Part shown: piece by piece, positions 1 through 64,000 of the stretch
How positions within the stretch are numbered: position 1 is the stretch's first letter
Layout: every line of letters begins with the position of its first letter
NCBI RefSeq assembly: GCF_031085175.1
Contig: NZ_JAVHUY010000006.1
Location: forward strand, 186,001 to 250,000
DNA from: Phytohabitans maris
GTDB taxonomy: Bacteria > Actinomycetota > Actinomycetes > Mycobacteriales > Micromonosporaceae
Direction of reading: 5' to 3'
Length of the DNA: 64,000 nucleotides
The notes under the pieces: model-generated
The model's database searches: none
What the model saw: the letters and a program-made list of their open reading frames with translations, nothing else
What the model was told of the DNA's origin: nothing
Translations under genes and position numbers: made by a program

Positions 1-1
1 G

Positions 2-91
2 CTACGGCTCGGCCCGACCCGGGTGGCGCCGACGACGGCGCTGATGGCCGACCTCAAGGCCCTCCTCGGCCCGGCCGCGGTCGCCGGCTGA
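2..91 (+). CDS. 3' end of an unidentified CDS (partial)
   Basis: An open frame runs in from the left edge and stops at TGA 89-91, giving about 29 residues that end in LKALLGPAAVAG. Codon use is typical of the window, with nearly every third base G or C. The fragment is too short to name; it carries no motif I recognise. It is probably the last part of a gene transcribed in the same direction as the DUF2567 gene that follows. The call rests only on the open frame and its GC3 pattern. Confidence 0.4.
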   Translation, partial: LRLGPTRVAPTTALMADLKALLGPAAVAG

Positions 92-169
92 CCCCCGCCG
101 TCGATGTCGCCCCCGGTGCGAAGCGCCCCTCTCCAGCCGGTTCCCAGCCGGGCCTGAGAGGATTCGACC

Positions 170-298
170 GTGAGCGAGCGAGTTGGCGCGGCGGCGTCTG
201 GACGGAGCTGGCCCGCCGACGGAGTCGGGGTTTCGGGCTGGCGGAGGAAGACGTCGCCTTTGGCGCCGCACGAGCGAGCGAACCCGGAGGCACAGTGA
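170..298 (+). CDS. Possible 42-residue leader ORF coupled to the DUF2567 gene
   Basis: GTG 170 follows a good ribosome binding site (GAGAGGA, 8 bases upstream). The frame stays open for 42 codons and its TGA (296-298) overlaps the GTG start of the next gene at 295 in a GTGA, the usual coupling signal in this window. The product begins MSER and is rich in Arg, Pro and Trp, with no recognisable domain. The same GTGAGCGAGCG start recurs in the mini-ORFs between trpB and trpA. Function, if any, may be only to deliver ribosomes to the downstream start. Expression is not shown by the sequence. Confidence 0.35.
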   Translation: MSERVGAAASGRSWPADGVGVSGWRRKTSPLAPHERANPEAQ

Positions 299-1158
299 GC
301 GAGCGTGCGGAGGGCGCCGAGGCCAGACACCCGGTGGCGGCCGGCCCATTCGCCGCCGCCGCCGCCGTCGACGGGCGGGCGGAGACCCGGCGCAAGGGGT
401 GGCCGTCGCCGCTGGTCAGCCTCGCCGTGGCGGTCGCGCTGGCGATCCTCGGCGCACCGCTCGGCCTGCTGTGGCGGGCGCTGGCCCCCGACATCCCCCT
501 GATCAAGGTCGAGGGCGGCGCGCGGCTCACCGATCCGCAGCCAGAGGAGTACGTCGCGGCCGATGGCTGGTTCACCCTGCTCGGGCTCGGCTTCGGCGTG
601 CTCGCCGCGATCGCGGTCTGGGTGCTGCTGCGCCGCTACCGGGGCCCGGTCGTGCTGCTCGGCCTGGCGGTGGGCACGGTCGGGGCGGCGCTGGTCGCCT
701 GGTGGCTCGGGAGCCTCATCGGGCACGGCGACTTCGACCGGCTCCTCGCGAGCGCGCCGGCCGGCACCCCGCTCAGCCAGCCGGCCGAGTTGCGGGCCGG
801 CGGGTTCGAGTGGCTGTGGGGCGTCATCCCCACGCTGCAGGGCGACGTGCTGCTGCCGGCGTTCGGCGCCGTCGTCATCTACACGCTGCTGGCCGGCTGG
901 TCGCGATACCCGTCGCTGGTTCCCGAGCCGGAGCCGGTCACCCCCCTGGCGCTGGCGGCGGCCGCCGAGCCCACGCCCGACGGCGGCCTGGCCGGCCCGT
1001 GGCACCCACCGGCCGGCGTGGCGCGCCCCCCGGCCGGCCCAGACTGGCGCCCTCAGCCGATCAACGGCATGGGCATCGACGGCGGTGGTCCGTCCAAAGA
1101 CCGGATGCCCGGCGCCGGCCCGTGGGCATCCCCACCGCCCGGCACCGACCGCGGCTGA
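295..1158 (+). CDS. DUF2567 family membrane protein
   Basis: A 287-residue protein matching the actinobacterial DUF2567 family. A cytoplasmic basic stretch (about residues 25-40) leads into hydrophobic segments near residues 43-62, 98-115, 120-140 and 185-203. A non-membrane loop near residues 62-95 contains an APDIPLIKVEGG-like sequence typical of the family. The C-terminal 80 residues are Pro/Gly-rich and probably disordered. The biochemical role of the family is unknown. The GTG start at 295 overlaps the stop of a short upstream ORF. No gene follows on this strand for more than 1.5 kb, so it probably ends its transcript. Confidence 0.8.
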   Translation: MSERAEGAEARHPVAAGPFAAAAAVDGRAETRRKGWPSPLVSLAVAVALAILGAPLGLLWRALAPDIPLIKVEGGARLTDPQPEEYVAADGWFTLLGLGFGVLAAIAVWVLLRRYRGPVVLLGLAVGTVGAALVAWWLGSLIGHGDFDRLLASAPAGTPLSQPAELRAGGFEWLWGVIPTLQGDVLLPAFGAVVIYTLLAGWSRYPSLVPEPEPVTPLALAAAAEPTPDGGLAGPWHPPAGVARPPAGPDWRPQPINGMGIDGGGPSKDRMPGAGPWASPPPGTDRG

Positions 1159-1189
1159 TCCCGGCTCCAGACACACATCTGCCCCCGTC

Positions 1190-1275
1190 CGCGCCAGCTG
1201 CGGACCGCATGCGCGGGGTCCCCGGGGAAACGTGGGGCGCAGCGGAGCGGTGCTTTCCCGCGGGCACCGCTGCGG
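1190..1275 (+). repeat. Dispersed ~90 bp element, copy 1
   Basis: The core reads GGGGTCCCCGGGGAAACG at 1215-1232 followed by TGGGGCGCAGCGGAGCG. It runs into GGTGCTTTCCCGCGGGCACC at 1249-1268 and then GCTGCGG. Related copies are at 47998-48060 and 62110-62160. A fourth copy, inverted and lacking the middle, is at 48414-48465. The left flank (about 1190-1210, GCTGCGGACCGCAT) is also shared with the inverted copy. Confidence 0.65.
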
Positions 1276-1530
1276 CCGGCGACGAGCTGGCGCTCGCCGA
1301 CTTCCCCGGCCTCCGCTGCCGGCTCCGCGCGACGAGCCCGTTCGGGTCCGCACGGGCCGCGTTCGCGGAGGGGCCCGCGACTGCGGCTCCACCACTGCCA
1401 CCCGCGTGCGCGGACTCTCGAGCGCCGGGTCCGCGGACCAGCCCGCTCGGGTCCGCGCAGGCGGGCTGGCCAGGGCGGCGACCGCGACTCCGCCGGCTGC
1501 CGGCTGTGCGTGCGGAGCTCTCGAGCTGCA

Positions 1531-2020
1531 CGCACAGACGGGGCAGTCGAGAGATCGGTGGACTCACTGACCGTCGCGGCGTGAGCCGTGCGTAGCCTTT
1601 TCGTGGTCGGGGCTGCCGGAGCGCTCCCGAAGGGGTGACTGCTGCGTGGGTGGAGCTGTGGAGCTGGGCGCGCGGACGGGGCAGCTCCAGAGCCCCTGAA
1701 GCGCACCGACCGTCGCGGCGTCTGCCGTGCCCGCGGCCCGGTCTGGCTTGCCGAGCGTTCCCGAAGGGCGACTGCTGCATGCGTGGAGTTGGGCGCACAG
1801 GCGGGGCAGCTCCGGAGCCTGGTGAACGCGCCGACCGTTGCGGCGCGAGCTGTGCGCATGCGCTTCGCGGGTCTTGGCTGCCGGTGTGCTCGCGAAGGGG
1901 TAGACGCTGCGTGCGCGGAGTTTTGAGCGGGGCGCGCAGGCGGGGCAGGTTCAGAGGTCGGTGAGCGCACCGAGTGTCGCGGGCCGGCTTGCCGGTGGGG
2001 TTCTGGAGGGGTGAGCGCGA
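1531..2020 (+). repeat. Degenerate tandem array, four units of 125-139 bp
   Basis: Units begin near 1531, 1669, 1794 and 1933, each with CGC(A/G)C(A/G)G(A/G)CGGGGCAG. Inside each of the first three are GACCGTCGCGGCG-like and GCTCCCGAAGGGG-like blocks. The fourth unit is shortened. A single related unit is at 48585-48668. Divergence between units suggests an old array. The repeat does not maintain one reading frame, because 138, 125 and 139 bp are not all multiples of three. Confidence 0.6.
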
Positions 2021-2331
2021 CCGGCGGCGGAGGGTGAGGCTGCGGGAGCAACGGTCTGGACCCAATGCCGCTCAGCCTGAGTCGATCACGGGTCAGCCCG
2101 TATGGGCGGGACGGCTTGACACCCCAAAACCGGTTGACGATCTCAACAGCGCGCCCGGTGCCCGCCGACCGGGAGCAGGGGGTGACCAGCGGTGGAGGGA
2201 TGAAGCCGCGAAAAGCAAACGGCCCGCCACTCACCCTGAAAATTTTTGATCAAGGCCAGGGCCCTCGGAAGCCCCATGGCCGTGTAGGCGCCCTGCGCAC
2301 CGTACGGCGCTGCGAGATCGGCCCAAGCCGC

Positions 2332-2381
2332 AGATCGTGGTACGGATCCGCCCGCCCGAGGGCAGCTGCGTACCACGATCT
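2332..2381. repeat. GATC-ended hairpin, type B
   Basis: Arms AGATCGTGGTAC (2332-2343) and GTACCACGATCT (2370-2381) are perfect inverted repeats of 12 bp. A smaller GCCC/GGGC stem lies in the loop. The same outer arm occurs in hairpins at 16948 and 48283. Its place between convergent genes suits a bidirectional terminator, although there is no U-tract. Confidence 0.7.
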
Positions 2382-2574
2382 CGACCACCCGCCCGGTGGT
2401 GACCGCGGACCGGCCGCACGCGCCGGGCGATGGCCGGACGTTCCCGGCCCGCAGGGCCTTGATCGAATCAGCATGAGGCATTGGGCTGGACCACGACGGG
2501 CGTCGCGGTAGCTCGGAATGTCTTCGGACTTTGCTAGTGCGCTGGCCACTGACCTTTGCCGGCTTCGCCGGCCC

Positions 2575-2638
2575 GGGGGGGGGGGGGGGGGGGGGGGGGC
2601 GCGCGCCCGGGGGGGGGGGGGGGGGCCCCCCGGGGGGG
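2575..2638. other. Poly-G/poly-C tract, probable sequence artefact
   Basis: A run of 25 G (2575-2599) is followed by a short GC stretch, 17 G, 6 C and 7 G. Nothing else in the window is like this except a similar tract near 13.43 kb. It follows a CCGGCTTCGCCGG hairpin, a typical place for reads to fail. I would not trust the length or order of bases here. Confidence 0.65.
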
Positions 2639-2722
2639 CCCCTGGCCGGGCTCCCCCGGCCGGGTGGAGCGGCGGCCGACGCCCCCCGATCACCCGGTGA
2701 ACGTTGGTGGCCACCGCACTGA

Positions 2723-3448
2723 CTAGTTGGCGCTGATCGGGACGGCCAGCTCGGAGAGGGGGACGGGCACGGCGCGGACGCGGCCCAGCAGGGCGGCCTC
2801 GCGGTTGAGGAGGCGGAGCTCGGCGCGTAGGCGGGTGGCGGTGTCGTCGGCGGCGAGCAGGCGCTGGCGGTCTTCGACCGTGAGTGCGGCGGTCGCGGCG
2901 ACCAGGTGGGACAGGACGGTGGGGTCTTCGGGGAGCTGCTCGCTCACCTCGGCGAGGTCGGCCGTGTCGTCGGTGTCGCCGTCGGCCCGCATCAGCCGAA
3001 GGTAGCGGCGGAAGACCGACAGCACCCGCGGGGCCAGCAGGTCGGCGAGGTCTTCCTGCCCGCCCGGCTCGGGGAGCCACTCGATCTCGCCGGTCAGGTA
3101 GGGCTGGGAGTCGCTGTCGACGCCGGTGAGCCGGAAGCGGCGGCGTCCCACGGTGACGATGTCGTACCGCCCGTCGGGCAGCTCGGTCACCTGGCGCAGC
3201 TCGGCCGTGCACCCCACGTCGTGGAGGCTGACGTCGGCGGCGGGCGCGGTCGCGCCGGGTGCGGTGGAGAGCGGTGCCTCCCAGCCGCGGCGGATCGCCA
3301 CCACGCCGAACTCGCGGGGCGTGCCGTCGGGCAGCGCGACGAGGTGGCGGACCAGCTCGCGGTAGCGCTCCTCGAAGATGTGCAGGGGGAGGACGAGACC
3401 GGGGAAGAGCACCGTGCCCAGTGGGAACACCGGCAGCCGCGGACTCAT
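2723..3448 (-). CDS. LON peptidase substrate-binding domain protein
   Basis: A 241-residue protein that starts MSPRLPVFPLGTVLFPG, the hallmark opening of the Lon N-terminal (LAN/PUA-like) domain, followed by LPLHIFEERYRELV. The domain fills roughly residues 3-200. The AAA and protease domains of Lon are absent, so this is a stand-alone substrate-binding domain as found in many actinobacteria. Such proteins are thought to bind unfolded or regulatory proteins, but no activity is established. I chose ATG 3448 rather than upstream in-frame starts because the family begins exactly there. It is divergent from hisD with 86 bp between start codons. Confidence 0.85.
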   Translation of the reverse strand: MSPRLPVFPLGTVLFPGLVLPLHIFEERYRELVRHLVALPDGTPREFGVVAIRRGWEAPLSTAPGATAPAADVSLHDVGCTAELRQVTELPDGRYDIVTVGRRRFRLTGVDSDSQPYLTGEIEWLPEPGGQEDLADLLAPRVLSVFRRYLRLMRADGDTDDTADLAEVSEQLPEDPTVLSHLVAATAALTVEDRQRLLAADDTATRLRAELRLLNREAALLGRVRAVPVPLSELAVPISAN

Positions 3449-3534
3449 CCAGAAAGCGTATCGGAGGAGTCTCAGTGCCTGGACCGGCCGGACGGGCGGC
3501 TGGGGTGCCGTCGCGCGCCGCATAGACTCGGTAC

Positions 3535-4824
3535 GTGCTCAACCGGATCGACCTGCGCGGCAGCGCCACCGACCCGCGTGGCCTGCTGCCCCGTGCCCAG
3601 CTCGACGTCTCCGCCGCGGTCGACAGGATCCGCCCGGTCGTGGAGGCGGTGCGCGAGCATGGGTTCGCCGCGATCCGGGAGGCGACCGAGCGCTTCGACG
3701 GGGTGCGGCTGGAGCGGCTGCGGGTGCCGGCCGAGGCGATCGCGGCGGCCGCCGGGACGCTCGAACCCGAGGTGCGGGCGGCGCTGACCGAGGCGATCGC
3801 GCGGGCCCGCAAGGTGCACACCGACCAGCGCCGCACCGACGTGACCACGCAGGTGGTGCCGGGCGGCACGGTCACCGAGCGGTGGGTGCCGGTGTCCCGC
3901 GTCGGGCTGTACGTGCCGGGCGGCCTGGCCATGTACCCGTCGACCGTGGTCATGAACGTGGTGCCCGCCCAGGTCGCCGGTGTCGAGGGGCTGGTGGTCA
4001 CGAGCCCGCCCCAGGTCGACAACGGCGGCCTGCCCGACGCCCGGGTGCTCGCCGCGTGCGCGCTGCTCGGCGTCCACGAGGTGTACGCGGTGGGCGGCGC
4101 CCAGGCGATCGCGATGCTCGCCTATGGCGTCCCCGGCGAGTGCGAGCCGGTCGACCTGGTCACCGGTCCGGGCAACATCTGGGTCACCGCGGCCAAGCGG
4201 CTGCTCCGCGGCGTCGTCGGCATCGACGCCGAGGCGGGCCCCACCGAGATCGCGATCCTCGCCGACGACACCGCCGACCCGGTCCACGTCGCCGCCGACC
4301 TGATCAGCCAGGCCGAGCACGACCCGCTCGCGGCGAGCGTGCTGGTCACCCCCTCCGCGGCGCTGGTCGAGGCGGTCGAGGTCGAGCTGACCCGGCAGGT
4401 GGCGGCGACCAAGCACACCGGCCGGATCACCGAGGCGCTGACCGGCCCGCAGTCGGGGGCGGTCCTCGTCGACGACCTGGAGCAGGGGCTGCGGGTCGTC
4501 GACGCGTACGCGGCCGAGCACCTCGAGATCCAGACCGTGGACGCGCGGGCCTGGGCGCTGCGGGTGCGCAACGCGGGTGCGGTCTTCGTCGGCGCCTGGT
4601 CGCCGGTGTCGCTCGGTGACTACCTCGCCGGCTCCAACCACGTGCTCCCCACCGGCGGCTGCGCCCGCCACTCCTCGGGGCTGTCGGTGCAGTCGTTCCT
4701 GCGCGGCATCCACGTGATCGAGTACGGCGAGGCGGCCCTGCGCGACGTCGCCGGCCACGTGGTCACGCTCGCCAACGTGGAAGACCTGCCGGCGCACGGC
4801 CAGGCTGTGACGGCTCGGCTATGA
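3535..4824 (+). CDS. hisD: Histidinol dehydrogenase
   Basis: HisD (429 residues, the usual length) oxidises L-histidinol to L-histidine in two NAD-dependent steps. Characteristic stretches are visible: [14 protein letters not shown] in the nucleotide-binding region, SQAEHDPLA with Gln and His zinc ligands, AEHLEI with the catalytic Glu-His, and [15 protein letters not shown] with a zinc-binding Asp. Translation starts at GTG 3535. It is the first gene of a his operon: its TGA overlaps the ATG of hisC by four bases. The rest of the operon follows with overlaps or very short gaps. Confidence 0.97.
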
Positions 4825-5870
4825 TCCCCATCCGCGACGATCTCCGGGGGCTCAAACCCTATGGCGCGCCCCAGCTCGACGTGCCCGTGCGGCTCAACAC
4901 CAACGAAAACTCGTACCCGCTGCCCGAGGCGGTGGTCGAGGCGATCGGCAAGGCGCTCCAGGCCGAGCTGCGCGACCTCAACCGCTACCCCGACCGCGAC
5001 GCCGTGGCGCTCCGCGCCGACCTCGCGGAGTACCTGGGGCACGGCCTGACCGGCGACCAGGTCTGGGCGGCCAACGGCTCCAACGAGATCCAGCAGCAGC
5101 TGCTGCAGGTCTTCGCCGGGCCGGGGCGGAGCGCGCTGGGCTTCACGCCGGCGTACTCGATGCACCCGCTCCTGGCCAAGGGCACCGGCACCGCCTGGGT
5201 CGACGGCTACCGGGCCGAGGACTTCGGGCTGGGCGCGGCGCACGCGGTCGAGCAGATCGAGCGGCACCGCCCCGACCTCGTCTTCCTCTGCTCGCCCAAC
5301 AACCCCACCGGCACCGCCCTCGACCCGGCCGTGGTCGCCGCGGTGCTCGACGCGGCGCCCGGCATGGTGGTGGTCGACGAGGCGTACGCGGAGTTCGCCC
5401 GGCCCGGCACCCCGAGCGCGCTGGAGGTGCTGCCCGGGCACGAGCGGCTGGTGGTGACCCGCACGATGAGCAAGGCGTTCGGGTTCGCCGGCGGGCGGCT
5501 GGGCTACCTGGCGGCCGCCCCGGCGGTGGTCGACGCGGTGCAGCTCGTCCGCCTGCCGTACCACCTCTCCTCGCTCACCCAGGCCGCGGCCCGCGCGGCG
5601 CTCGCCCACCGCGACGCGCTGCTGGCCACCGTCGAGGCGATCAAGGAGCAGCGCGACCGGATCGTCCGCGAGCTGCGCGACCGCGGCTTCCGGGTCGCCG
5701 ACAGCGACGCCAACTTCGTCTTGTACGAGGTGGGTGGCGACCAGAAAAAGGCCTGGCGCGACCTGCTCGACCGTGGTGTGCTCGTGCGCGACGTGGGCCT
5801 GCCCGGCTGGTTGCGCGTGACCGCCGGGACCCCATCGGAAACGGACGCCTTCCTGGAGGCCCTCCCATGA
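4821..5870 (+). CDS. hisC: Histidinol-phosphate aminotransferase
   Basis: A 349-residue class I/II PLP-dependent aminotransferase that converts imidazole acetol phosphate to histidinol phosphate with glutamate as donor. [10 protein letters not shown] near the N terminus is typical of HisC. The CSPNNPTGT motif and the PLP-binding lysine in [15 protein letters not shown] are intact, as is the C-terminal [10 protein letters not shown]. It overlaps hisD (ATGA at 4821) and hisB (ATGA at 5867), so the three are expected to be translationally coupled. Confidence 0.96.
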
Positions 5871-6478
5871 GTCGCAGCGCCCGCATCGAACGGGTCACCA
5901 AGGAGACCAAGGTGCTGGTCGAGCTCGACCTCGACGGCACCGGCCAGGGCGAGATCAGCACCGGGGTCGGCTTCTACGACCACATGCTCAACCAGATCGC
6001 CCGGCACGGCGGCTTCGATCTGACCGTCAACACGGTCGGCGACCTGGAGATCGACGCCCACCACACGATGGAGGACACGGCGCTCGCGCTCGGCACCGCG
6101 TTCGCGGAGGCGCTCGGCGACAAGGCGGGCATCCGGCGGTACGGCTCGGCCGTGGTCCCGATGGACGAGGTGCTGGTGCAGGCCGCGGTCGACCTCTCCG
6201 GCCGGCCGTACGTGGTGCACGACGAGCCCGCCCTCGCGCCGTACATCGGGCCGGTCTACCCGACCAGCATGACCCGCCACGTGTGGGAGTCGTTCGGCCA
6301 GGCGGCGCGGATCACGCTGCACGTGACCGTGCTGCGGGCCGCCCGCCCCGGCGGCCACCCGGACGCGCACCACGTGGTGGAGGGGCAGTTCAAGGCGGTC
6401 GCGCGGGCCCTGCGCGAGGCGACCTCGATCGACCCGCGCGCGGCCGGCGCGGTCCCCAGCACCAAGGGGACGCTGTGA
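5867..6478 (+). CDS. hisB: Imidazoleglycerol-phosphate dehydratase
   Basis: A 203-residue monofunctional HisB that dehydrates imidazole glycerol phosphate to imidazole acetol phosphate. The two metal-binding His clusters are present: [14 protein letters not shown] near residue 65 and [12 protein letters not shown] near residue 167. There is no fused histidinol phosphatase domain, as usual in actinobacteria. The TGA overlaps the GTG of the small membrane protein gene that follows (GTGA at 6475). Confidence 0.97.
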
Positions 6479-6645
6479 GCTCGTTCGCCCCGGTCGGCCT
6501 CTTCGCGCTCGCCGGTGTGCTGGCCGGCGGTGCCTGGTCGCTGCACCGGCAGGGTGCCGCGCGCGGCGCGATCGGGGTCGTCGCGGTCCTCGCCGCGCTC
6601 GCGGCCGGTGGCGGCGTGCTGTGGCTGATCCCCGGGGAGGGCTGA
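6475..6645 (+). CDS. Small membrane protein inside the his operon
   Basis: This ORF of 56 residues starts at GTG 6475, overlapping the hisB stop. It has two hydrophobic segments (about residues 5-20 and 34-52) separated by a short basic loop containing HRQGAARG, so it is probably a two-helix membrane hairpin. It ends one base before hisH. Both ends are locked to his genes, and the codon use matches them, which argues that it is real. I do not recognise a family and give no function. Confidence 0.6.
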   Translation: MSSFAPVGLFALAGVLAGGAWSLHRQGAARGAIGVVAVLAALAAGGGVLWLIPGEG

Positions 6646-6646
6646 A

Positions 6647-7315
6647 ATGCCACCCCACGAAATCGCTCCGCCGCGCTCCACGATTACGCCCGGTCCCCGG
6701 CCTGCCCCCAGCGTGGTGGTCCTCGACTACGGCTCGGGCAACCTGCGCTCCGCCGAGCGGGCCCTCGCCCGGGCCGGCGGCGACGTGACGGTCACCCCCG
6801 ACCTGTCCGCGGCGGCCGCCGCGGACGGCCTCGTCGTGCCGGGCGTCGGCGCGTTCGCGGCGTGCATGGCCGGCGTCGACAAGCTGGGCGCCGGCCCGGT
6901 CATCGCCGAGCGGGTCGCCGCCGGGCGCCCGGTCCTCGGCATCTGCGTCGGGGCGCAGATCCTCTTCGAGTACGGCGACGAGCACGGCACCGTCACCCAG
7001 GGCCTGGGCCTGATCCCGGGCGGCGTCACCCGGCTGCCCGCCACCCGCGTGCCGCACATGGGGTGGAACACCGTGGCGCCGGCGGCCGGCTCGGTCCTCT
7101 TCGCGGGACTGCCGGCCGGCACGCGGTTCTACTTCGTCCACTCGTACGCGGCGTTCGGCACCGGCCCGGGCATCACCACCTGCACCCACGACGTGCCGTT
7201 CGTGGCGGCGGTGGAGCGGGGGTCGCTGTCGGCGACGCAGTTCCACCCGGAAAAGTCGGGCGACGCCGGGGCGGCGCTGCTGCGCAACTGGGTCGGGACC
7301 CTGAGTCTTGTCTAA
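6647..7315 (+). CDS. hisH: Imidazole glycerol phosphate synthase, glutaminase subunit
   Basis: HisH supplies ammonia from glutamine to HisF. The class I glutamine amidotransferase triad is visible: the nucleophile Cys in LGICVGAQILFE, and His-Pro-Glu in QFHPEKSG. The sequence VVVLDYGSGNLRSAERAL marks the domain start. ATG 6647 adds about 22 Pro-rich residues before that motif, so a later start is possible. At 222 residues the length is normal. The family more often has GICLGMQ; the Val/Ala substitutions here are outside the triad. The stop overlaps the next small gene. Confidence 0.95.
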   Translation: MPPHEIAPPRSTITPGPRPAPSVVVLDYGSGNLRSAERALARAGGDVTVTPDLSAAAAADGLVVPGVGAFAACMAGVDKLGAGPVIAERVAAGRPVLGICVGAQILFEYGDEHGTVTQGLGLIPGGVTRLPATRVPHMGWNTVAPAAGSVLFAGLPAGTRFYFVHSYAAFGTGPGITTCTHDVPFVAAVERGSLSATQFHPEKSGDAGAALLRNWVGTLSLV

Positions 7316-7625
7316 GGAGCGGGCCAGACGCAGGGCCGAGCGGGAGGCGCTGGCCGCGCGGGAGAAGGCGGCCGCCGCCCGGCGCCGTCGCCGCCGCGAC
7401 GCGCTGCGCCGCCTCCGGCCCACCCTGCCGCGCCGCCGCCGCACCGGCTCGCTGCTCGCCCGGCGTACCCGGGTGGAGCGGGCCGGCATCGCCGCGCTCA
7501 CCGTGGTGCTGGTCGCCGCTGCCTGGTTCCTGGTCGACCCGCTGGGCCTGCGCCTGGTGCTGATCGTCCTGCTCGTGCTCGTCCTACCGGCCGTCGTGGT
7601 CATCGCGCTCGGCCGCCGTACCTGA
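7308..7625 (+). CDS. Basic small membrane protein between hisH and priA
   Basis: A 105-residue protein from TTG 7308, which overlaps the hisH stop by 8 bases. Residues 1-60 are strikingly basic, with RARRRAERE and [14 protein letters not shown]. Two hydrophobic helices follow (about residues 61-77 and 82-98), so the Arg-rich part should be cytoplasmic. I recognise no domain. Its fixed place within the his operon and continuous spacing suggest it is co-expressed with HisH/HisF; any role there is unknown. Confidence 0.65.
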
Positions 7626-7641
7626 TCGTTTTGGAGCGTTC

Positions 7642-8361
7642 GTGAGCCTCGTCCTCCTTCCCGCCGTCGACGTCGCGGGCGGCCAGGCCGTCCGCCTCGT
7701 GCAGGGCGCCGCCGGCAGCGAGACCGTGTACGGCGACCCGCTCGACGCCGCCCTCGCCTGGCAGCGCGACGGCGCCTCGTGGGTGCACCTGGTCGACTTG
7801 GACGCCGCGTTCGGCCGCGGCTCGAACGCCGAGCAGCTCGCCGCGGTGGTCGGCCGGCTCGACGTGCACGTGGAGCTCTCCGGCGGCATCCGCGACGACG
7901 AGTCGCTGCGCCGGGCGCTGGCCACCGGCGCGGCCCGGGTCAACATCGGCACCGCCGCGCTGGAAAACCCGCAGTGGTGCGACCGGGTCGTCGCCGAGTA
8001 CGGCGACCGGGTGGCGATCGGCCTCGACGTCCGTGGCCACACCCTCTCCGCGCGCGGCTGGACCAAGGACGGCGGCGATCTCTTCGAGGTCCTGGAACGG
8101 CTGGAGAAGGCGGGCTGCCAGCGGTACGTGGTGACCGACGTGCACCGCGACGGCACCCTCACCGGCCCCAACCTCGACCTGCTCCGCGAGGTCTGCGCCC
8201 GTACCGACCGCCCGGTCGTCGCCAGCGGCGGTGTGTCCACACTGGACGACCTGCGCGCGCTCGCCGGCCTTTCAACCGACGGGGTGGAGGGCGTGATCGT
8301 GGGCAAGGCGCTGTACGCGGGCGCGTTCACGGTACCCGAGGCTTTGGCGGTCCTGTCGTGA
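7642..8361 (+). CDS. priA: Bifunctional HisA/TrpF phosphoribosyl isomerase (PriA)
   Basis: A 239-residue TIM-barrel isomerase. In actinobacteria this enzyme acts on ProFAR in histidine synthesis and on phosphoribosyl anthranilate in tryptophan synthesis. The catalytic Asp residues lie in [13 protein letters not shown] and [15 protein letters not shown]. The stretch [10 protein letters not shown] carries the Arg-x-Trp pair characteristic of PriA rather than plain HisA. No separate trpF is seen near the trp genes of this window, which fits the dual role. GTG 7642 is the start; the stop overlaps hisF. Confidence 0.92.
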
Positions 8362-9119
8362 GTGTCGCCGTGCGGGTCATCCCGTGCCTGGACGTCGACG
8401 CCGGCCGGGTGGTCAAGGGGGTCAACTTCGTCGACCTGCGCGACGCGGGCGACCCGGTCGAGCTGGCCGCCGCCTACGACGCGGCCGGCGCCGACGAGCT
8501 GACGTTCCTCGACGTGACCGCCTCCTCCGACGACCGCGGCACGATGCTCGACGTGGTACGCCGCACGGCCGAGTCGGTCTTCATCCCGCTCACGGTCGGC
8601 GGCGGCGTCCGCTCGGTGGAGAATGTGGACACTCTGCTGCGGGCCGGCGCCGACAAGGTGGGCGTCAACACGGCGGCGATCGCCCGCCCCGAGCTGATCG
8701 CGGAGATCGCCGACCGGTTCGGCAACCAGGTGCTCGTGCTCTCGCTCGACGTACGGTCCACGCCGGACACCCCGAGCGGCTACGAGGTGACCACCCACGG
8801 CGGCCGCAAGGGGACCGGCATCGACGCGGTCGAGTGGGCGCGGCGCGGCGCCGAGCTGGGCGCCGGCGAGATCCTGCTCAACTCGATGGACGCCGACGGC
8901 ACCAAGGCCGGCTTCGACCTGCCGCTGATCCGCGCGGTCCGCGAGGTGGTCGAGATCCCGGTCATCGCCAGTGGCGGCGCCGGCACCCGGGCCCACTTCC
9001 CGCCGGCGGTCGAGGCGGGCGCGGACGCGGTGCTGGCGGCGAGCGTGTTCCACTTCGGAGAGCTGACGATCGGCGAGGTCAAGGACACTCTCCGGGCGGC
9101 CGGCAACCCGGTCCGCTGA
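8358..9119 (+). CDS. hisF: Imidazole glycerol phosphate synthase, cyclase subunit
   Basis: HisF (253 residues) joins the HisH-derived ammonia to PRFAR, yielding imidazole glycerol phosphate and AICAR. Catalytic aspartates are in [15 protein letters not shown] (near residue 10) and VLSLDVRS (near residue 130). The phosphate-binding VGGGVRS and ASGGAG loops are present. I chose GTG 8358, which overlaps the priA stop as GTGA, over an upstream continuation of the frame. It is the last his gene of this operon; hisI lies 26 kb away and hisG/hisE are not in the window. Confidence 0.96.
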
Positions 9120-9201
9120 GCCCGCCCCGCCCGGTCGCCCTCGCCGCGCGGCGTCACGAACGCGGCGGTGCCGCGGGCGCGCCGGCTGACTGAGCGGTCC
9201 G

Positions 9202-9618
9202 TCAGGGGGCGAAGGCGGCCCGCACGGCGGCGGTGTACTCGGCTTCGGTCACGCTCCAGGTGGAGCCGGAGCCGGGGGGCCTGCTGCGGGTCAGGATGCC
9301 GTGCATGGTGTCGACGGTGCTGGAGAGGCCCGACCGCGGCCGGGTGCGCCAGAGCCGCTCGCCGGCCTGCGTCAGCCGGAAGAACCCGTCCTGCACCGTG
9401 ACGAGATCGGCGCCGCAGAGGCGCTGGATCGCGGTCTCCACCTCGTCGCGGGCGGGTATTGCATCCTGCAAGTGCTCAGCGGTGGCGAGCAGCCCGGCCA
9501 GTGGCACGCCCTCGGGCCGGCGGGTGTTGGGGGACCGCAGGTGCCGGCCGGCGCCGCCGCCGATGACCACCGAGACGAAGATCCAAGCGTCGCTCCTATC
9601 CCAACCCGCCTCCGCCAT
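9202..9618 (-). CDS. Conserved hypothetical protein, winged-helix-like
   Basis: A 138-residue protein starting MAEAGWDRSDAWIFVSVV. The pattern around residues 35-90, with a helix pair followed by LVTVQDGFFRLTQAGERLW, resembles a small winged helix that could bind DNA or protein. This is a fold impression only; I do not recognise the family. ATG 9618 was preferred over an in-frame ATG 14 codons upstream. The gene is convergent with hisF and divergent from the hexosaminidase gene, whose start lies 59 bp away. Confidence 0.65.
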   Translation of the reverse strand: MAEAGWDRSDAWIFVSVVIGGGAGRHLRSPNTRRPEGVPLAGLLATAEHLQDAIPARDEVETAIQRLCGADLVTVQDGFFRLTQAGERLWRTRPRSGLSSTVDTMHGILTRSRPPGSGSTWSVTEAEYTAAVRAAFAP

Positions 9619-9677
9619 GGCGACATCTTGCCTTGGCCGGCCCTTCTCCGGGTAGTCCATGTGATTTGCTGATCAGT

Positions 9678-11141
9678 ATGCTGCTTCCTCGATCCGCGGA
9701 CGCTACTGTCCACGATGGACACTTCGAGCTGGTCGAGGGGGCCGGCGTGGCCGGGCCGCCGGCGATCGTCGACCTGGTGCGTGAGCTGTTGCCCCTGCCC
9801 ACCGCGGACGGCGATACGCTCACCTTCCAGACGAAGCCGGACCAACGGCTCGGCGCCGAGGGATATCACCTCTCCGTCACCCCGGACGGGGTAACCGCCA
9901 CCGCCGCCACCGAAGACGGGTTGCGGTGGGCGGTGCAGTCGCTCCTCCAGCTCGTACCGGACGGGGCATCCCGGCGGCTGCCCTGCGTCGAGGTCACCGA
10001 CCGCCCGGTCTACCCGTGGCGCGGCTCACTCCTCGACGTGGCCCGCTGGTGCCACCCGATGCCGTTCCTGTACCGGTACGTGGACCTGCTCGCCATGCAC
10101 AAGCTCAACACCCTCCACCTGCACCTCACCGACGACCAGGGGTGGCGCTTCGAGGTACGCAAGTACCCGCGGCTCACCGAGGTGGGTGGCTTCCGCCGCG
10201 AGTCGCCGGCCGGGCACGCGCGGGAGGGGCGCGAGGACGGCGTACCCCACGGGGGTTTCTACACCCAGCGCGAGCTGAGCGACCTCGTCGCGTACGCCGC
10301 CCGCCGCGGCGTCCGGGTCATGCCGGAGATCGACCTGCCCGGCCACACCCAGTCGGCGATCGCCGCCTACCCCGAGCTGGGCAACGTGCCCGGGCGGCGG
10401 CTCGAGACGCGTACCACCTGGGGCATCTCCAGCCACATCCTCAACCTCTCCGACGCCACGATCTCGTTCGTGCTGGACGTGCTCGACGAGGTGGTCGACG
10501 TGTTCCCGTTCGAGTACGTGCACATCGGCGGCGACGAGGTCCCCACCGAGGAGTGGCGGGCCAACCCCGACGTGCTGGCCCTGGCCGCCACGCTCGGCCT
10601 CGACGACGTGCGCGAGCTGCAGGGGTGGTTCGCCGGGCGGCTCGCGGAGCACCTGGCCGGGCACGGGCGCAAGGTCGGCGTCTGGGACGAGCTCGTCGAC
10701 CGCGCGGCGCCCGCCGGCGCCACCGTCTTCGCCTGGCAGGCGGAGCATCGGGTACGCGTGGCGCTGGACGCCGGCCACCCGGTGGTCGCCGCCCCGCAGA
10801 GCCACACGTACCTCGACTGGGCCGAGACGGTGGACGACCCCGACGAGCCGCTCGCGATCAACGGCCCGCTCCCGCTGGAGAAGGTGTACGGCTACCGCCC
10901 CGGGGCTGCCAAGGTCGGGGGCGAGGAGCGCGGGGCCGGCGTCATCGGGGTGCAGGGGCAGCTGTGGAGCGAGTACCTGCCGACCACCGACCTCGTCGAG
11001 TGGCGGGCCTTCCCGCGGCTGGCGGCGCTGGCCGAGCTGGGGTGGAGCGGGCCGGGCGGCGACTTCGGCGAGTTCCGGCAGCGGCTAGCGGGCCACCTCG
11101 GCCGATTGGACCGCATCGGGGTCCGGTACCGGCCGCTCTGA
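9678..11141 (+). CDS. Beta-N-acetylhexosaminidase, GH20
   Basis: A 487-residue family 20 glycoside hydrolase that removes terminal GlcNAc or GalNAc, for example from chitin oligomers. An N-terminal beta domain (about residues 1-115) precedes the barrel, which begins at YPWRGSLLDVARW. The signature LHLHLTDDQGWRFE and the catalytic Asp-Glu pair in YVHIGGDEVPTEEW are intact. No clear signal peptide is seen from ATG 9678, so it may act on imported oligosaccharides in the cytoplasm. Its 3' end overlaps the convergent membrane-protein gene. Confidence 0.93.
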   Translation: MLLPRSADATVHDGHFELVEGAGVAGPPAIVDLVRELLPLPTADGDTLTFQTKPDQRLGAEGYHLSVTPDGVTATAATEDGLRWAVQSLLQLVPDGASRRLPCVEVTDRPVYPWRGSLLDVARWCHPMPFLYRYVDLLAMHKLNTLHLHLTDDQGWRFEVRKYPRLTEVGGFRRESPAGHAREGREDGVPHGGFYTQRELSDLVAYAARRGVRVMPEIDLPGHTQSAIAAYPELGNVPGRRLETRTTWGISSHILNLSDATISFVLDVLDEVVDVFPFEYVHIGGDEVPTEEWRANPDVLALAATLGLDDVRELQGWFAGRLAEHLAGHGRKVGVWDELVDRAAPAGATVFAWQAEHRVRVALDAGHPVVAAPQSHTYLDWAETVDDPDEPLAINGPLPLEKVYGYRPGAAKVGGEERGAGVIGVQGQLWSEYLPTTDLVEWRAFPRLAALAELGWSGPGGDFGEFRQRLAGHLGRLDRIGVRYRPL

Positions 11142-11855
11142 CCCAGGCCCTCCCGCCGCCTTGGCGGTGGTCCGGCATTCCGGCCTCGGCGATGCCGCGG
11201 TCGCGGCGGTGGTCCGGCGCTCGGGCCTCGATAGTGCCGCGGTCGCGGCCGTGGTCCGGCGCTCGGGCACGGTGAAGAGCGGGATGAACACGTGCGCGAG
11301 CGGGCCGATCGCCACCGCGTACAGCACCGTGCCGGCGCCGACCGTGCCGCCGAGCAGCCAGCCCACCGCCAGCACGGTGACCTCGATGACGGTGCGGACC
11401 AGCCGGATCGAGCGGCCGGGCCGGCGGGCCACGAAGCCGGTCATCAGGCCGTCGCGCGGGCCCGGGCCGAGCCGCGCGCCGATGTAGAGGCCGGTGGCGA
11501 CGCCGTTGAGCGTGACACCGCCGACCAGGAACGCGATCCGCAGCGCCATCGGGCCGGCGGTGGGCAGCACGGCGAGTACGGCGTCGACGGCGAGGCCGAT
11601 CACCACCACATTGGCCACCGTGCCGATGCCGGGGCGCTGGCGGAGCGGGATCCACAGCAGCAGCACCATCGCGCCGACCAGGATCACGATCAGGCCGAAG
11701 CGCACGCCGGTGACCTCGGACAACCCCTGGTGGAACACGTCCCACGGGTCCAGGCCGAGCCGCGACTCGATCATCAGGGCCATGCTGGCGCCGTAGAGCA
11801 CGAGGCCGGCGAGGAGCTGGGTCAGCCGTCGAGTGGCCCGCTCGATCACGAACAT
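11085..11855 (-). CDS. YczE-type membrane protein
   Basis: About 256 residues. Five hydrophobic segments fill roughly residues 10-195. The family sequence SRLGLDPWDVFHQGL follows the first, and ARLGPGPRDGLMTG the fourth. Both are typical of YczE/YitT-like proteins of unknown transport or sensory role. It is divergent from a MocR-type regulator, a gene pairing well known for yczE. The last 60 residues are a hydrophilic tail with repeats of PERRTTAATAA. This tail overlaps the 3' end of the hexosaminidase gene by 57 bp. GTG 11864 is an alternative start. Confidence 0.85.
   Translation of the reverse strand: MFVIERATRRLTQLLAGLVLYGASMALMIESRLGLDPWDVFHQGLSEVTGVRFGLIVILVGAMVLLLWIPLRQRPGIGTVANVVVIGLAVDAVLAVLPTAGPMALRIAFLVGGVTLNGVATGLYIGARLGPGPRDGLMTGFVARRPGRSIRLVRTVIEVTVLAVGWLLGGTVGAGTVLYAVAIGPLAHVFIPLFTVPERRTTAATAALSRPERRTTAATAASPRPECRTTAKAAGGPGSERPVPDPDAVQSAEVAR
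11164..11270. repeat. 42-bp tandem repeat in the tail of the YczE-like gene
   Basis: The block GCGG(T/C)GGTCCGGC recurs at 11164, 11206 and 11248, a period of 42 bp or 14 codons. On the minus strand it encodes the P-E-R/C-R-T-T-A repeats at the C terminus. The frame is kept, so the tail can grow or shrink without disrupting the membrane part. Confidence 0.7.
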
Positions 11856-11873
11856 GGTGTCCACTCTCGGGCC

Positions 11874-11902
11874 AGATTGGTATCCTCTCCAATGGCCAAT
11901 CT
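11874..11902. promoter_or_regulatory. Candidate MocR operator between yczE-like and mocR-like genes
   Basis: AGATTGG (11874-11880) and CCAATCT (11896-11902) form an inverted repeat, with an additional CCAAT at 11889. The site fills most of the 59 bp between the two divergent start codons, so a bound regulator could control both genes. The plus-strand gene has a strong GGGAGGG ribosome binding site immediately after it. Confidence 0.5.
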
Positions 11903-11914
11903 TGGGAGGGTGGC

Positions 11915-13369
11915 ATGACCAGCACCGTCAGGGGTAGCCAGCTCGCTCGCCTGCTCGGCCATTGGCACGCGCTGCCGGGCCGCCGCCGCAACCCCGACTA
12001 CGCCGCGCTCGCGGGCGCCATCCGGGGGTTGCTCGCCGACGGGCGCCTGCCCCTGGGGGTACGGCTCGCGGCCGAGCGGGAGCTCGCCGACGCGCTCAAG
12101 GTGAGCCGCACCACGGTCACCGCCGCCTACCGCGAGCTGCGCGAGTCGGGTCACCTCACCAGCCGGCGCGGTGCCGGCAGCTGGACCACGCTCCCCGGCG
12201 GGCACAAGGTGGCCAGCTCCGGGCTCTGGACCCCGCAGGACGACCTCGACATGATCGACCTCGGCTGCGCCGCGCTCGCCGCCCCGCCCGAGCTGATGCC
12301 CGCCGCCGCGGCCGCCGCACAGGGCCTGCACCGCTACCTGTCGGGCGCCGGCTACCACCCGACCGGGATCGTCGAGCTGCGCGAGGCGGTGGCCCAGGGG
12401 TACACGGACCGCGGGCTCCCCACCAGCCCCGACCAGATCATGGTGACCAGCGGCACCCAGCACGCGCTCGACCTGGTGCTGCGGCTGATGGCTCCGCCGG
12501 GCGCGCCCGTACTCCTGGAGTCACCCACCTATCCCAACGCGCTGGCCGCGCTCTCCGCGCGGCGGGCCCGGATCGCCACCCACGGCCTGGACAACGACGA
12601 GGGGTGGGACGCCGACCTGCTGCTCGACGGGCTGCGGCAGACGCGCCCGCGGCTGGCGTACCTGATCCCGGAGTTCCAGAATCCCACCGGCCACCTCATG
12701 CCGGCCGCGCTGCGCGAGCGGGTCGTGGCGACGGCGCACGCCGCCGGCACCGACCTGGTGATCGACGAGTCCTTTGTGGACCTCCCGCTGGACGGCACCG
12801 AGGTGCCGCCGCCGGTCGCCTGCTACGACCGCCACTCCCGGGTGGTGTCGATCGGCGGGATGAGCAAGCCGTACTGGGGCGGCCTGCGGATCGGCTGGGT
12901 GCGCGCCTCGGCCCCGCTGGTGCAGCGGCTGGCCGCGCTGCGGGTCGGCGTCGACATGGCCAGCCCGGTGCTCGACCAGCTCGTGGCCGTGCAGCTGCTC
13001 GACCGCGCCGGCATCATCGTGCCGGAGCGCCGCCGCCAGCTGGCCGAGCAGCGCGACGCGCTGGTCGCGGCGTTGCGGCGGGAGCTGCCCGAGTGGCGGG
13101 TCCGGGTGCCGCGTGGCGGCGTGACGCTCTGGGCCGAGCTGGACGGGCCGGTGTCGAGCGCGCTCTCCCGCGCGGCCGAGGAGGTCGGCGTGCGGCTCGC
13201 GCCGGGGCCGCGGTTCGGGGTGGACGGGACGCTGGAGCGGTTCGTGCGGTTGCCGTTCACGCTGCCCGCCGCCGACCTCGAAGACGCCGTGAAGCGGCTG
13301 GCCGCCGTCCGCTACGACCTGGAGCGCACTCGCCGCCCGCAGTGGCGCGAGCCCGCCATCCTCACCTGA
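11915..13369 (+). CDS. MocR-family regulator (GntR winged helix plus aminotransferase fold)
   Basis: A 484-residue protein. Residues 20-85 form a GntR-type winged helix, with LAAERELADALKVSRTTVTA as recognition region. A linker leads to a fold type I PLP domain from about residue 110. The Schiff-base lysine is in SIGGMSKPYWGGLRIGW, and PEFQNPTGHLMP is the PLP ring-binding motif. Such proteins sense PLP or an amine and regulate the neighbouring gene, here the divergent YczE-like gene. The pairing matches the YczR-YczE arrangement known from other bacteria. Confidence 0.9.
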   Translation: MTSTVRGSQLARLLGHWHALPGRRRNPDYAALAGAIRGLLADGRLPLGVRLAAERELADALKVSRTTVTAAYRELRESGHLTSRRGAGSWTTLPGGHKVASSGLWTPQDDLDMIDLGCAALAAPPELMPAAAAAAQGLHRYLSGAGYHPTGIVELREAVAQGYTDRGLPTSPDQIMVTSGTQHALDLVLRLMAPPGAPVLLESPTYPNALAALSARRARIATHGLDNDEGWDADLLLDGLRQTRPRLAYLIPEFQNPTGHLMPAALRERVVATAHAAGTDLVIDESFVDLPLDGTEVPPPVACYDRHSRVVSIGGMSKPYWGGLRIGWVRASAPLVQRLAALRVGVDMASPVLDQLVAVQLLDRAGIIVPERRRQLAEQRDALVAALRRELPEWRVRVPRGGVTLWAELDGPVSSALSRAAEEVGVRLAPGPRFGVDGTLERFVRLPFTLPAADLEDAVKRLAAVRYDLERTRRPQWREPAILT

Positions 13370-13375
13370 CCACCC

Positions 13376-13483
13376 CTGGCGTGACCACCCCTGGCCCGGG
13401 GTGGGACCCGCCCGGAAGTGGGGGGGAAGCACTGGGGGGGGGGGGGCGACCGGGCCCCCCCTGGCGTGACCACCCCTGGCCCG
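13376..13483. other. Direct repeat flanking a poly-G insert, probable assembly artefact
   Basis: The 23-bp sequence beginning CTGGCGTGACCACCCCTGGC occurs at 13376-13398 and again, identically, at 13461-13483. Between the copies lie 62 bases dominated by G runs, including one of 13 G. A read error or collapsed repeat at this point would produce exactly this picture. The true sequence may have a single copy running into the hairpin at 13480. Confidence 0.6.
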
Positions 13484-13539
13484 TGATCGAAGCTCCCTTC
13501 ATGTCGCTAGAACGACTTGAGGGGAGCTTCGATCACGGG
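13480..13539. repeat. GATC-ended hairpin, type A, copy 1
   Basis: Left arm CCCGTGATCGAAGCTCCC (13480-13497) pairs with GGGAGCTTCGATCACGGG (13522-13539), a perfect 18-bp stem. The loop holds a second stem GTCG/CGAC around CTAGAA. Other copies are at 44673 and 60443. It lies between the convergent MocR-like and acyl-CoA synthetase genes and probably terminates both transcripts. Confidence 0.75.
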
Positions 13540-13545
13540 AGGCGC

Positions 13546-15372
13546 TCAGATCTCGGCGAGCGTGCCCTCGTACATCTTGTCGATCTCGCCGGCGAAGTTG
13601 GCCTCGACCACGCGCCGCTTGATCTTCATGGACGGGGTCATCTCGCCGTCCTCGATCGTCAGGTCGCGGTGCAGGATCGTAAACTTCTTGACCGTCTCCC
13701 ACCGGTTGAGCTTGGTGTTCAGCTCCTCGACGTAGCCGGCCACCATCGCCTCGGCCTCCGGCGAGCCCGAGATCTCCGCGTACGGCCGGCCGGCCAGCGG
13801 CGTCCCGGCCGCCCACCCCACGATCGCGTCGGGGTCGAGCGTCACCAGCATCGTGCAGTAGTTGCGGCCCTGGGTGATCACGACCACCTGCGACGTGTAC
13901 GGGCAGAGCGCCTTGAACATGCCCTCGATGTGCGACGGCGCGATGTACTTGCCGCCGGACGTCTTGACCAGGTCCTTCTTGCGGTCGGTGATGCGCAGGA
14001 AGCCGTCCGCGTCGAGCTCGCCGATGTCGCCGGTCCGGAAGAACCCGTCCTCGGTGAACGCGGCGGCGGTCTCCTCGGGCAGGTTGTGGTAGCCGCGCAT
14101 GACCGGCTTGCCGCGCAGCAGCACCTCGCCGTCGTCGGCGATCCGGCACTCGAGGTCGCCCAGCGCCGGCCCGCACGTGCCGATCTTGACCCAGTCGCGC
14201 CGGTTGACGAAGTTGCCCGCGCTCGTCTCGGTCAGCCCGTACCCCTCGCCGATCGGCAGCCCGGCCGCCGCGAAGAACTCGGCGATCGGCACCGACAGCG
14301 GGGCCGCGCCCGAGACCAGCTTCTTGATACGGCCGCCGAGCCGGGCCTGGAGCTTGCTGAAGACGAGGCGGTTGGCGAGGCCGTACCGGATGGCGAGGCC
14401 GCGCGGCACCGGCTGGCCGGCCTGCTCCAGCGCCACCTTCCGCTTGCCGGTGCGGACCGCCCACGCGAAGATCTTCGCCTTGGCGCCGCCCGCGTCCTGG
14501 GCCGACGAGACCGCCCGGTTGTACACCTTCTCGAAGATGCGCGGCGCCCCGCACATCAGCGTCGGCCGGACCACCGCGAGGTTGTCGACCAGCTTGTCGA
14601 GCCGACCGTCCACATAGGTGGGCATGCCGACGTGGATGATGCCGCTGATCAGCGTCTTGCCGAACGAGTGGGACAGGGGCAGCCACAGGTACTGCAGGTC
14701 GTCCGGCTCCATCAGCCCCGGCCCGGCCTGCGCCACCGCCTCCCAGCACCACCCGCCGTGCAGCAACTCGACGCCCTTGGGGCGCCCGGTGGTACCGGAC
14801 GTGTAGATCAGCGTCGCCAGGTGGTCGTGCGTGATGCCCTCGGTGATCCGCTCGATCAGGTCGGGCTCGCCCGCCAGCCGCTGGGCGCCCGCGGCCTCCA
14901 GGTCGGCGAGCGTGGTCTGCGGCGGCGAGGCGGCCGGATCGGCAGCGCCGTCGATCAGCACGACGTGCTTCACCGCCGGCAGGCTGGCGCCGGTGAGCTT
15001 GGCGGCCTGGGCCGCGTTTTCGGCGATGACGACGATCGAGCCCGAGTCGCCGACGATGTACGCGACGTCTTCCGGCTCGGTCGTCGGGTACACGGTGGTG
15101 GTCGCCCCGCCGGCGCACATGACGCCGAGGTCGGCGAGGATCCACTCCAGCCGTGTATTGCTGATGATCGCCACCCGGTCCTCGGTGGCGACGCCGAGCC
15201 CGACCAGCCCGGCGGCGATCGCCTTGGACCGGCGCCCGATCTCGGACCAGGTGAGCCACACCGGCCCCGAGTCGTCGGGCGCGGGGTGGGCGAGCGCGTC
15301 CCGGTCGGGGGTGGCCGCGACGCGCTTCAGGAACATGTCCGGTATGGACCGGTAGGGGATCTCAAGAGACAT
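13546..15372 (-). CDS. Long-chain acyl-CoA synthetase (AMP-forming)
   Basis: A 608-residue ANL-superfamily enzyme that activates fatty acids through an acyl-AMP to acyl-CoA. The P-loop TLIYTSGTTGRPKGVEL, the A5 motif GYGLTETSAGN, the A7 motif FRTGDIGELDADGFLRITDR and the catalytic lysine region KTSGGKYIAPSHIE are all present. Length and motifs fit the FadD15-type branch. ATG 15372 starts the conserved MSLEIPYRSIPDMF opening; upstream in-frame starts are less likely. It stands alone between convergent and divergent neighbours and may have its own operator upstream. Confidence 0.93.
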   Translation of the reverse strand: MSLEIPYRSIPDMFLKRVAATPDRDALAHPAPDDSGPVWLTWSEIGRRSKAIAAGLVGLGVATEDRVAIISNTRLEWILADLGVMCAGGATTTVYPTTEPEDVAYIVGDSGSIVVIAENAAQAAKLTGASLPAVKHVVLIDGAADPAASPPQTTLADLEAAGAQRLAGEPDLIERITEGITHDHLATLIYTSGTTGRPKGVELLHGGWCWEAVAQAGPGLMEPDDLQYLWLPLSHSFGKTLISGIIHVGMPTYVDGRLDKLVDNLAVVRPTLMCGAPRIFEKVYNRAVSSAQDAGGAKAKIFAWAVRTGKRKVALEQAGQPVPRGLAIRYGLANRLVFSKLQARLGGRIKKLVSGAAPLSVPIAEFFAAAGLPIGEGYGLTETSAGNFVNRRDWVKIGTCGPALGDLECRIADDGEVLLRGKPVMRGYHNLPEETAAAFTEDGFFRTGDIGELDADGFLRITDRKKDLVKTSGGKYIAPSHIEGMFKALCPYTSQVVVITQGRNYCTMLVTLDPDAIVGWAAGTPLAGRPYAEISGSPEAEAMVAGYVEELNTKLNRWETVKKFTILHRDLTIEDGEMTPSMKIKRRVVEANFAGEIDKMYEGTLAEI

Positions 15373-15400
15373 AGCGGGGGCCGCCTCACAGGTCAACGAC

Positions 15401-15437
15401 GTGACCGCCGTCACGCTAACGTGTTACTGAACGGTAG
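15401..15437. promoter_or_regulatory. Candidate operators upstream of the acyl-CoA synthetase gene
   Basis: Two inverted repeats lie 29-65 bp upstream of ATG 15372. GTGAC-CGCC-GTCAC spans 15401-15414. TACTGAACGGTA, with TAC/GTA ends, spans 15425-15436. The second resembles TetR-type operators found before fatty-acid genes in actinobacteria, but the match is short and I cannot name the regulator. Confidence 0.35.
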
Positions 15438-15630
15438 TGGTGCAGTAGCCCCGACGCCAAGTCCCGGTGACACTCCCCCACGCCGTGTCGCCCCTGCCGC
15501 GCCGGTACGGGGGTTGCACTGGGGCGGGGGGAGGGGGAGCATGGAGGGGCCGGTTGCTGTTGAGCCTTCCGAAGTGATCCCGGCCTTTCTCCGGACGGTG
15601 GGAGGTCGGGTTTCGCGCTTTCTGGGACCT

Positions 15631-16101
15631 CTACAGGCGCAGTTCCGTGATTTTCTCGATCAAGGGATCGATTCGCCTCCGCCAGTCACCGCCGGCGCCA
15701 TATGCCCACGCGATGCAGTCCGCCACCGCCAATAGCGGCTCCTGGTGCGCTCTCAGTTGCTCGTACGACATTTTCGCGAGCGCCGGCAGTGCCTTTCGGG
15801 CTCGCGCGATGGTTTCCCGATCCCGGCGGTCCTGGCCGTCCATCGACTCGAGCGTCAGCAGTTGGGCCGCCGCGCCGGTGATCGTCAGATCCCCGAGCAG
15901 TTGCCACAAGCAGGCCTCCCGGGCCGCGACGGCCGGACCGTCGCACAGGTGGACGCGGCCGCGGACCCGACTCGTCGCGATCACTCCAAGGATCTCCCGG
16001 CGACGCGAGTCCCGTTCCTTGACCATGTGCACGCGGCGCTGTCCCGGTTTGGCGAATCCGCGCAGAATCGCCCGCGTCATCCTGGCAGAGGGTGCGGGCA
16101 A
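15631..16101 (-). CDS. Hypothetical protein, probably truncated at the N terminus
   Basis: A 156-residue ORF from TTG 16101 (ATG 16080 is an alternative). The stretches PGQRRVHMVKERDSRRREIL and VADCIAWAYGAGGDWRRRI resemble, from memory, a group of actinobacterial proteins with a DUF3800/RNase H-like layout. Those usually have about 45 more residues, including the first acidic strand. In-frame coding-like sequence continues upstream of TTG without an ATG or GTG until it meets the repeat element at 16189, which may have cut the gene. GC at third positions is lower than in its neighbours, suggesting acquisition. Confidence 0.45.
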   Translation of the reverse strand: MPAPSARMTRAILRGFAKPGQRRVHMVKERDSRRREILGVIATSRVRGRVHLCDGPAVAAREACLWQLLGDLTITGAAAQLLTLESMDGQDRRDRETIARARKALPALAKMSYEQLRAHQEPLLAVADCIAWAYGAGGDWRRRIDPLIEKITELRL

Positions 16102-16188
16102 TTTGGCTTTGGTGAATACACCAGAGCGTGGAAATAGCTGTATTCCGCCGGTGGAACCGGCGGAACACAGCCGACGATCGGCCGGTAC

Positions 16189-16288
16189 TAGGGCCTGTAT
16201 CAGACTCCTTGCCGGGCTGCGCCGGGCCCAGGCGGCGCCATGCGGCGTCGGGCGTTAGCCCGCATACAACACCGGCATACAGGCCCTA
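16189..16288. repeat. 100-bp palindrome-ended element, copy 1
   Basis: TAGGGCCTGTAT (16189-16200) and ATACAGGCCCTA (16277-16288) are perfect 12-bp inverted ends. The interior contains TTGCCGGGCTGCGCCGGGCC from 16209, a 26-bp block repeated exactly at 18002. The right end supplies the TAG stop (16286-16288) of the PepSY gene. Confidence 0.65.
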
Positions 16289-16855
16289 GTCGTCGTGGCC
16301 GCCGCGGCCCTTGCCGCTGCCGTCGTCGCCATCGTGGTCGTCACCGGCGGGGTCGTCGTCGCCACCACGGCCGCTGCCGCCGTGGCGGTCGTCGTCGTCG
16401 CGGTCGTACTTGACGATGCCGCCGGTCTGCCGGTCGACGTAGACCTTGTGCTCCACGCCGCCCTTCACGATCTCGATCTTCCAGGTCGGCCGGCCGTGCT
16501 CCCACTCGCGTTCGGTGTCGACGACCGTGCCGCCACCGGTCGTGGCGAGCGCGATGTCGACCGCCCGGTCGCGGCTGATCGCGTCGGCGGCGGGCGCCTT
16601 CGAGGTCGGGTCGTCCGTGGGAGCCGGGGTGCCGGCGCCGGCCGGCGGCGTCGACGTGTCGTCGGACGGCGTGCTGCCGTCCGGCGGCGAAGTGTCGTCC
16701 GACGGTGTGCTGTCGTCCGTCGGCGACGATGAGATCGCGACGCCGAAGCGGTCGTCCGAGCCGTCCGTGAGCGCCGCCCCCGCGGCCGCCCCGGTCACGA
16801 TGATCCCCACGGCCGCCGCCCCGGCGACCATTACCAGCAATGACTTGCGTGCCAT
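16286..16855 (-). CDS. PepSY-domain protein, exported or membrane-anchored
   Basis: A 189-residue protein. MARKSLLVMVAGAAAVGIIVTGAAAG is a signal peptide or N-terminal anchor (described here by region, residues 1-26). A Ser/Thr/Asp/Pro linker with TPSDDTS-like repeats spans about residues 40-90. A single PepSY domain follows from AISRDRAVDIAL to VYVDRQTGGIVKYDR. The final 35 residues are Asp/Gly/His-rich (DDDDRHGG, DDDPAGDDHDGDD), suggestive of metal or cation binding. PepSY domains often inhibit proteases or occur in cell-surface sensors. ATG 16855 fits the signal peptide better than the upstream start. Confidence 0.8.
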   Translation of the reverse strand: MARKSLLVMVAGAAAVGIIVTGAAAGAALTDGSDDRFGVAISSSPTDDSTPSDDTSPPDGSTPSDDTSTPPAGAGTPAPTDDPTSKAPAADAISRDRAVDIALATTGGGTVVDTEREWEHGRPTWKIEIVKGGVEHKVYVDRQTGGIVKYDRDDDDRHGGSGRGGDDDPAGDDHDGDDGSGKGRGGHDD

Positions 16856-16947
16856 GACGCACCTCCTTGTCGACATGGAGGTTCGCGCGTCGCGGGCTAG
16901 GGGCGCGCTGTGGCAACGCTAAGGCCGCGCTAAGTGCTCAAGGTCTA

Positions 16948-16995
16948 GATCGTGGTACCAATCCGCCCCGTGAAGGGCGGATTGGTACCACGATC
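16948..16995. repeat. GATC-ended hairpin, type B, perfect 21-bp stem
   Basis: GATCGTGGTACCAATCCGCC starts the left arm at 16948 and the exact reverse complement ends at 16995. The loop is only six bases (CGTGAA). The stop codon TGA of the downstream-reading minus-strand gene (16994-16996) is built from the end of the hairpin. It sits between two minus-strand genes and should terminate the first of them. Confidence 0.75.
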
Positions 16996-17911
16996 AGCCC
17001 GTCCAACCGGCCGCGAGCAGGGCGGCACGGACCTGGCCTGCCACTTCGTCCGGTTTGTGGCGGACCAGCCACGCGGGGAAGCGCAACAACGTCTCGCCCG
17101 CGATGGCGATCTCGTTGTGGTGCTGCATGTCGGCGTACCAGGACGGGACTTCCAGGTGCTGGGCGCCGTCGATCTCCACGTGGAGGCGCCACCGGTCGAA
17201 GTAGACGTCGCGGTAGCGGCGCCGCCCGGCCGAGTCGACGCGGGCGACCTGCCGCGACGGCTCGGGCAGCCGGTGGCGGCGGCACATGCGGGCGAAGTCC
17301 ATCTCGGCGATCGACTCGGCGCCACCGGCCGCGTCCGCCACCGCTTCGACGATCAGCCGTCGCCGCCGGACGTGCGTCATCCGTTCGAGGACGGGTGTCA
17401 TGTCGACGGCGGCGACGAGGCGCTGCTGGAACCCGGCGGCGATGATCGCGGCGGCGTCCCGGTCCGAGGGCGCCCATTGGGCCGCGTCGACCAGGGAACG
17501 TGCCGGCATCGTGCAGGGCGGCCGACCCATGCGGTGCAGGTCCTCGATCGGTACGCGGTGGGTGCGGTGCACGACGACACCGGGCGGCGGCCTGCGGTGC
17601 TGCCGGCTCGCACCGATCAGCACGTGGATCCGTCGGGTCTCCACGCCGCGCATGCCCAGCACGGCCAGTGCCGAAGGACCGCCCAGCAGGGCGAGGCGAC
17701 CGTCACCGACCGCCAGGGCCGCCATCCACCGGCGTTGGTGCACCGTCACCGGGCCGCTGTGCGTGAGGTAGACGGCTCGGTGGAGGTGCTGCCAGCGCCC
17801 CGACGCGACGCGGTGCCGGATGGTCTTCTCGGACATGTGCCGCAAGGCTTGCCGGCGGCTGATCACACCGTCTTGAAGGAACAGCAGGAAGTCGAGGTCC
17901 GCGGATTCCAC
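16994..17911 (-). CDS. AbiEi-like/DUF559 endonuclease-fold protein
   Basis: A 305-residue protein from GTG 17911. Residues 1-60 form a winged-helix-like AbiEi antitoxin N-terminal region, with SRRQALRHMSEKTIRHRVASGRW. The C-terminal part (about residues 200-290) is DUF559, related to Vsr/restriction endonucleases, with the acidic motif LHVEIDGAQHLE after RYRDVYFDRWRL. Proteins of this type are abundant in actinobacteria and often lone, without an AbiEii partner; none is seen here. It may be a DNA-binding regulator or nuclease. The reading frame extends upstream but the family begins near this GTG. Confidence 0.75.
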   Translation of the reverse strand: MESADLDFLLFLQDGVISRRQALRHMSEKTIRHRVASGRWQHLHRAVYLTHSGPVTVHQRRWMAALAVGDGRLALLGGPSALAVLGMRGVETRRIHVLIGASRQHRRPPPGVVVHRTHRVPIEDLHRMGRPPCTMPARSLVDAAQWAPSDRDAAAIIAAGFQQRLVAAVDMTPVLERMTHVRRRRLIVEAVADAAGGAESIAEMDFARMCRRHRLPEPSRQVARVDSAGRRRYRDVYFDRWRLHVEIDGAQHLEVPSWYADMQHHNEIAIAGETLLRFPAWLVRHKPDEVAGQVRAALLAAGWTG

Positions 17912-18001
17912 CCGCCGATCCTGGCCAAGCCGCCGCCGCGCCGTAAGGGGCTGTGGACAACGCGCCACGGCCAAGCCGCCTCGGCCCTGTTTCGAAAACT
18001 G

Positions 18002-18085
18002 TTGCCGGGCTGCGCCGGGCCCAGGCGACGACCGGCGGCGCCGGGCGCAAGGTCGCATACCGGGGTTGTATGCGGCCTTGCGCCC
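18002..18085. repeat. Element sharing 26 bp with the 16.2 kb copy, ending in a strong hairpin
   Basis: TTGCCGGGCTGCGCCGGGCC begins at 18002 and continues CAGGCG, identical to 16209-16234. Then GGGCGCAAGG-T-CGCATAC (18043-18060) pairs with GTATGCG-G-CCTTGCGCCC (18068-18085), an 18-bp stem with one mismatch. It lies 86 bp past the end of the histidine kinase gene and is a good terminator candidate for that operon. Confidence 0.6.
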
Positions 18086-18170
18086 GACTTGCCGGCGAGC
18101 TTGCCGAGTCGCCGGCGCCGCGCGAGCGTCAGGCCCGTACGGACGTGCCGGCGAGTCGGCTGGCTCGACC

Positions 18171-19409
18171 CTACGGGCCGGGGAGCAGATCGAGGGTTAC
18201 GAGGGCGCCGCCGGTCGGGGAGGTGGACAGGTGCAGGGCCTGGCCGGCGCGCCGGGCGATGTCCAGGCCGAGGCCGGTGGAGCCGGCGCCGCTCTCGCCG
18301 CGTTCGCCGGCGCCTGCCGGGAGGCCGGGGCCCTCGTCGGCGACGGTCAGCACGCCGCCGGCGGTCAGGCTCACCGCGAACGGGGTGCCGTCCGGTGTGT
18401 GCGCGAAGACGTTGCCCAGCAGGGCGTCCACCGCGGCCGCCAGGTCCTCCGCCGCGACCGGAACGGGGAGTGGGCCCGGCACCAGGTCCAGGCTGACCTC
18501 GCGGCCGGTGTCCTCGGCCAGTACCGCCCAGAACGCCACCCGGTCGCGGACCACCGCGGCCGCGTCGCAGCCCGCCGCGAGTGGGGCGGGGGTGGTGCGG
18601 CGGGCGGCGCGGATGAGGCCGCTGACCGCGCGTTCCACCGCGTCGACGCCGGCCGTGACGCGGGCGGCCTCGGCCGGGTCGCCGAGGGCCTCGGCCTCCA
18701 GCCGGAGCGCCGTCAGCGGGGTCCGCAGGCGGTGGGAGAGGTCGGCCACCTGCTCGCGTTCCTCGCGCAGGAGGTCCTGGATGCGGCCGGCCAGGTGGTT
18801 GAGGGCGCCGGCGACGTCGCGGAGCTCGGCCGGGCCGGCGGGGGTGGCGCGGGCGTCCAGCTCGGCGCCGGCCAGGCGGTGGGACACTGTGGACAGTTCG
18901 GCGATGGCGGCGACGAACGTGCGGGCCAGGCGGTCGGCGACGACGAGGCCGACCAGCACCAGCGCCACGCCGAGCGCGGCCAGCACCAGCCAGGCCCGGG
19001 TGACGCCGCGGGTCAGCTCCTCCGCCGGCACGAACGTGCGCAGCACCACCGTCCCCTCCGGCCGCCCCTGCACACCCACCACGATCTCGCGACCGCCGCC
19101 GGACTCCGCGGTCAGGCTGCGGCCGCGGGCGGCCAGCTCCACCGCCGGGGTACGCGGAGCCTCCGCCCCCACCGACGAGCCGTCGGGCAGGTACACGGTG
19201 ACCGGCCGGCTCGCCCCCGACGCGAGCGCGGCCAGGTCGGCGGCGTCGCTGGTGGCGGCGAGGGGCACCAGGCCCTGCAGGTCACCGGTGGCGGCGACCA
19301 CCGCGCGGTCCTCGGCCACCTCGCGGATCAGCACGGCCAGCGGCACCAGGAACGCGACCAGCACCAGGCACGCCGTCGCGGTGACCAGCAGCGCCAGCCG
19401 CCGCCTCAC
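18171..19409 (-). CDS. Sensor histidine kinase
   Basis: A 412-residue membrane kinase. Transmembrane helices at about residues 7-29 and 139-160 flank an extracytoplasmic domain of roughly 110 residues. A HAMP segment follows. The HisKA motif DLSHRLRTPLTALRLEAE puts the phosphorylated His near residue 226. The HATPase part has LLGNVFAHTPDG, VADEGPGLP and a G-rich STGLGLDIARR. GTG 19409 overlaps the stop of the response regulator gene, so the two form a cognate pair transcribed regulator first. The stimulus cannot be inferred. Confidence 0.92.
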   Translation of the reverse strand: MRRRLALLVTATACLVLVAFLVPLAVLIREVAEDRAVVAATGDLQGLVPLAATSDAADLAALASGASRPVTVYLPDGSSVGAEAPRTPAVELAARGRSLTAESGGGREIVVGVQGRPEGTVVLRTFVPAEELTRGVTRAWLVLAALGVALVLVGLVVADRLARTFVAAIAELSTVSHRLAGAELDARATPAGPAELRDVAGALNHLAGRIQDLLREEREQVADLSHRLRTPLTALRLEAEALGDPAEAARVTAGVDAVERAVSGLIRAARRTTPAPLAAGCDAAAVVRDRVAFWAVLAEDTGREVSLDLVPGPLPVPVAAEDLAAAVDALLGNVFAHTPDGTPFAVSLTAGGVLTVADEGPGLPAGAGERGESGAGSTGLGLDIARRAGQALHLSTSPTGGALVTLDLLPGP

Positions 19410-20122
19410 AAAGCCTCCGCGGAAGCGGAAGAGGAAGCGGACGGGGGAGGCGCCGACAGGCGCACCCCGACGCCCCGTACGGTGTGCAGGTAGTGGGGCT
19501 CCTGCGCGGTCTCGCCGAGCTTGCGGCGCAGCCAGGACAGGTGTACGTCCACCGTCTTGTCCGCCCCGCCGTACGGCACCTGCCACACCTCGGTCAGCAG
19601 CTCGCGCTTCGTCACCACCTGCCCGGCCCGCGCCGCCAGGTGGTGCAGCAGGTCGAACTCGCGCGGGGTCAGATCCAGCGCCGTCCCGCCCAGCGTCGCC
19701 TCCCGCGAGCGCGGGTCGACCCGCAGCTCGCCGACGACCACCGTGGACTCGCCGGGGTCGCCGGCCCCGCGCCGCAGCACCGCGCGCACCCGGGCGTCGA
19801 GCTGGGCCGCGGTGAACGGCTTCACCACGTAGTCGTCGGCCCCGGCGTCCAGGCCGCGCACGATCTCGGCCTCGTCGTCGCGGGCGGTGGCGATGATGAC
19901 CGGTACCGTGCTCACGCCGCGCAGCATCCGCAGCAGCTCCAGGCCGTCGAGGTCGGGCAGGCCGAGGTCGAGCACGACGAGGTCGGGGCGGTCCTGGAGC
20001 GCGGTCTGCAGCCCGGCCATCGCGGTGTGCGCGGCGGCCACCGCGTGCCCCCGCTCGCGCAGCGCCCGGATCAGCGGGGTGCGGATCGCGAGGTCGTCCT
20101 CGATGAGCAGCAGGCGGGCCAC
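19406..20122 (-). CDS. OmpR-family response regulator
   Basis: A 238-residue regulator. The receiver domain (residues 1-115) has LLLIEDD, the phospho-acceptor Asp in LVVLDLGLPDLDG, the Thr in IIATARDD and the Lys in YVVKPF. The C-terminal winged helix includes LDLTPREFDLLHHLA and VDVHLSWLRRKLGE. GTG 20122 was chosen because the receiver begins directly with VARLLLIEDD. It is coupled to the kinase gene and divergent from a secreted-protein gene that may be a target. Confidence 0.93.
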   Translation of the reverse strand: MARLLLIEDDLAIRTPLIRALRERGHAVAAAHTAMAGLQTALQDRPDLVVLDLGLPDLDGLELLRMLRGVSTVPVIIATARDDEAEIVRGLDAGADDYVVKPFTAAQLDARVRAVLRRGAGDPGESTVVVGELRVDPRSREATLGGTALDLTPREFDLLHHLAARAGQVVTKRELLTEVWQVPYGGADKTVDVHLSWLRRKLGETAQEPHYLHTVRGVGVRLSAPPPSASSSASAEAL

Positions 20123-20220
20123 ACCAGGCAACCTATCCCGCACCCGCACGCCGCGGGATCGCCGTTAACCCTCCCTTAGCGTCGCCCGGCGCCCGCCTTA
20201 ACGCGGCGGCGGGCATAGTC

Positions 20221-20688
20221 GTGGGCATGGGTGGCCGCACCGCGTTCGCGATGATGGGTTGGCTCGTCGCGGCCGCCGCCGCGACGGTGGTCGGACTCGG
20301 CGCCGTGCGGGTGATCGGCGACGGCATCACCGGCACGGCCGCGACCACCCTCAGCCAGGAAGAGGTCGTCGAGGCCCTCGCGTCGCCGGTGCCGCCGGCG
20401 AGCCCGCCGCCCACCGCGAGCCCCAGCCCGACCCCGGCCCGGACCGAGCCGGCACGCACCACCCTGCGGCCGCACGGCAGCACGATCACCGCGCACTGCG
20501 AGGGCGCCCTGGTCCGGATCGACGGGGTCGCGCCCCCGTCCGGCTACCAGACCACCGAGTACGACAACGAGCTCACCGACGAGGCCGAGGTCCGCTTCGA
20601 CCGGGGCGGCAAGGGGCACGGCAGCGGCCGCATCGAGGTCCAGGTCAGCTGCGTGAACGGCCGGCCGCTGGCCACCGCCGACGACTGA
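20221..20688 (+). CDS. Membrane-anchored exported protein of unknown function
   Basis: A 155-residue protein (GTG 20221, or ATG 20227). A hydrophobic segment, residues 11-31, is followed by a Pro/Ser/Thr linker (PVPPASPPPTASPSPTP). A compact C-terminal domain has a Cys pair (HCEGALVRIDGV and VQVSCVNG) that could form a disulfide outside the cell. This architecture is common in Micromonosporaceae; I recall no established function. It is divergent from the two-component regulator, 98 bp away, which makes regulation by that system plausible. Confidence 0.7.
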   Translation: MGMGGRTAFAMMGWLVAAAAATVVGLGAVRVIGDGITGTAATTLSQEEVVEALASPVPPASPPPTASPSPTPARTEPARTTLRPHGSTITAHCEGALVRIDGVAPPSGYQTTEYDNELTDEAEVRFDRGGKGHGSGRIEVQVSCVNGRPLATADD

Positions 20689-20694
20689 GCCGGC

Positions 20695-21324
20695 TCAGAC
20701 GCCGAGCTTGGCGGTGCGCAGGAACGCGGCCAGCTCGGGCGCCGCGTCCACCTGTACCCGGGCCGCCCGCTGCCGCCCGCTCAGGAAGATCACCAGCTCG
20801 CCCGGGGCACCCACGAGCCGCGCCGGGTCACCGCCGGTGCCGACGGTCGTCTCCCCGTACCCGGGAGCCTGGACGCGCACGGCGGCGCGCACGCGGCGCA
20901 GCGCGAGCCGGGCCGTCCCCTTGGCCCGCCGCCACAGGGCCTCCTGCTGCTCGCGGGAGAGCTCGCGCGGCCGCCACCCGGGCCGGCCCCGGCGGACGTC
21001 CTCGTGGTGGATGAAGAACTCCATCGTGTTGACCGCCGCGTCCGCGAGCCGGTTGCTGACCGGGCTCCACCAGGGCGCGGCCCGCACCATGCCGACCAGC
21101 TCCGGGTACGGCCGGGCGGCCAGCGACGTGCGCACCCGCTCCGAGTGGCCGCGCAGCGGGCCGACGACGATGCCGGCGGCCGCGTCGAGGCGGCGCTCCC
21201 GCATGACGAGGTGGGCGGCGAGGTCGCGGGACGTCCACCCCTCGCACAGCGTGGGCGCGTCGGGGCCGACCGCGAGCAGCAGGTCGGCGAGGAGCTGCCG
21301 TTCACTCTGGGCGTAGCGGGCCAT
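20695..21324 (-). CDS. TIGR03085 family protein (DinB/maleylpyruvate isomerase-like)
   Basis: A 209-residue member of the TIGR03085 group in the DinB-like superfamily that includes mycothiol-dependent enzymes. The opening MARYAQSERQLLADLL and GWTSRDLAAHLVMRERR are typical. His in the latter and in FFIHHEDVRRG are likely metal ligands. Members occur in mycothiol-producing actinobacteria; the substrate is unknown. It is convergent with the preceding gene and divergent from the ABC transporter operon. Confidence 0.85.
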   Translation of the reverse strand: MARYAQSERQLLADLLLAVGPDAPTLCEGWTSRDLAAHLVMRERRLDAAAGIVVGPLRGHSERVRTSLAARPYPELVGMVRAAPWWSPVSNRLADAAVNTMEFFIHHEDVRRGRPGWRPRELSREQQEALWRRAKGTARLALRRVRAAVRVQAPGYGETTVGTGGDPARLVGAPGELVIFLSGRQRAARVQVDAAPELAAFLRTAKLGV

Positions 21325-21344
21325 GGGAGAAAACTAGCGCGTGT

Positions 21345-21371
21345 GACCGCTGACACAGCTGATTAGCGGTC
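21345..21371. promoter_or_regulatory. Inverted repeat before the ABC exporter genes
   Basis: GACCGCT (21345-21351) and AGCGGTC (21365-21371) are perfect 7-bp arms around 13 bases that include a CAGCTG core. The site lies between divergent start codons at 21324 and 21429. It could be an operator for either gene. Confidence 0.35.
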
Positions 21372-21428
21372 GCCACCAGGCGTTTCCTTCGGTAAGGATA
21401 GGGAAGAGCAAATAGGGCTTACGGGGGA

Positions 21429-23237
21429 GTGGTGGCGGAGAGTACCAGCCGGGATGTGTTGGTTCGGGGCCTGCGCATCCTGGGACACGCGATCCGCGAG
21501 GAGCCCCGCATCTTCGCCGTATCGGTTGTCGGCAGCGGCACGTTCGGCCTGCTCACGATCGGTGGCGCGTACGTCGTCGGCGCGATCGTCGGCGACGTCG
21601 TGGTGCCCGCCCTGGAGGACGGGCGGGCGGACACCGGCGTGCTCTTCCTCGCCGCGGCCGCGCTGATCGGGCTCAGCGTGCTCAAGGTCGCCGCGGTCTT
21701 CGGGCGGCGGCTGGGCGCGGCCTTCATGCAGTACCGCCTCCAGGCCGCCTACCGGCGCCGCGTCACCCGCCGCTACCTGGAGCTCCCGGTCGCCTGGCAC
21801 CAGCGCAACGCCACCGGCACGCTGCTGTCCAACGCCAACTCCGACGTCGAGGCGACCTGGTTTCCGATCGCGCCGCTGCCGTTCGCGGTGGGCACGCTCA
21901 TCATGCTGGCGGGCGCGTTCGTCTCACTCTTCGCCACCGACTGGGTGCTCGCGCTGGTCGGCGCGGCCATCTTCCCGGCGCTCTTCGCCCTCAACGTCGT
22001 CTACTCCCGCCGGATGGCCCCCCGCCAGATCCGCGCCCAGGCGCTGCGCGGCGACGTCAGCGCGATCGCGCACGAGAGCTTCGACGGCGCGCTGGTGGTC
22101 AAGACGATGGGGCGCGAGGCCGAGGAGACCGCCCGCTTCGCCACCCGCGCCGCCGAGCTGCGCGACTCGCTGATCGCGGTGGGCCGGTTGCGCGGCGTGT
22201 TCGACCCGATGCTGGAGACCCTGCCCAGCCTCGGCACGCTCGCCGTGCTCCTGGTCGGCGCCTGGCGGCTGCGGCAGGGCGCGGTCACCGTCACCGAGCT
22301 GGTGAGCGTCGCGTTCCTGTTCACCGTGCTGGCGTTCCCGGTGCGGGCGATCGGCTGGGTCCTGGCCGAGCTGCCGCGCAGCGTCGCCGGGTGGGATCGG
22401 GTGCGGCGGGTGCTCGGCGCGGAGGGTGAGATGCCCTACGGCGCCGGCGTCCGCGGTGGTCGCGGCACGCCCGCGACCCTGCGCTTCGACTCGGTCTCAT
22501 TCGGGTACGAGGACTCCACCGTCCTCGAAGACGTGACCTTCACCGTGCCGGCGGGACGCACCGTGGCGCTCGTCGGCCCGACCGGCTCCGGCAAGTCGAC
22601 CGTCGCCTCGCTGGCGGTCCGCCTGGTCGACCCCCGCTCCGGGGCGGTGCTGCTCGACGACACCCCGCTGACCGGGCTGACCGCCGAGTCGCTCGCCGAG
22701 ACGGTCGCGCTGGTGCCGCAGGTGCCGTTCGTCTTCGACGACAGCGTCCGGGCCAACGTCACGCTCGACCGCCCCGGCGTCACCGACGAAAGCGTCTGGG
22801 CGGCGCTGCGGATGGCCCAGGCCGAGGGCTTCGTCGCCCGCCTGCCCGAGGGGCTCGACACCCACGTGGGCGAGCGCGGCGCCTCCCTCTCCGGCGGGCA
22901 GCGGCAGCGGCTGACCCTCTCCCGCGCGCTCGCCGGCCGGCCGAGCCTGCTGGTGCTCGACGACGCCACCAGCGCGGTCGACCCCCGGGTGGAGGCGGCG
23001 ATCCTCGGCTCGCTGCGGGCCGCCGACCCGCCCGCCACGATCCTCGTCGTCGCCTACCGCCGCGCCACCATCGCCCTCGCCGACGAGGTGGTCTACATCG
23101 AAAACGGCCGGGTGGTGGCGACCGGCACGCACACCGCGCTGCTCGCCTCGGTCGAGGGGTACGCCGACCTGGTCACCGCGTACGAGAAGGCCGAGGCGGA
23201 GCGGGAGCGCGAGCGGGCGTACGAGGAAGTGTCGTGA
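21429..23237 (+). CDS. ABC exporter half-transporter A, degenerate ATPase site
   Basis: A 602-residue membrane-plus-ATPase polypeptide. About six helices occupy residues 25-310. The nucleotide-binding domain has Walker A VGPTGSGKST and a canonical signature LSGGQRQRLT. After Walker B the usual catalytic Glu is Asp (LLVLDDATSAVD), and the switch His is Tyr (VVAYRRAT). These changes mark the non-hydrolysing site of heterodimeric exporters. It overlaps the partner gene by four bases (GTGA at 23234). The substrate is unknown; peptides, lipids or drugs are all handled by this class. Confidence 0.9.
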   Translation: MVAESTSRDVLVRGLRILGHAIREEPRIFAVSVVGSGTFGLLTIGGAYVVGAIVGDVVVPALEDGRADTGVLFLAAAALIGLSVLKVAAVFGRRLGAAFMQYRLQAAYRRRVTRRYLELPVAWHQRNATGTLLSNANSDVEATWFPIAPLPFAVGTLIMLAGAFVSLFATDWVLALVGAAIFPALFALNVVYSRRMAPRQIRAQALRGDVSAIAHESFDGALVVKTMGREAEETARFATRAAELRDSLIAVGRLRGVFDPMLETLPSLGTLAVLLVGAWRLRQGAVTVTELVSVAFLFTVLAFPVRAIGWVLAELPRSVAGWDRVRRVLGAEGEMPYGAGVRGGRGTPATLRFDSVSFGYEDSTVLEDVTFTVPAGRTVALVGPTGSGKSTVASLAVRLVDPRSGAVLLDDTPLTGLTAESLAETVALVPQVPFVFDDSVRANVTLDRPGVTDESVWAALRMAQAEGFVARLPEGLDTHVGERGASLSGGQRQRLTLSRALAGRPSLLVLDDATSAVDPRVEAAILGSLRAADPPATILVVAYRRATIALADEVVYIENGRVVATGTHTALLASVEGYADLVTAYEKAEAERERERAYEEVS

Positions 23238-24997
23238 ACGCACCCCGCAGCACCTGGTCCACCCTGCGCCGCGGCCTGGCGCTCTCGCCGGAGCTGCGCA
23301 CCGGTCTCGCCGGCACGCTCGCGCTCGCCGTCGTGTCGATGGTGGGGCGCGCGGCCGTACCCGTGGCGATCCAGCAGGGCATCGACCGGGGCATCCGCGC
23401 GCCGGGCGGGCCGGACATCGGCGTGGTGAGCACCGTCGTCGGGTTCACCGCCGCCGTGCTGGTCGTCACGACCCTCTGCGGGTACCTGATGATGCGCCGC
23501 CTCTTCACGGTCAGCGAGACCGCCCTGGCCAACGTACGGGTGCGCACCTTCCGCCACGTGCACGACCTGTCGATGCTGCACCAGCAGTCCGAGCGGCGCG
23601 GCTCGCTCGTCTCCCGGGTGACCAGCGACGTCGACCAGATCACCCAGTTCCTCCAGTGGGGCGGCGTGATCCTGCTGGTCAGCACCGGCCAGGTCGTGGT
23701 CACCTCGATCGTGATGGCCGTGTACTCGTGGCAGCTCACGCTCGTGGTCTTCCTCGCGTTCCTGCCCGCGGTGGCGGTGATCCGCGGCTTCCAGAGGCGC
23801 CTCGCCGGGGCGTACGGGATCGTGCGGCAGCGCATGGGCGCGATGCTCGCCGCGATCTCGGAGAGCGTGGTGGGCGCGGCGGTCATCCGGGCGTACGGCG
23901 TCTCCGGCCGCACCGCCGCCAAGCTCGACGAGACCATCGACGCCCAGCGGCGGGCGCAGAGCCGCGCGATGACGCTGAGCGTGACCAGCTTCTCCACCGG
24001 CGAGCTCGCGTCCGGCCTGGCCCTCGGCGCGGTGGTGGTCGTCGGCGTGCTGCTGGGCGTCGACGGCACGCTGACCGTGGGGCAGCTGACCGCGTTCCTC
24101 TTCCTGGTCGCGCTCTTCGTGCAGCCCGTGCAGATCGCGACCGAGGTGCTCAACGAGGCGCAGAACGCGATCGCCGGCTGGCGCCGCGTCCTCGACGTGC
24201 TCGACCTGGAGCCGGATGTCGCCGACCCGGCCAAGGAGGGTGTCGACCTGCCGCCCGGCCCGCTCGGCATCCGCTTCGCCGCCGTCTCGTACGCCTACCC
24301 GGGCGGCCCCACCGTATTGTCCGATGTGGACATCGAGATCGCGCCCAAGTCGCGGGTGGCGGTGGTCGGCGAGACGGGGAGCGGCAAGACCACGTTCGCC
24401 AAGCTGCTGACCCGGCTCATGGACCCGTCGACCGGCGAGGTGCTCCTCTCCGACACGCCCCTGGACCGGGTGCGCTTCGAGTCCTTGCGCAGCCGCGTGG
24501 TGATGGTCCCGCAGGACGGCTTCCTCTTCGACGCCACGGTCGCCGACAACGTCCGGTTCGGCCGCCCCGGGCTCGGCTCCGACGGCCTGGCGCTGGCCTT
24601 CGCCGAGCTGGGCCTCGCCGACTGGGTCGAGGGGCTGCCGATGGGGCTGGCCACGCCGGTCGGCGAGCGGGGCGAGGCGCTGAGCGTGGGGGAGCGGCAG
24701 CTCGTGGCGCTCGCCCGGGCGTACGTGGCCGACCCCGACCTGCTCGTGCTCGACGAGGCGACCAGCGCCGTCGACCCCGCCACCGAGGTGCGCCTGCAAC
24801 GCACGCTCGACGCGGTCACCCGCGGCCGCACGACGGTCGCGATCGCGCACCGCCTCTCCACGGCCCAGGCGGCGGACGAGGTGATCGTGGTGGACAAGGG
24901 CCGCATCGTCCAGCGCGGTCCGCACGCCACGCTCGTCCAGGAGCGCGACTCCGTCTACGCCCGCCTGTACGCCTCCTGGCTCGAACAGACCCGCTGA
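23234..24997 (+). CDS. ABC exporter half-transporter B, catalytic site intact
   Basis: A 587-residue partner of the preceding gene with six membrane helices and an ATPase domain. Walker A VGETGSGKTT, Walker B with catalytic Glu (LLVLDEATSAVD) and the switch His (IAHRLSTAQAADE) are intact. Its signature is altered (LSVGERQLVAL in place of LSGGQ). In the dimer that altered signature faces the degenerate Walker site of subunit A, so the two defects fall in one composite site. A perfect 12-bp hairpin follows the stop codon. Confidence 0.92.
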   Translation: MNAPRSTWSTLRRGLALSPELRTGLAGTLALAVVSMVGRAAVPVAIQQGIDRGIRAPGGPDIGVVSTVVGFTAAVLVVTTLCGYLMMRRLFTVSETALANVRVRTFRHVHDLSMLHQQSERRGSLVSRVTSDVDQITQFLQWGGVILLVSTGQVVVTSIVMAVYSWQLTLVVFLAFLPAVAVIRGFQRRLAGAYGIVRQRMGAMLAAISESVVGAAVIRAYGVSGRTAAKLDETIDAQRRAQSRAMTLSVTSFSTGELASGLALGAVVVVGVLLGVDGTLTVGQLTAFLFLVALFVQPVQIATEVLNEAQNAIAGWRRVLDVLDLEPDVADPAKEGVDLPPGPLGIRFAAVSYAYPGGPTVLSDVDIEIAPKSRVAVVGETGSGKTTFAKLLTRLMDPSTGEVLLSDTPLDRVRFESLRSRVVMVPQDGFLFDATVADNVRFGRPGLGSDGLALAFAELGLADWVEGLPMGLATPVGERGEALSVGERQLVALARAYVADPDLLVLDEATSAVDPATEVRLQRTLDAVTRGRTTVAIAHRLSTAQAADEVIVVDKGRIVQRGPHATLVQERDSVYARLYASWLEQTR

Positions 24998-24998
24998 C

Positions 24999-25057
24999 AC
25001 CGTGACCGGGGCCGGCCCGCACGGCCCTCCCAAGCTTGCCAGCCGCCCCCGGTCACG
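24999..25057. terminator. Hairpin after the ABC exporter operon
   Basis: CCGTGACCGGGG (24999-25010) pairs perfectly with CCCCGGTCACGG (25046-25057). The 35-base loop can form smaller GC stems. It begins two bases after the stop codon. There is no U-tract, as is common for actinomycete terminators. Confidence 0.6.
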
Positions 25058-25080
25058 GAGCTCGCCCCCGCTGCCCCCTG

Positions 25081-25146
25081 CCGTTGATCAGGGAGTTGGT
25101 GGGTGTGTCGTGTGGCGTGCCGCCCCACCAAGTCCCTGATCAACGG
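25081..25146. repeat. GATC-ended hairpin, type D, overlapping a coding end
   Basis: CCGTTGATCAGGGA-G-TTGGTGGG (from 25081) pairs with CCCACCAA-G-TCCCTGATCAACGG (to 25146), 22 bp with one mismatch. It lies between convergent genes. The last 20 codons and the TGA stop (25088-25090) of the DUF2470 gene are inside it. Confidence 0.7.
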
Positions 25147-25903
25147 CGGCGGGGGTGCCGGTGCCGCAGCGGCGGCACAGCACCGGGTGGAGCAGGCGGG
25201 CCAGGTCGGCCCGGTCGGCCACCGCGCGGGGAAAGGCGAGCCGGGCACGGTACTCCCGGCCGGGAGCGCCGAGCGAGACCACGAAGCCGTAGCGGTCCAG
25301 GCGGACCACGCGGGGCGGCGGGCCGGCCGGGCCGCGATGGCCGCTGTCGGCGAGCTGGCGCCGGATGAACTCCGCCATCTCCTGCACGTGGTGATCGGCC
25401 AGGTCGGTCAGCAGGTCCCACTCGACGGCCTGGAGCGGGTCGGGCTCGGCCGCGGCGTACTCGTCCGGGTCGATCTCCCTCATCCGCCCGCCGGTCTCCA
25501 GGCGGACCTCCGCCGGTTCCAGCCGGAACATGACCTGGCCTCGCCCCACGTCCAGCAGGTCGCCGACGGGGTCGATCTCGACGAAGTCCTGCGCGGCCTG
25601 GCGTGCCTCGACGCCGGTGAGGGGCGCGGCCCAGCCGGAGACCCACACGCGGCCGAGCGTCGGCGAGCCGGCGACCGGGGGCACGTCCTGCACGTCCAGC
25701 ACCACGGCCACGTCGTCGGCGCCCTCCGCCGGGCGCAGCGACTCGGCGAGCTCACCGTCCGCCGGCACCAGCATCAGCACCCGGCCGGCCGCGTCGGTGG
25801 CGTGCCGTACCCGGTGCGGGCTGGGCCGGCAGGCGATGTGCGCGTTGCCGGGGAGCCGGCCGGCGGCCAGGGTACGGGCGACCTCGGCGGGGCTGGGCTG
25901 CAT
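25088..25903 (-). CDS. DUF2470 protein related to heme-utilisation flavin-split-barrel proteins
   Basis: A 271-residue protein. The N-terminal half resembles the pyridoxamine-phosphate-oxidase split barrel used in HugZ-like heme proteins, and a DUF2470 domain occupies about residues 150-240, with ADHHVQEMAEFIRRQ. It opens with MQPSPAEVARTL. Tandem iron boxes lie just upstream, which supports a role in heme or iron use, but no catalytic residue can be assigned from sequence alone. The tail PAAVDQGLGGAARHTTHPP is encoded by a hairpin repeat and is probably not part of the original protein. ATG 25903 has a GGAGG site 8 bases upstream. Confidence 0.8.
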   Translation of the reverse strand: MQPSPAEVARTLAAGRLPGNAHIACRPSPHRVRHATDAAGRVLMLVPADGELAESLRPAEGADDVAVVLDVQDVPPVAGSPTLGRVWVSGWAAPLTGVEARQAAQDFVEIDPVGDLLDVGRGQVMFRLEPAEVRLETGGRMREIDPDEYAAAEPDPLQAVEWDLLTDLADHHVQEMAEFIRRQLADSGHRGPAGPPPRVVRLDRYGFVVSLGAPGREYRARLAFPRAVADRADLARLLHPVLCRRCGTGTPAAVDQGLGGAARHTTHPPTP

Positions 25904-25921
25904 GTCGGAGACCTCCGGCGG

Positions 25922-25955
25922 TTAGGTTAGGCTTAGTAAGGGCAGGCTAACCTAC
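25922..25955. promoter_or_regulatory. Two overlapping IdeR/DmdR-type iron boxes
   Basis: Compared with the consensus TTAGGTTAGGCTAACCTAA, bases 25922-25940 match at about 14 of 19 positions and bases 25937-25955 at about 15 of 19. The first copy has a perfect left half and the second a nearly perfect right half. They lie 19 bp upstream of the DUF2470 start and 19 bp upstream of the rpsD start, so one iron-dependent repressor could cover both promoters. Confidence 0.6.
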
Positions 25956-25973
25956 TCGAACGGAGACGTCTAC

Positions 25974-26582
25974 GTGAACCAGGCTCGACCCAAGGCGCGC
26001 ATCTCGCGGGCGCTCGGCTTCCCGCTGACCCGCAAGGACACCCGGTACTTCGAGCGCCGTCCGTACCCGCCGGGCGTGCACGGACGGTCGCGCCGCAAGA
26101 CCTCCGACTACCAGGTGCGGCTGCTGGAGAAGCAGCGGCTCCGCTTCCAGTACAACATCAGCGAGAAGCAGATGCGGCGGACCTTCGAGGAAGCGCACCG
26201 CAGCACCGCCAAGACCGGTGACCTGCTCGTCTCGCTCCTGGAGCGGCGGCTGGACGCGGTGGTCTTCCGCGCCGGGCTGGCCCGCACCATCTACCAGGCA
26301 CGCCAGGCCGTCGCGCACGGGCACATCACCGTCGACGGGGCGAAGGTCGACCGTCCCTCGTACCGGGTGAAGCCGGGTCAGGTCGTCCAGGTGCGCGAGT
26401 CGAGCCGGCAGAAGGCGCCGTTTCAGATCGCGGCCGCCGGGGCGCACGTGGACGGGCCGACCGCGCCGTACCTGTCGACCAACCTCGCCGAGCTGACCAC
26501 GACGCTGCTGCGCGCGCCGGAGCGCCGCGAGGTGCCGGTGATCTGCGACGAGCAGCTGGTCGTGGAGTTCTACTCGCGCTGA
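25974..26582 (+). CDS. rpsD: 30S ribosomal protein S4 (uS4), cysteine-poor form
   Basis: A 202-residue S4, which binds 16S rRNA early in 30S assembly. It carries [21 protein letters not shown], the S4 RNA-binding region [22 protein letters not shown], and the C-terminal [14 protein letters not shown]. The N-terminal zinc-binding Cys cluster of the C-plus form is absent. It stands alone rather than with rpsM-rpsK-rpoA, and may be the only S4 (as in Streptomyces) or a paralogue. GTG 25974 has a GGAG site 8 bases upstream. Tandem iron boxes lie directly before it. Confidence 0.94.
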
Positions 26583-27304
26583 GCCGTCTTCTCCCGCTTT
26601 TCTCCCGGGGCGCCTGTCGCGGCCGTCGCCGCCGTTTTCCCGGTCGCCGCGGCCGCTTTTTCGGTCGTGGCGATCGCGGCGGCTTTTTCGGTCGCGGCTG
26701 TCGCGGCCGCCGTCCCCAGGTCGCCGGTCACGTAGCGCTGCACGTTGGGGCCGATCGCCGCCACCACCACCTCGGGTGCGGCGGAGGCGAGCGGCTCCAG
26801 CTTCAGCACGTACCGCACCATGGCCAGCCCAGCCATCTGCGACGCGACAAGGCTGGCCCGCAGCGGCGACTCGGCCGGCTCGGTGGTCAGCTTGGGCAGC
26901 ACGTGGCGGATCATCTGCGTGGTCACGAACTCGCGCAGTAGCCGCGCGGTCCAGTCGTTGCTGACCGCCGAGCGCAGGAGCGCGACGCCCGCGGCGCCGG
27001 CCGGCGAGTCCCAGATCCGCAGGAAGAACCGGACCAGCCGCTCGCCGATCTCCTCCGCCCCGCCGGCGAGCACCTGCGGGAGCACCTCGGCCGGGTCGAT
27101 CGGAAAGTTCATGCAGGTCTTGAAGAGCTGCTCCTTGGTACCGAAATAGTGATGGACCAGCGCCGGGTCGACGCCGGCGCTGGTCGCGATGCCTCTGATG
27201 GACGCGGCCTCGAAGCCGCGCTCGGCGAACGTCTCCCGGGCCGCGGTGAGGATCGACTCGCGGGTGTCCGGGTTGCCGGGGCGGCGCCCGGTCCGTCGTG
27301 CCAT
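26570..27304 (-). CDS. TetR-family transcriptional regulator
   Basis: A 244-residue repressor. The helix-turn-helix is in residues 12-58 ([20 protein letters not shown], then [20 protein letters not shown]). The ligand-binding part follows to about residue 195. The last 50 residues are a low-complexity tail of Ala, Thr, Lys and Glu with repeats of ATEKAAA, unusual for the family. It is the third gene after the ABC-2 ATPase and permease, 44 bp from the permease, and probably controls that operon. Its 3' end overlaps rpsD by 13 bp. Confidence 0.9.
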
Positions 27305-27347
27305 GTGCTTCCTTACCTCGGTACCTCTGGGCCGTGCGGCGGCTCTC

Positions 27348-28085
27348 TCAAGCCGTGCGGCGCCGGAGCGTGGCCGCGGCCAGCACGAGGGCGACCACGA
27401 CGCAACCGCCGACGATGCCGAGGTCGCGCCAGAGCGTGGCGGTGGGATCGGCGTGCGCGCCGACCTCCTGGAGCGCCTCCACCGCGTACGACAGCGGCAG
27501 CACGTCGCTGATCGCCTCCAGCCACCCCGCCATCTGATCCCGGGACACGAACAGCCCGCACAGCAGGATCTGCGGGACCGCTACGACTGGCATGAACTGT
27601 ACGGCCTGGAACTCGGTGCGGGCGAAGGCACTGCAGAACAGGCCGAGCGCCACGCCGAGCACCGCGTTGACCACCGCGATCAGGATGACCAGCCCGGTGC
27701 TGCCGGCGGTGTCGAGATCGAAGAGCCAGTACGCCAGGGCGGCCGCCACCGAGGCCTGGACCGCCGCCGCGAGGCCGAACGCGATCCCGTACCCGAACAG
27801 CAGGTCGAGCTTGCCCAGCGGGGTGGTCAGCAGCCGCTCGAGCGTGCCGCTGGTGCGCTCGCGGAGCATCGCGATGCTGGTCACCAGGAACATGATCACG
27901 AACGGGAACACGCCGAGCATCACCAGCGCGATCCGGTCGAAGACCATGGGCTGGTCGTCGTACATGAAGTAGAGCAGGGCGAGCAGCAGCGCCGGCACGA
28001 CGATGAGCATGGCCACCGTACGCCGGTCGTGCAGCAGCTGTCGCAGGATGCGCACGATCGTGGCGCCGAGGATCCGCGCGCTCAT
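27348..28085 (-). CDS. ABC-2 type exporter permease
   Basis: A 245-residue membrane protein with six hydrophobic segments (first near residues 22-40, last near 222-240). LRERTSGTLERLLTTPLGKLD is the conserved ABC-2 cytoplasmic loop. It pairs with the ATPase encoded immediately upstream: the ATPase stop and this ATG overlap as ATGA at 28082-28085. Drug or antibiotic export is the commonest role of such pairs when a TetR gene follows, but the substrate is not shown. Confidence 0.9.
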   Translation of the reverse strand: MSARILGATIVRILRQLLHDRRTVAMLIVVPALLLALLYFMYDDQPMVFDRIALVMLGVFPFVIMFLVTSIAMLRERTSGTLERLLTTPLGKLDLLFGYGIAFGLAAAVQASVAAALAYWLFDLDTAGSTGLVILIAVVNAVLGVALGLFCSAFARTEFQAVQFMPVVAVPQILLCGLFVSRDQMAGWLEAISDVLPLSYAVEALQEVGAHADPTATLWRDLGIVGGCVVVALVLAAATLRRRTA

Positions 28086-28801
28086 GCCGTCACCTCCTGG
28101 GCCCTGATCAGCCTGAGGAACGCCTCGTCGAGGTCGTCGGTGCCGGCGCTCTCGCGCACCGCCGCGGGCGTGTCGTCGGCGATCAGCGCGCCCTCGCGGA
28201 TCAGCAGGAGCCGCTCGCAGCGCCCGGCCTCGTCCATCACGTGGCTGGAGACCAGGATGGTCGTGCCCTTGCCGGCCAGGTCGTGAAACTGCTTCCACAG
28301 CTCGTCGCGGAGCACCGGGTCCTGCCCGACGGTGGGCTCGTCGAGCACCAGCAGCTCGGGCTCGCCGAGGATCGCGCAGGCCAGCGACGCGCGGCTGCGC
28401 TGCCCGCCGGAGAGGGTGGCGACGAGCTGGCTCGCCGCGTCGGCCAGCCCCACGTCGGCGACCGCCCGCTCGGCAGTGGCCGCGTCGTAGCCGGAGAGCG
28501 CGGCGAAGTAGCGGGCGTTTTCCCGGACGGTCAGGTCGGCGTAGACGCTCGGGGCCTGGGTGAGGTAGCCGACCTTGCGGCGCAGCGGTGCCGCCCCGGC
28601 CGGCTCGCCCAGCACCATGATCGAGCCCGACCGCACGACCTGGACGCCGACGACCGCCCGCATGAGGGTGGTCTTGCCGCTGCCGCTGGGACCGAGCAGC
28701 CCGGTGACGCTGCCGCGCGGGATCATGCAGGTGAGCCCGTGCAGCACCCGCCTCTTTCCACGCTCCACGACGAGGTCCTGGACCTCGATCGCGCTGGTCA
28801 T
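28082..28801 (-). CDS. ABC transporter ATP-binding protein
   Basis: A 239-residue ATPase that energises the ABC-2 permease. Walker A GPSGSGKTTLM, signature LSGGQRSRASLA, Walker B LLVLDEPTVGQDP and the switch His in VSSHVMDEAGRCER are all present. ATG 28801 starts MTSAIEVQDLVVERG; a frame extension upstream is less likely because a palindrome lies there. First gene of the ATPase-permease-TetR operon. Confidence 0.93.
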   Translation of the reverse strand: MTSAIEVQDLVVERGKRRVLHGLTCMIPRGSVTGLLGPSGSGKTTLMRAVVGVQVVRSGSIMVLGEPAGAAPLRRKVGYLTQAPSVYADLTVRENARYFAALSGYDAATAERAVADVGLADAASQLVATLSGGQRSRASLACAILGEPELLVLDEPTVGQDPVLRDELWKQFHDLAGKGTTILVSSHVMDEAGRCERLLLIREGALIADDTPAAVRESAGTDDLDEAFLRLIRAQEVTA

Positions 28802-28820
28802 GGTCTCCTCCAAAAACTCA

Positions 28821-28831
28821 TCATCCGATGA
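28821..28831. promoter_or_regulatory. Candidate TetR operator upstream of the ABC-2 operon
   Basis: TCATCCGATGA is an 11-bp palindrome 20 bp upstream of the ATPase start. A nearby GATGA at 28843 repeats the right half. The TetR gene is the last gene of the operon, so autoregulation through this site is reasonable. Confidence 0.4.
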
Positions 28832-28919
28832 ACTCAACGCTAGATGAAATCATGCTCGCACTCAAGTCGGCGTTTCCCGCGAGCCCGGCGGTCTCTACCG
28901 GCCGGGCGGCTCCGGTGGC

Positions 28920-28949
28920 TTGACTTCGAGTGGGCTCTAACTGGAAGTC
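28920..28949 (+). promoter_or_regulatory. MerR-type promoter/operator
   Basis: TTGACT (28920-28925) can serve as a -35 box. It overlaps the inverted repeat GACTTCGAGT (28922-28931) and ACTGGAAGTC (28940-28949), with arms matching at nine of ten positions. Such a palindrome just downstream of a -35 box is the classic MerR-family arrangement. The MerR gene starts eight bases later. Confidence 0.5.
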
Positions 28950-28957
28950 TGGGACGC

Positions 28958-29326
28958 ATGACGATGACGGTCAGTGAGGCCGCGGAGCAGGTCGGTCTCA
29001 CCACGTACACGTTGCGGTGGTACGAGCAGGAGGGTCTCGTCGAGCCGGTGGGACGCGACTCGGCCGGCCGCCGGCGGTACACCCAGCAGGACCTCGACTG
29101 GCTGATCCTGCTGACCCGGCTGCGGCGCACCGGCATGCCGGTGCGGGACATGCGCCGGTACGCGGAGCTGGCTCGCGAGGGCGACAGCACGCTCGCCGCC
29201 CGCCGCCGCATCTTCGAGGCGCACCGCGACCGGGTGCTGGCCCGGATCTCGGAACTCGAAGAGGACCTGAAGGTCCTCAACTACAAGATCGAGGTGTACG
29301 GGAAGATGGAGCAGGAACCGTGCTGA
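28958..29326 (+). CDS. MerR-family transcriptional regulator
   Basis: A 122-residue regulator. The MerR helix-turn-helix is TVSEAAEQVGLTTYTLRWYE followed by QEGLVEPVGRDSAGRRRYTQ. The dimerisation coiled coil spans about residues 75-118 (RRIFEAHRDRVLARISELEE). ATG 28958 gives the canonical start. Its stop lies four codons... within the first bases of the aldo/keto reductase gene, an overlap that implies co-transcription and points to the reductase as its target. Confidence 0.9.
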   Translation: MTMTVSEAAEQVGLTTYTLRWYEQEGLVEPVGRDSAGRRRYTQQDLDWLILLTRLRRTGMPVRDMRRYAELAREGDSTLAARRRIFEAHRDRVLARISELEEDLKVLNYKIEVYGKMEQEPC

Positions 29327-30321
29327 CCCGCCACATCGCCGGTGCCCCGGTCTCCGCGCTCGGCCTGGGGTGCATGGGCATGAGCATGGCGTACGGCCCG
29401 GCCGACGACGCCGAGTCCACCCGCGTGCTGCACCGCGCGCTCGACCTGGGCGTCAACCACTTCGACACCTCCGACGCGTACGGTGCGGGCGCCAACGAGC
29501 GGCTCCTCGGCCCGGTGGTGCGGGCGCGGCGGGACGAGGTGTTCCTGGCGACGAAGTTCGGGATCCGGCTGCCGGACGGCGCCTCGCACTCGGCGGTGCC
29601 GGGCACGCGGGTGGACAGCGGCCCGTCCTGGGCGGCCGCCGCGTGCGACGCCTCGCTGGGACGGCTCGGCATCGAGACGATCGACCTGTACTACCTGCAC
29701 CGCCGCGACCCCGCCACGCCGATCGAGGAGACGGTCGGGGCGATGGCCGCGCTGGTCGCGGCCGGCAAGGTACGCCACATCGGCCTCTCCGAGGTCAGCC
29801 CGGCGACCCTGCGGGCCGCGCACGCGGTGCACCCGGTCGCGGCCGTGCAGATGGAGTACTCGCTCTTCAGCCGCGAGGTCGAGGACGAGATGCTGGCGGT
29901 CTGCCGCGAGCTGGGCGTGACGCTGGTGGCGTACTCGCCGGTGGGGCGCGGCATGCTGACCGGCACGATCACCGGCACCGACCAGCTCCAGCGGGAGGGC
30001 GACTACCGCGCGAACGGCGCGCCCCGCTTCTCCGCCGAGGCTCTCCCGACCAACCTCGCCCTCGCCGGCGAGGTGCGCGAGGTGGCCGCCGAGATCGGCT
30101 GCACACCCGCACAGGCCGCGCTGGCGTGGGTGCTCGCGCAGGGCGAGGAGGTGGTGGCCATCCCGGGTACCAAGCGGGTGCGCTACCTGGAGGAGAACAC
30201 GGCCGCCGCCGACCTGGCGCTCACGCCCGAGCAGGTGTCCCGCCTCTCCGCGGCGGTACCGAGGGCCGCGGTCGCCGGTGCCCGGTACGCCGAGGCCGCG
30301 ATGCGCTTCGTCGGCCACTGA
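29320..30321 (+). CDS. Aldo/keto reductase
   Basis: A 333-residue NADPH-dependent oxidoreductase of the AKR superfamily. The catalytic Asp and Tyr are in HFDTSDAYGAGANERLLG, the Lys in FLATKFG and the His in DLYYLHRRDP. The C-terminal AIPGTKRVRYLEEN binds the cofactor phosphate. GTG 29320 overlaps the merR stop by seven bases. Substrates are probably reactive aldehydes or ketones, with induction through the MerR protein; the specific one is unknown. A perfect 19-bp hairpin ends the transcript 62 bp downstream. Confidence 0.92.
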   Translation: MLTRHIAGAPVSALGLGCMGMSMAYGPADDAESTRVLHRALDLGVNHFDTSDAYGAGANERLLGPVVRARRDEVFLATKFGIRLPDGASHSAVPGTRVDSGPSWAAAACDASLGRLGIETIDLYYLHRRDPATPIEETVGAMAALVAAGKVRHIGLSEVSPATLRAAHAVHPVAAVQMEYSLFSREVEDEMLAVCRELGVTLVAYSPVGRGMLTGTITGTDQLQREGDYRANGAPRFSAEALPTNLALAGEVREVAAEIGCTPAQAALAWVLAQGEEVVAIPGTKRVRYLEENTAAADLALTPEQVSRLSAAVPRAAVAGARYAEAAMRFVGH

Positions 30322-30383
30322 GCCAACGTTCGCGGGCGCGGCCGGGCTGGCCCCGCTGCCCCGCGTTCACGGGCGGACCTGGC

Positions 30384-30432
30384 AGATCTTGGAGAGTTAG
30401 GGTTCGTATGGCGCCCTAACTCTCCAAGATCT
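30384..30432. repeat. GATC-ended hairpin, type C, perfect 19-bp stem
   Basis: AGATCTTGGAGAGTTAGGG (30384-30402) pairs exactly with its reverse complement at 30414-30432; the loop is 11 bases. It lies between convergent genes and should stop transcription from both sides. Its AT content is well above the local average. Confidence 0.75.
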
Positions 30433-30436
30433 CTTG

Positions 30437-33400
30437 CTAGAGGGCGAGCACCCGGTCGAGGAAGTCGCGGTACTGCTGCATGGCGACCCGCAGCGCCTCG
30501 GTGTCCGGGGCGTCCGCCTGCCGGCGCGGGTCCAGGTCGACCTGCTCGGCCAGCAGCCGCTCACCCAGCGCGTGCACCGCGCTGGCGACGAGCGCCTGGG
30601 CCTGCGCGACGGCGGCGACCGGATCGTCGACGAAGTTCGCCTTGATCAGCTGCCAGTCCTCGCGGAACCGCTGGGCCGCTTCCTCACTCCAGACCGCGAT
30701 CTGCGTCTCCGCCAGGTCGCCCGGCCCCCGTTGCGTGGCCTCTTCGAGCTCGCCGTGGTGTGCCTCACCCTCACCGAGTACCGCGAGGGCTGCCGGCGCC
30801 CCGACCGCGGCGGCCTCGTCGGCGGCGCTCTGCTCCGCATCGGCGTCGGCGGCCGTCTCGCCGGCTTCCGCTTCGACGGCGCTCTCGTCGGTGGCGGCCG
30901 CGGGCGCGTCGCCGTCGACGGGCGGGACCGTCCAGTCGTGGTCGTCACCGACCGGCGGCGCACTGGCCGTCAGCGGCGCCACGACCGGCTCCGGGTTGGA
31001 CCAGTCCTTGTCCAGAACTCCTGCGGCCGGGGTGACCTCCCGCTCGGCGGTGGCATCTGTCGGTTGAATGATTTCCTCCTCAATGAGTGTCTCGTCGGCC
31101 GCCCGATCCGCCGGCTCCGCCCACGCGTCGGTGACGGCCGCCCCGTTGATGCCGGGTACGACCTCGGCGGGAGCATCAGCAGGCGAAAGCGACCCCGAAG
31201 GCGCGCCGAACGCGCCGACCTCGGCCGGCTGGTCGAGGTCCAGGTCAGGATCAGCGCCGGCGCCGCTCACATCACCGGCGTCGTCTTCCGCGCCGGCGGT
31301 CTCGGCCGCGCCCTCAGCACCGGGGGCCGCCTCGACGTCCGTGCCGGCCCATGCCTCTGCGGCCGCTGCCTCGCTGGCCTCAGCCCCCGCGTCGGTCTCG
31401 GCCGTAGCCACTTCGCCCTCGCCCGCAGCCTCCGCGTCGGCGGCCGCCGCCGTTTCGGGCTCCGCCTCAGGCACCGTCTCGGGCTCCACCTCGGCAACGG
31501 CGCTTGTCGCCGGCGCGCTCTCGGCCTCGGCGGCCCCTGTGTCGCTGTCGCCTTCGGCGGTGTCCTCGACCGCGACCAGCGGCTCAGGCTCCGCTTGAGC
31601 CACAGTCTCGGCGCCGGCGTCCGTCTCGGTCTCCGGCCCGGCCTCGGCGTCGGGCTCGGCTGCCGCAATGGTGTCAGCCTGTGGCGCCGTGTCGACCTCA
31701 GCCTCAGCCCCGACTGCGTCCTCGGCCCCGATGGCGTCCCCGGCCCCGACGGTGGCCTCTGTGTCGAGGGCGTCCTCGGCCTCGACGGTGGCCTCGGCCG
31801 CTGGCTCTGCCTCGGCGGCGGTGTCGGGCTCGGCGGCGATCTCCGTCTCGGGCGCTGCGAGATCCTCCGCGGCGACCGCCTCGGCATCAAGCGCCGCGGG
31901 CTCCTCCTGCGCGACGGCCTCCGCCGCCGGCTCGCCGATCGCGTATGCGCCGTCGATTTCACTGTCCACGGCTGGTTCAGGGTCGCCGGTCGTTTCGCCG
32001 TCCACGGCTGTTTCGGAGTCGACAGCCGCTTCGTCGTCCACGGCGGGCGATGCGGCGAGGCTGGCTTCCGTGTCCACCTCGGACACCGCGCCGGCGTCGG
32101 TCGCCAAGACCGGCTCGGCGTCGACTTCGGACTCCGTCTCCTCTTCCGCTCCTGGTTCAGCTTCCGCTCCTGGCTCAGCGGCAGCCTCCGCGACCTCGGC
32201 GGTTGGGGCGTCGCCGTCCGCCTCCGCGTCGGCGTCGGCTGTCGCATCCGCCTCGGCCTCGGCTTCGGGCGTCGCGTCCGTTTCGAAGTCGGCGTCTGCG
32301 GGCGCGTCCGCTCCGGCGTCCGGGATGACCCCCGCCTCGGCGTCAACGTCCTCAGTGGACTCCCCGGCGGTTGCGATGATCGCGGTCGGCTCTTCCACCT
32401 CGGCTGGCGTCCCGGTCTCGGTGTCCACCGCAGCGTCAGCAGGGGCCTCGGCCTCCGCCTCCGTCACGGCGGCGGTCTCGGCCGCGGGCTCGGTCTCCGC
32501 CGCAGCTTCGGCGTCGTCGGCCGTTTCCACGGCAGGCGCGGTCTCCGCGTCGGCGTCGCTTTCGGTGCCCACCTCGGCTTCGGGTTCCGTGACGGCTGCG
32601 GCCTCCGGCTCGGTCCCGGCGGCCGCTTCAACTTCGGATTCCGCGACGATCTCGGCCCCGACTTCGGCTGCGGCTTCCGGCTGGGACCCGGTGACTTCGG
32701 CTTCGGGCTCGGCCCCGACCTCTGCTCCGGGTCCCGTCTCGGCGGCGGCTTCGGCATCAGGCGCGGCGAGGAGGGCGGGGTCGGCCTGTGGCTCCGCGGG
32801 TGCGTCGCCTTCGGCCTCGCCCGTTGCGGCCTCGCCCGTTGCGGCCTCGCCCGTCTCGGCTTCGGCAGTCTCGTCGATGACGCCCGTCGCGGACTCGCTC
32901 CCCTCCGCTTCGGCCGCCTCTGTGGACGCCGCCTCACCGGAACCGGCCTCGGGGGCGATCCCAGCAGCAGCGTCGACCGCGTCGGCCTCGGCAGCACCGG
33001 TGGTCTCGGTAGCACCGCCATCCACGGCGGTCTCGGCCTCGATGCCGGGCACAGCGCCTGCCTCGGCGTCTGCCTCGACCGGCTCGGCCTGCGCGTCCAC
33101 CACGGCGTCTGCCCCGACCGGCTCGGCCTGCGCGTCCACCACGGCGTCTGCCCCGACCGGCTCAGGCTGCGCGTCCACTGCGGCGTCGGCTGCTGGCTCG
33201 GGCTCGGCGGCTGGCTCGTCCTCGACCTCCGTGGCCGGATCGGCGCCGGCCTCCGGCCGGGTGTCGGCTTCCGGCGGGGCCTCGGCCTCGATCGCGTCGG
33301 CTTCGGCCCCGGCGACGGGGTCCACCTGGGGTGCGGTCGCGACCTCGGCTACCGGCTCCGCGACCGGGTCGGCGTCGTTGTCTGCCGTGGGCTCGGCTGC

Positions 33401-34549
33401 CGCGCTCTCGGCCTCCGGCTCGGCGGCGACCGCGTCGATGGTGGCGTCGAGAGCCGGCGGGGTGCCGTCGGTGGCGGGCTCGGTGGGTGTCTCGGCGACC
33501 GCGTCGGACTCGGGAGTCGGCGCGTCGGGCTCGGCGTCCGTTTCCAGGTCCGGCGCCGCGTCCACCATGACAACCGCCTCGGGCGTTTCCACCTCGGCCT
33601 CCGGCTCGGCGGTCGGGGCCTCGGCGTCCGAACCAATGGCGTCCGCGACGTCCGTGTCAGGGGCCGCTGCTTCGGCGTCCGCCGGCGCCTCCGGCTCCAG
33701 CATCACCTCAGCCTCCGCCTCGGCCTCAGCCTCGACGGTGGAGACGGCGTCCGCTTCGGGCGCGGAGGCGGCGTCGGCCTCGGGCGCGGCCTCGATGATG
33801 GAGGCGGCCTCCGCCTCGGGCGCGGCCTCAACGGCGGAGACGGGGTCCGCCTCGGGCTCGGCCTCGATGATGGAGGCGGCGTCCGCCTCAGGCGCGCGGA
33901 CGGGGTCGGCTTCGGGCGCGGCCTCGATGATGGAGGCGGCGTCCGCCTCGGGCGCGGGGACGGCGTCCGTTTCGGGTGCGGAAACGGGGTCGGCTTCGGG
34001 CTCGGCCTCGACGGTGGAGGCGGCGTCCGCCTCGGGTGCGGAGACGAGGTCGGCCTCGGGCTCAGCCTCGACGGTGGAGGCGGCGTCCGCCTCGGGCGCG
34101 GGGACGGGGTCGGCTTCGGGCTTGGCCTCGACGATGGGAGCGCCGGGAGCGGAGGTGGCGTCCGCCTCCGTGGTGGAGGGTGGGGCTTCGGGGGTGGCGG
34201 CGTCAGGGGCCGCGGGGGTGTCGTACGGGGCGGGCGGGGCCGAAGGCGGAGTGGAGGAGTCGATCAGCTGGTCGGTGAGCGGGGGGAGGGGGGACTCCTG
34301 GGCCCGTTCGCGCGGGACGATGATCGGGATCTCCGTCGTCGGCTCGTTGAGAGCGGTGGTACCCGAGGGGAGAGCGGTGGTACCCGAGGGGGCGGTGGTG
34401 GTTTCCCCCGGGGGGAGGGCCGTGGTCGGCTCCGCGGAGAGGTCGGAGGGCTGGCGCTGACCGGGCAGCAGCCCGGCGGGTATCACGGGGAGTGCCGCGG
34501 TGGTCTCGGTGTCGTCGTGCTCGGAACCTGGCGTGGGGGTGGGCTGCAT
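30437..34549 (-). CDS. Giant ultra-acidic Ala/Glu/Asp/Pro-rich repeat protein
   Basis: A 1370-residue protein from ATG 34549. Residues 1-80 are rich in Thr/Pro with [15 protein letters not shown] repeats. About 1000 residues of low complexity follow, built from units such as [14 protein letters not shown] and [13 protein letters not shown]. Only three Lys occur in the whole protein and very few Arg lie in the repeat region. The C-terminal 90 residues are different: a helical domain with [20 protein letters not shown] and [19 protein letters not shown], of a type seen at the end of other actinobacterial proteins. No signal peptide or membrane segment is visible. It could be a scaffold or an extended spacer; the function is unknown. 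Confidence 0.75.
33077..33185. repeat. 39-bp tandem repeat within the acidic-protein gene
   Basis: Units start at 33077, 33116 and 33155 and begin GACCGGCTCGGCCTGCGCGT. The period is 13 codons. Copies one and two differ at only one or two bases, so this part duplicated recently, while most other repeats in the gene have diverged. Confidence 0.7.
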
Positions 34550-34808
34550 GACTGTGGTGTCCTCCGTCCGCTCGGCTGGGCCCCGGCGAGCGGATGCCGG
34601 GGTGCCCGGTGCGCCCGTACGTGATCTTCGGCGAGCGCAGCAGCCCACGGGAAGGCGGACGTCGCGCCGAACCGTTGCGATTCTGGCCCAGCCTGACAAC
34701 TGGGCACCCCGCCGGAGACCCTGGCGGCGCACCGACAACCTACCGTCCAGCGGTCCTTCGCACAGCCCCTCGAAGAGCATCAAATCCCTTGCGGAACAAT
34801 TGGACACT

Positions 34809-35264
34809 GTGCCTGTACCTGAACCGCCGACCAAGGCCGTCCGACCGTCCGTCCTCGATCCGGCTATCGCGGCCCGACTGCGCCGCAACGAGGCCGGTCT
34901 CGTCGCCGCGATCGTGCGCGAGCACGGCACCGGCGACGTGCTCATGATGGCCTGGATGGACGACGAGGCCCTGCACCGTACGCTCACCACCGGCCGGGCC
35001 ACCTACTGGTCGCGCAGCCGCCAGGAGTACTGGGTGAAGGGCGAGACGTCGGGCCACCACCAGTACGTGAAGGGGGTCGCCCTCGACTGCGACGGCGACA
35101 CCGTGCTGGTCACCGTCGAGCAGGTCGGCGCCGCCTGCCACACGGGAAACCACACGTGCTTCTTCGACGAACTGCCCGCCAAGACGGGCGTCCGGGGAGA
35201 CCAGAGCCGCGAAGGTCACGGTCGCGAGGACCAGAGCCGCGCGGACCAGGGAGGAACAGCATGA
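34809..35264 (+). CDS. hisI: Phosphoribosyl-AMP cyclohydrolase
   Basis: HisI opens the purine ring of PR-AMP in the third step of histidine synthesis. The Mg-binding DCDGD, the zinc-binding Cys/His in [13 protein letters not shown] and the active-site stretch [19 protein letters not shown] are intact. No HisE domain is fused. From GTG 34809 the protein has 151 residues, longer than usual: the last 25 are a hydrophilic tail with the duplicated DQSR motif. The stop overlaps the ATG of trpE, so histidine and tryptophan synthesis are joined here in one transcript. Confidence 0.95.
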
Positions 35265-36772
35265 CGAGCGGAGCGGTCAGCCCCGACCTTGCCACGTTTC
35301 GCGGTCTCGCCGCCACCCGCCGTGTCGTGCCGGTCACCCGGCGGCTGCTGGCCGACGCAGAGACGCCCATCGGGGTCTACCGCAAGCTGGCCGGCGGGCC
35401 CGGCACCTTCCTGCTGGAGTCGGCCGAGCAGGGGGCCGGCTCGGCGGGTACGGCGTGGTCGCGCTACTCGTTCGTCGGGGTCCGCAGCGCCGCCACCCTC
35501 GTCGAGCGGGACGGCCGGGCCGCCTGGCTCGGCACGCCGCCGGCCGGCGTGCCGACCGAGGGCGAGGTGGTCGACGTCCTGAAGCGGACGGTCGCCGCCC
35601 TCACCAACAACGAGACGCCCGCCGGCCTCCCACCGCTCACCGGGGGCATGGTCGGCTACCTCGGGTACGACCTGGTGCGCCGCTTCGAGCGTCTCCCCAC
35701 CCTCGCCGAGGACGACCTCGAACTGCCCGAGCTCGGCATGATGCTCGCCACCGACCTCGTGGTGCTCGACCACTACGAGGGTGCCGCGATCCTCGTCGCC
35801 AATGCGATCGTCGAAGAGCGCGACCACGACGCCGCGTACCACCACGCGGTCGGCCGGCTCGACGCGATGACCACCGCGCTCTCCCGCCCCATCCCGCCGA
35901 TGATCTCCACAGTGGACAGCCCACCGCTCGGCGAGGTGGCGAGCCGCACCGAGCCGGGGGCGTACCCCAAGGCGGTCGAGGTGGCCAAGGAGGCGATCCG
36001 CGCCGGCGAGTGCTTCCAGATCGTGGTGGCACAGCGCTTCGAACGGGCGACCACCGCCGACCCGCTCGACGTCTACCGGGTGTTGCGCACGACCAACCCC
36101 AGCCCGTACATGTACCTGCTCCGCTTCGACGGCTTCGACATCGTCGGCTCCTCGCCGGAGGCCCACCTCAAGGTGACCGGGCGGACGGCGCTGCTCCATC
36201 CCATCGCCGGCACCCGGCGGCGCGGCGCCACCCCGGAGGAGGACGGTGGCCTCGCCGCCGAGCTGATCGCCGACCCCAAGGAGCGGGCCGAGCACGTGAT
36301 GCTCGTCGACCTCGGCCGCAACGACCTGGGCCGGGTGTGCCGGCCGGGCACGGTGGAGGTGCCGGAGTTCGCGACCATCGAGCGGTACAGCCACGTGATG
36401 CACATCGTCTCCACTGTGGTCGGTGAGCTGCGCGCGGACCAGACCGCGTTCGACGCGCTCGCCGCGACGTTCCCGGCCGGCACGCTCTCCGGCGCGCCGA
36501 AGGTGCGGGCCATGGAGATCATCGAGGAGCTGGAGCCGACCCGCCGCGGCCTGTACGGGGGGACGGTCGGCTACTTCGGCTTCGGCGGCGACATGGACAT
36601 GGCGATCGCGATCCGCACCGCCCTCATCCGCGGCGGCCGGGCCTACGTGCAGGCCGGCGCCGGCATCGTCGCCGACTCCGACCCGGCCGCGGAGGAGCGG
36701 GAGACGCAGAGCAAGGCGGCCGCCGTCCTGGCCGCCATCGCCGCGGCGGAAACCCTGAAACCCGCCCGATGA
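35261..36772 (+). CDS. trpE: Anthranilate synthase component I
   Basis: TrpE (503 residues) makes anthranilate from chorismate with ammonia from TrpG. The tryptophan-sensing LLESAEQ lies near residue 52. The chorismate-binding region has [33 protein letters not shown] and [18 protein letters not shown] 35261 follows GGAGG and overlaps the hisI stop. TrpG and TrpD are not in the window. The next gene overlaps as ATGA at 36769. Confidence 0.96.
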
Positions 36773-37266
36773 ACGAACGACGCCAGATCGCCTGCACCGT
36801 CCTCCTCTGCCTCGCCGGCGCGGGACTGGCGCTCTTCGCGGCGACCCGCACCTGGACCGTCGACGTGGTCACCCGGCCGGAGCCGCTGCCCTCGCTGCGC
36901 ACCCCGCGCACCGGGGGCGACCTTCTGCCGTGGCTTCCGCCCCTCGCGGTGGTCGGTCTTGCCGGGTCGGGCGCGATCGTGGCCACCCGCCGCTGGGCGC
37001 GACGGTGGATCGGCGTACTCCTCCTGCTTGTGGGTCTTGGGGTGGTCGCTGGTGGCGCCTACGGTCTGCGCGAGACCACGGCGTGGGCCCTGGCCTGCGT
37101 GGCCGGTGGGCTGGCGCTGGCCGCGGGCGGTGCTCTCACCGCCCTGCGCGGGCCGTCCTGGCCCGGGCTGGGGACCCGCTACGAGCGGGCGGCGCGGCGG
37201 CGGGGCGACCGGCCCACGGACGCCTGGGACGCCCTCGACCGCGGGGAGGACCCGACCCTGAGCTGA
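36769..37266 (+). CDS. Trp-associated membrane protein, TIGR02234
   Basis: A 165-residue integral membrane protein of the TIGR02234 family, found almost only next to trp genes in actinobacteria. Four hydrophobic segments lie near residues 8-26, 50-70, 80-97 and 105-125, and ATRTWTVDV after the first is typical. The C-terminal 35 residues are cytoplasmic and Arg-rich. Its start overlaps the trpE stop. The role is unknown; transport of tryptophan or an intermediate is often supposed. Confidence 0.88.
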
Positions 37267-37463
37267 CTCACCAGCCGGCGCACCTCGTCCTGGTGGAGGG
37301 CGCGGGCGCGGTCGGCGCAGATGGCCTCCCACGCGTTGCGGCGGGCGGTGCGCACCCGGGCGTCCCCGACGACCACTCGCTCCACCGTGTCGATCATGCC
37401 GACGGCCATGGAAAGGACAGAACGGGGAATCTCGACGAGGCCGTTGGGCTGCGTGTCGCTCAT
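37179..37463 (-). CDS. Small conserved-looking protein between the trp genes
   Basis: A 94-residue protein on the opposite strand to its trp neighbours. Residues 1-70 have a regular helical pattern (IPRSVLSMAVGMIDTVERVV, then ARRNAWEAICADRARALHQDEV). The last 25 residues are Arg/Ser-rich and overlap the 3' end of the TIGR02234 gene. I recognise no domain. Good codon statistics in the first part and a plausible start at 37463 support it. Confidence 0.5.
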   Translation of the reverse strand: MSDTQPNGLVEIPRSVLSMAVGMIDTVERVVVGDARVRTARRNAWEAICADRARALHQDEVRRLVSQLRVGSSPRSRASQASVGRSPRRRAARS

Positions 37464-37807
37464 GGCTGCGCTCCGGGTTCAAGGTGACGGGCACCGTCGA
37501 ACAGTCTGCCTGAAGACGATCGTGCGGGAGGTCTGTTTCGGGTCTATGACCCGCCGGTCAAGTGTCCAGCAACCAACCCGGCAGACGGCCATCGCGTGGC
37601 CGGAACGTGACGCGCCGAACAACCAGCCCGGCGCTGCCGGCCGCGCTCGCTTCGCTCGGCGCGGGCGCGACGCGACCGGATCTTGCCGACCAAGCTCGGG
37701 CATTATGCCCGAGTCCAACCGGCGGGGCGTGCCATACCCCGGACTCGGACACCTCCGTGGGGCCGCCTAGCATCGGGCGAATGACACCCGGAAAGGGGAG
37801 TCCGTTG
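37464..37807. other. 344-bp intergenic region before trpC
   Basis: No gene is apparent. It contains the inverted repeat CCGAGTCC (37709-37716) and GGACTCGG (37741-37748), possibly a terminator or a leader structure. AGTC/GGTC-rich sequence near 37545 may hold the promoter of trpC. I found no run of Trp codons, so there is no sign of ribosome-mediated attenuation. Confidence 0.45.
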
Positions 37808-38673
37808 GTGACTGCTGAGCATGCGTACGCGGAAGACGAGGGCGGCAAGCCGGCCGCCGGGGGACCCGCGAGTGTGCTCGACGAGATCCTCGCCGGTGTG
37901 CGGGAGGACGTCGAGCTGCGACAACAGCGGGTCTCGCTGGAGCGGGTCAAGGAGCTCGCGGCCGCCGCGCCGCCACCGCACGACGCCTACGCGGCCCTGC
38001 GCCGCCCCGGTGTCGGCGTGATCGCCGAGGTCAAGCGCTCGTCCCCGTCCAAGGGGCAGCTGGCCGAGATCCCGGACCCGGCCGACCTGGCCACGGAGTA
38101 CGCGGCGGGCGGTGCCCGGTGCATCAGCGTGCTCACCGAGGGGCGGTGGTTCGGCGGCTCACTCGACGACCTCGTCTCGGTGCGGGCCGCGGTCGGGGTG
38201 CCGGTGCTGCGCAAGGACTTCGTCGTCTCCAGCTACCAGGTGCACGAGGCCCGCGCGCACGGCGCCGACCTGGTGCTGCTGATCGTGGCGGCCCTGGAGC
38301 AGAAGGTGCTGACCGGCCTGCTGGAGCGGATCGAGTCGCTCGGCATGACCGCGCTCGTCGAGGTGCACACCGAGGAGGAGGCCGACCGCGCGCTCGAGGC
38401 CGGCGCCAAGGTCGTCGGCGTCAACGCGCGCAACCTGCGCACCCTCGAGGTCGACCGCTCGGTCTTCGAGCGGATCGCGCCCGGCCTGCCCAACAGCGTC
38501 GTCAAGATCGCCGAGTCCGGGGTGCGGGGCCCGCACGACCTGATCCGGTACGCGTCGGCCGGCGCCGACGCCGTCCTGGTCGGCGAAGGGCTGGTCACCA
38601 AGAAGAGCCCCCGCGACGCGGTGGCCGAGCTGGTCAACGCCGGCAACCACCCGGCGACCCCGAGGCCGGTTCG

Positions 38674-38677
<4 letters not shown>
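37808..38677 (+). CDS. trpC: Indole-3-glycerol phosphate synthase
   Basis: TrpC closes the indole ring from CdRP. The catalytic Lys is in [13 protein letters not shown], with further motifs [24 protein letters not shown] and [14 protein letters not shown]. The barrel begins at [16 protein letters not shown] 37808 has a strong GGGGAG site 8 bases upstream and gives 289 residues with a 21-residue N-terminal extension; GTG 37873 would give the standard length. The stop overlaps the trpB start. Confidence 0.95.
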
Positions 38678-39890
<1,213 letters not shown>

Positions 39891-39894
<4 letters not shown>

Positions 39895-40010
39895 GCGCGC
39901 GCGGCGCTCTCGGCGCGTCACGCCCGCGCGGCGAAGCGAGGACGGGCGTGAGCGAGCGCGGCGCTCTCGGCGCATCGCGCCCGCGCGCGGTGAAGCGAGG
40001 ACGGGCGTGA
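39891..40010 (+). CDS. Mini-ORF 1 between trpB and trpA (39 residues)
   Basis: GTG 39891 overlaps the trpB TGA (GTGA). The frame crosses the first two tandem units and ends at TGA 40008-40010, which overlaps the GTG of mini-ORF 2. The peptide is basic ([18 protein letters not shown]). It probably exists because of the repeat structure; translation through it would carry ribosomes towards trpA. Confidence 0.35.
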
Positions 40011-40086
40011 GCGAGCGCAGCGAGCGAATCATCAAGCAGAGGGCGCTTGGAGCCTCGCGCCCGCCCGCGGCGAAGCGAGGACGGGC
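39891..40086 (+). repeat. Three tandem units between trpB and trpA, each ending in a ribosome binding site
   Basis: Units run 39891-39947 (57 bp), 39948-40006 (59 bp) and 40007-40086 (80 bp). Each starts GTGAGCG and ends GCGAGGACGGGC, directly before the next GTG. The last copy of that ending is the ribosome binding site of trpA. The first two units share GGCGCTCTCGGCGC. The third has an insertion containing AATCATCAAGCAGAGGGCGC. Confidence 0.8.
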
Positions 40087-40090
40087 GTGA
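40007..40090 (+). CDS. Mini-ORF 2 between trpB and trpA (27 residues)
   Basis: GTG 40007 is preceded by GCGAGGACGGGC and overlaps the stop of mini-ORF 1. It ends at TGA 40088-40090, inside the GTGA that starts trpA. The peptide begins [14 protein letters not shown], basic and without a recognisable domain. The exact overlaps at both ends suggest translational relay. Confidence 0.35.
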   Translation: MSERSERIIKQRALGASRPPAAKRGRA

Positions 40091-40887
40091 GCGTCACCGA
40101 GGTCTTCGAAAAGGCGCGCGCCGAGGGGCGGGCGGTGGCGATCGGGTGCATGCCGGCCGGCTTCCCGACCGTGGAGGGCAGCATCGCCGCGATGGTCGCG
40201 ATGGCCGAGGCGGGCATCGACGTGATCGAGGTCGAGCTGCCCTACTCCGACCCGGTCATGGACGGCCCCGTGATCCAGAAGGCCAGCGACATCGCGCTCG
40301 CCGGCGGCGTACGCACCCGGGACACGCTGCGCGCCATCGAGGCGGTCGCCCGCACCGGCGTACCGGTGGTGCTGATGACGTACTGGAACCCGATCGAGCG
40401 GTACGGCGTCGACGCCTTCGCCCGTGACCTCGCCGCCGCCGGGGGCGCCGGGCTCATCACGCCCGACCTCATCCCGGACGAGGCGGAGGAGTGGCTGGCG
40501 GCGTCGGACGCGCACCAGCTCGACCGCACGTTTCTCGTCTCGCCCTCGTCGACCGACCAGCGGCTCGCGATGACCGTGGCCAACTGCCGCGGCTTCGTCT
40601 ACGCGACCGCCGTCATGGGCGTCACGGGCGCCCGCGAGCAGACGTCGGCCGCGGCGCCCGCGCTGGTCGCCCGCGTCCGGGCGGTCACCGACCTGCCGGT
40701 CGGCGTGGGCTTGGGGGTACGCGACGGCGCGCAGGCCGCCGAGGTCGGCTCGTTCGCCGACGGGGTGATCGTGGGCAGCGCCCTGGTCCGCTGCGTGCTG
40801 GAGGCGCCCGACGAGGCCGCCGGGCTGGCGTCGCTGCGCGCGCTCAGCGCCGACCTGGCCCGCGGCGTGCGGGCGGTCACACGCTGA
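40087..40887 (+). CDS. trpA: Tryptophan synthase alpha chain
   Basis: TrpA (266 residues) cleaves indole glycerol phosphate and passes indole to TrpB. Catalytic Glu and Asp are in IEVELPYSDPVMDGPVIQ. Further motifs are MTYWNPIERYG, GLITPDLIPDEAEEW, and the phosphate-binding GVGLGVRDGAQA. The start is GTG 40087; the upstream copies of the same GTG context belong to mini-ORFs. Its 3' end overlaps the convergent PIN-domain gene by 11 bp. Confidence 0.95.
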   Translation: MSVTEVFEKARAEGRAVAIGCMPAGFPTVEGSIAAMVAMAEAGIDVIEVELPYSDPVMDGPVIQKASDIALAGGVRTRDTLRAIEAVARTGVPVVLMTYWNPIERYGVDAFARDLAAAGGAGLITPDLIPDEAEEWLAASDAHQLDRTFLVSPSSTDQRLAMTVANCRGFVYATAVMGVTGAREQTSAAAPALVARVRAVTDLPVGVGLGVRDGAQAAEVGSFADGVIVGSALVRCVLEAPDEAAGLASLRALSADLARGVRAVTR

Positions 40888-41248
40888 GCAGCGCCACGTC
40901 GTACTTGTGGATGTGCTCGTCGCGGGTCACGAGCGTCATGCCTTCGCACTGGGCCTGCGCCACTAGCATCCGGTCGAAGGGATCGCGATGGATCTCCGGC
41001 AGCCGCCCGGCGGCGATGGCGTGGTCCATGGTGATCGGTAGCGGCCGGAAGCCGGCATCCCGCACGCGCTCAGGCAGATCGGTGGGCCCCAGCTTGCCGA
41101 GCGCCTGCTTGATGGAGACCTCCCAGAGCGTCGCCGTGCTCACGTAGGCATCGGGCTCCGCGTCGAGGACGTGCTTGACGTCGTCGGCAAGGGTGGGATC
41201 GTCGGCCAGCCACCAGAGGACGACGTGGGTGTCGAGGAGCACCCTCAT
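40877..41248 (-). CDS. PIN-domain toxin (VapC type)
   Basis: A 123-residue PIN-domain ribonuclease. The acidic residues of the active site are in LLDTHVVLWWLADDP (first Asp), ATLWEVSIK (Glu) and HRDPFDRMLVAQA (Asp), with LVTRDEHI at the end. VapC toxins cut tRNA or rRNA when released from the antitoxin. The ATG at 41248 overlaps the antitoxin stop. The pair lies between trpA and a NUDIX gene, an accessory insertion into an otherwise conserved block. Confidence 0.9.
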   Translation of the reverse strand: MRVLLDTHVVLWWLADDPTLADDVKHVLDAEPDAYVSTATLWEVSIKQALGKLGPTDLPERVRDAGFRPLPITMDHAIAAGRLPEIHRDPFDRMLVAQAQCEGMTLVTRDEHIHKYDVALLSV

Positions 41249-41502
41249 AGTGAGGTCTCGAACTCGTCTGCGAGGATCTTGTTGGTCGCGTCGGAGTCCC
41301 AATCCTCGGTCATCACCAACCGCCCGCGCAGCGACCCGCGACCGACGCGGTGGACCCCGCGCGTCAGCGGAACTACCTTCGCCACCGGCCGGCCGGCCCG
41401 GCTGATGATTACCTCTTCGCCACGCTCGACCCGCTCGATGATCCGGGAGAGGTTGGTCTTGGCGTCATGGATGTTGAACTGCGGCGCGGGCTCGCGCGAC
41501 AT
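41245..41502 (-). CDS. Phd/YefM-family antitoxin
   Basis: An 85-residue antitoxin. FNIHDAKTNLSRIIERVERG and EEVIISRAGRPVAKVVPL form the DNA-binding Phd/YefM fold. The C terminus (TEDWDSDATNKILADEFETS) is the toxin-binding tail. It is upstream of and overlaps the PIN toxin gene. ATG 41502 is 3 bases from a 22-bp palindrome that includes its ribosome binding site. Confidence 0.9.
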   Translation of the reverse strand: MSREPAPQFNIHDAKTNLSRIIERVERGEEVIISRAGRPVAKVVPLTRGVHRVGRGSLRGRLVMTEDWDSDATNKILADEFETSL

Positions 41503-41505
41503 CTG

Positions 41506-41527
41506 AACCTCCTTAGCTAAGGAGGTT
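41506..41527. promoter_or_regulatory. 22-bp perfect palindrome covering the antitoxin ribosome binding site
   Basis: The palindrome reads AACCTCCTTAG followed by its exact reverse complement CTAAGGAGGTT. On the minus strand the right half provides AAGGAGG, a near-perfect ribosome binding site, close to ATG 41502. It is the obvious operator for antitoxin autoregulation, and an RNA copy could fold to hide the binding site. Confidence 0.65.
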
Positions 41528-41567
41528 AGTCTACCCCCGCTCGAGGGGTAAAAGTAAGGCGCCCCGT

Positions 41568-42062
41568 TCAGCTGGCGGCCACCGCGAGCGGCTCGGGCTC
41601 GGCCGCGTCCGGGATCTCCGGCTCGCTGTCGCGCTCGACGTGGCGCAGCACGCCGGAGCGGCCGGCCACGGCGTCCGCGATCGCCGCGCGGGCGACCGGC
41701 GTCATCGGGCCGGGCAGCGCCTCGGGGTCGTGCCACGACAGCCAGCAGATCCGGCCGGGCGAGTTGACGCTCGCCTCGCCGCCGTCGATCTGCCCGCGGA
41801 AGACGTACTTGAGCACGTCGGGCATGTCCTCACCGCAGGCGTCGCCGGTCAGCTGGTAGATGCCGACGACGTCGACCATGTGGGTCTCCAGGCCGGTCTC
41901 CTCGCGGATGTCGCGGATCGCCGCGTGGACCGGGCTCTCGGCCTGGCGGATGCGACCGCCGGGCAGGCACCAGAGCCGGTGCCCCTGACTTTGCTGGCAG
42001 AGCAGCACGCGGCCAGCGGCGTCGGTGATGACGGCGGCGACCGCGGAGGTCAAAGAGCTCAT
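41568..42062 (-). CDS. NUDIX hydrolase
   Basis: A 164-residue hydrolase of nucleoside diphosphate derivatives. The NUDIX box is complete: GGRIRQAESPVHAAIRDI followed by REETGLE, with the metal-binding Glu residues in place. It starts MSSLTSAVAAVITDAAGRVL. The C-terminal 25 residues are acidic and variable. Substrate cannot be told. It is divergent from lgt, with 119 bp between the start codons. Confidence 0.9.
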   Translation of the reverse strand: MSSLTSAVAAVITDAAGRVLLCQQSQGHRLWCLPGGRIRQAESPVHAAIRDIREETGLETHMVDVVGIYQLTGDACGEDMPDVLKYVFRGQIDGGEASVNSPGRICWLSWHDPEALPGPMTPVARAAIADAVAGRSGVLRHVERDSEPEIPDAAEPEPLAVAAS

Positions 42063-42181
42063 GTCAAAAGAGCGTACGACCGCCCAACGGAGAAGTCAGC
42101 CGTCGTTCACCTCAGAACCTGGTCGATTTGGGCGTGACCGGGCTAACGCGAGCGCAGCCCACGACGGTAGCGTGTGCACCC

Positions 42182-43432
42182 GTGACAATCGCCGCAATCC
42201 CGAGCCCCAGCTCAGCCGTCTGGGACCTCGGTCCGATCCCGATCCGGGCATACGCGCTCTGCATCGTCCTCGGCATCGCGGTCGCCTGCCTGGTGACCGA
42301 GTTCCGGCTGCGTCGCCGGGGCGCGCCGCCGTGGGCGGTCCTCGACATCGCGGTGTGGGCGGTGCCGTTCGGCATCGTCGGCGCGCGGCTCTACCACGTG
42401 ATCACCTCGCCGCAGGACTACTTCGGCGAGGGTGGCAGCCCGGCCGACGCGTTCAAGATCTGGGAGGGCGGTCTCGGCGTCTGGGGCGCGGTGGCCGGCG
42501 GTGTGCTCGGCGGCTGGATCGCCTGCCGCCAGCTCGGCCTCCCGCTGACCGTCGTCGCCGACGCGGTGGCGCCGGGCCTGCCGCTCGCGCAGGCGGTGGG
42601 GCGGGTCGGCAACTGGTTCAACAACGAGCTGTACGGCGGTGTCACCACCCTGCCCTGGGGCCTGAAGATCCACCAGATGGATCCGGAAAACCCGGGCCAC
42701 GCCCTCACCGACCAAAACGGCGACCCCATCGTCGAGCCCGACCTCTACCACCCCACGTTCCTCTACGAGGCGCTCTGGAACATCGGGGTCGCGGCGCTGG
42801 TGCTGCTCGTCGACCGCCGGTTCAAGCTGGGCAAGGGGCGGGCGTTCGCGCTGTACGTGATGGGTTACACCGCTGGGCGGTTCTGGATCGAGCTGATGCG
42901 CACCGACGAGGCCAACACCATCCTCGGCGCGCGGGTCAACGTCTGGGTCTCGGTGATCGTCTTCCTCGGCGGCCTGCTCTACTTCGTGCGGACCCGGGGA
43001 CCGCAGGAGTTCCTCGTGCCCAGGGACGCGCCCGCGCTGGCGCCGGTGGGTGCCGGTGGCGGCGACGTCTCCCAGCGGGACGTATCGGGCAGCGCGGCCG
43101 AGCGGGCGGCGGCCAAGCCGAGCGGCTACCGCGTGGTCACCGAGGAGCAGTACCTGCGGTACAAGGAGACCGGCGAGCTCCCCTCGGACGGCGAGCCGGC
43201 GGAGGACCCGGCGGGTGACGACCTGCTCGACGACTTCGCCGACGACGAGCCGGCCGAGCGGACCGGCGACGTGGCGATCACCGAGGACGCCGGGGAAGAC
43301 GACGACACGGGCACGGCAAAGGCGGACGGGACGTCCGATCCGAGCGCCTCGGCCGGCGGTGACAATGGCCCGGCCGGCGACGCCGAATCCGACCCGCCGG
43401 ACCGCGCGGTCCGATCCACCGAAGACCGCTGA
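42182..43432 (+). CDS. lgt: Prolipoprotein diacylglyceryl transferase
   Basis: Lgt attaches diacylglycerol to the lipobox Cys of prolipoproteins in the membrane. Seven hydrophobic segments fill residues 15-285. The signature GRVGNWFNNELYGG and the active-site YHPTFLYEALWN are present. From GTG 42182 the protein has 416 residues; the last 130 are a hydrophilic, strongly acidic tail (DDLLDDFADDEPAE, EDAGEDDDTG) that is not needed for catalysis in other bacteria. A position after the trp genes is usual in actinobacteria. Confidence 0.95.
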   Translation: MTIAAIPSPSSAVWDLGPIPIRAYALCIVLGIAVACLVTEFRLRRRGAPPWAVLDIAVWAVPFGIVGARLYHVITSPQDYFGEGGSPADAFKIWEGGLGVWGAVAGGVLGGWIACRQLGLPLTVVADAVAPGLPLAQAVGRVGNWFNNELYGGVTTLPWGLKIHQMDPENPGHALTDQNGDPIVEPDLYHPTFLYEALWNIGVAALVLLVDRRFKLGKGRAFALYVMGYTAGRFWIELMRTDEANTILGARVNVWVSVIVFLGGLLYFVRTRGPQEFLVPRDAPALAPVGAGGGDVSQRDVSGSAAERAAAKPSGYRVVTEEQYLRYKETGELPSDGEPAEDPAGDDLLDDFADDEPAERTGDVAITEDAGEDDDTGTAKADGTSDPSASAGGDNGPAGDAESDPPDRAVRSTEDR

Positions 43433-43459
43433 GCGCACGAGATCGAGGGGGCGCCACCC

Positions 43460-44656
43460 ATGCGTACGGCTGTGGTCGTCGGGGCGGGCATCGGCGGCCT
43501 GGCCGTGGCGGGCGCACTGGCCCGGTCCGGCTGGCAGGTGACGGTGCTGGAGCGCGACGACCGGGTCCGGGCCGAGCACACCGCGCTGATCCTCTGGCCC
43601 AACGCGGTGCGCGCCCTCGACGCCCTCGGTCTCGCGGCCGGGCTCGACGCGATCGCGACGCCGCTGCCGGAGAGCGGGATCCGGCGGCCGGACGGGCAGT
43701 GGCTGGTGCAGCCGCGCGGGGTGAGCGGGCGCGGCCCGGTGATCGTGCACCGTGAAGACCTGCACGACGCGCTCGTGGCCGGGCTCGGCGACCGGGTCGA
43801 GCTGCGCACCGGCGTGTCCGTGCGTACCGCCCGCGCGGACGAGCGGGAGCGGCCGGCGGTGAGCGACGGGCGCACCACGTACGAGGGTGACATCGTCGTG
43901 GCCGCCGACGGCATCGACAGCGCGGTGCGCCGGCTGCTCGCACCGGAGTCCACTGTGGTCAGTTCGGGGTGCGCGGCGTGGCGAGCGGTCATCCCCTGGT
44001 ACCGCGTGCCCCCGCTCAACGAGGGCCGCCCGGTGGTGGGGGAGACGCTCGGCGCGGGCTACCGCTTCGTCGCCGCCCAGCTCGGCCAGCGCGGCTCGTC
44101 CGGTGGCTCCACGCGGGGCGGCATCTACTGGGTCGCCACCGCCGCCGGCGCGCCCCGCCCCGAGCCGCCGGCCACCCAGCTCGCGCTGCTGCGGCGGTGG
44201 TTCGCCGCGTGGCACGCGCCGATCGGCGACCTGCTCGCCGCCACCGAGCCCGACGACCTGGTGCAGCAGGAGGTGCGCGAGCTGCGGCCGCTGCCCCGCG
44301 AGTACGGCTTCCCGGCCGGCCCGGGCGGCTTCGCCCTGCTCGGCGACGCCGCCCACGCCATGCCGCACCACCTCGGCCAGGGCGCCTGCCTCGCGCTGGA
44401 GGACGCGGCGACGCTCCGCTCGGTGCTGCGCGACGCGGTGCCGGGCCGGCAGACCCAGGAGGCGATCGCCGCGTACTCCCGGCTCCGCCGCCCCCGCGCC
44501 GCCACCGTCGTACGCCAGACCCGGCGGATGTCGGCCGTCCTCCAGGCGCGCGGCCGCCTCGCGTTGCGTGCCCGGGATGCCGCGCTCGGTACTATCAGCC
44601 CCCGCCTGATGGGGAGCGCCGCGACCGCCGCCGCGGCCTGGAAACCGCCCGCCTGA
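43460..44656 (+). CDS. FAD-dependent monooxygenase
   Basis: A 398-residue class A flavoprotein monooxygenase. FAD binding is shown by VVVGAGIGGLAVAGAL at the N terminus, VVAADGIDSAVRRL in the middle and GDAAHAMPHHLGQGACLALE near residue 295. The substrate is probably an aromatic or polyene compound. It lies 27 bp after lgt on the same strand. The hairpin at 44673 follows 16 bp after the stop. Confidence 0.9.
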   Translation: MRTAVVVGAGIGGLAVAGALARSGWQVTVLERDDRVRAEHTALILWPNAVRALDALGLAAGLDAIATPLPESGIRRPDGQWLVQPRGVSGRGPVIVHREDLHDALVAGLGDRVELRTGVSVRTARADERERPAVSDGRTTYEGDIVVAADGIDSAVRRLLAPESTVVSSGCAAWRAVIPWYRVPPLNEGRPVVGETLGAGYRFVAAQLGQRGSSGGSTRGGIYWVATAAGAPRPEPPATQLALLRRWFAAWHAPIGDLLAATEPDDLVQQEVRELRPLPREYGFPAGPGGFALLGDAAHAMPHHLGQGACLALEDAATLRSVLRDAVPGRQTQEAIAAYSRLRRPRAATVVRQTRRMSAVLQARGRLALRARDAALGTISPRLMGSAATAAAAWKPPA

Positions 44657-44672
44657 CCGGCGCCGCCGCAGG

Positions 44673-44726
44673 GTGATCAAGGCTCCTTCGAAGTCGTCCT
44701 AACGACGTGGGGGGAGCTTCGATCAC
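44673..44726. repeat. GATC-ended hairpin, type A, copy 2
   Basis: GTGATCAAGGCTCC (44673-44686) pairs with GGAGCTTCGATCAC (44713-44726) with two mismatches. The interior GTCGT/ACGAC stem is kept. This copy lies between two genes in the same direction and is less perfect than the copies at 13480 and 60443. Confidence 0.65.
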
Positions 44727-44871
44727 GGGGTCGCCAAACACTGCCCGCCGAATCTGGCCGAAGGGGGCAGTCACGTGGCCGGGCGGACAACCCCGGCCGC
44801 ACACGCCGGGGGCCGAATTCGGACCGAAAGGATGCTGACCGTCGCTGCGCGCGAGGGGGACACTACGCGCA

Positions 44872-47800
44872 ATGACGGATGGCCTACGCGCACGCCCGGG
44901 GCAGGTGCGCCTGCTGGGGCCGGTGGAGCTGGCCGGTCCGGGCGGGCCGGTGCCGCTCGCCACCGGCGCGCGCCGGCTGCTGGCCGTCCTCGGCCTGCGC
45001 GGCGGCGAGATCGTCGGGTGGGGCCAGCTGAGCGCGGCGGGCCTCGACCCGGTGGCGCTCGACCGCGACGCGGCGGCCCTCGCCGGGGCGCTGGCCCGGG
45101 GCGGCCTGCGCGGCGCGCTGCAGACCCGCGCCTCCGGCATGCGCCTCGCCGGGCGCTACATCGACGCCCTGCGCTACCACGACGAGCTGCGCCGGGCCCG
45201 TTCCCGCCGCGGCGCCGGCGACCTGCCCGCCGCGATCGCCCTCTACGACCGGGCGCTGGCCCGCTGGCGCACCGACACGCCACTCGACGGCATCGCGCTC
45301 GCCGGCTGGGCCGAGGCGGAGACCAAGCGGCTCTACGACAGCCGCACCCGGGCCCGCGAGGAGCGGTGGGACTGCGTGCTGCGCCAGGCCGCGGACGCCG
45401 TCCGGGCCAGCGGCGCGCCGGTCGCCGACCGGGCCGCGGTGCTCGCCGGCATCGAGGCCGCCGAGGTGGCCGAGACGGCGGCCACCGAGCTCGAGGCGGG
45501 CGTGGTCAAGCACCCGCTGCGCGAGCGCCGCTGGGAGCTGCTGCTGACCGCGACGCTGCTGAGCCGCGGTCGGGCGGCGGCCCGCTCGGTGTACGAGCGC
45601 GCCGCCCGCACCTTCGCCGACCAGCTCGGCGTCGAGCCGGGGGAGCGGCTGCGCGCCCTCGCCGCGGCGGCCGAGCGGGGCGACATCGCCGAGCTGCCCG
45701 CCCCACCCCGCCCCGAGCCCCGGGCGCCCCGGCGGGTGGCGGCGCCCCCGGTGCCGCTGACCAGCCTGCTCGGCCGCGACGCGCTGCTCGACGACATCGC
45801 CGCCCGGCTCGCCGCGCACCGGCTGGTCACGCTGGTCGGGCCCGGCGGCGCCGGCAAGACCCGGCTGGCGATCGCCGCGGCGAGCCACCCAGGTCTCTCC
45901 GCGGGGGGCGGGCGGGGCGACGGCCACGAGGCGGTCACCGGCGAGCGGGTGCCCTGGTTCGTCGACCTGAGCGTCATCGACCGGCCGGAGCGGGTGGCGG
46001 CCGCCGTCGCGGAGACGCTCAGCCTGCGCGAGGACCCCGGCCTTGACCCGGTCGACGCGATCGCCGAGGAGATCGGGGCGCACGACGTACTGCTCGTGCT
46101 GGACAACTGCGAGCACCTCGTCGCCGGCTGCGGCGAGCTGGCCCGCGAGCTGCTGGCGCGCTGCCCGGGGCTGCGGATCCTGGCCACGAGCCGGGCGCCG
46201 CTGCGGGCCCAGGACGAGTCCGTCGTACCCGTACCGCCGCTGCCCCTCCCCGCGCCCGCCGCCGGTCACACGCTGGCCGAGCTGGCCACACACGCCGCGA
46301 CCCGGCTCTTCCTGGAGCGGGCACAGGCCCGCTCCGGCCGCCCGGTGCCGGAGGGCAGCGCCGACGCGGTTGCCCAGCTCTGCGCCGAGCTCGACGGGTT
46401 GCCGCTGGCGATCGAGCTGGCCGCCGCGCGCACGCCGCTGCTCAGCGTGCCCGAGATCGTCGCCCGCATCCGCACCGACCAGCGGCTGCTGCACAGCCCC
46501 GACCCCACCACGCCGGCCCGCCACCGCACCGTGGCCGCCGCCGTCGAGTCCAGCCTGGCCCAGCTCGCGCCGGACGTGCAGCGGTTCTTCGAGCGGCTGG
46601 CGGTCTTCGCCGGCAGCTTCGACGCGGCCGCCGCCGACGCGCTGCGGGCCGGCACCAGCTCCGACCCGGCGGCGCTCGCCCAGCTCGTCGACGCCTCGCT
46701 GATCGAGGAAGACCGGGGCCGCTACCGCCTGCTGATGCCCATCCGCCGGCACGCCCTGGCCCGCCTGCACGCCGAGGTGCCCGCCGCCCGCACCGCACAC
46801 GCCGCCCACTACCTGCGGCTGGCCGAGTCGGCCGACGCCGACCTGCGCGGCCACGCCCAGGAGGTCGGGCTGGCCCGGCTCCGCGCCGACGCGGCCAACC
46901 TGCGCGCCGCCATGGCCTGGCTGGCCGAGGCCCGGCCGACCGCCGTGCCCTACGGTGACCTGCGGCTGGCGACCGCGCTGGCCATGTTCTGCCGGATCGA
47001 GGGGCACTACCGCGAGGCCCACGACTGGCTCGCCGCCGCGCTCGCCCGCCACCCCCGCGCCCCCTCCCTGCTGCGCGGCGCGGCAGCGGCCGACGCCGCC
47101 ATGCTCGCGATGCTGCTCTGCGACTACTCCGCCGCCGCCCAGTACGCCGGTGCCGCCCACGCCGCCTACCGCGCCGTCGGCGACCGCCGGGCCGAGGCCC
47201 GGGTGGAGATGATCCTCGGCTCGGTCGCCCGCGAGCGCGCCCAGTACGAGGCGTCCGCCGCCCACCTCGACAAGGCCGCCGCCATCTACGTCGAGTGCGG
47301 CGACGAGCTGGGCGAGGCCCGGGCGGTCCAGCTGCGCGGCTTCACCGCCTGGCTCGCCGGCGACTTCGACCGCGCCGAGCTGCGGCTGCGCGCCTGCCGC
47401 CGCTGGTTCGAGCGGCTGGGCGACGCCGAGGCCGCCGCCTCCGCCCTGATGAACCTCGGCGCCGTCGCCCTCTACCGCGGCGACACCGACCGCGCCACCA
47501 GCCTGCTCGACGCCGCCCTCGAGCGGTACGCGACGCTCGGCTTCCCCGAGGGCGTCGGCTGGGCGCACAACCTGCGCGGCCTGGTCGAACTCCGCACCGG
47601 CCGGGCCGATCGGGCGGAGGAGCACCTGGCGCTGAGCCTGGCCACCCACCGCAAGGTCGGCGACCGCTGGCGCACGGCGAGCGTGCTGGAGGCGCTCGCC
47701 GAGGTCCACCGCCGCGACGACCCGGCCCGCGCCGCCGAGCTCCTGGCCGACGCGAGCCGCATCCGCGAGGAGATCGGCGCGCCCGTCCCCGCCTGCGAGC

Positions 47801-47892
47801 GCCCGGACACCGAAGCCACCGCCGCCGCCCTCCGCGCCGCCCTCGGCGACGCCACACCCCTGCCCGCGCAGGCCCTGCTCCCCCCGATCTGA
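44872..47892 (+). CDS. SARP-like regulator with BTAD, NB-ARC and TPR domains
   Basis: A 1006-residue protein of AfsR/SARP layout. Residues 10-90 correspond to the winged helix but are short and altered (LLGPVELAGPGGPVPLATGA, LQTRASGMRL). A BTAD helical domain spans about 95-255, with a Pro-rich linker to 285. The NB-ARC ATPase has Walker A VGPGGAGKTRLA and Walker B VLLVLDNCEHL. TPR-like helices fill residues 640-960. Such proteins activate antibiotic or developmental genes. The weak DNA-binding part makes direct DNA binding uncertain. No biosynthetic cluster adjoins it. Confidence 0.85.
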   Translation: MTDGLRARPGQVRLLGPVELAGPGGPVPLATGARRLLAVLGLRGGEIVGWGQLSAAGLDPVALDRDAAALAGALARGGLRGALQTRASGMRLAGRYIDALRYHDELRRARSRRGAGDLPAAIALYDRALARWRTDTPLDGIALAGWAEAETKRLYDSRTRAREERWDCVLRQAADAVRASGAPVADRAAVLAGIEAAEVAETAATELEAGVVKHPLRERRWELLLTATLLSRGRAAARSVYERAARTFADQLGVEPGERLRALAAAAERGDIAELPAPPRPEPRAPRRVAAPPVPLTSLLGRDALLDDIAARLAAHRLVTLVGPGGAGKTRLAIAAASHPGLSAGGGRGDGHEAVTGERVPWFVDLSVIDRPERVAAAVAETLSLREDPGLDPVDAIAEEIGAHDVLLVLDNCEHLVAGCGELARELLARCPGLRILATSRAPLRAQDESVVPVPPLPLPAPAAGHTLAELATHAATRLFLERAQARSGRPVPEGSADAVAQLCAELDGLPLAIELAAARTPLLSVPEIVARIRTDQRLLHSPDPTTPARHRTVAAAVESSLAQLAPDVQRFFERLAVFAGSFDAAAADALRAGTSSDPAALAQLVDASLIEEDRGRYRLLMPIRRHALARLHAEVPAARTAHAAHYLRLAESADADLRGHAQEVGLARLRADAANLRAAMAWLAEARPTAVPYGDLRLATALAMFCRIEGHYREAHDWLAAALARHPRAPSLLRGAAAADAAMLAMLLCDYSAAAQYAGAAHAAYRAVGDRRAEARVEMILGSVARERAQYEASAAHLDKAAAIYVECGDELGEARAVQLRGFTAWLAGDFDRAELRLRACRRWFERLGDAEAAASALMNLGAVALYRGDTDRATSLLDAALERYATLGFPEGVGWAHNLRGLVELRTGRADRAEEHLALSLATHRKVGDRWRTASVLEALAEVHRRDDPARAAELLADASRIREEIGAPVPACERPDTEATAAALRAALGDATPLPAQALLPPI

Positions 47893-47997
47893 CCCGACCG
47901 CCGCCCACTCCGCGCGCCCTGGCGAGCTCCTGGAAGATCCAGTTCAAGACAGAGAGGCGGGCTACCGCGACGCCCGCGGTGGTCCGGACCGTTGCGC

Positions 47998-48060
47998 GGG
48001 GTCCCCGGGGAAACGTGGAGCGCAGCGGAGCGTTTCTTTGGGGTGCGTTCCCGCGGCCGC
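47998..48060 (+). repeat. Dispersed ~90 bp element, copy 2
   Basis: GGGGTCCCCGGGGAAACGTG begins at 47998 and continues GAGCGCAGCGGAGCG, TTTCTTTGGGGTGC and a degenerate end (GTTCCCGCGGCCGCACC). Over 48 bp it differs from the copy at 62110 at about four positions. Confidence 0.7.
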
Positions 48061-48282
48061 ACCCTCCGCGCTTCACAACCGAACCCGCCCACACCGCCCC
48101 GCACCCGCAGGTCGGGCCACGACCACCGGACGATTGCGGCGCACCGCGCTGGCCGCCGCTGATCGCCTACCCGATGGCGGCCGCTCCGCCGGCTTTGTCG
48201 CGCCGATTCCGGTCGAACGATCACCGCGCCCCCGCGATCCAGCCGCCCTTCCCAAGATCGGCGCTGTGAGATCAGCCCACGG

Positions 48283-48339
48283 CGCAGATCGTGGTATCCA
48301 ACTGCCCCTGGAGGGGCAGCCAAGTACCACGATCTGCGC
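48283..48339. repeat. GATC-ended hairpin, type B, copy 3
   Basis: GCGCAGATCGTGGTA (48283-48297) and TACCACGATCTGCGC (48325-48339) are perfect 15-bp arms. A second perfect stem, CTGCCCC/GGGGCAG around TGGA, lies in the loop. It sits between convergent genes. Confidence 0.7.
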
Positions 48340-48413
48340 AGAGCCAGCCCGATCAAGGGCTGGTGCCGTCGCGGCTCAACCCAAACCGGTCCCGCGGACC
48401 CGATCGCCACCCT

Positions 48414-48465
48414 CCGCAGCGGTGCCCGCGGGAAAGCACCCCAATGCGGTCCGCAGCCGGCACGG
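48414..48465 (-). repeat. Inverted copy of the ~90 bp element lacking its middle
   Basis: CCGCAGCGGTGCCCGCGGGA (from 48414) is the exact reverse complement of the element's right part at 1249-1275 (27 bp). It continues directly into ATGCGGTCCGCAG, the complement of the left flank at about 1195-1210. The GGGGTCCCCGGGGAAACG core is missing, so this is a deletion form. Confidence 0.65.
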
Positions 48466-48584
48466 ACCGGGGCATCAACCTGGTTTCTGTCGCTTCCGCG
48501 CGCTCCCCGGAGAGCTTGCGGAGCCGGGGTGATGGTCACAGACGGGGGCGATTTGTCCTGGTCCGCACCGGCTGGGGAGGCGCA

Positions 48585-48668
48585 CGCACAGACGGGGCAG
48601 CTCGAGAGCTTCCCGCACGCACACATCCGCCCGGCCGGGGAGGGGCGCGGAGGGTGAGGCGCGGGAGC
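48585..48668 (+). repeat. Single unit related to the 1.5-2.0 kb tandem array
   Basis: CGCACAGACGGGGCAG at 48585 matches the start of the array unit at 1531 exactly. GCGGAGGGTGAGGC-GCGGGAGC at about 48646 matches the sequence that follows the array at 2025-2049 with one extra base in the latter. Confidence 0.6.
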
Positions 48669-48735
48669 GGCGGCCGGGACCACGGCGGACAGCGCGGTAG
48701 CCCACGGCCGAAGCCACCCTTGTTCCGAGACCTCG

Positions 48736-49584
48736 CTAGGCGGTGGGGAACAGGGACGGGGTGGCGATGCAGGCGGTCCCGACGCGCTTGAAGCCGACCC
48801 GGGCGTAGACGCGGGCGATGTCGTCGCTGCCCGCGGAGAGGAAGACCAGGTCGACGCCGGTGTCCAGGGCGTGCCGGGCGAGGGCGGCGGTGACCGCCGC
48901 GCCCAGGCCGCGGCGCCGGGCGGTGGGCAGGACGGCCACGCCGGCGATCTCGGCGACGTCGTCGACCCGCTGGAGGATGCCGCTGGCCAGGACGCCCGCC
49001 AGCTCCGGGTCGGCGGCCGGTGGTGACAAATATCCCAGTACCGACGCGCGGCGGCCGGCCTCCATCATGCGCCGCTCGTCGGCGAGCTCGGCCGCGGTCA
49101 CCGGCAGTACCGCGGCGTCCCGGTCCTCGGGACCGGCCGGTCCGGTCGACGTGCCGGGCGAGCCGAAGCCGACCGCGCCCACCGCACGGCGCACGGCGAC
49201 GTCGGTGGCGAACGACGGGGTCGCCGGGTCCAGGAAGCGGACGTCCGCGCCCGGGGGCGTGACCAGGGCCGACGGGTCCAGCACCAGCAGCGGCGCCTCG
49301 AGGACCGCCAAGCCCGCGGAACGGGCCACGGCCAGTAGGTCCGGGGTAACCTCGTGTACCCACTCGAACGCCTCCGGTGCACCGATAGCGCGCTGCCTCG
49401 CCCGAACCGAGGTAATGTCGGCGGCGGAAGGCGGTTCGTGGGCGCCCAGGCGGGGGCGCGCGTAGAACGGCCAACCCGGTCCGTCACGGACGAAGAGCAC
49501 GAGTCCCCCGAAGTCCTCGGTGTGCGCACCGTCCCTGGGTACGGCGTCGTAGAAGCGTTCCAGCCGTTCGAACAGTTCAGTCAC
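48736..49584 (-). CDS. GNAT-family N-acetyltransferase
   Basis: A 282-residue protein. The acetyl-CoA binding motif VAVLPTARRRGLGAAVTAAL and the final YARVGFKRVGTACI place a GNAT domain in about residues 130-275. The N-terminal 120 residues are a separate alpha/beta part without motifs I recognise. The substrate is unknown. It starts 117 bp from gltB on the opposite strand and could share regulatory sequence with it. Confidence 0.85.
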   Translation of the reverse strand: MTELFERLERFYDAVPRDGAHTEDFGGLVLFVRDGPGWPFYARPRLGAHEPPSAADITSVRARQRAIGAPEAFEWVHEVTPDLLAVARSAGLAVLEAPLLVLDPSALVTPPGADVRFLDPATPSFATDVAVRRAVGAVGFGSPGTSTGPAGPEDRDAAVLPVTAAELADERRMMEAGRRASVLGYLSPPAADPELAGVLASGILQRVDDVAEIAGVAVLPTARRRGLGAAVTAALARHALDTGVDLVFLSAGSDDIARVYARVGFKRVGTACIATPSLFPTA

Positions 49585-49701
49585 GTGTGATCAATCTCCG
49601 CTGGTGGAGTTCAGGAACCCCTAACGTAGACTCGAAGGACTCAGCAGGGCCGACGTCGTCCCGATCTATCCCACGTAGCGCGAGCGACGACAGGAGGCCC
49701 G

Positions 49702-52700
49702 GTGGTTCATCCGCACCCTCAGCGCACCTCCGAAGGGCTCTACGACCCGGCGTACGAGCACGACGCCTGCGGCGTGGCCTTCGTGGCGGATCTGGCGGGC
49801 CATCGTTCCCACGACGTCGTCGCCAAGGGCCTCTCGGCGCTGTGCCGGCTCGACCACCGGGGCGCCCGCGGCGCCGAGCCCAACACCGGTGACGGCGCCG
49901 GCATCATGCTGCAGGTGCCCGACGAGTTCTTCCGGGCCGTGGTCGACTTCCCCCTCCCGCCCCCCGGGCAGTACGCGGCCGGCCTGGTCTTCCTCCCGCA
50001 CGACGAGGAGGAGGCGGCCCGGGCGGTCCGGGTCCTGGAGAAGTACGCGCTGGTGGAGGGTGCCGACCTGCTGGGCTGGCGGGACGTGCCGGTCGACCCG
50101 AGCGACCTGGGCGAGACGGCCGAGGCGGCCCGCCCGCGGATCCGGCAGGTGTTCCTCGCCGCGCACCGGCTCACCGACACCCCGGAGGGTCCGGCGGGCA
50201 GCCCGCTGACCGGGCTCGACCTCGACCGGGTGGCGTTCTGCGTGCGCAAGCAGACCGAGCGGGAGAGCGCCGAGCGGGGCGTCGCGGCGTACTTCCCGTC
50301 GCTGTCGTCGCGCACGATCACGTACAAGGGGATGCTCACGCCGGCGCAGGTGCCCGCGTTCTTCCCCGACCTGGCCGACGAGCGGGTCGCCAGCGCGATC
50401 GCGCTGGTCCACTCGCGCTTCTCGACCAACACGTTCCCGTCGTGGCCGCTCGCCCACCCGTACCGGTTCATCGCGCACAACGGCGAGATCAACACCATCC
50501 GGGGCAACAAGAACTGGATGAACGCCCGCGAGGCGCTGCTCGCCTCCAGCGCGATCCCGGGCAACCTCAAGCGGCTCTTCCCGATCTGCACGCCGGACGC
50601 CTCCGACGCGGCGAACGTCGACGAGGTGCTCGAACTGCTGCACCTGGCCGGCCGGAGCCTGCCCCACGCGATGCTCATGATGATCCCGGAGGCCTGGGAG
50701 AACGACCCGGACATGGAGCCGGCGCGGCGCGCGTTCTACCGCTTCCACGCCAGCCTGATGGAGCCGTGGGACGGCCCGGCCGCGGTGGCGTTCACCGACG
50801 GCACGGTGGTCGGCGCGGTCCTCGACCGCAACGGCCTGCGCCCCGGCCGCTGGTGGCAGACGAGCGACGGCCTGGTGGTGCTCGGCAGCGAGGCGGGCGT
50901 GCTCGACCTCGACCCGGCGACCGTGGTGGCCAAGGGGCGGCTCCAGCCGGGGCGGATGTTCCTGGTCGACACCGCCGCCGGCCGGATCGTGCAGGACGAC
51001 GAGATCAAGGCCGAGCTGGCCGCCGCCCAGCCGTACGACGAGTGGCTGCACGCCGGCCTCATCGACCTCGCCGACCTGCCCGAGCGGGAGCACATCGTCT
51101 ACACGCACGACTCGGTGCAGCGGCGGCAGCAGACCTTCGGATACACCGAAGAGGAGCTGAAGATCCTGATCGCGCCGATGGCGCGCACCGGCAACGAGCC
51201 GATCGGCTCGATGGGCACCGACACGCCGATCTCGCCGCTCTCCACCCGCCCCCGCCTGCTGTACGACTACTTCCACCAGCTCTTCGCCCAGGTGACCAAC
51301 CCGCCGCTGGACGCGATCCGGGAGGAGCTGGTCACCAGCCTCCAGTCCACGATCGGCCCGGAGGGCAACCTGCTCGACCCGGGACCGGCGAGCTGCCGGC
51401 AGATCGTGCTGCCGCACCCGGTGATCGACAACGACGAGCTGGCGAAGATCCTCTCCGTCGACGCCGACGGTGACCTGCCGGGCTTCAAGGCGGTCCGGGT
51501 CTCCGGGCTGTACCCGCTGCGCGACGGCGCCGCCGGCATCAAGGCGCGGCTCACCCAGATCTGCCGCCACGTCTCCGAGGCGATCGAAGACGGCGTGCGC
51601 ATCCTGGTCCTTTCCGACCGCGACAGCAACGCGACGCTGGCACCCATCCCGTCGCTGTTGCTCACCGCGGCGGTCCACCAGCATCTGGTACGCGAGCAGA
51701 CCCGCACCCAGGTGGCGCTGATCGTGGAGAGCGGCGACTGCCGCGAGGTGCACCACGCGGCCGTGCTGGTCGGATACGGCGCGGCGGCGGTCAACCCGTA
51801 CCTGGCCTTCGAGACGGTCGAAGACCTCATCGCGACCGGCGCGCTGCCCGGCATCGAGCCGGCCACCGCGGTCCGCAACTACGTCAAGGCGCTCGGCAAG
51901 GGCGTCCTGAAGATCATGTCCAAGATGGGCATCTCCACGGTCTCGTCGTACTGCGGGGCGCAGGTCTTCGAGGCGGTCGGCCTCGACGCGCGGCTCGTCG
52001 AGCGCTACTTCGCCGGCACGCCCGGCAAGATCGGCGGCGCCGGGCTCGCCGAGATCCACGAGGAGATCAAGGCCCGTCACGTCCGCGCCTACCCGCTGAA
52101 CGAAGCGGAGCGGACACACCGGCGCCTCGACGTCGGCGGCGAGTACCAGTGGCGCCGCGAGGGCGAGGTGCACCTGTTCAACCCGGAGACGGTCTTCCTG
52201 CTGCAGCACGCCACCCGCAGCCGGCAGTACCAGGTCTTCCAGAAGTACACGTCCACAGTGGACAAGCTAGCGACCGAGGCCGGCTCGCTGCGCGGGCTCT
52301 TCACGCTCCGCACCGGGGTCCGCCCGCCCGTCCCGATCGACGAGGTCGAGCCGGTCAGCGAGATCGTCAAGCGCTTCGCCACCGGCGCGATGTCGTACGG
52401 CTCGATCTCGGCCGAGGCGCACGAGACGCTCGCCGTCGCGATGAACCGGCTCGGCGGCAAGTCCAACACCGGCGAGGGCGGCGAAGACGTCGAGCGGCTC
52501 CACGACCCGTCCCGCCGCTCCGCCGTCAAGCAGGTCGCGAGTGGACGGTTCGGGGTCACGAGCGAATACCTCGTGAACGCCGACGACCTCCAGATCAAGA
52601 TGGCCCAGGGCGCCAAGCCCGGCGAGGGCGGCCAGCTCCCCGGCAACAAGGTGTGGCCGTGGATCGCCAAGACCCGGCACGCCACGCCGGGCGTCGGCCT

Positions 52701-54270
52701 CATCTCGCCGCCGCCGCACCACGACATCTACTCCATCGAAGACCTCGCGCAGCTCGTGCACGACCTGAAGTGCGTCAACCCCGCCGCCCGCGTACACGTG
52801 AAGCTGGTCTCGGAGATCGGGGTCGGCACCGTCGCCGCGGGCGTCGCCAAGCTCAAGGCCGACGTGATCCTGATCTCCGGCCACGACGGCGGCACCGGCG
52901 CGTCCCCGCTCAACTCGCTCAAGCACGCCGGCACCCCGTGGGAGCTGGGCCTGGCCGAGGCGCAGCAGACGTTGCTGCTCAACAAGCTGCGCGACCGGGT
53001 CACGGTGCAGGTCGACGGGCAGCTCAAGACCGGCCGCGACGTGATCGTGGCGACCCTGCTCGGGGCCGAGGAGTACGGCTTCGCCACCGCCCCGCTCATC
53101 GTCTCCGGCTGCATCATGATGCGGGTCTGCCACCTCGACACCTGCCCGGTCGGCATCGCCACGCAAAACCCGGTGCTGCGCGAGCGGTTCACGGGCCGGC
53201 CCGAGTTCGTGGAAAACTTCTTCGTCTTCCTCGCCGAGGAGGTCCGCGGCTACCTGGCCGAGCTGGGCTTCCGCTCGCTCGACGAGGCGATCGGCCACGC
53301 CGAGCTGCTCGACGTCGCGCCCGCGGTCGACCACTGGAAGGCGCGCGGCCTCGACCTGCGTCCGGTGCTGCACATCCCGCGGCTGCCCGAGGGGGCGGCC
53401 CGGCGCCGCATCCGCGAGCAGGACCACGGCCTCGACCGCGCGCTCGACAACGAGCTGATCACGCTCGCCGCGCCGGCTCTGGAGCGCCGCGAGCCGGTCC
53501 GCCCGGTGCTCGCCGTCCGCAACGAGCACCGCAGCGTCGGCGCCATGCTGGGTGGCGAGGTCGCCCGCAGGTACGGCGGCGCCGGCCTGCCCGACGACAC
53601 GATCGACGTGACGCTGCACGGCACCGCCGGCCAGTCGTTCGGCGCGTTCCTGCCGCGGGGCGTGACGCTGCGCCTCTTCGGCGACGCGAACGACTACGTC
53701 GGCAAGGGGCTCTCCGGCGGGCGGATCGTGGTGCGGCCGTTCAGCACCGCGCCGTTCGTGGCCGAGGAGCAGATCATCGCCGGCAACACCATCCTCTATG
53801 GAGCGACCGGCGGCGAGCTCTTCCTGCGCGGCCGGGTCGGCGAGCGCTTCGCCGTCCGCAACTCCGGCGCGGTGGCCGTCGTGGAGGGCGTCGGCGACCA
53901 CGGCTGCGAGTACATGACCGGCGGCACCGTCGTGGTCCTCGGCGGCACCGGGCGCAACTTCGCGGCCGGCATGTCCGGCGGCACCGCGTTCGTGTGGCGC
54001 CTGGACAAGAGCCGGGTCAACCCGGAGCTGGTCGAGCTCGAGCCGCTCAGCGACGAAGAGCAGGTCACCCTCCGCACGCTGGTCGAGCGGCACTTCGCGG
54101 AGACCGACTCGGCCGTCGCCGAGCACCTGCTCAAGCGCTGGTCCGAGGCGGTCGAGGAGTTCATCGCCGTCGTACCGCGCGACTACAAGCGCGTCATGGA
54201 AGCCATCCGCACCGCCGAAGCCGCCGGTCGGGACATCGACGAAGCGGTGATGGAGGTCGCTCGTGCCTGA
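49702..54270 (+). CDS. gltB: Glutamate synthase large subunit
   Basis: GltB (1522 residues) uses glutamine and 2-oxoglutarate to make two glutamates. From GTG 49702 a short propeptide is cut before Cys 23 ([14 protein letters not shown]), the nucleophile of the glutaminase domain. The FMN synthase domain has [12 protein letters not shown], and the [3Fe-4S] cysteines are in [15 protein letters not shown]. The C-terminal part is the GltB beta-helix with repeated G-x-x-G-G turns. A good AGGAGG site precedes the start. It overlaps gltD by eight bases. Confidence 0.97.
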
Positions 54271-55774
54271 TCCTCAGGGTTTCCTTCGGTACGGGCGCCG
54301 GCTTCCCAGCCGGCGCCCGGTCCCGGTGCGCATCCAGGACTGGCGCGAGGTCTACCCGTCCGCCGGCGACGAGCTGATCCGCGAGCAGGCCACCCGCTGC
54401 ATGGACTGCGGCATCCCGTTCTGCCACGACGGCTGCCCGCTGGGCAACCGCATCCCGGACTGGAACGACCTGGTCCGCACCGGCGGCTGGGCCTCGGCGA
54501 TCGAGTCGCTGCACGCCACCAACAACTTCCCGGAGTTCACCGGGCGGCTCTGCCCGGCGCCGTGCGAGGCGGCCTGCGTGCTCGGCATCGCCGGCGGCGA
54601 GCCGGTCACCATCAAGCAGGTCGAGGTCGAGATCATCAACCGGGCCTTCGAGAAGGGGTACGTCACCCCGCAGGCCGTGCCGCCGCCGTCCGGCAAGCGG
54701 GTCGCCGTCGTGGGCTCCGGCCCCGCCGGGCTCGCCGCCGCGCAGCAGCTCGCCCGCGCCGGCCACCAGGTGACCGTGTACGAGCGGGACGACGCGATCG
54801 GCGGCCTGATGCGGTACGGCATCCCCGACTTCAAGCTGGAAAAGGAGCACATCGACCGGCGCTTGGCGCAGATGACGGCCGAGGGCGTCCTGTTCCGCAC
54901 CTCCGTCAACGTCGGCGTCGACGTGACCGCCGCTTCGCTGCGCGCCGAGCACGACGCCATGCTGCTGGCCTGCGGTGCGCTCGCCGGGCGCGACACGCCC
55001 GAGACGCCGGGGCGGCAGCTGCGCGGCGTACACCTGGCGATGGACCACCTCGTCCCCGCCAACCGCTTCGTCGCGGCCTCAGCCGCGGCCGCCGATGACC
55101 CGGCCGCGGGTCCGGTGCCTCCTTCGCCGATCGACGCCAAGGGCAAGCACGTGGTCATCATCGGCGGCGGCGACACCGGCGCCGACTGCCTCGGCGTCGC
55201 CCACCGCCAGGGCGCGGCCGGCATCGTGCAGCTCGACCTGTACCCGCAGCCGCCGGACGCCCGCGAGGAGGCGCGCGACCCGTGGCCCACCTGGCCGTGG
55301 ATCCTGCGCAACTACCCGGCGCACGAGGAGGGCGGCGACCGGGTGTTCGCGGTCGCGGTCCAGGAGTTCGTCGACGACGGCGCCGGCAACGTACGGGCCG
55401 TGCGGATCGCCGAGGTGACCGTGGAAAAGGTCGACGGCCGCCGGATGCTCACCTACGTGCCCGGCTCCGAGCGCGAGATCCCGGCCGACCTGGTGCTGCT
55501 GGCGATCGGCTTCGACGGCACCGAGGAGCAGCCGCTGCTCGACCAGCTCGGCGTCACCCGCAACGCCCGCGGCGCGATCGACGCCCGCCCCGACTGGCAG
55601 ACGGCCGACGCCGACGGCATCTTCGTCGCCGGCGACATGCACCGCGGTGCCTCCCTCATCGTCTGGGCGATCGCCGAGGGCCGCGCCGCGGCGGCCGCCA
55701 TCCACTCGTACCTGGGCGGCGAAGGCTCCCTGCCCGCGCCGGTCACCCCCGCGGCCGTGCCGCTGAGCGTGTAG
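54263..55774 (+). CDS. gltD: Glutamate synthase small subunit
   Basis: GltD (503 residues) passes electrons from NADPH to GltB. N-terminal cysteines in [18 protein letters not shown] and [12 protein letters not shown] bind two [4Fe-4S] clusters. FAD and NADPH bind at [17 protein letters not shown] and [13 protein letters not shown]. The start is GTG 54263 within the end of gltB. The two genes form an operon with no further member on this strand until the ATPase gene 91 bp away. Confidence 0.97.
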
Positions 55775-55865
55775 CGGCACCCACGCCGGGTGACCGGCCC
55801 GGCCCGGCGAGCCGGTCAGCGACGGCCAGCCCGGCGCCGTACGCCGGGCGCGACAGGGAGAGGGC

Positions 55866-57239
55866 ATGTTGCTGAGGTTCCGGGTCGCCAACGTGCGATC
55901 GTTCCGCGAGGAACAGGAGCTGTCCTTCGTCGTGCAGCCGGGCGACAAGGCGTCGACAGGCCGGGTCGTGTCGGTGGCGGGACGAGAGCTCGCGCTGTAT
56001 CCGGTGGTCGGGATCTTCGGCGCCAACGCGTCCGGCAAGTCGAACCTTCTCGCCGCGCTGGTCATGATGCGTGACGCGGTGCTGAATTCCTACGCCCAAT
56101 GGGCCTCCTTCCGTGGGATCCCGCGGGAGGAGTTCAACCTCGATCCAAAGGCGGCCGAGGACAGTTCCTTCTTCGAGGTCGACTTCGTGCACGACGGCTT
56201 CCGCTACACGTACGGCTTCGAACTCGGTGCCGGGCGGGTGGAGGCGGAGTGGCTGCACGCGTACCCCAAGGGTCGCCGTCAGGTGTGGTTCGACCGCGAT
56301 GCCTCCCGCGACACCGAGTTCGAGTTTCCCGGTGAGCGGGTGCGCGACCGCGCCCAGTTCGTGCGCCTGACCCGTCCGAACGCGCTGTTTCTCACGGTGG
56401 CCGGCACCGACAACAGCCCCGAGCTGTCGCCCGTCTTCTACTGGTTCCAGAACAACCTGGGGCTGGTCACGCCGGAAAACGAGCGGCATCAACGCGAGAG
56501 CCTCACGCGCCATGCCCTGCGCGGTCCGCGCCGAGAGCGGATCGAGGAGTTGCTCCGGGTCGCGGACCTGGGCGTCGCCGGGGTTGAGCTGGTAGACAAC
56601 GGCGAGGTGGTCCGCCTCTGGCACGACGGGGCGGCCGGCGACAGATACCCGGTCGCCTGGGAACGCGAGTCGTTTGGCACCCGCTCCAGGTTCGCGCTGC
56701 TCGGTCCCGTTCTGCTCGCCTTGGACGAAGGCGCCGTACTCCTGGTCGACGAGCTGGACGCGAGCCTGCATCCGCGGTTCGCGGCGGAGGTCATCCGGCT
56801 CTTCCAGGATCCCGAGGTCAACGCCGCGGGTGCCCAACTGATCTTCACCACGCATGACGTGACGGTGCTCGGCACCCCCGGTGGCGACCGGTTGCTCGAC
56901 CCCGGCCAGGTCTGGGTCTACACCGAAGGCGAGCTGACGGAGCCGCAGTACATCGACCTGGTCAAGGAGATGCAGCCGGTCCGCCGAAACGATGTACACA
57001 TCGCGAACGACACCAGGCAGGCCGGGGGTACCCGAGGAAGCGGCGGACGAGCCGTCGACCGCAAGCCCGCAGACCTGGTGGACGCCGCGATCGACCAGAT
57101 CGAGGGCCGGTTCGCCGACGCGCGCAAGCGGGCCAAGCAGATGAACGCCCAGCACGACGACCACCTGCCGTACACGCAGCGTGATCCATACACCAACGTG
57201 TGGGAGTTCGTCGAGGACTTGGGTGTTCTCGCGTACTGA
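55866..57239 (+). CDS. RloA-type AAA ATPase fused to a RloB N-terminal fragment
   Basis: A 457-residue protein with a good GGGAGAGG site before ATG 55866. Residues 1-349 are a RloA/AbiLi-like ATPase: MLLRFRVANVRSFREEQELS, Walker A GIFGANASGKSNLL, Walker B LLVDELDASLHPR and TTHDVTVLG. At the place where RloA normally continues after QVW with FTEKD, this one reads VYTEGELTEPQYIDLV, which is the start of a RloB/AbiLii (Toprim-like) protein. PADLVDAAI and YTNVWEFVED also fit RloB, but the protein then stops. No RloB gene follows. It may be a deletion remnant or a working fusion. Confidence 0.75.
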   Translation: MLLRFRVANVRSFREEQELSFVVQPGDKASTGRVVSVAGRELALYPVVGIFGANASGKSNLLAALVMMRDAVLNSYAQWASFRGIPREEFNLDPKAAEDSSFFEVDFVHDGFRYTYGFELGAGRVEAEWLHAYPKGRRQVWFDRDASRDTEFEFPGERVRDRAQFVRLTRPNALFLTVAGTDNSPELSPVFYWFQNNLGLVTPENERHQRESLTRHALRGPRRERIEELLRVADLGVAGVELVDNGEVVRLWHDGAAGDRYPVAWERESFGTRSRFALLGPVLLALDEGAVLLVDELDASLHPRFAAEVIRLFQDPEVNAAGAQLIFTTHDVTVLGTPGGDRLLDPGQVWVYTEGELTEPQYIDLVKEMQPVRRNDVHIANDTRQAGGTRGSGGRAVDRKPADLVDAAIDQIEGRFADARKRAKQMNAQHDDHLPYTQRDPYTNVWEFVEDLGVLAY

Positions 57240-57310
57240 CGCGGTGTTGTTCGGAGGCCCTGACGTGTGATGCGGTCGGGGGCCGGCGGTGCGGCCCCCG
57301 ACCGGGTTGG

Positions 57311-58381
57311 TCAGAACTCGGAGTTGTAGCTGGTGAACGAGCCGGTGTCGACGCGGGCGCCGGCCGGTGTGTAGCAGGCGACGTTGCGCACCAGCACGGT
57401 CGTGCCGCTGTACGACCACGGGGCCTGCAGGTTGCAGAACTCGCCCCGCTGCCCGCTGGTCGACACCTGTACGGTGTCCGGCCGCTGGGCCAGCCCGCGG
57501 AAGCCGACCAGTGTCAGCCCGAGGCCGGACGCGGCGAGGCCGTTCGCGCCGGGCCCGAGCTGGGAGTTGAAGTTCGTCGCCGGCGGGCCCGGGTTGGGTG
57601 CTGGCGGCGGCGGCATGTTCCAGATGTAGCCGAAGAACTTCGGTGGGTACGCCGGGCCGAACAGCGACCGTTCGAGCTGGTAGCTCAGTGTGAACCCGGT
57701 GTCGAACGGCGTGCCGGTCCCGTCGAAGCAGAACACCAGCACGTCCTGCCCGCCCGGGCTGGACCGCCACTTCGGGATCTGGCAGTGCGCGCCCCGGTCC
57801 GAGTTGACCGCGGTCACCTGCAGGCTGCCGTCGTTCGGCCCCGGCGTGCCGAGGGCGGGGAAGCGGACCACGTACTCGCCCGGACCGCCGGCCGGCGCCA
57901 CCGTGTTGCCGCCGCCGACGGCCGAGTTGTACTCGCTCACGACCGTGGCGGCCGCGTCCGCGTGCACGTACCCGTAGTGGCCGGGCACCCCGTCCGGCGG
58001 TGAGCTGCTCGCGAAGACCGCGGTGAACGGCGTGTCGATGCCGAAGCTGCCCGGCCGGAAGCAGCCGATGTACGCGATCTGATCGGCGCCGGAGAAGCCC
58101 CACTTCAACGCCTGGCACCACACCGGGCGCCCGCTGATCGCGGTGACGTGGACGACGCCGCCCTTCGCGGCCTGGCCGGGGAAGACGACCTCGTAGAAGC
58201 CCCCGCCGAACGCGGTGACGGTGGTGGCGGGCGGCCAGGTGCCGGAGGGCACCACGGCGGCGCCGTTCCAGAGCACGAAGCCGTGCCCGTCGGGTACGGC
58301 CGCCTGTGCCGGCGCGGCGAGTCCGGCGGTGGCCAGGGCGGCGGCGAGGCAGGCTCCGGCCAGCTTTCGGAGGATTCCCAT
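57311..58381 (-). CDS. Secreted protein with three beta-rich repeats
   Basis: A 356-residue protein. Residues 1-28 are a signal peptide ending LAAPAQAA. Three tandem domains of about 95-110 residues follow, each with a pattern like VHVTAISGRPVWCQ, then SGADQIAYIGCF and DTPFTAVF, including one Cys pair per repeat. A Pro-rich linker (PPPPAPNPGPP) precedes the third. I do not recognise the family. The regular Trp/Cys spacing suggests compact extracellular beta domains. ATG 58381 has a GAAGGAG site. It is divergent from the small-protein/amidase operon. Confidence 0.75.
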   Translation of the reverse strand: MGILRKLAGACLAAALATAGLAAPAQAAVPDGHGFVLWNGAAVVPSGTWPPATTVTAFGGGFYEVVFPGQAAKGGVVHVTAISGRPVWCQALKWGFSGADQIAYIGCFRPGSFGIDTPFTAVFASSSPPDGVPGHYGYVHADAAATVVSEYNSAVGGGNTVAPAGGPGEYVVRFPALGTPGPNDGSLQVTAVNSDRGAHCQIPKWRSSPGGQDVLVFCFDGTGTPFDTGFTLSYQLERSLFGPAYPPKFFGYIWNMPPPPAPNPGPPATNFNSQLGPGANGLAASGLGLTLVGFRGLAQRPDTVQVSTSGQRGEFCNLQAPWSYSGTTVLVRNVACYTPAGARVDTGSFTSYNSEF

Positions 58382-58542
58382 TGCGCTCCTTCGTGGGTCG
58401 GGAACGGGACGCTAAACAGAGGAAGAGATCGATGGACTGATATGGCGGGTTGCCGACAGCCGAACGGCTGGATTTGATAAGACACATCCATGTGATCTTG
58501 GGGATACAGGCCGGACACAGCCCGCTCCAAGAGTGATCAACC

Positions 58543-58842
58543 ATGGCTCCCACTCCACCCACGGACGCCGAGCTCGACGTCATGATCCGAGCTCGCCTCG
58601 CTTCCCTCGGAATCGACCTGGACCAGCTGCCGCCCGGCACCGCGTCTGACCCGGCGACCGGCTCGCCCGGCCGCGACTCCGTACTCGCCTCGCTGCGCTC
58701 GTTCGTCCGCGGCAGCGTGACCGCGCTCGCCGCGTACCAGCTGCCGGCCCCGGCGGGCAGCGACCCGGCGCACGCGGCCGCCCTCTCCCAGCAGCCCGCG
58801 CCGATGCTCTACCCCTCGATCAGCACGGAGTGGCGCAAATGA
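58543..58842 (+). CDS. Small protein coupled to the amidase gene
   Basis: A 99-residue soluble protein without a signal peptide. PTDAELDVMIRARLASLGID and LASLRSFVRGSVTALAAYQL suggest two amphipathic helices. Its stop overlaps the amidase ATG (ATGA at 58839). Small helical partners of amidases are known (GatC, AtzG), which makes a partner role plausible, but I see no clear homology to either. Confidence 0.6.
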   Translation: MAPTPPTDAELDVMIRARLASLGIDLDQLPPGTASDPATGSPGRDSVLASLRSFVRGSVTALAAYQLPAPAGSDPAHAAALSQQPAPMLYPSISTEWRK

Positions 58843-60437
58843 CCACAGTGGATAGACGGGCGTTCCTCGCCCGGACCGCCGCCGTCGCCGCGGTGGCCGC
58901 CGCCGGCGCCTCCGCCATCCCGGCCACGGCCGCGTGGGCCGGCGGTGCGGCCCGCTTCGGCGGCAACGCGTACGTGCGGCCGCGCCCCGAGGCCTTCACC
59001 GACCTCACCGAGCTGACGCTCGCCGAAGCCGCCTGGATGATCAAGAATGGCCGGATCAAGCCGATCGACCTCGTCGAGGCGTACCTGGCCCGGATCGGCA
59101 CGTACGAGCCGGCGTACCAGGCATTCAACACGGTGCTCGCCGACCAGGCGCGGGCCGCGGCGAAGGTCGCCGGCCGCAAGCCGCATGTCGGCCCGCTGCA
59201 CGGCATCCCGCTCGCCATCAAGGACAACTACTGGACCGCCGGCGTGCGGACCACGGCCAACTCGTTCCTCTTCCAGGACTTCGTGCCGCCGTACGACGCG
59301 ACAGCCGTGGGCCGCCTCAAGGCGAACGGCGCGATCGTGCTCGGCAAGACGCAGATGGGTCCACTCGCGACAACCCGAGCGACCACACCGGACGGTCGCG
59401 TCACGACGGTCAACGCGTGGACACCCACCAACCCGGGAACGGACCCCGGCGGCTCGTCGACCGGCACGGCCACGTCGGTGGCCGGGCGCATGGCGACATC
59501 GGGTACGGGCACGCAGACCGGCGGCTCCATCACGGCACCCTCGAACGCGCAGAACCTGACCGGCCTCAAGCCCACGATGGGTCGCGTGTCGCTGGCCGGC
59601 ATCATCCCGCTCAGCTACACGCGCGACCACCCGGGCCCGCTCGCCCGCGACGCCAAGGACGCGGCCATCATGCTGACCGCGATGGCGGGGGAGGACCCGG
59701 CCGACCCGCGCACGCAAGGGCTGCCGCGGGTGCCAAACCTGGTCGAGGCGGCGACGCCGGTGTACTCGGGGCGCCGGGTCCGTGCCCGCTGGAACACGCG
59801 CATCGGCGTGCTCCCCGGGTACGCCGACGGCACCTCGGCCACCGCGCTGGCCCGCCAGGCGTTCCTCTCCACTGTGGACAAGGTCGAGGGCGTGCGCCTG
59901 GTCGACGTCCCGTTCCCCGACGAGTGGGAACTGCTGACCGGCGGCGCCTTCAACAACGTACGGCTGCCCGAGCGCAGCGAGCCCTTCATGCCGTACCTGC
60001 GTACGGACCTGCGCGGCTTCGGCGTCTCGGTGACCGGCTGGCTGCAGGGCGCGCTGCTCGGCGCGAACGAGTTCATCACCGGCCAGCGGGCCAAACTGCT
60101 GCTGCTGGAGCGGGTGCTGGACCAGATCTTCGACCACTGCGACGTGGTGGTGCAGACCGGCCCGGTGCCCTTCGACATCCTGGGGCTGCCGGAGATCGGC
60201 TTCCCGATCGGCTTCACCACGGCCGGGGTCCCGATCGGCACGATCCTCGGCGGCGCCCCGTACGCGGAGGACCGCCTGCTCTCGGTCGTCGCCGCCTACC
60301 AGGCCGTGACCGACTGGCACTGGCGCCGCCCGCCGAACCCGCCGGCTGCGGGTGCCCCGTCGGCGCTGCGCTCGGCCGCCCCGGCGGAGGACCGTGGCCG
60401 CCTCACGGCCGAGGACGTGGTCGCCCAGACGCAGTAA
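58839..60437 (+). CDS. Exported amidase (amidase signature family, Tat-type signal)
   Basis: A 532-residue enzyme. TTVDRRAFLARTAAVAAVAA followed by an Ala-rich stretch to about residue 38 is a twin-arginine signal. The amidase catalytic triad is present: Lys in LAIKDNYWTAG, cis-Ser in DPGGSSTGTATSVAG and Ser nucleophile in TQTGGSITAPSN. The substrate is an unknown amide outside the cell. Because it should fold before export, the small upstream protein could be carried along or act as a chaperone. Confidence 0.88.
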   Translation: MTTVDRRAFLARTAAVAAVAAAGASAIPATAAWAGGAARFGGNAYVRPRPEAFTDLTELTLAEAAWMIKNGRIKPIDLVEAYLARIGTYEPAYQAFNTVLADQARAAAKVAGRKPHVGPLHGIPLAIKDNYWTAGVRTTANSFLFQDFVPPYDATAVGRLKANGAIVLGKTQMGPLATTRATTPDGRVTTVNAWTPTNPGTDPGGSSTGTATSVAGRMATSGTGTQTGGSITAPSNAQNLTGLKPTMGRVSLAGIIPLSYTRDHPGPLARDAKDAAIMLTAMAGEDPADPRTQGLPRVPNLVEAATPVYSGRRVRARWNTRIGVLPGYADGTSATALARQAFLSTVDKVEGVRLVDVPFPDEWELLTGGAFNNVRLPERSEPFMPYLRTDLRGFGVSVTGWLQGALLGANEFITGQRAKLLLLERVLDQIFDHCDVVVQTGPVPFDILGLPEIGFPIGFTTAGVPIGTILGGAPYAEDRLLSVVAAYQAVTDWHWRRPPNPPAAGAPSALRSAAPAEDRGRLTAEDVVAQTQ

Positions 60438-60442
60438 AGCGC

Positions 60443-60500
60443 CCGTGATCGAAGCTCCCCTCACGTCGCTAGAACAGCTTGAGGGGAGCTTCGATCACGG
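60443..60500. repeat. GATC-ended hairpin, type A, copy 3
   Basis: CCGTGATCGAAGCTCCCCTC (from 60443) pairs with GAGGGGAGCTTCGATCACGG (60481-60500), a perfect 20-bp stem. The loop CGCTAGAAC is shared with the copy at 13480. It lies between convergent genes, 5 bp after the amidase stop and 5 bp before the ptsI stop. Confidence 0.75.
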
Positions 60501-60505
60501 AGGAC

Positions 60506-62164
60506 TCAGCCCAGCAGGGCGGCGGCCATCGCCGCGCACTCGCCGGCGTCCAGGGAACGGACCTGGGCGCGGACGGTGTCCAAAGCGGACGGTGCCACCG
60601 ACAGGATGCGGCAGCCGACGCCGATCAGCAGCGGGATCGCGTACGGGTCGGCGGCGGCGTCACCGCAGACGGAGACCGGGCGCCCGTGGCGTTCGCCGGC
60701 GGCGACGGTCGCGGCGATCGCGCGCAGCACCGAGGGTTCCGCCGCGCGGGCCGGGGTCAGGGCGGGATCCTGGCGGCCGAGGCCGAGCAGGGACGCGGTC
60801 AGGTCGTTGGTGCCGATGGAGAGGAAGTCGGCCGCCGCCGCGATCTCGTCGACGGCCTTCACCGCCGCCTCCGTCTCGACCATCGCGCCGAGGGGCACGT
60901 CCTCGGGCAGCAGCGCGCGAGCCTCGCGCACCTGGGCCGCGGAACCGACCATCGGGAGCATCACGCGTAGCCGGGTGCCCGCGCCGGTGGCGACGATCGC
61001 GGCCAGCTGGGCGGCCAGCGCCTCCGGCGGCGGCTGCCCCGGGTACGACCGTCCACTGTGCCTACCACGGCGCTCGTCCACCGTCGTGGTCGCGGCCCGT
61101 AGCCTCGCGACTCCCGCTTCGAGGAACGGTGGCAGCTTGTCCGGCGCGAAGTCCAGCGTGCGTACCGTCGCGACCAGGCCGGCCAGCGGGCCCAGCACCG
61201 GGCGGAGCGCGGCGGCGTGCGCGGCCTCGTCGGGCCAGCCGGGCGCGGTGAGGAACGGCAGCTCGGTCCGGACCAGCCCGGCGCCCTCCGCCCCGGCGGA
61301 CACGGCGGCGCGGGACTCCTCGGCGGTGGCCACGTTCGCCAGCAGGGTGACCGCCTCGCCGTCGCGGGTGACGGCGGGGAGCGTACGGCCGGCGGCGAGG
61401 TCGGCGCGGCGCCGCTCGGCCGCGCGCAGGGCCTCGCGGGCGGCGTGCTCCTGGGCCGGGGTGGGCGCCAGGATCAGCGTGGCGCCGTCGAGCACCGCCG
61501 GTACGCCGTCGGCCGCGTCGGGGGTGACGCCGAAGGCCAGCGGTACGCCCAGCGCGCGGGCGACGATGGCGACGTGCGCGTTCGGGCCGCCGAGCTGGGA
61601 CACGGCGCCGGCCAGGTCGTCCACGACGTCCAGCAGGTCGTCGGCGCCCAGCTCGTGGCCGGCGAGGATGACCGGGCCGTCCACAGTAGACTCCGGGTCG
61701 CCGCGCAGCACCCCGGCGACCCGGCGCCCCACCTGGCGTACGTCGGCGGCGCGGGCGGCCAGCGTCGGGTCGGGGAGGGCGGCCAGCAGCTCGGCGTACG
61801 TCGAGGCGGCCGCGGTCACCGCGCCGGCGGGGTCGCGCCCGGCGGCCAGTTCGGCGGTGGCGGAGCCGCGCAGGTCCGGGTCGTCGGCGATCAGCGCCAT
61901 CGTGGCCACGATCTCCGCCGGCTCGGTGTGCCCGCCGGCCCGCAGCGCGTCGGCCCGTTCGCGCAGCCGCGCGGCCACCGTGTCGAAAGCGGCCGTGAGG
62001 TCGGCGGGGGACGCGGCGGCGGAAGGGCCGCTGGGCGGCGCGCCGGTGCCCACCCAGCGGATGCGTCCCAGTCCCACCCCGGGCGCGCCGAGCACGCCGG
62101 TGTATCCGCGGGGCCCCCGGGGAAACGTGGAGCGAAGCGGAGCGTTTTCTTGGGGTGCTTTCAT
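60506..62164 (-). CDS. ptsI: PEP-protein phosphotransferase, enzyme I, in a dha operon
   Basis: An enzyme I-like protein that takes phosphate from PEP and passes it to HPr. The phospho-His is in LGGPNAHVAIVARALGVP, PEP-binding residues in LVRTELPFL and VETEAAV, and the C-terminal SIGTNDLTASLLG and active Cys SVCGDAAADP are intact. ATG 62164 overlaps the dhaL stop and gives 552 residues. The first 23 codons come from a dispersed repeat; the family domain begins at VLGAPGVGLGRIR, so GTG 62095 is the likely older start. HPr and EIIA domains are absent. Confidence 0.88.
   Translation of the reverse strand: MKAPQENAPLRSTFPRGPRGYTGVLGAPGVGLGRIRWVGTGAPPSGPSAAASPADLTAAFDTVAARLRERADALRAGGHTEPAEIVATMALIADDPDLRGSATAELAAGRDPAGAVTAAASTYAELLAALPDPTLAARAADVRQVGRRVAGVLRGDPESTVDGPVILAGHELGADDLLDVVDDLAGAVSQLGGPNAHVAIVARALGVPLAFGVTPDAADGVPAVLDGATLILAPTPAQEHAAREALRAAERRRADLAAGRTLPAVTRDGEAVTLLANVATAEESRAAVSAGAEGAGLVRTELPFLTAPGWPDEAAHAAALRPVLGPLAGLVATVRTLDFAPDKLPPFLEAGVARLRAATTTVDERRGRHSGRSYPGQPPPEALAAQLAAIVATGAGTRLRVMLPMVGSAAQVREARALLPEDVPLGAMVETEAAVKAVDEIAAAADFLSIGTNDLTASLLGLGRQDPALTPARAAEPSVLRAIAATVAAGERHGRPVSVCGDAAADPYAIPLLIGVGCRILSVAPSALDTVRAQVRSLDAGECAAMAAALLG
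62110..62158 (+). repeat. Dispersed ~90 bp element, copy 3, inside a coding start
   Basis: GGGGCCCCCGGGGAAACGTG begins at 62110 and continues GAGCGAAGCGGAGCG, TTTTCTTGGGGTGC. It occupies the junction between dhaL and ptsI and is read in antisense as the first codons of ptsI (KAPQENAPLRSTFPRGP). Confidence 0.75.
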
Positions 62165-62784
62165 CTGGTGACGTCCGCCAGCGCCTGGAAGACCAGCCAG
62201 GTCGAGGTGGCGCCCGGATCCTGGTGGCCGACGCTGCGCGGCCCCAGGTACGACGCGCGGCCCTTGCGGGCGACCATCTCGATCGTCGCGCGCATGCCCT
62301 CCGCGGCCGCCTCCGCCGCCGCCCGCGCGGCCACCGCCAGCCCTTCCTCCGCCGCCTTCTCGAACGCGGCGACCGCCGGGCCGTACGCGTCGACGATCGT
62401 CTTGTCACCGGGGACGGCCGCACCGAGCTTCTGCACGGCGGCCAGTCCGGCCCGCAGCGCCACGCCGAGCTCGGCGGCGTCCACTGTGGAGCTGCCGGCG
62501 GGCAGGGCCTTGCCGATCGCGCGGAACGCCGTGCCGTACAGCGGCCCGGCCGCACCGCCCACTTTGGACACCAGCGTGGTGCCGGTCTTGACGAAGACGT
62601 CGCCGACCGCCGCCGGCTCCGCCGCGGAGGAGAGGGCCGCCGCCACGGCCGTGAAGCCACGGTTGAGGTTGACCCCGTGGTCGGCGTCGCCGATCGCCGA
62701 GTCGAGCTGGGTCAGGTAGTCGGCCTGCTCCGCGACGGCCGCGGCGATCGCGGCGATCCACGAGCGGGCGAGCGCGACGTCCAC
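62161..62784 (-). CDS. dhaL: Dihydroxyacetone kinase subunit L
   Basis: DhaL (207 residues) holds the ADP/ATP cofactor and phosphorylates dihydroxyacetone bound to DhaK. The Mg-binding DSAIGDADHGVNLNRGF and GTTLVSKVGGAAGPLYG and ASYLGPRSVGHQDPGA are typical. GTG 62784 has an AGGGAGG site 5 bases upstream; earlier starts lack one. It is the second gene after dhaK (26 bp gap) and overlaps ptsI. K and L as separate proteins point to the PTS-dependent type. Confidence 0.93.
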   Translation of the reverse strand: MDVALARSWIAAIAAAVAEQADYLTQLDSAIGDADHGVNLNRGFTAVAAALSSAAEPAAVGDVFVKTGTTLVSKVGGAAGPLYGTAFRAIGKALPAGSSTVDAAELGVALRAGLAAVQKLGAAVPGDKTIVDAYGPAVAAFEKAAEEGLAVAARAAAEAAAEGMRATIEMVARKGRASYLGPRSVGHQDPGATSTWLVFQALADVTR

Positions 62785-62810
62785 GTAGACCTCCCTGAGG
62801 AGCGGGCCAG

Positions 62811-63809
62811 CTACACGCCCCAGCGCAGCGCCGGGGTGCGGACCGGTGCGTCCCAGAGCCGCAGGATCTCCGCGTCCGCCCGACACACGGTAACCGACAT
62901 ACCGGCCATGTCCAGGCTGGTCACGTAGTTGCCGACCAGGTTGCGCGCGACCCGGAGGCCGGCCTTGCCGAGCAGCGCGGCCACCTCGCCGTACAGCAGG
63001 TACAGCTCGATGAGCGGCGTGCCGCCGAGGCCGTTGACCAGCACGATCGCCTCGGAACCGGCGGCCAGCGGCTTGGCACCGAGGATCGCCTCCACCGTCA
63101 TCGCGGCGATCTCCCGGGCCGGGCGCAGCTTCTCCCGCCGCCGCCCCGGCTCGCCGTGGATGCCGACGCCGATCTCCATCTCGTCGTCCGGCAGGTCGAA
63201 GCCGGGCTTGCCGGCGGCCGGCGTCGTGCAGGCGGTGAGCGCGACCGCGAACGAGGCGGACTGCTCGTTGACCCGCGACCCGGCGGCGGCGACCGCGTCG
63301 GCGGCGGCGCCGGCCTCGGCGAGCGCGCCGGTCACCTTCTCGACGATCAGCGTGGCGCCGGTGCCCCGGCGGCCGGCGGTCCAGGTGGAGTCCTCGACGG
63401 CGACGTCGTCGTCGACGAGCACCGAGCGCACCTCGATGCCCTCGTCGGCGGCGAGCTCGGCGGCCATCTGAAAGTTCATGACGTCGCCGGTGTAGTTCTT
63501 CACGATGTGCACCACGCCCGCGCCGCCGTCGACCGCCTGGGTGGCGGCGAGGATCTGGTCGGGGACCGGCGACGTGAACACCTCGCCCGGGCAGGCGGCG
63601 TCGAGCATGCCCAGCCCCACGAAGCCGCCGTGGAGCGGCTCGTGCCCGGAGCCGCCGCCGGAGAGCACGCCGACCTTGCCGGAGCGGGGCGCGTCCGCGC
63701 GGACCACGATCTGCTGCTCGATGTCGACCCGGAGGTCGGAGTGGGCGGCGGCGACACCGGCCAGCGCTTCGCGGACGACCGCCGATGGGTCGTTGACGAA
63801 CTTCTTCAC
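62811..63809 (-). CDS. dhaK: Dihydroxyacetone kinase subunit K
   Basis: DhaK (332 residues) binds dihydroxyacetone covalently through a His in [13 protein letters not shown]. The opening [18 protein letters not shown], the phosphate-binding [17 protein letters not shown] and [11 protein letters not shown] are diagnostic. ATG 63809 follows a GGAAGGAG-type site. First gene of dhaK-dhaL-ptsI; a palindrome and the end of a possible IclR gene lie upstream. Confidence 0.95.
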
Positions 63810-63851
63810 GGCCGGACTCCTTCCGGAGGGTGGTGGCCGGGTAAGACCGCG

Positions 63852-63866
63852 TTCAGCGATGCTGAA
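63852..63866. promoter_or_regulatory. Palindrome upstream of dhaK
   Basis: TTCAGC-GAT-GCTGAA is a perfect 6-bp inverted repeat with a 3-base spacer, 43 bp upstream of dhaK. GTGTTCGGAAC follows at once. It is a reasonable operator for the regulator encoded just upstream. Confidence 0.45.
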
Positions 63867-63916
63867 GTGTGTTCGGAACCTAGTCCCGGTTACGAGCGTG
63901 TGTCAAGCGTAGGACG

Positions 63917-64000
63917 TCAGGATGCCGCGGCGACCCAGCGGCGCGTCGACGGGCGGCCGGCGCCGAGGTCGCGGGAGAGGTGGCGGGCGGTCTCCCGGAC
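63917..64000 (-). CDS. 3' end of a possible IclR-family regulator (partial)
   Basis: The last 27 codons of a minus-strand gene reach the right edge. VRETARHLSRDLGAG resembles the final helix of IclR-type regulators, which commonly control glycerol and dihydroxyacetone genes. The identification is tentative because only the tail is visible. It is transcribed in the same direction as the dha genes, 107 bp before dhaK. Confidence 0.4.
   Translation of the reverse strand, partial: VRETARHLSRDLGAGRPSTRRWVAAAS

Follow-up and report, generated by a model that had tools for sequence, protein, structure and literature searches.

The trpB-trpA spacer of Phytohabitans maris is very probably an array of three MIRU-type elements inserted at a start codon

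The DNA under study, hereafter the window, is a stretch of 64,000 nucleotides from Phytohabitans maris (contig NZ_JAVHUY010000006.1, positions 186,001 to 250,000 of the forward strand), in which a spacer separates the two tryptophan synthase genes (Table 1). The Pfam analysis of the trpB product evidenced the PALP-fold enzyme expected for TrpB. From trpB to trpA the open reading frames follow each other through overlaps: the GTG at 39891 overlaps the trpB stop TGA (39892-39894), the stop of mini-ORF A (40008-40010) overlaps the GTG at 40007, and that of mini-ORF B (40088-40090) overlaps the trpA GTG at 40087. At the level of the DNA the spacer contains three repeat units, at spacings of 59 and 80, whose end, GCGAAGCGAGGACGGGCGTGAGCG, occurs three times in the window when up to three mismatches are allowed, compared to 0.00 expected from 100 shuffles. 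Compared with the 80-nt form, unit 2 lacks 21 nt and stays in phase, and unit 1 lacks 23 nt and continues in frame into unit 2, the two jointly amounting to 116 nt, which is again 2 mod 3. As unit 1 has 57 nt, the GTG at 39948 falls in frame with mini-ORF A, and three units thus result in two mini-ORFs.

Table 1. Features of the trpB-trpA region, in window coordinates.
Feature	Position	Strand	Remarks
trpB (tryptophan synthase beta)	38674..39894	+	TGA stop 39892-39894; Pfam PALP, E 8.7e-42
Host GTGA (insertion target)	39891..39894	+	trpB stop and probable ancestral trpA start, from the overlaps in relatives
Mini-ORF A	39891..40010	+	39 codons, through units 1 and 2; 3' part of a longer open frame, 39636-40010
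Unit 1, shortened copy	39895..39951	+	57 nt net; own terminal GTGA 39948-39951; SD-like GAGGA 39938-39942
Unit 2, shortened copy	39952..40010	+	59 nt net; terminal GTGA 40007-40010; SD-like GAGGA 39997-40001
Mini-ORF B	40007..40090	+	27 codons
Left hairpin of unit 3	40007..40029	+	covarying columns 1-23 and 5-19; putative fold, not shown by energy folding of the unit
Unit 3, full 80-nt copy	40011..40090	+	terminal GTGA 40087-40090; SD-like GAGGA 40077-40081
Right hairpin of unit 3	40055..40090	+	covariation; trpA start in the stem, GAGGA in the loop and 3' arm
trpA (tryptophan synthase alpha)	40087..40887	+	Pfam Trp_syntA, E 2.1e-68

Comparison of sequences within and between genomes evidences that the units of the trp spacer are copies of a dispersed element of about 80 bp. 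The 22-mer of the unit end, with up to three mismatches, has 71 matches in the 9.87-Mb genome and none in the reversed control, and tandem copies at 80 bp are also found elsewhere in it. A right-end pattern (up to two mismatches) yields 86 matches in P. maris and 43, 19, 9, 4 and 1 in five congeners; since the reversed controls give 0 or 1 match in each of the six genomes, the lone match in the last congener is no evidence of the element there. The junction counts given below rest on 74 right ends, fewer than these 86, obtained from 75 pattern matches by leaving out C56:223653, a right end with no start codon, and they are not independent, as copies within one genome are related. The left motif, RTGAGCGAGCGNAGCGAGCGAAYCAT, was found in 58 of 200 genomes of the family, corresponding to 14 of 44 genera, the reversed control being 0 among the matches listed. 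In a further scan, by organism name, the motif was found in at least 115 stretches, 80 of them named, in Micromonospora, Catellatospora, Plantactinospora, Nocardia, Nocardioides, Kitasatospora, Streptomyces, Nonomuraea, Kribbella, Aeromicrobium and others. The element mostly measures 65-80 nt. Searching unit 3 against plasmid and phage sequence collections gave no match at E 1e-5 in either. In another genus of the family, the trpA start (L091, around 1480-1500) reads ATGAGCGAGCGAAGCGGC, which looks like what remains of the left end of this element, again at trpA.

The original prediction had described two mini-ORFs between trpB and trpA, with three units and three GTGA junctions, all borne out by the ORF and repeat readings, and had derived them from a local tandem duplication of the trpB-trpA junction, with the frames kept open by the balance between TrpA and TrpB. 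Three tandem units at spacings of 59 and 80 agree with such an origin, as does the direct trpB-trpA overlap of relatives. Indeed, the ancestral direct overlap which it presumed is very probable: having read 29 trpA loci of other genomes (L071 and L073 placed by eye), the seven closest in detail, we observed a direct trpB-trpA overlap in all seven, through RTGA in six cases and TGATG in one. However, the element is absent from these seven junctions, so that they hold no unit to duplicate, whereas the same unit is dispersed across the genome and congeners and also stands before unrelated genes. Genome-wide dispersal and element-free trp junctions thus led us to reject junction duplication as the origin of the units, which is extremely improbable, although local duplication may well have raised the copy number within the array.

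Insertion of a dispersed element at GTGA agrees with the other sites of P. maris, 26 of which were each set against as many as four congeners. The element was missing from at least one congener at 25 or more of these sites (slot 12 being ambiguous), and at 10 the element or a remnant of it was present in at least one congener. Clean joins read as host sequence up to RTGA, then the element ending in RTGA, then the gene. The NTG differs between the left and right ends in ten own copies, nine of which were compared with relatives: their start codon equals the left NTG unanimously at six sites, is mixed at three, and equals the right one unanimously at none. The relatives' start codons thus follow the left NTG, which indicates that the host very probably contributes the left RTGA and the element the right one. 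Among the 74 own copies the right tetranucleotide is ATGA in 48, GTGA in 24, and TTGA and GTGG in one each. Insertion at RTGA starts in the orientation of the gene, as indicated by the empty sites, agrees with the criterion of DTGA sites and gene orientation that Supply et al. reportedly described in 1997 for MIRU insertion. At the orthologue of own site C9:84078 (L355, G002), one congener has three tandem right ends, P. maris has one and two congeners have none, a difference in repeat number that is like MIRU-VNTR; mycobacterial MIRU copies serve as typing markers.

The length of the element obeys a phase rule. The left end was recognisable for 70 of the 74 own right ends, and the net length is 2 mod 3 in 65 of these as first anchored, or in 67 when the true left end of the C27 pair (80 nt) is considered, the exceptions having 57 nt (trp unit 1), 81 nt and 82 nt. 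In the 81-nt copy the RTGA is changed to GTGG, which would give an N-terminal extension. In other genomes the same phase was observed in 99 of 104 copies whose right end was defined without regard to frame, 40 of the 144 copies having no recognisable right core and lying outside this set. With a net length of 2 mod 3, a mini-ORF begins at the old start and its stop overlaps the new one. The 65 copies have no in-frame stop, and stops occur in all 65 in frame +1 and in 20 in frame +2; open mini-ORFs by themselves say little in GC-rich DNA, as even frame +2 is interrupted in only these 20. As to the gene starts, in 131 of 167 copies the first stop in frame 0 overlaps an RTGA that begins an ORF with a minimum of 60 codons, in comparison to 12 and 10 copies in the other two frames and 95 of 1348 control RTGAGC sites, after leaving out duplicates and copies with less than 400 nt downstream. 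The non-passing copies comprise 19 with short ORFs and 17 with long ones, and at least half of the 19 result from the next unit coming directly after. All 74 own right ends precede an ORF, which is the next unit in 13 cases and an ORF of 52-653 codons in 61. Of ten downstream proteins sampled, seven have a Pfam match, their functions being unrelated, and the downstream genes include SecD/SecF-type, acetyl-CoA-synthetase-type and ABC transporter genes. Because the 2-mod-3, RTGA-to-RTGA design precedes unrelated genes, it is a property of the element.

At the right end, TCRYG pairs with the terminal CRTGA, which results in the new start codon being placed inside a stem. In a 13-pair helix aligned over 62 sequences, nine pairs have changes on both sides, and the cells with double-sided changes amount to 80, compared to 24.6 in shuffles and 13-25 in slid controls; these sequences were chosen by their best stem offset (30; 63 found, one clear misfit removed), which inflates the pairing. 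Offsets 29 and 30 together account for 146 of 186 elements. Opposite the U of the start codon we find G in 88 and A in 96 of the 186, and a G in this position forms a G-U pair on the sense strand, which is acceptable there, but a mismatch on the other strand. Against the reading as a sense-strand RNA stands the position opposite the start-codon R, where C-A mismatches outnumber U-G wobbles (12 versus 4 among the 186). As to the fold energy, unit 3 is better than its shuffles (z -2.14) with the right hairpin present, and units 1 and 2 are no better than theirs (z -0.14 and 0.32) and are uninformative.

A covarying hairpin at the start codon, an adjoining SD-like GAGGA and an overlapping mini-ORF are also what a conserved, gene-specific cis-regulatory RNA would have, composed of an upstream ORF and a start-codon hairpin and involving no mobile element. 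This is nevertheless very unlikely, as presence varies at the same gene among close relatives (the 25 or more of 26 sites with an element-free congener), the sampled downstream genes are functionally unrelated, and a Rfam search of window positions 39700-40300 (601 bases) retrieved no family above its gathering score, the two matches obtained lying far below theirs. A regulatory effect that follows insertion is possible.

The design of the dispersed element has a counterpart in mycobacteria. Passages of a 2025 review describe MIRUs as apparently mobile repeats that insert at start codons and carry an internal ORF coupled at -4 nt (PMC12548453). Like these, the present element is a short dispersed repeat at start codons, with tandem copies and an internal ORF that overlaps the downstream start by 4 nt. 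Judged on the MIRU-like repeats of PPE-bearing genomes, which have 53 nt, the two also have in common a 2-mod-3 phase and a right-end core, AGCGMAGCGAKGAG...RTGA. The common plan and right-end core make the element MIRU-type by plan and probably, in part, by sequence. There are differences as well: it mostly has 65-80 nt, whereas the MIRU-like repeats have 53; the left halves differ, that of the present element containing the covarying bases described below; and its host range lies far outside mycobacteria. The pairing of the right hairpin with the start codon is a feature of the present element, known from its non-mycobacterial copies. An order-level pattern, AGCGMAGCGAKGASN{3,16}RTGA, matched at most 65 of 200 genomes, an upper bound because some were matched only by apparent coding DNA common to relatives, with four matches in the reversed control. 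In one genus (g39), 20 of 21 genomes have PPE matches and 10 of 21 have the order-level pattern; the copies mostly read AGCGMAGCGATGAGGAGGAG..., one genome contains two tandem pairs at 53 bp, and an in-frame start lies 53 nt upstream in 16 of the 23 rows read, from three genomes.

Taken as a whole, we consider it very likely that three MIRU-type elements, inserted in tandem at a start codon, make up the trpB-trpA spacer, and such an insertion would bring a coupled mini-ORF and a new start. The element would enter in gene orientation, directly 3' of an RTGA made up of the start codon of the gene and the base after it, and its 3' end would supply an SD-like GAGGA and its own terminal RTGA. The old start, together with the old ribosome site or the upstream coupling, would now begin the mini-ORF, which has 27 codons for an 80-nt element and whose TGA would overlap the new start codon. 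Ribosomes translating the mini-ORF would likely open the start-codon hairpin, terminate at RTGA and then start again on the gene, so that the invaded gene would probably stay translatable. At the trp locus, a relay from trpB through mini-ORFs A and B to trpA would replace the direct overlap. The layout therefore suits termination-reinitiation, as the original prediction had proposed in coupling the genes through the mini-ORFs; its further proposal that selection specific to TrpA and TrpB keeps the frames open does not fit the same 2-mod-3, RTGA-to-RTGA design before unrelated genes, and as an interpretation it is partly supported. Short ORFs whose stop overlaps the next start are the basis of bicistronic designs and of coupling by upstream ORFs; the likeness lies in this overlap, the difference in that there it belongs to a gene-specific leader and here to a dispersed element. 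The general idea that such an ORF can offset mRNA structure is expressed in the same 2025 review (PMC12548453). Compatibility of insertion with translation is likewise a trait of the present element in common with others, such as those of Rickettsia. The Rickettsia palindromic elements are in-frame repeats inside coding sequences; unlike them, the present element lies at start codons and would restart translation.

A distinct set of covarying positions was observed at the left end, between the probable host base of the target (column 1, the R of RTGA) and an internal base (column 23). In 144 distinct elements of up to 110 nt the combinations are A-T in 92, G-C in 47, G-T in 4 and A-C in 1, being concordant in 139. 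Columns 1 and 23 are the top pair by corrected mutual information over 102 distinct 80-nt copies, and among elements with different start codons at the two ends, column 23 agrees with that on the left in 18 of 20 cases. In the own genome, 58 of 66 rows were readable (in the other 8 a G at the Y position indicates that the pattern matched the wrong place), with 51 concordant, 4 G-T and 3 A-C; in its 9-nt-shorter form the two bases match in 15 of 18 copies. Unit 3 of the trp spacer, with R=G and Y=T, is among the few G-T wobble cases. Columns 5 and 19 change together in 3 of 23 distinct own ends, a result that rests on the own genome, since elsewhere the left motif was found by an exact pattern in which only columns 1, 12 and 23 could vary. 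As 1-23 and 5-19 lie on one antiparallel register (i+j=24), they suggest a hairpin, RT(GA)GC(GA)GC(GNA)GC(GA)GC(GA)AY, in which Watson-Crick pairs would alternate with tandem G-A and the loop would be GNA, a type of loop with special stability.

Part of this association is inherited, as most nearest neighbours are of the same type (74 of 102; 56 A-T and 18 G-C). Descent from two ancient subfamilies is nevertheless the less likely explanation of the covariation: in a tree of the 102 elements calculated with these columns left out, 15 branches have a change of R and 13 a change of Y, nine being common to both, whereas 500 label shuffles gave a mean of 1.74 and a maximum of 6, counts to be weighed with the shortness of the sequences from which the tree was built. 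In fact, near-identical copies differ at both positions. The match between the left target and a putative internal guide comes down to one variable base, which is no proof of guiding, and it would reflect either choice of the site by pairing or co-adaptation after insertion.

A base that covaries with its target recalls the IS200/IS605 group. For IS608, one paper describes insertion 3' of a tetranucleotide kept on the left flank, a guide 5' of the hairpin and a terminal right cleavage sequence (PMC5934647). A non-autonomous element of the IS200/IS605 or REP-like kind, for which a Y1 (HUH) transposase would recognise RTGA as the target through GAAY as the guide, would explain this same geometry, with hairpins near both ends, the target kept on the left flank and an internal base complementary to the target base, as in IS608 and REP/RAYT systems. 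Yet we regard it as unlikely. The profile of the Y1 transposase, PF01797, had no match in the six Phytohabitans genomes, the one with 86 matches of the right-end pattern included, and matched only 52 of 200 genomes of the family (in both cases drafts, 89-98% complete); in the absence of PF01797 from the genus genomes, the element is not filed under IS200/IS605. Furthermore, the own copies stand at gene starts in gene orientation, for which a 4-nt target alone falls short as an explanation, and unlike IS200/IS605 and REP/RAYT elements the present one, too short for a transposase gene, inserts at start codons.

Returning to the MIRU-type reading, it may be, although we put this forward only tentatively and with more doubt than confidence, that a widespread actinobacterial class of these elements picks start codons by pairing, through a hairpin of Watson-Crick and sheared G-A pairs between its internal GAAY and the host RTGA, then restores the start codon, ribosome site and coupled frame, and is moved by a non-Y1 enzyme. 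If true, the class would represent mobile elements that are guided by nucleic acid and specialised for translation starts. In the openly accessible literature, subscription papers being mostly beyond this scope and the evidence therefore weak, we found no report, judged by titles and the beginnings of abstracts, of such elements outside mycobacteria, nor, within the same scope, of a guide or a start-codon hairpin for MIRUs. What appears new, on the basis of sequence comparison, is the spread far outside mycobacteria, the covarying start-codon hairpin and the covariation of the host start with an internal base.

These observations extend MIRU-type elements to many actinobacterial genera and provide an exact insertion rule, with the host RTGA on the left, that of the element on the right and a net length of 2 mod 3, which makes both the movement of the element and the sparing of the invaded gene testable questions. 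They also carry a warning for annotation, as N-termini of the type 'MSERSER...' and mini-ORFs can be parts of the element and nearby start codons are easily mis-called. Ten left ends (L163, L183, L187, L197, L205, L211, L219, L239, L240 and L265), for which no right end was read, continue in frame into ORFs that exceed 200 codons, as if the proteins began with MSERSER.

Some further features of the window were recorded. Directly downstream of trpA, on the minus strand at 40877-41736, lie PIN-domain toxin-like and Phd/YefM-type antitoxin-like genes. Positions 31600-34200 contain dense imperfect tandem repeats with periods of 6-144, which suggests a gene for a repetitive low-complexity protein, and at 2575-2659 a long G-rich run is followed by alternating runs of G and C, possibly an oddity of the assembly.
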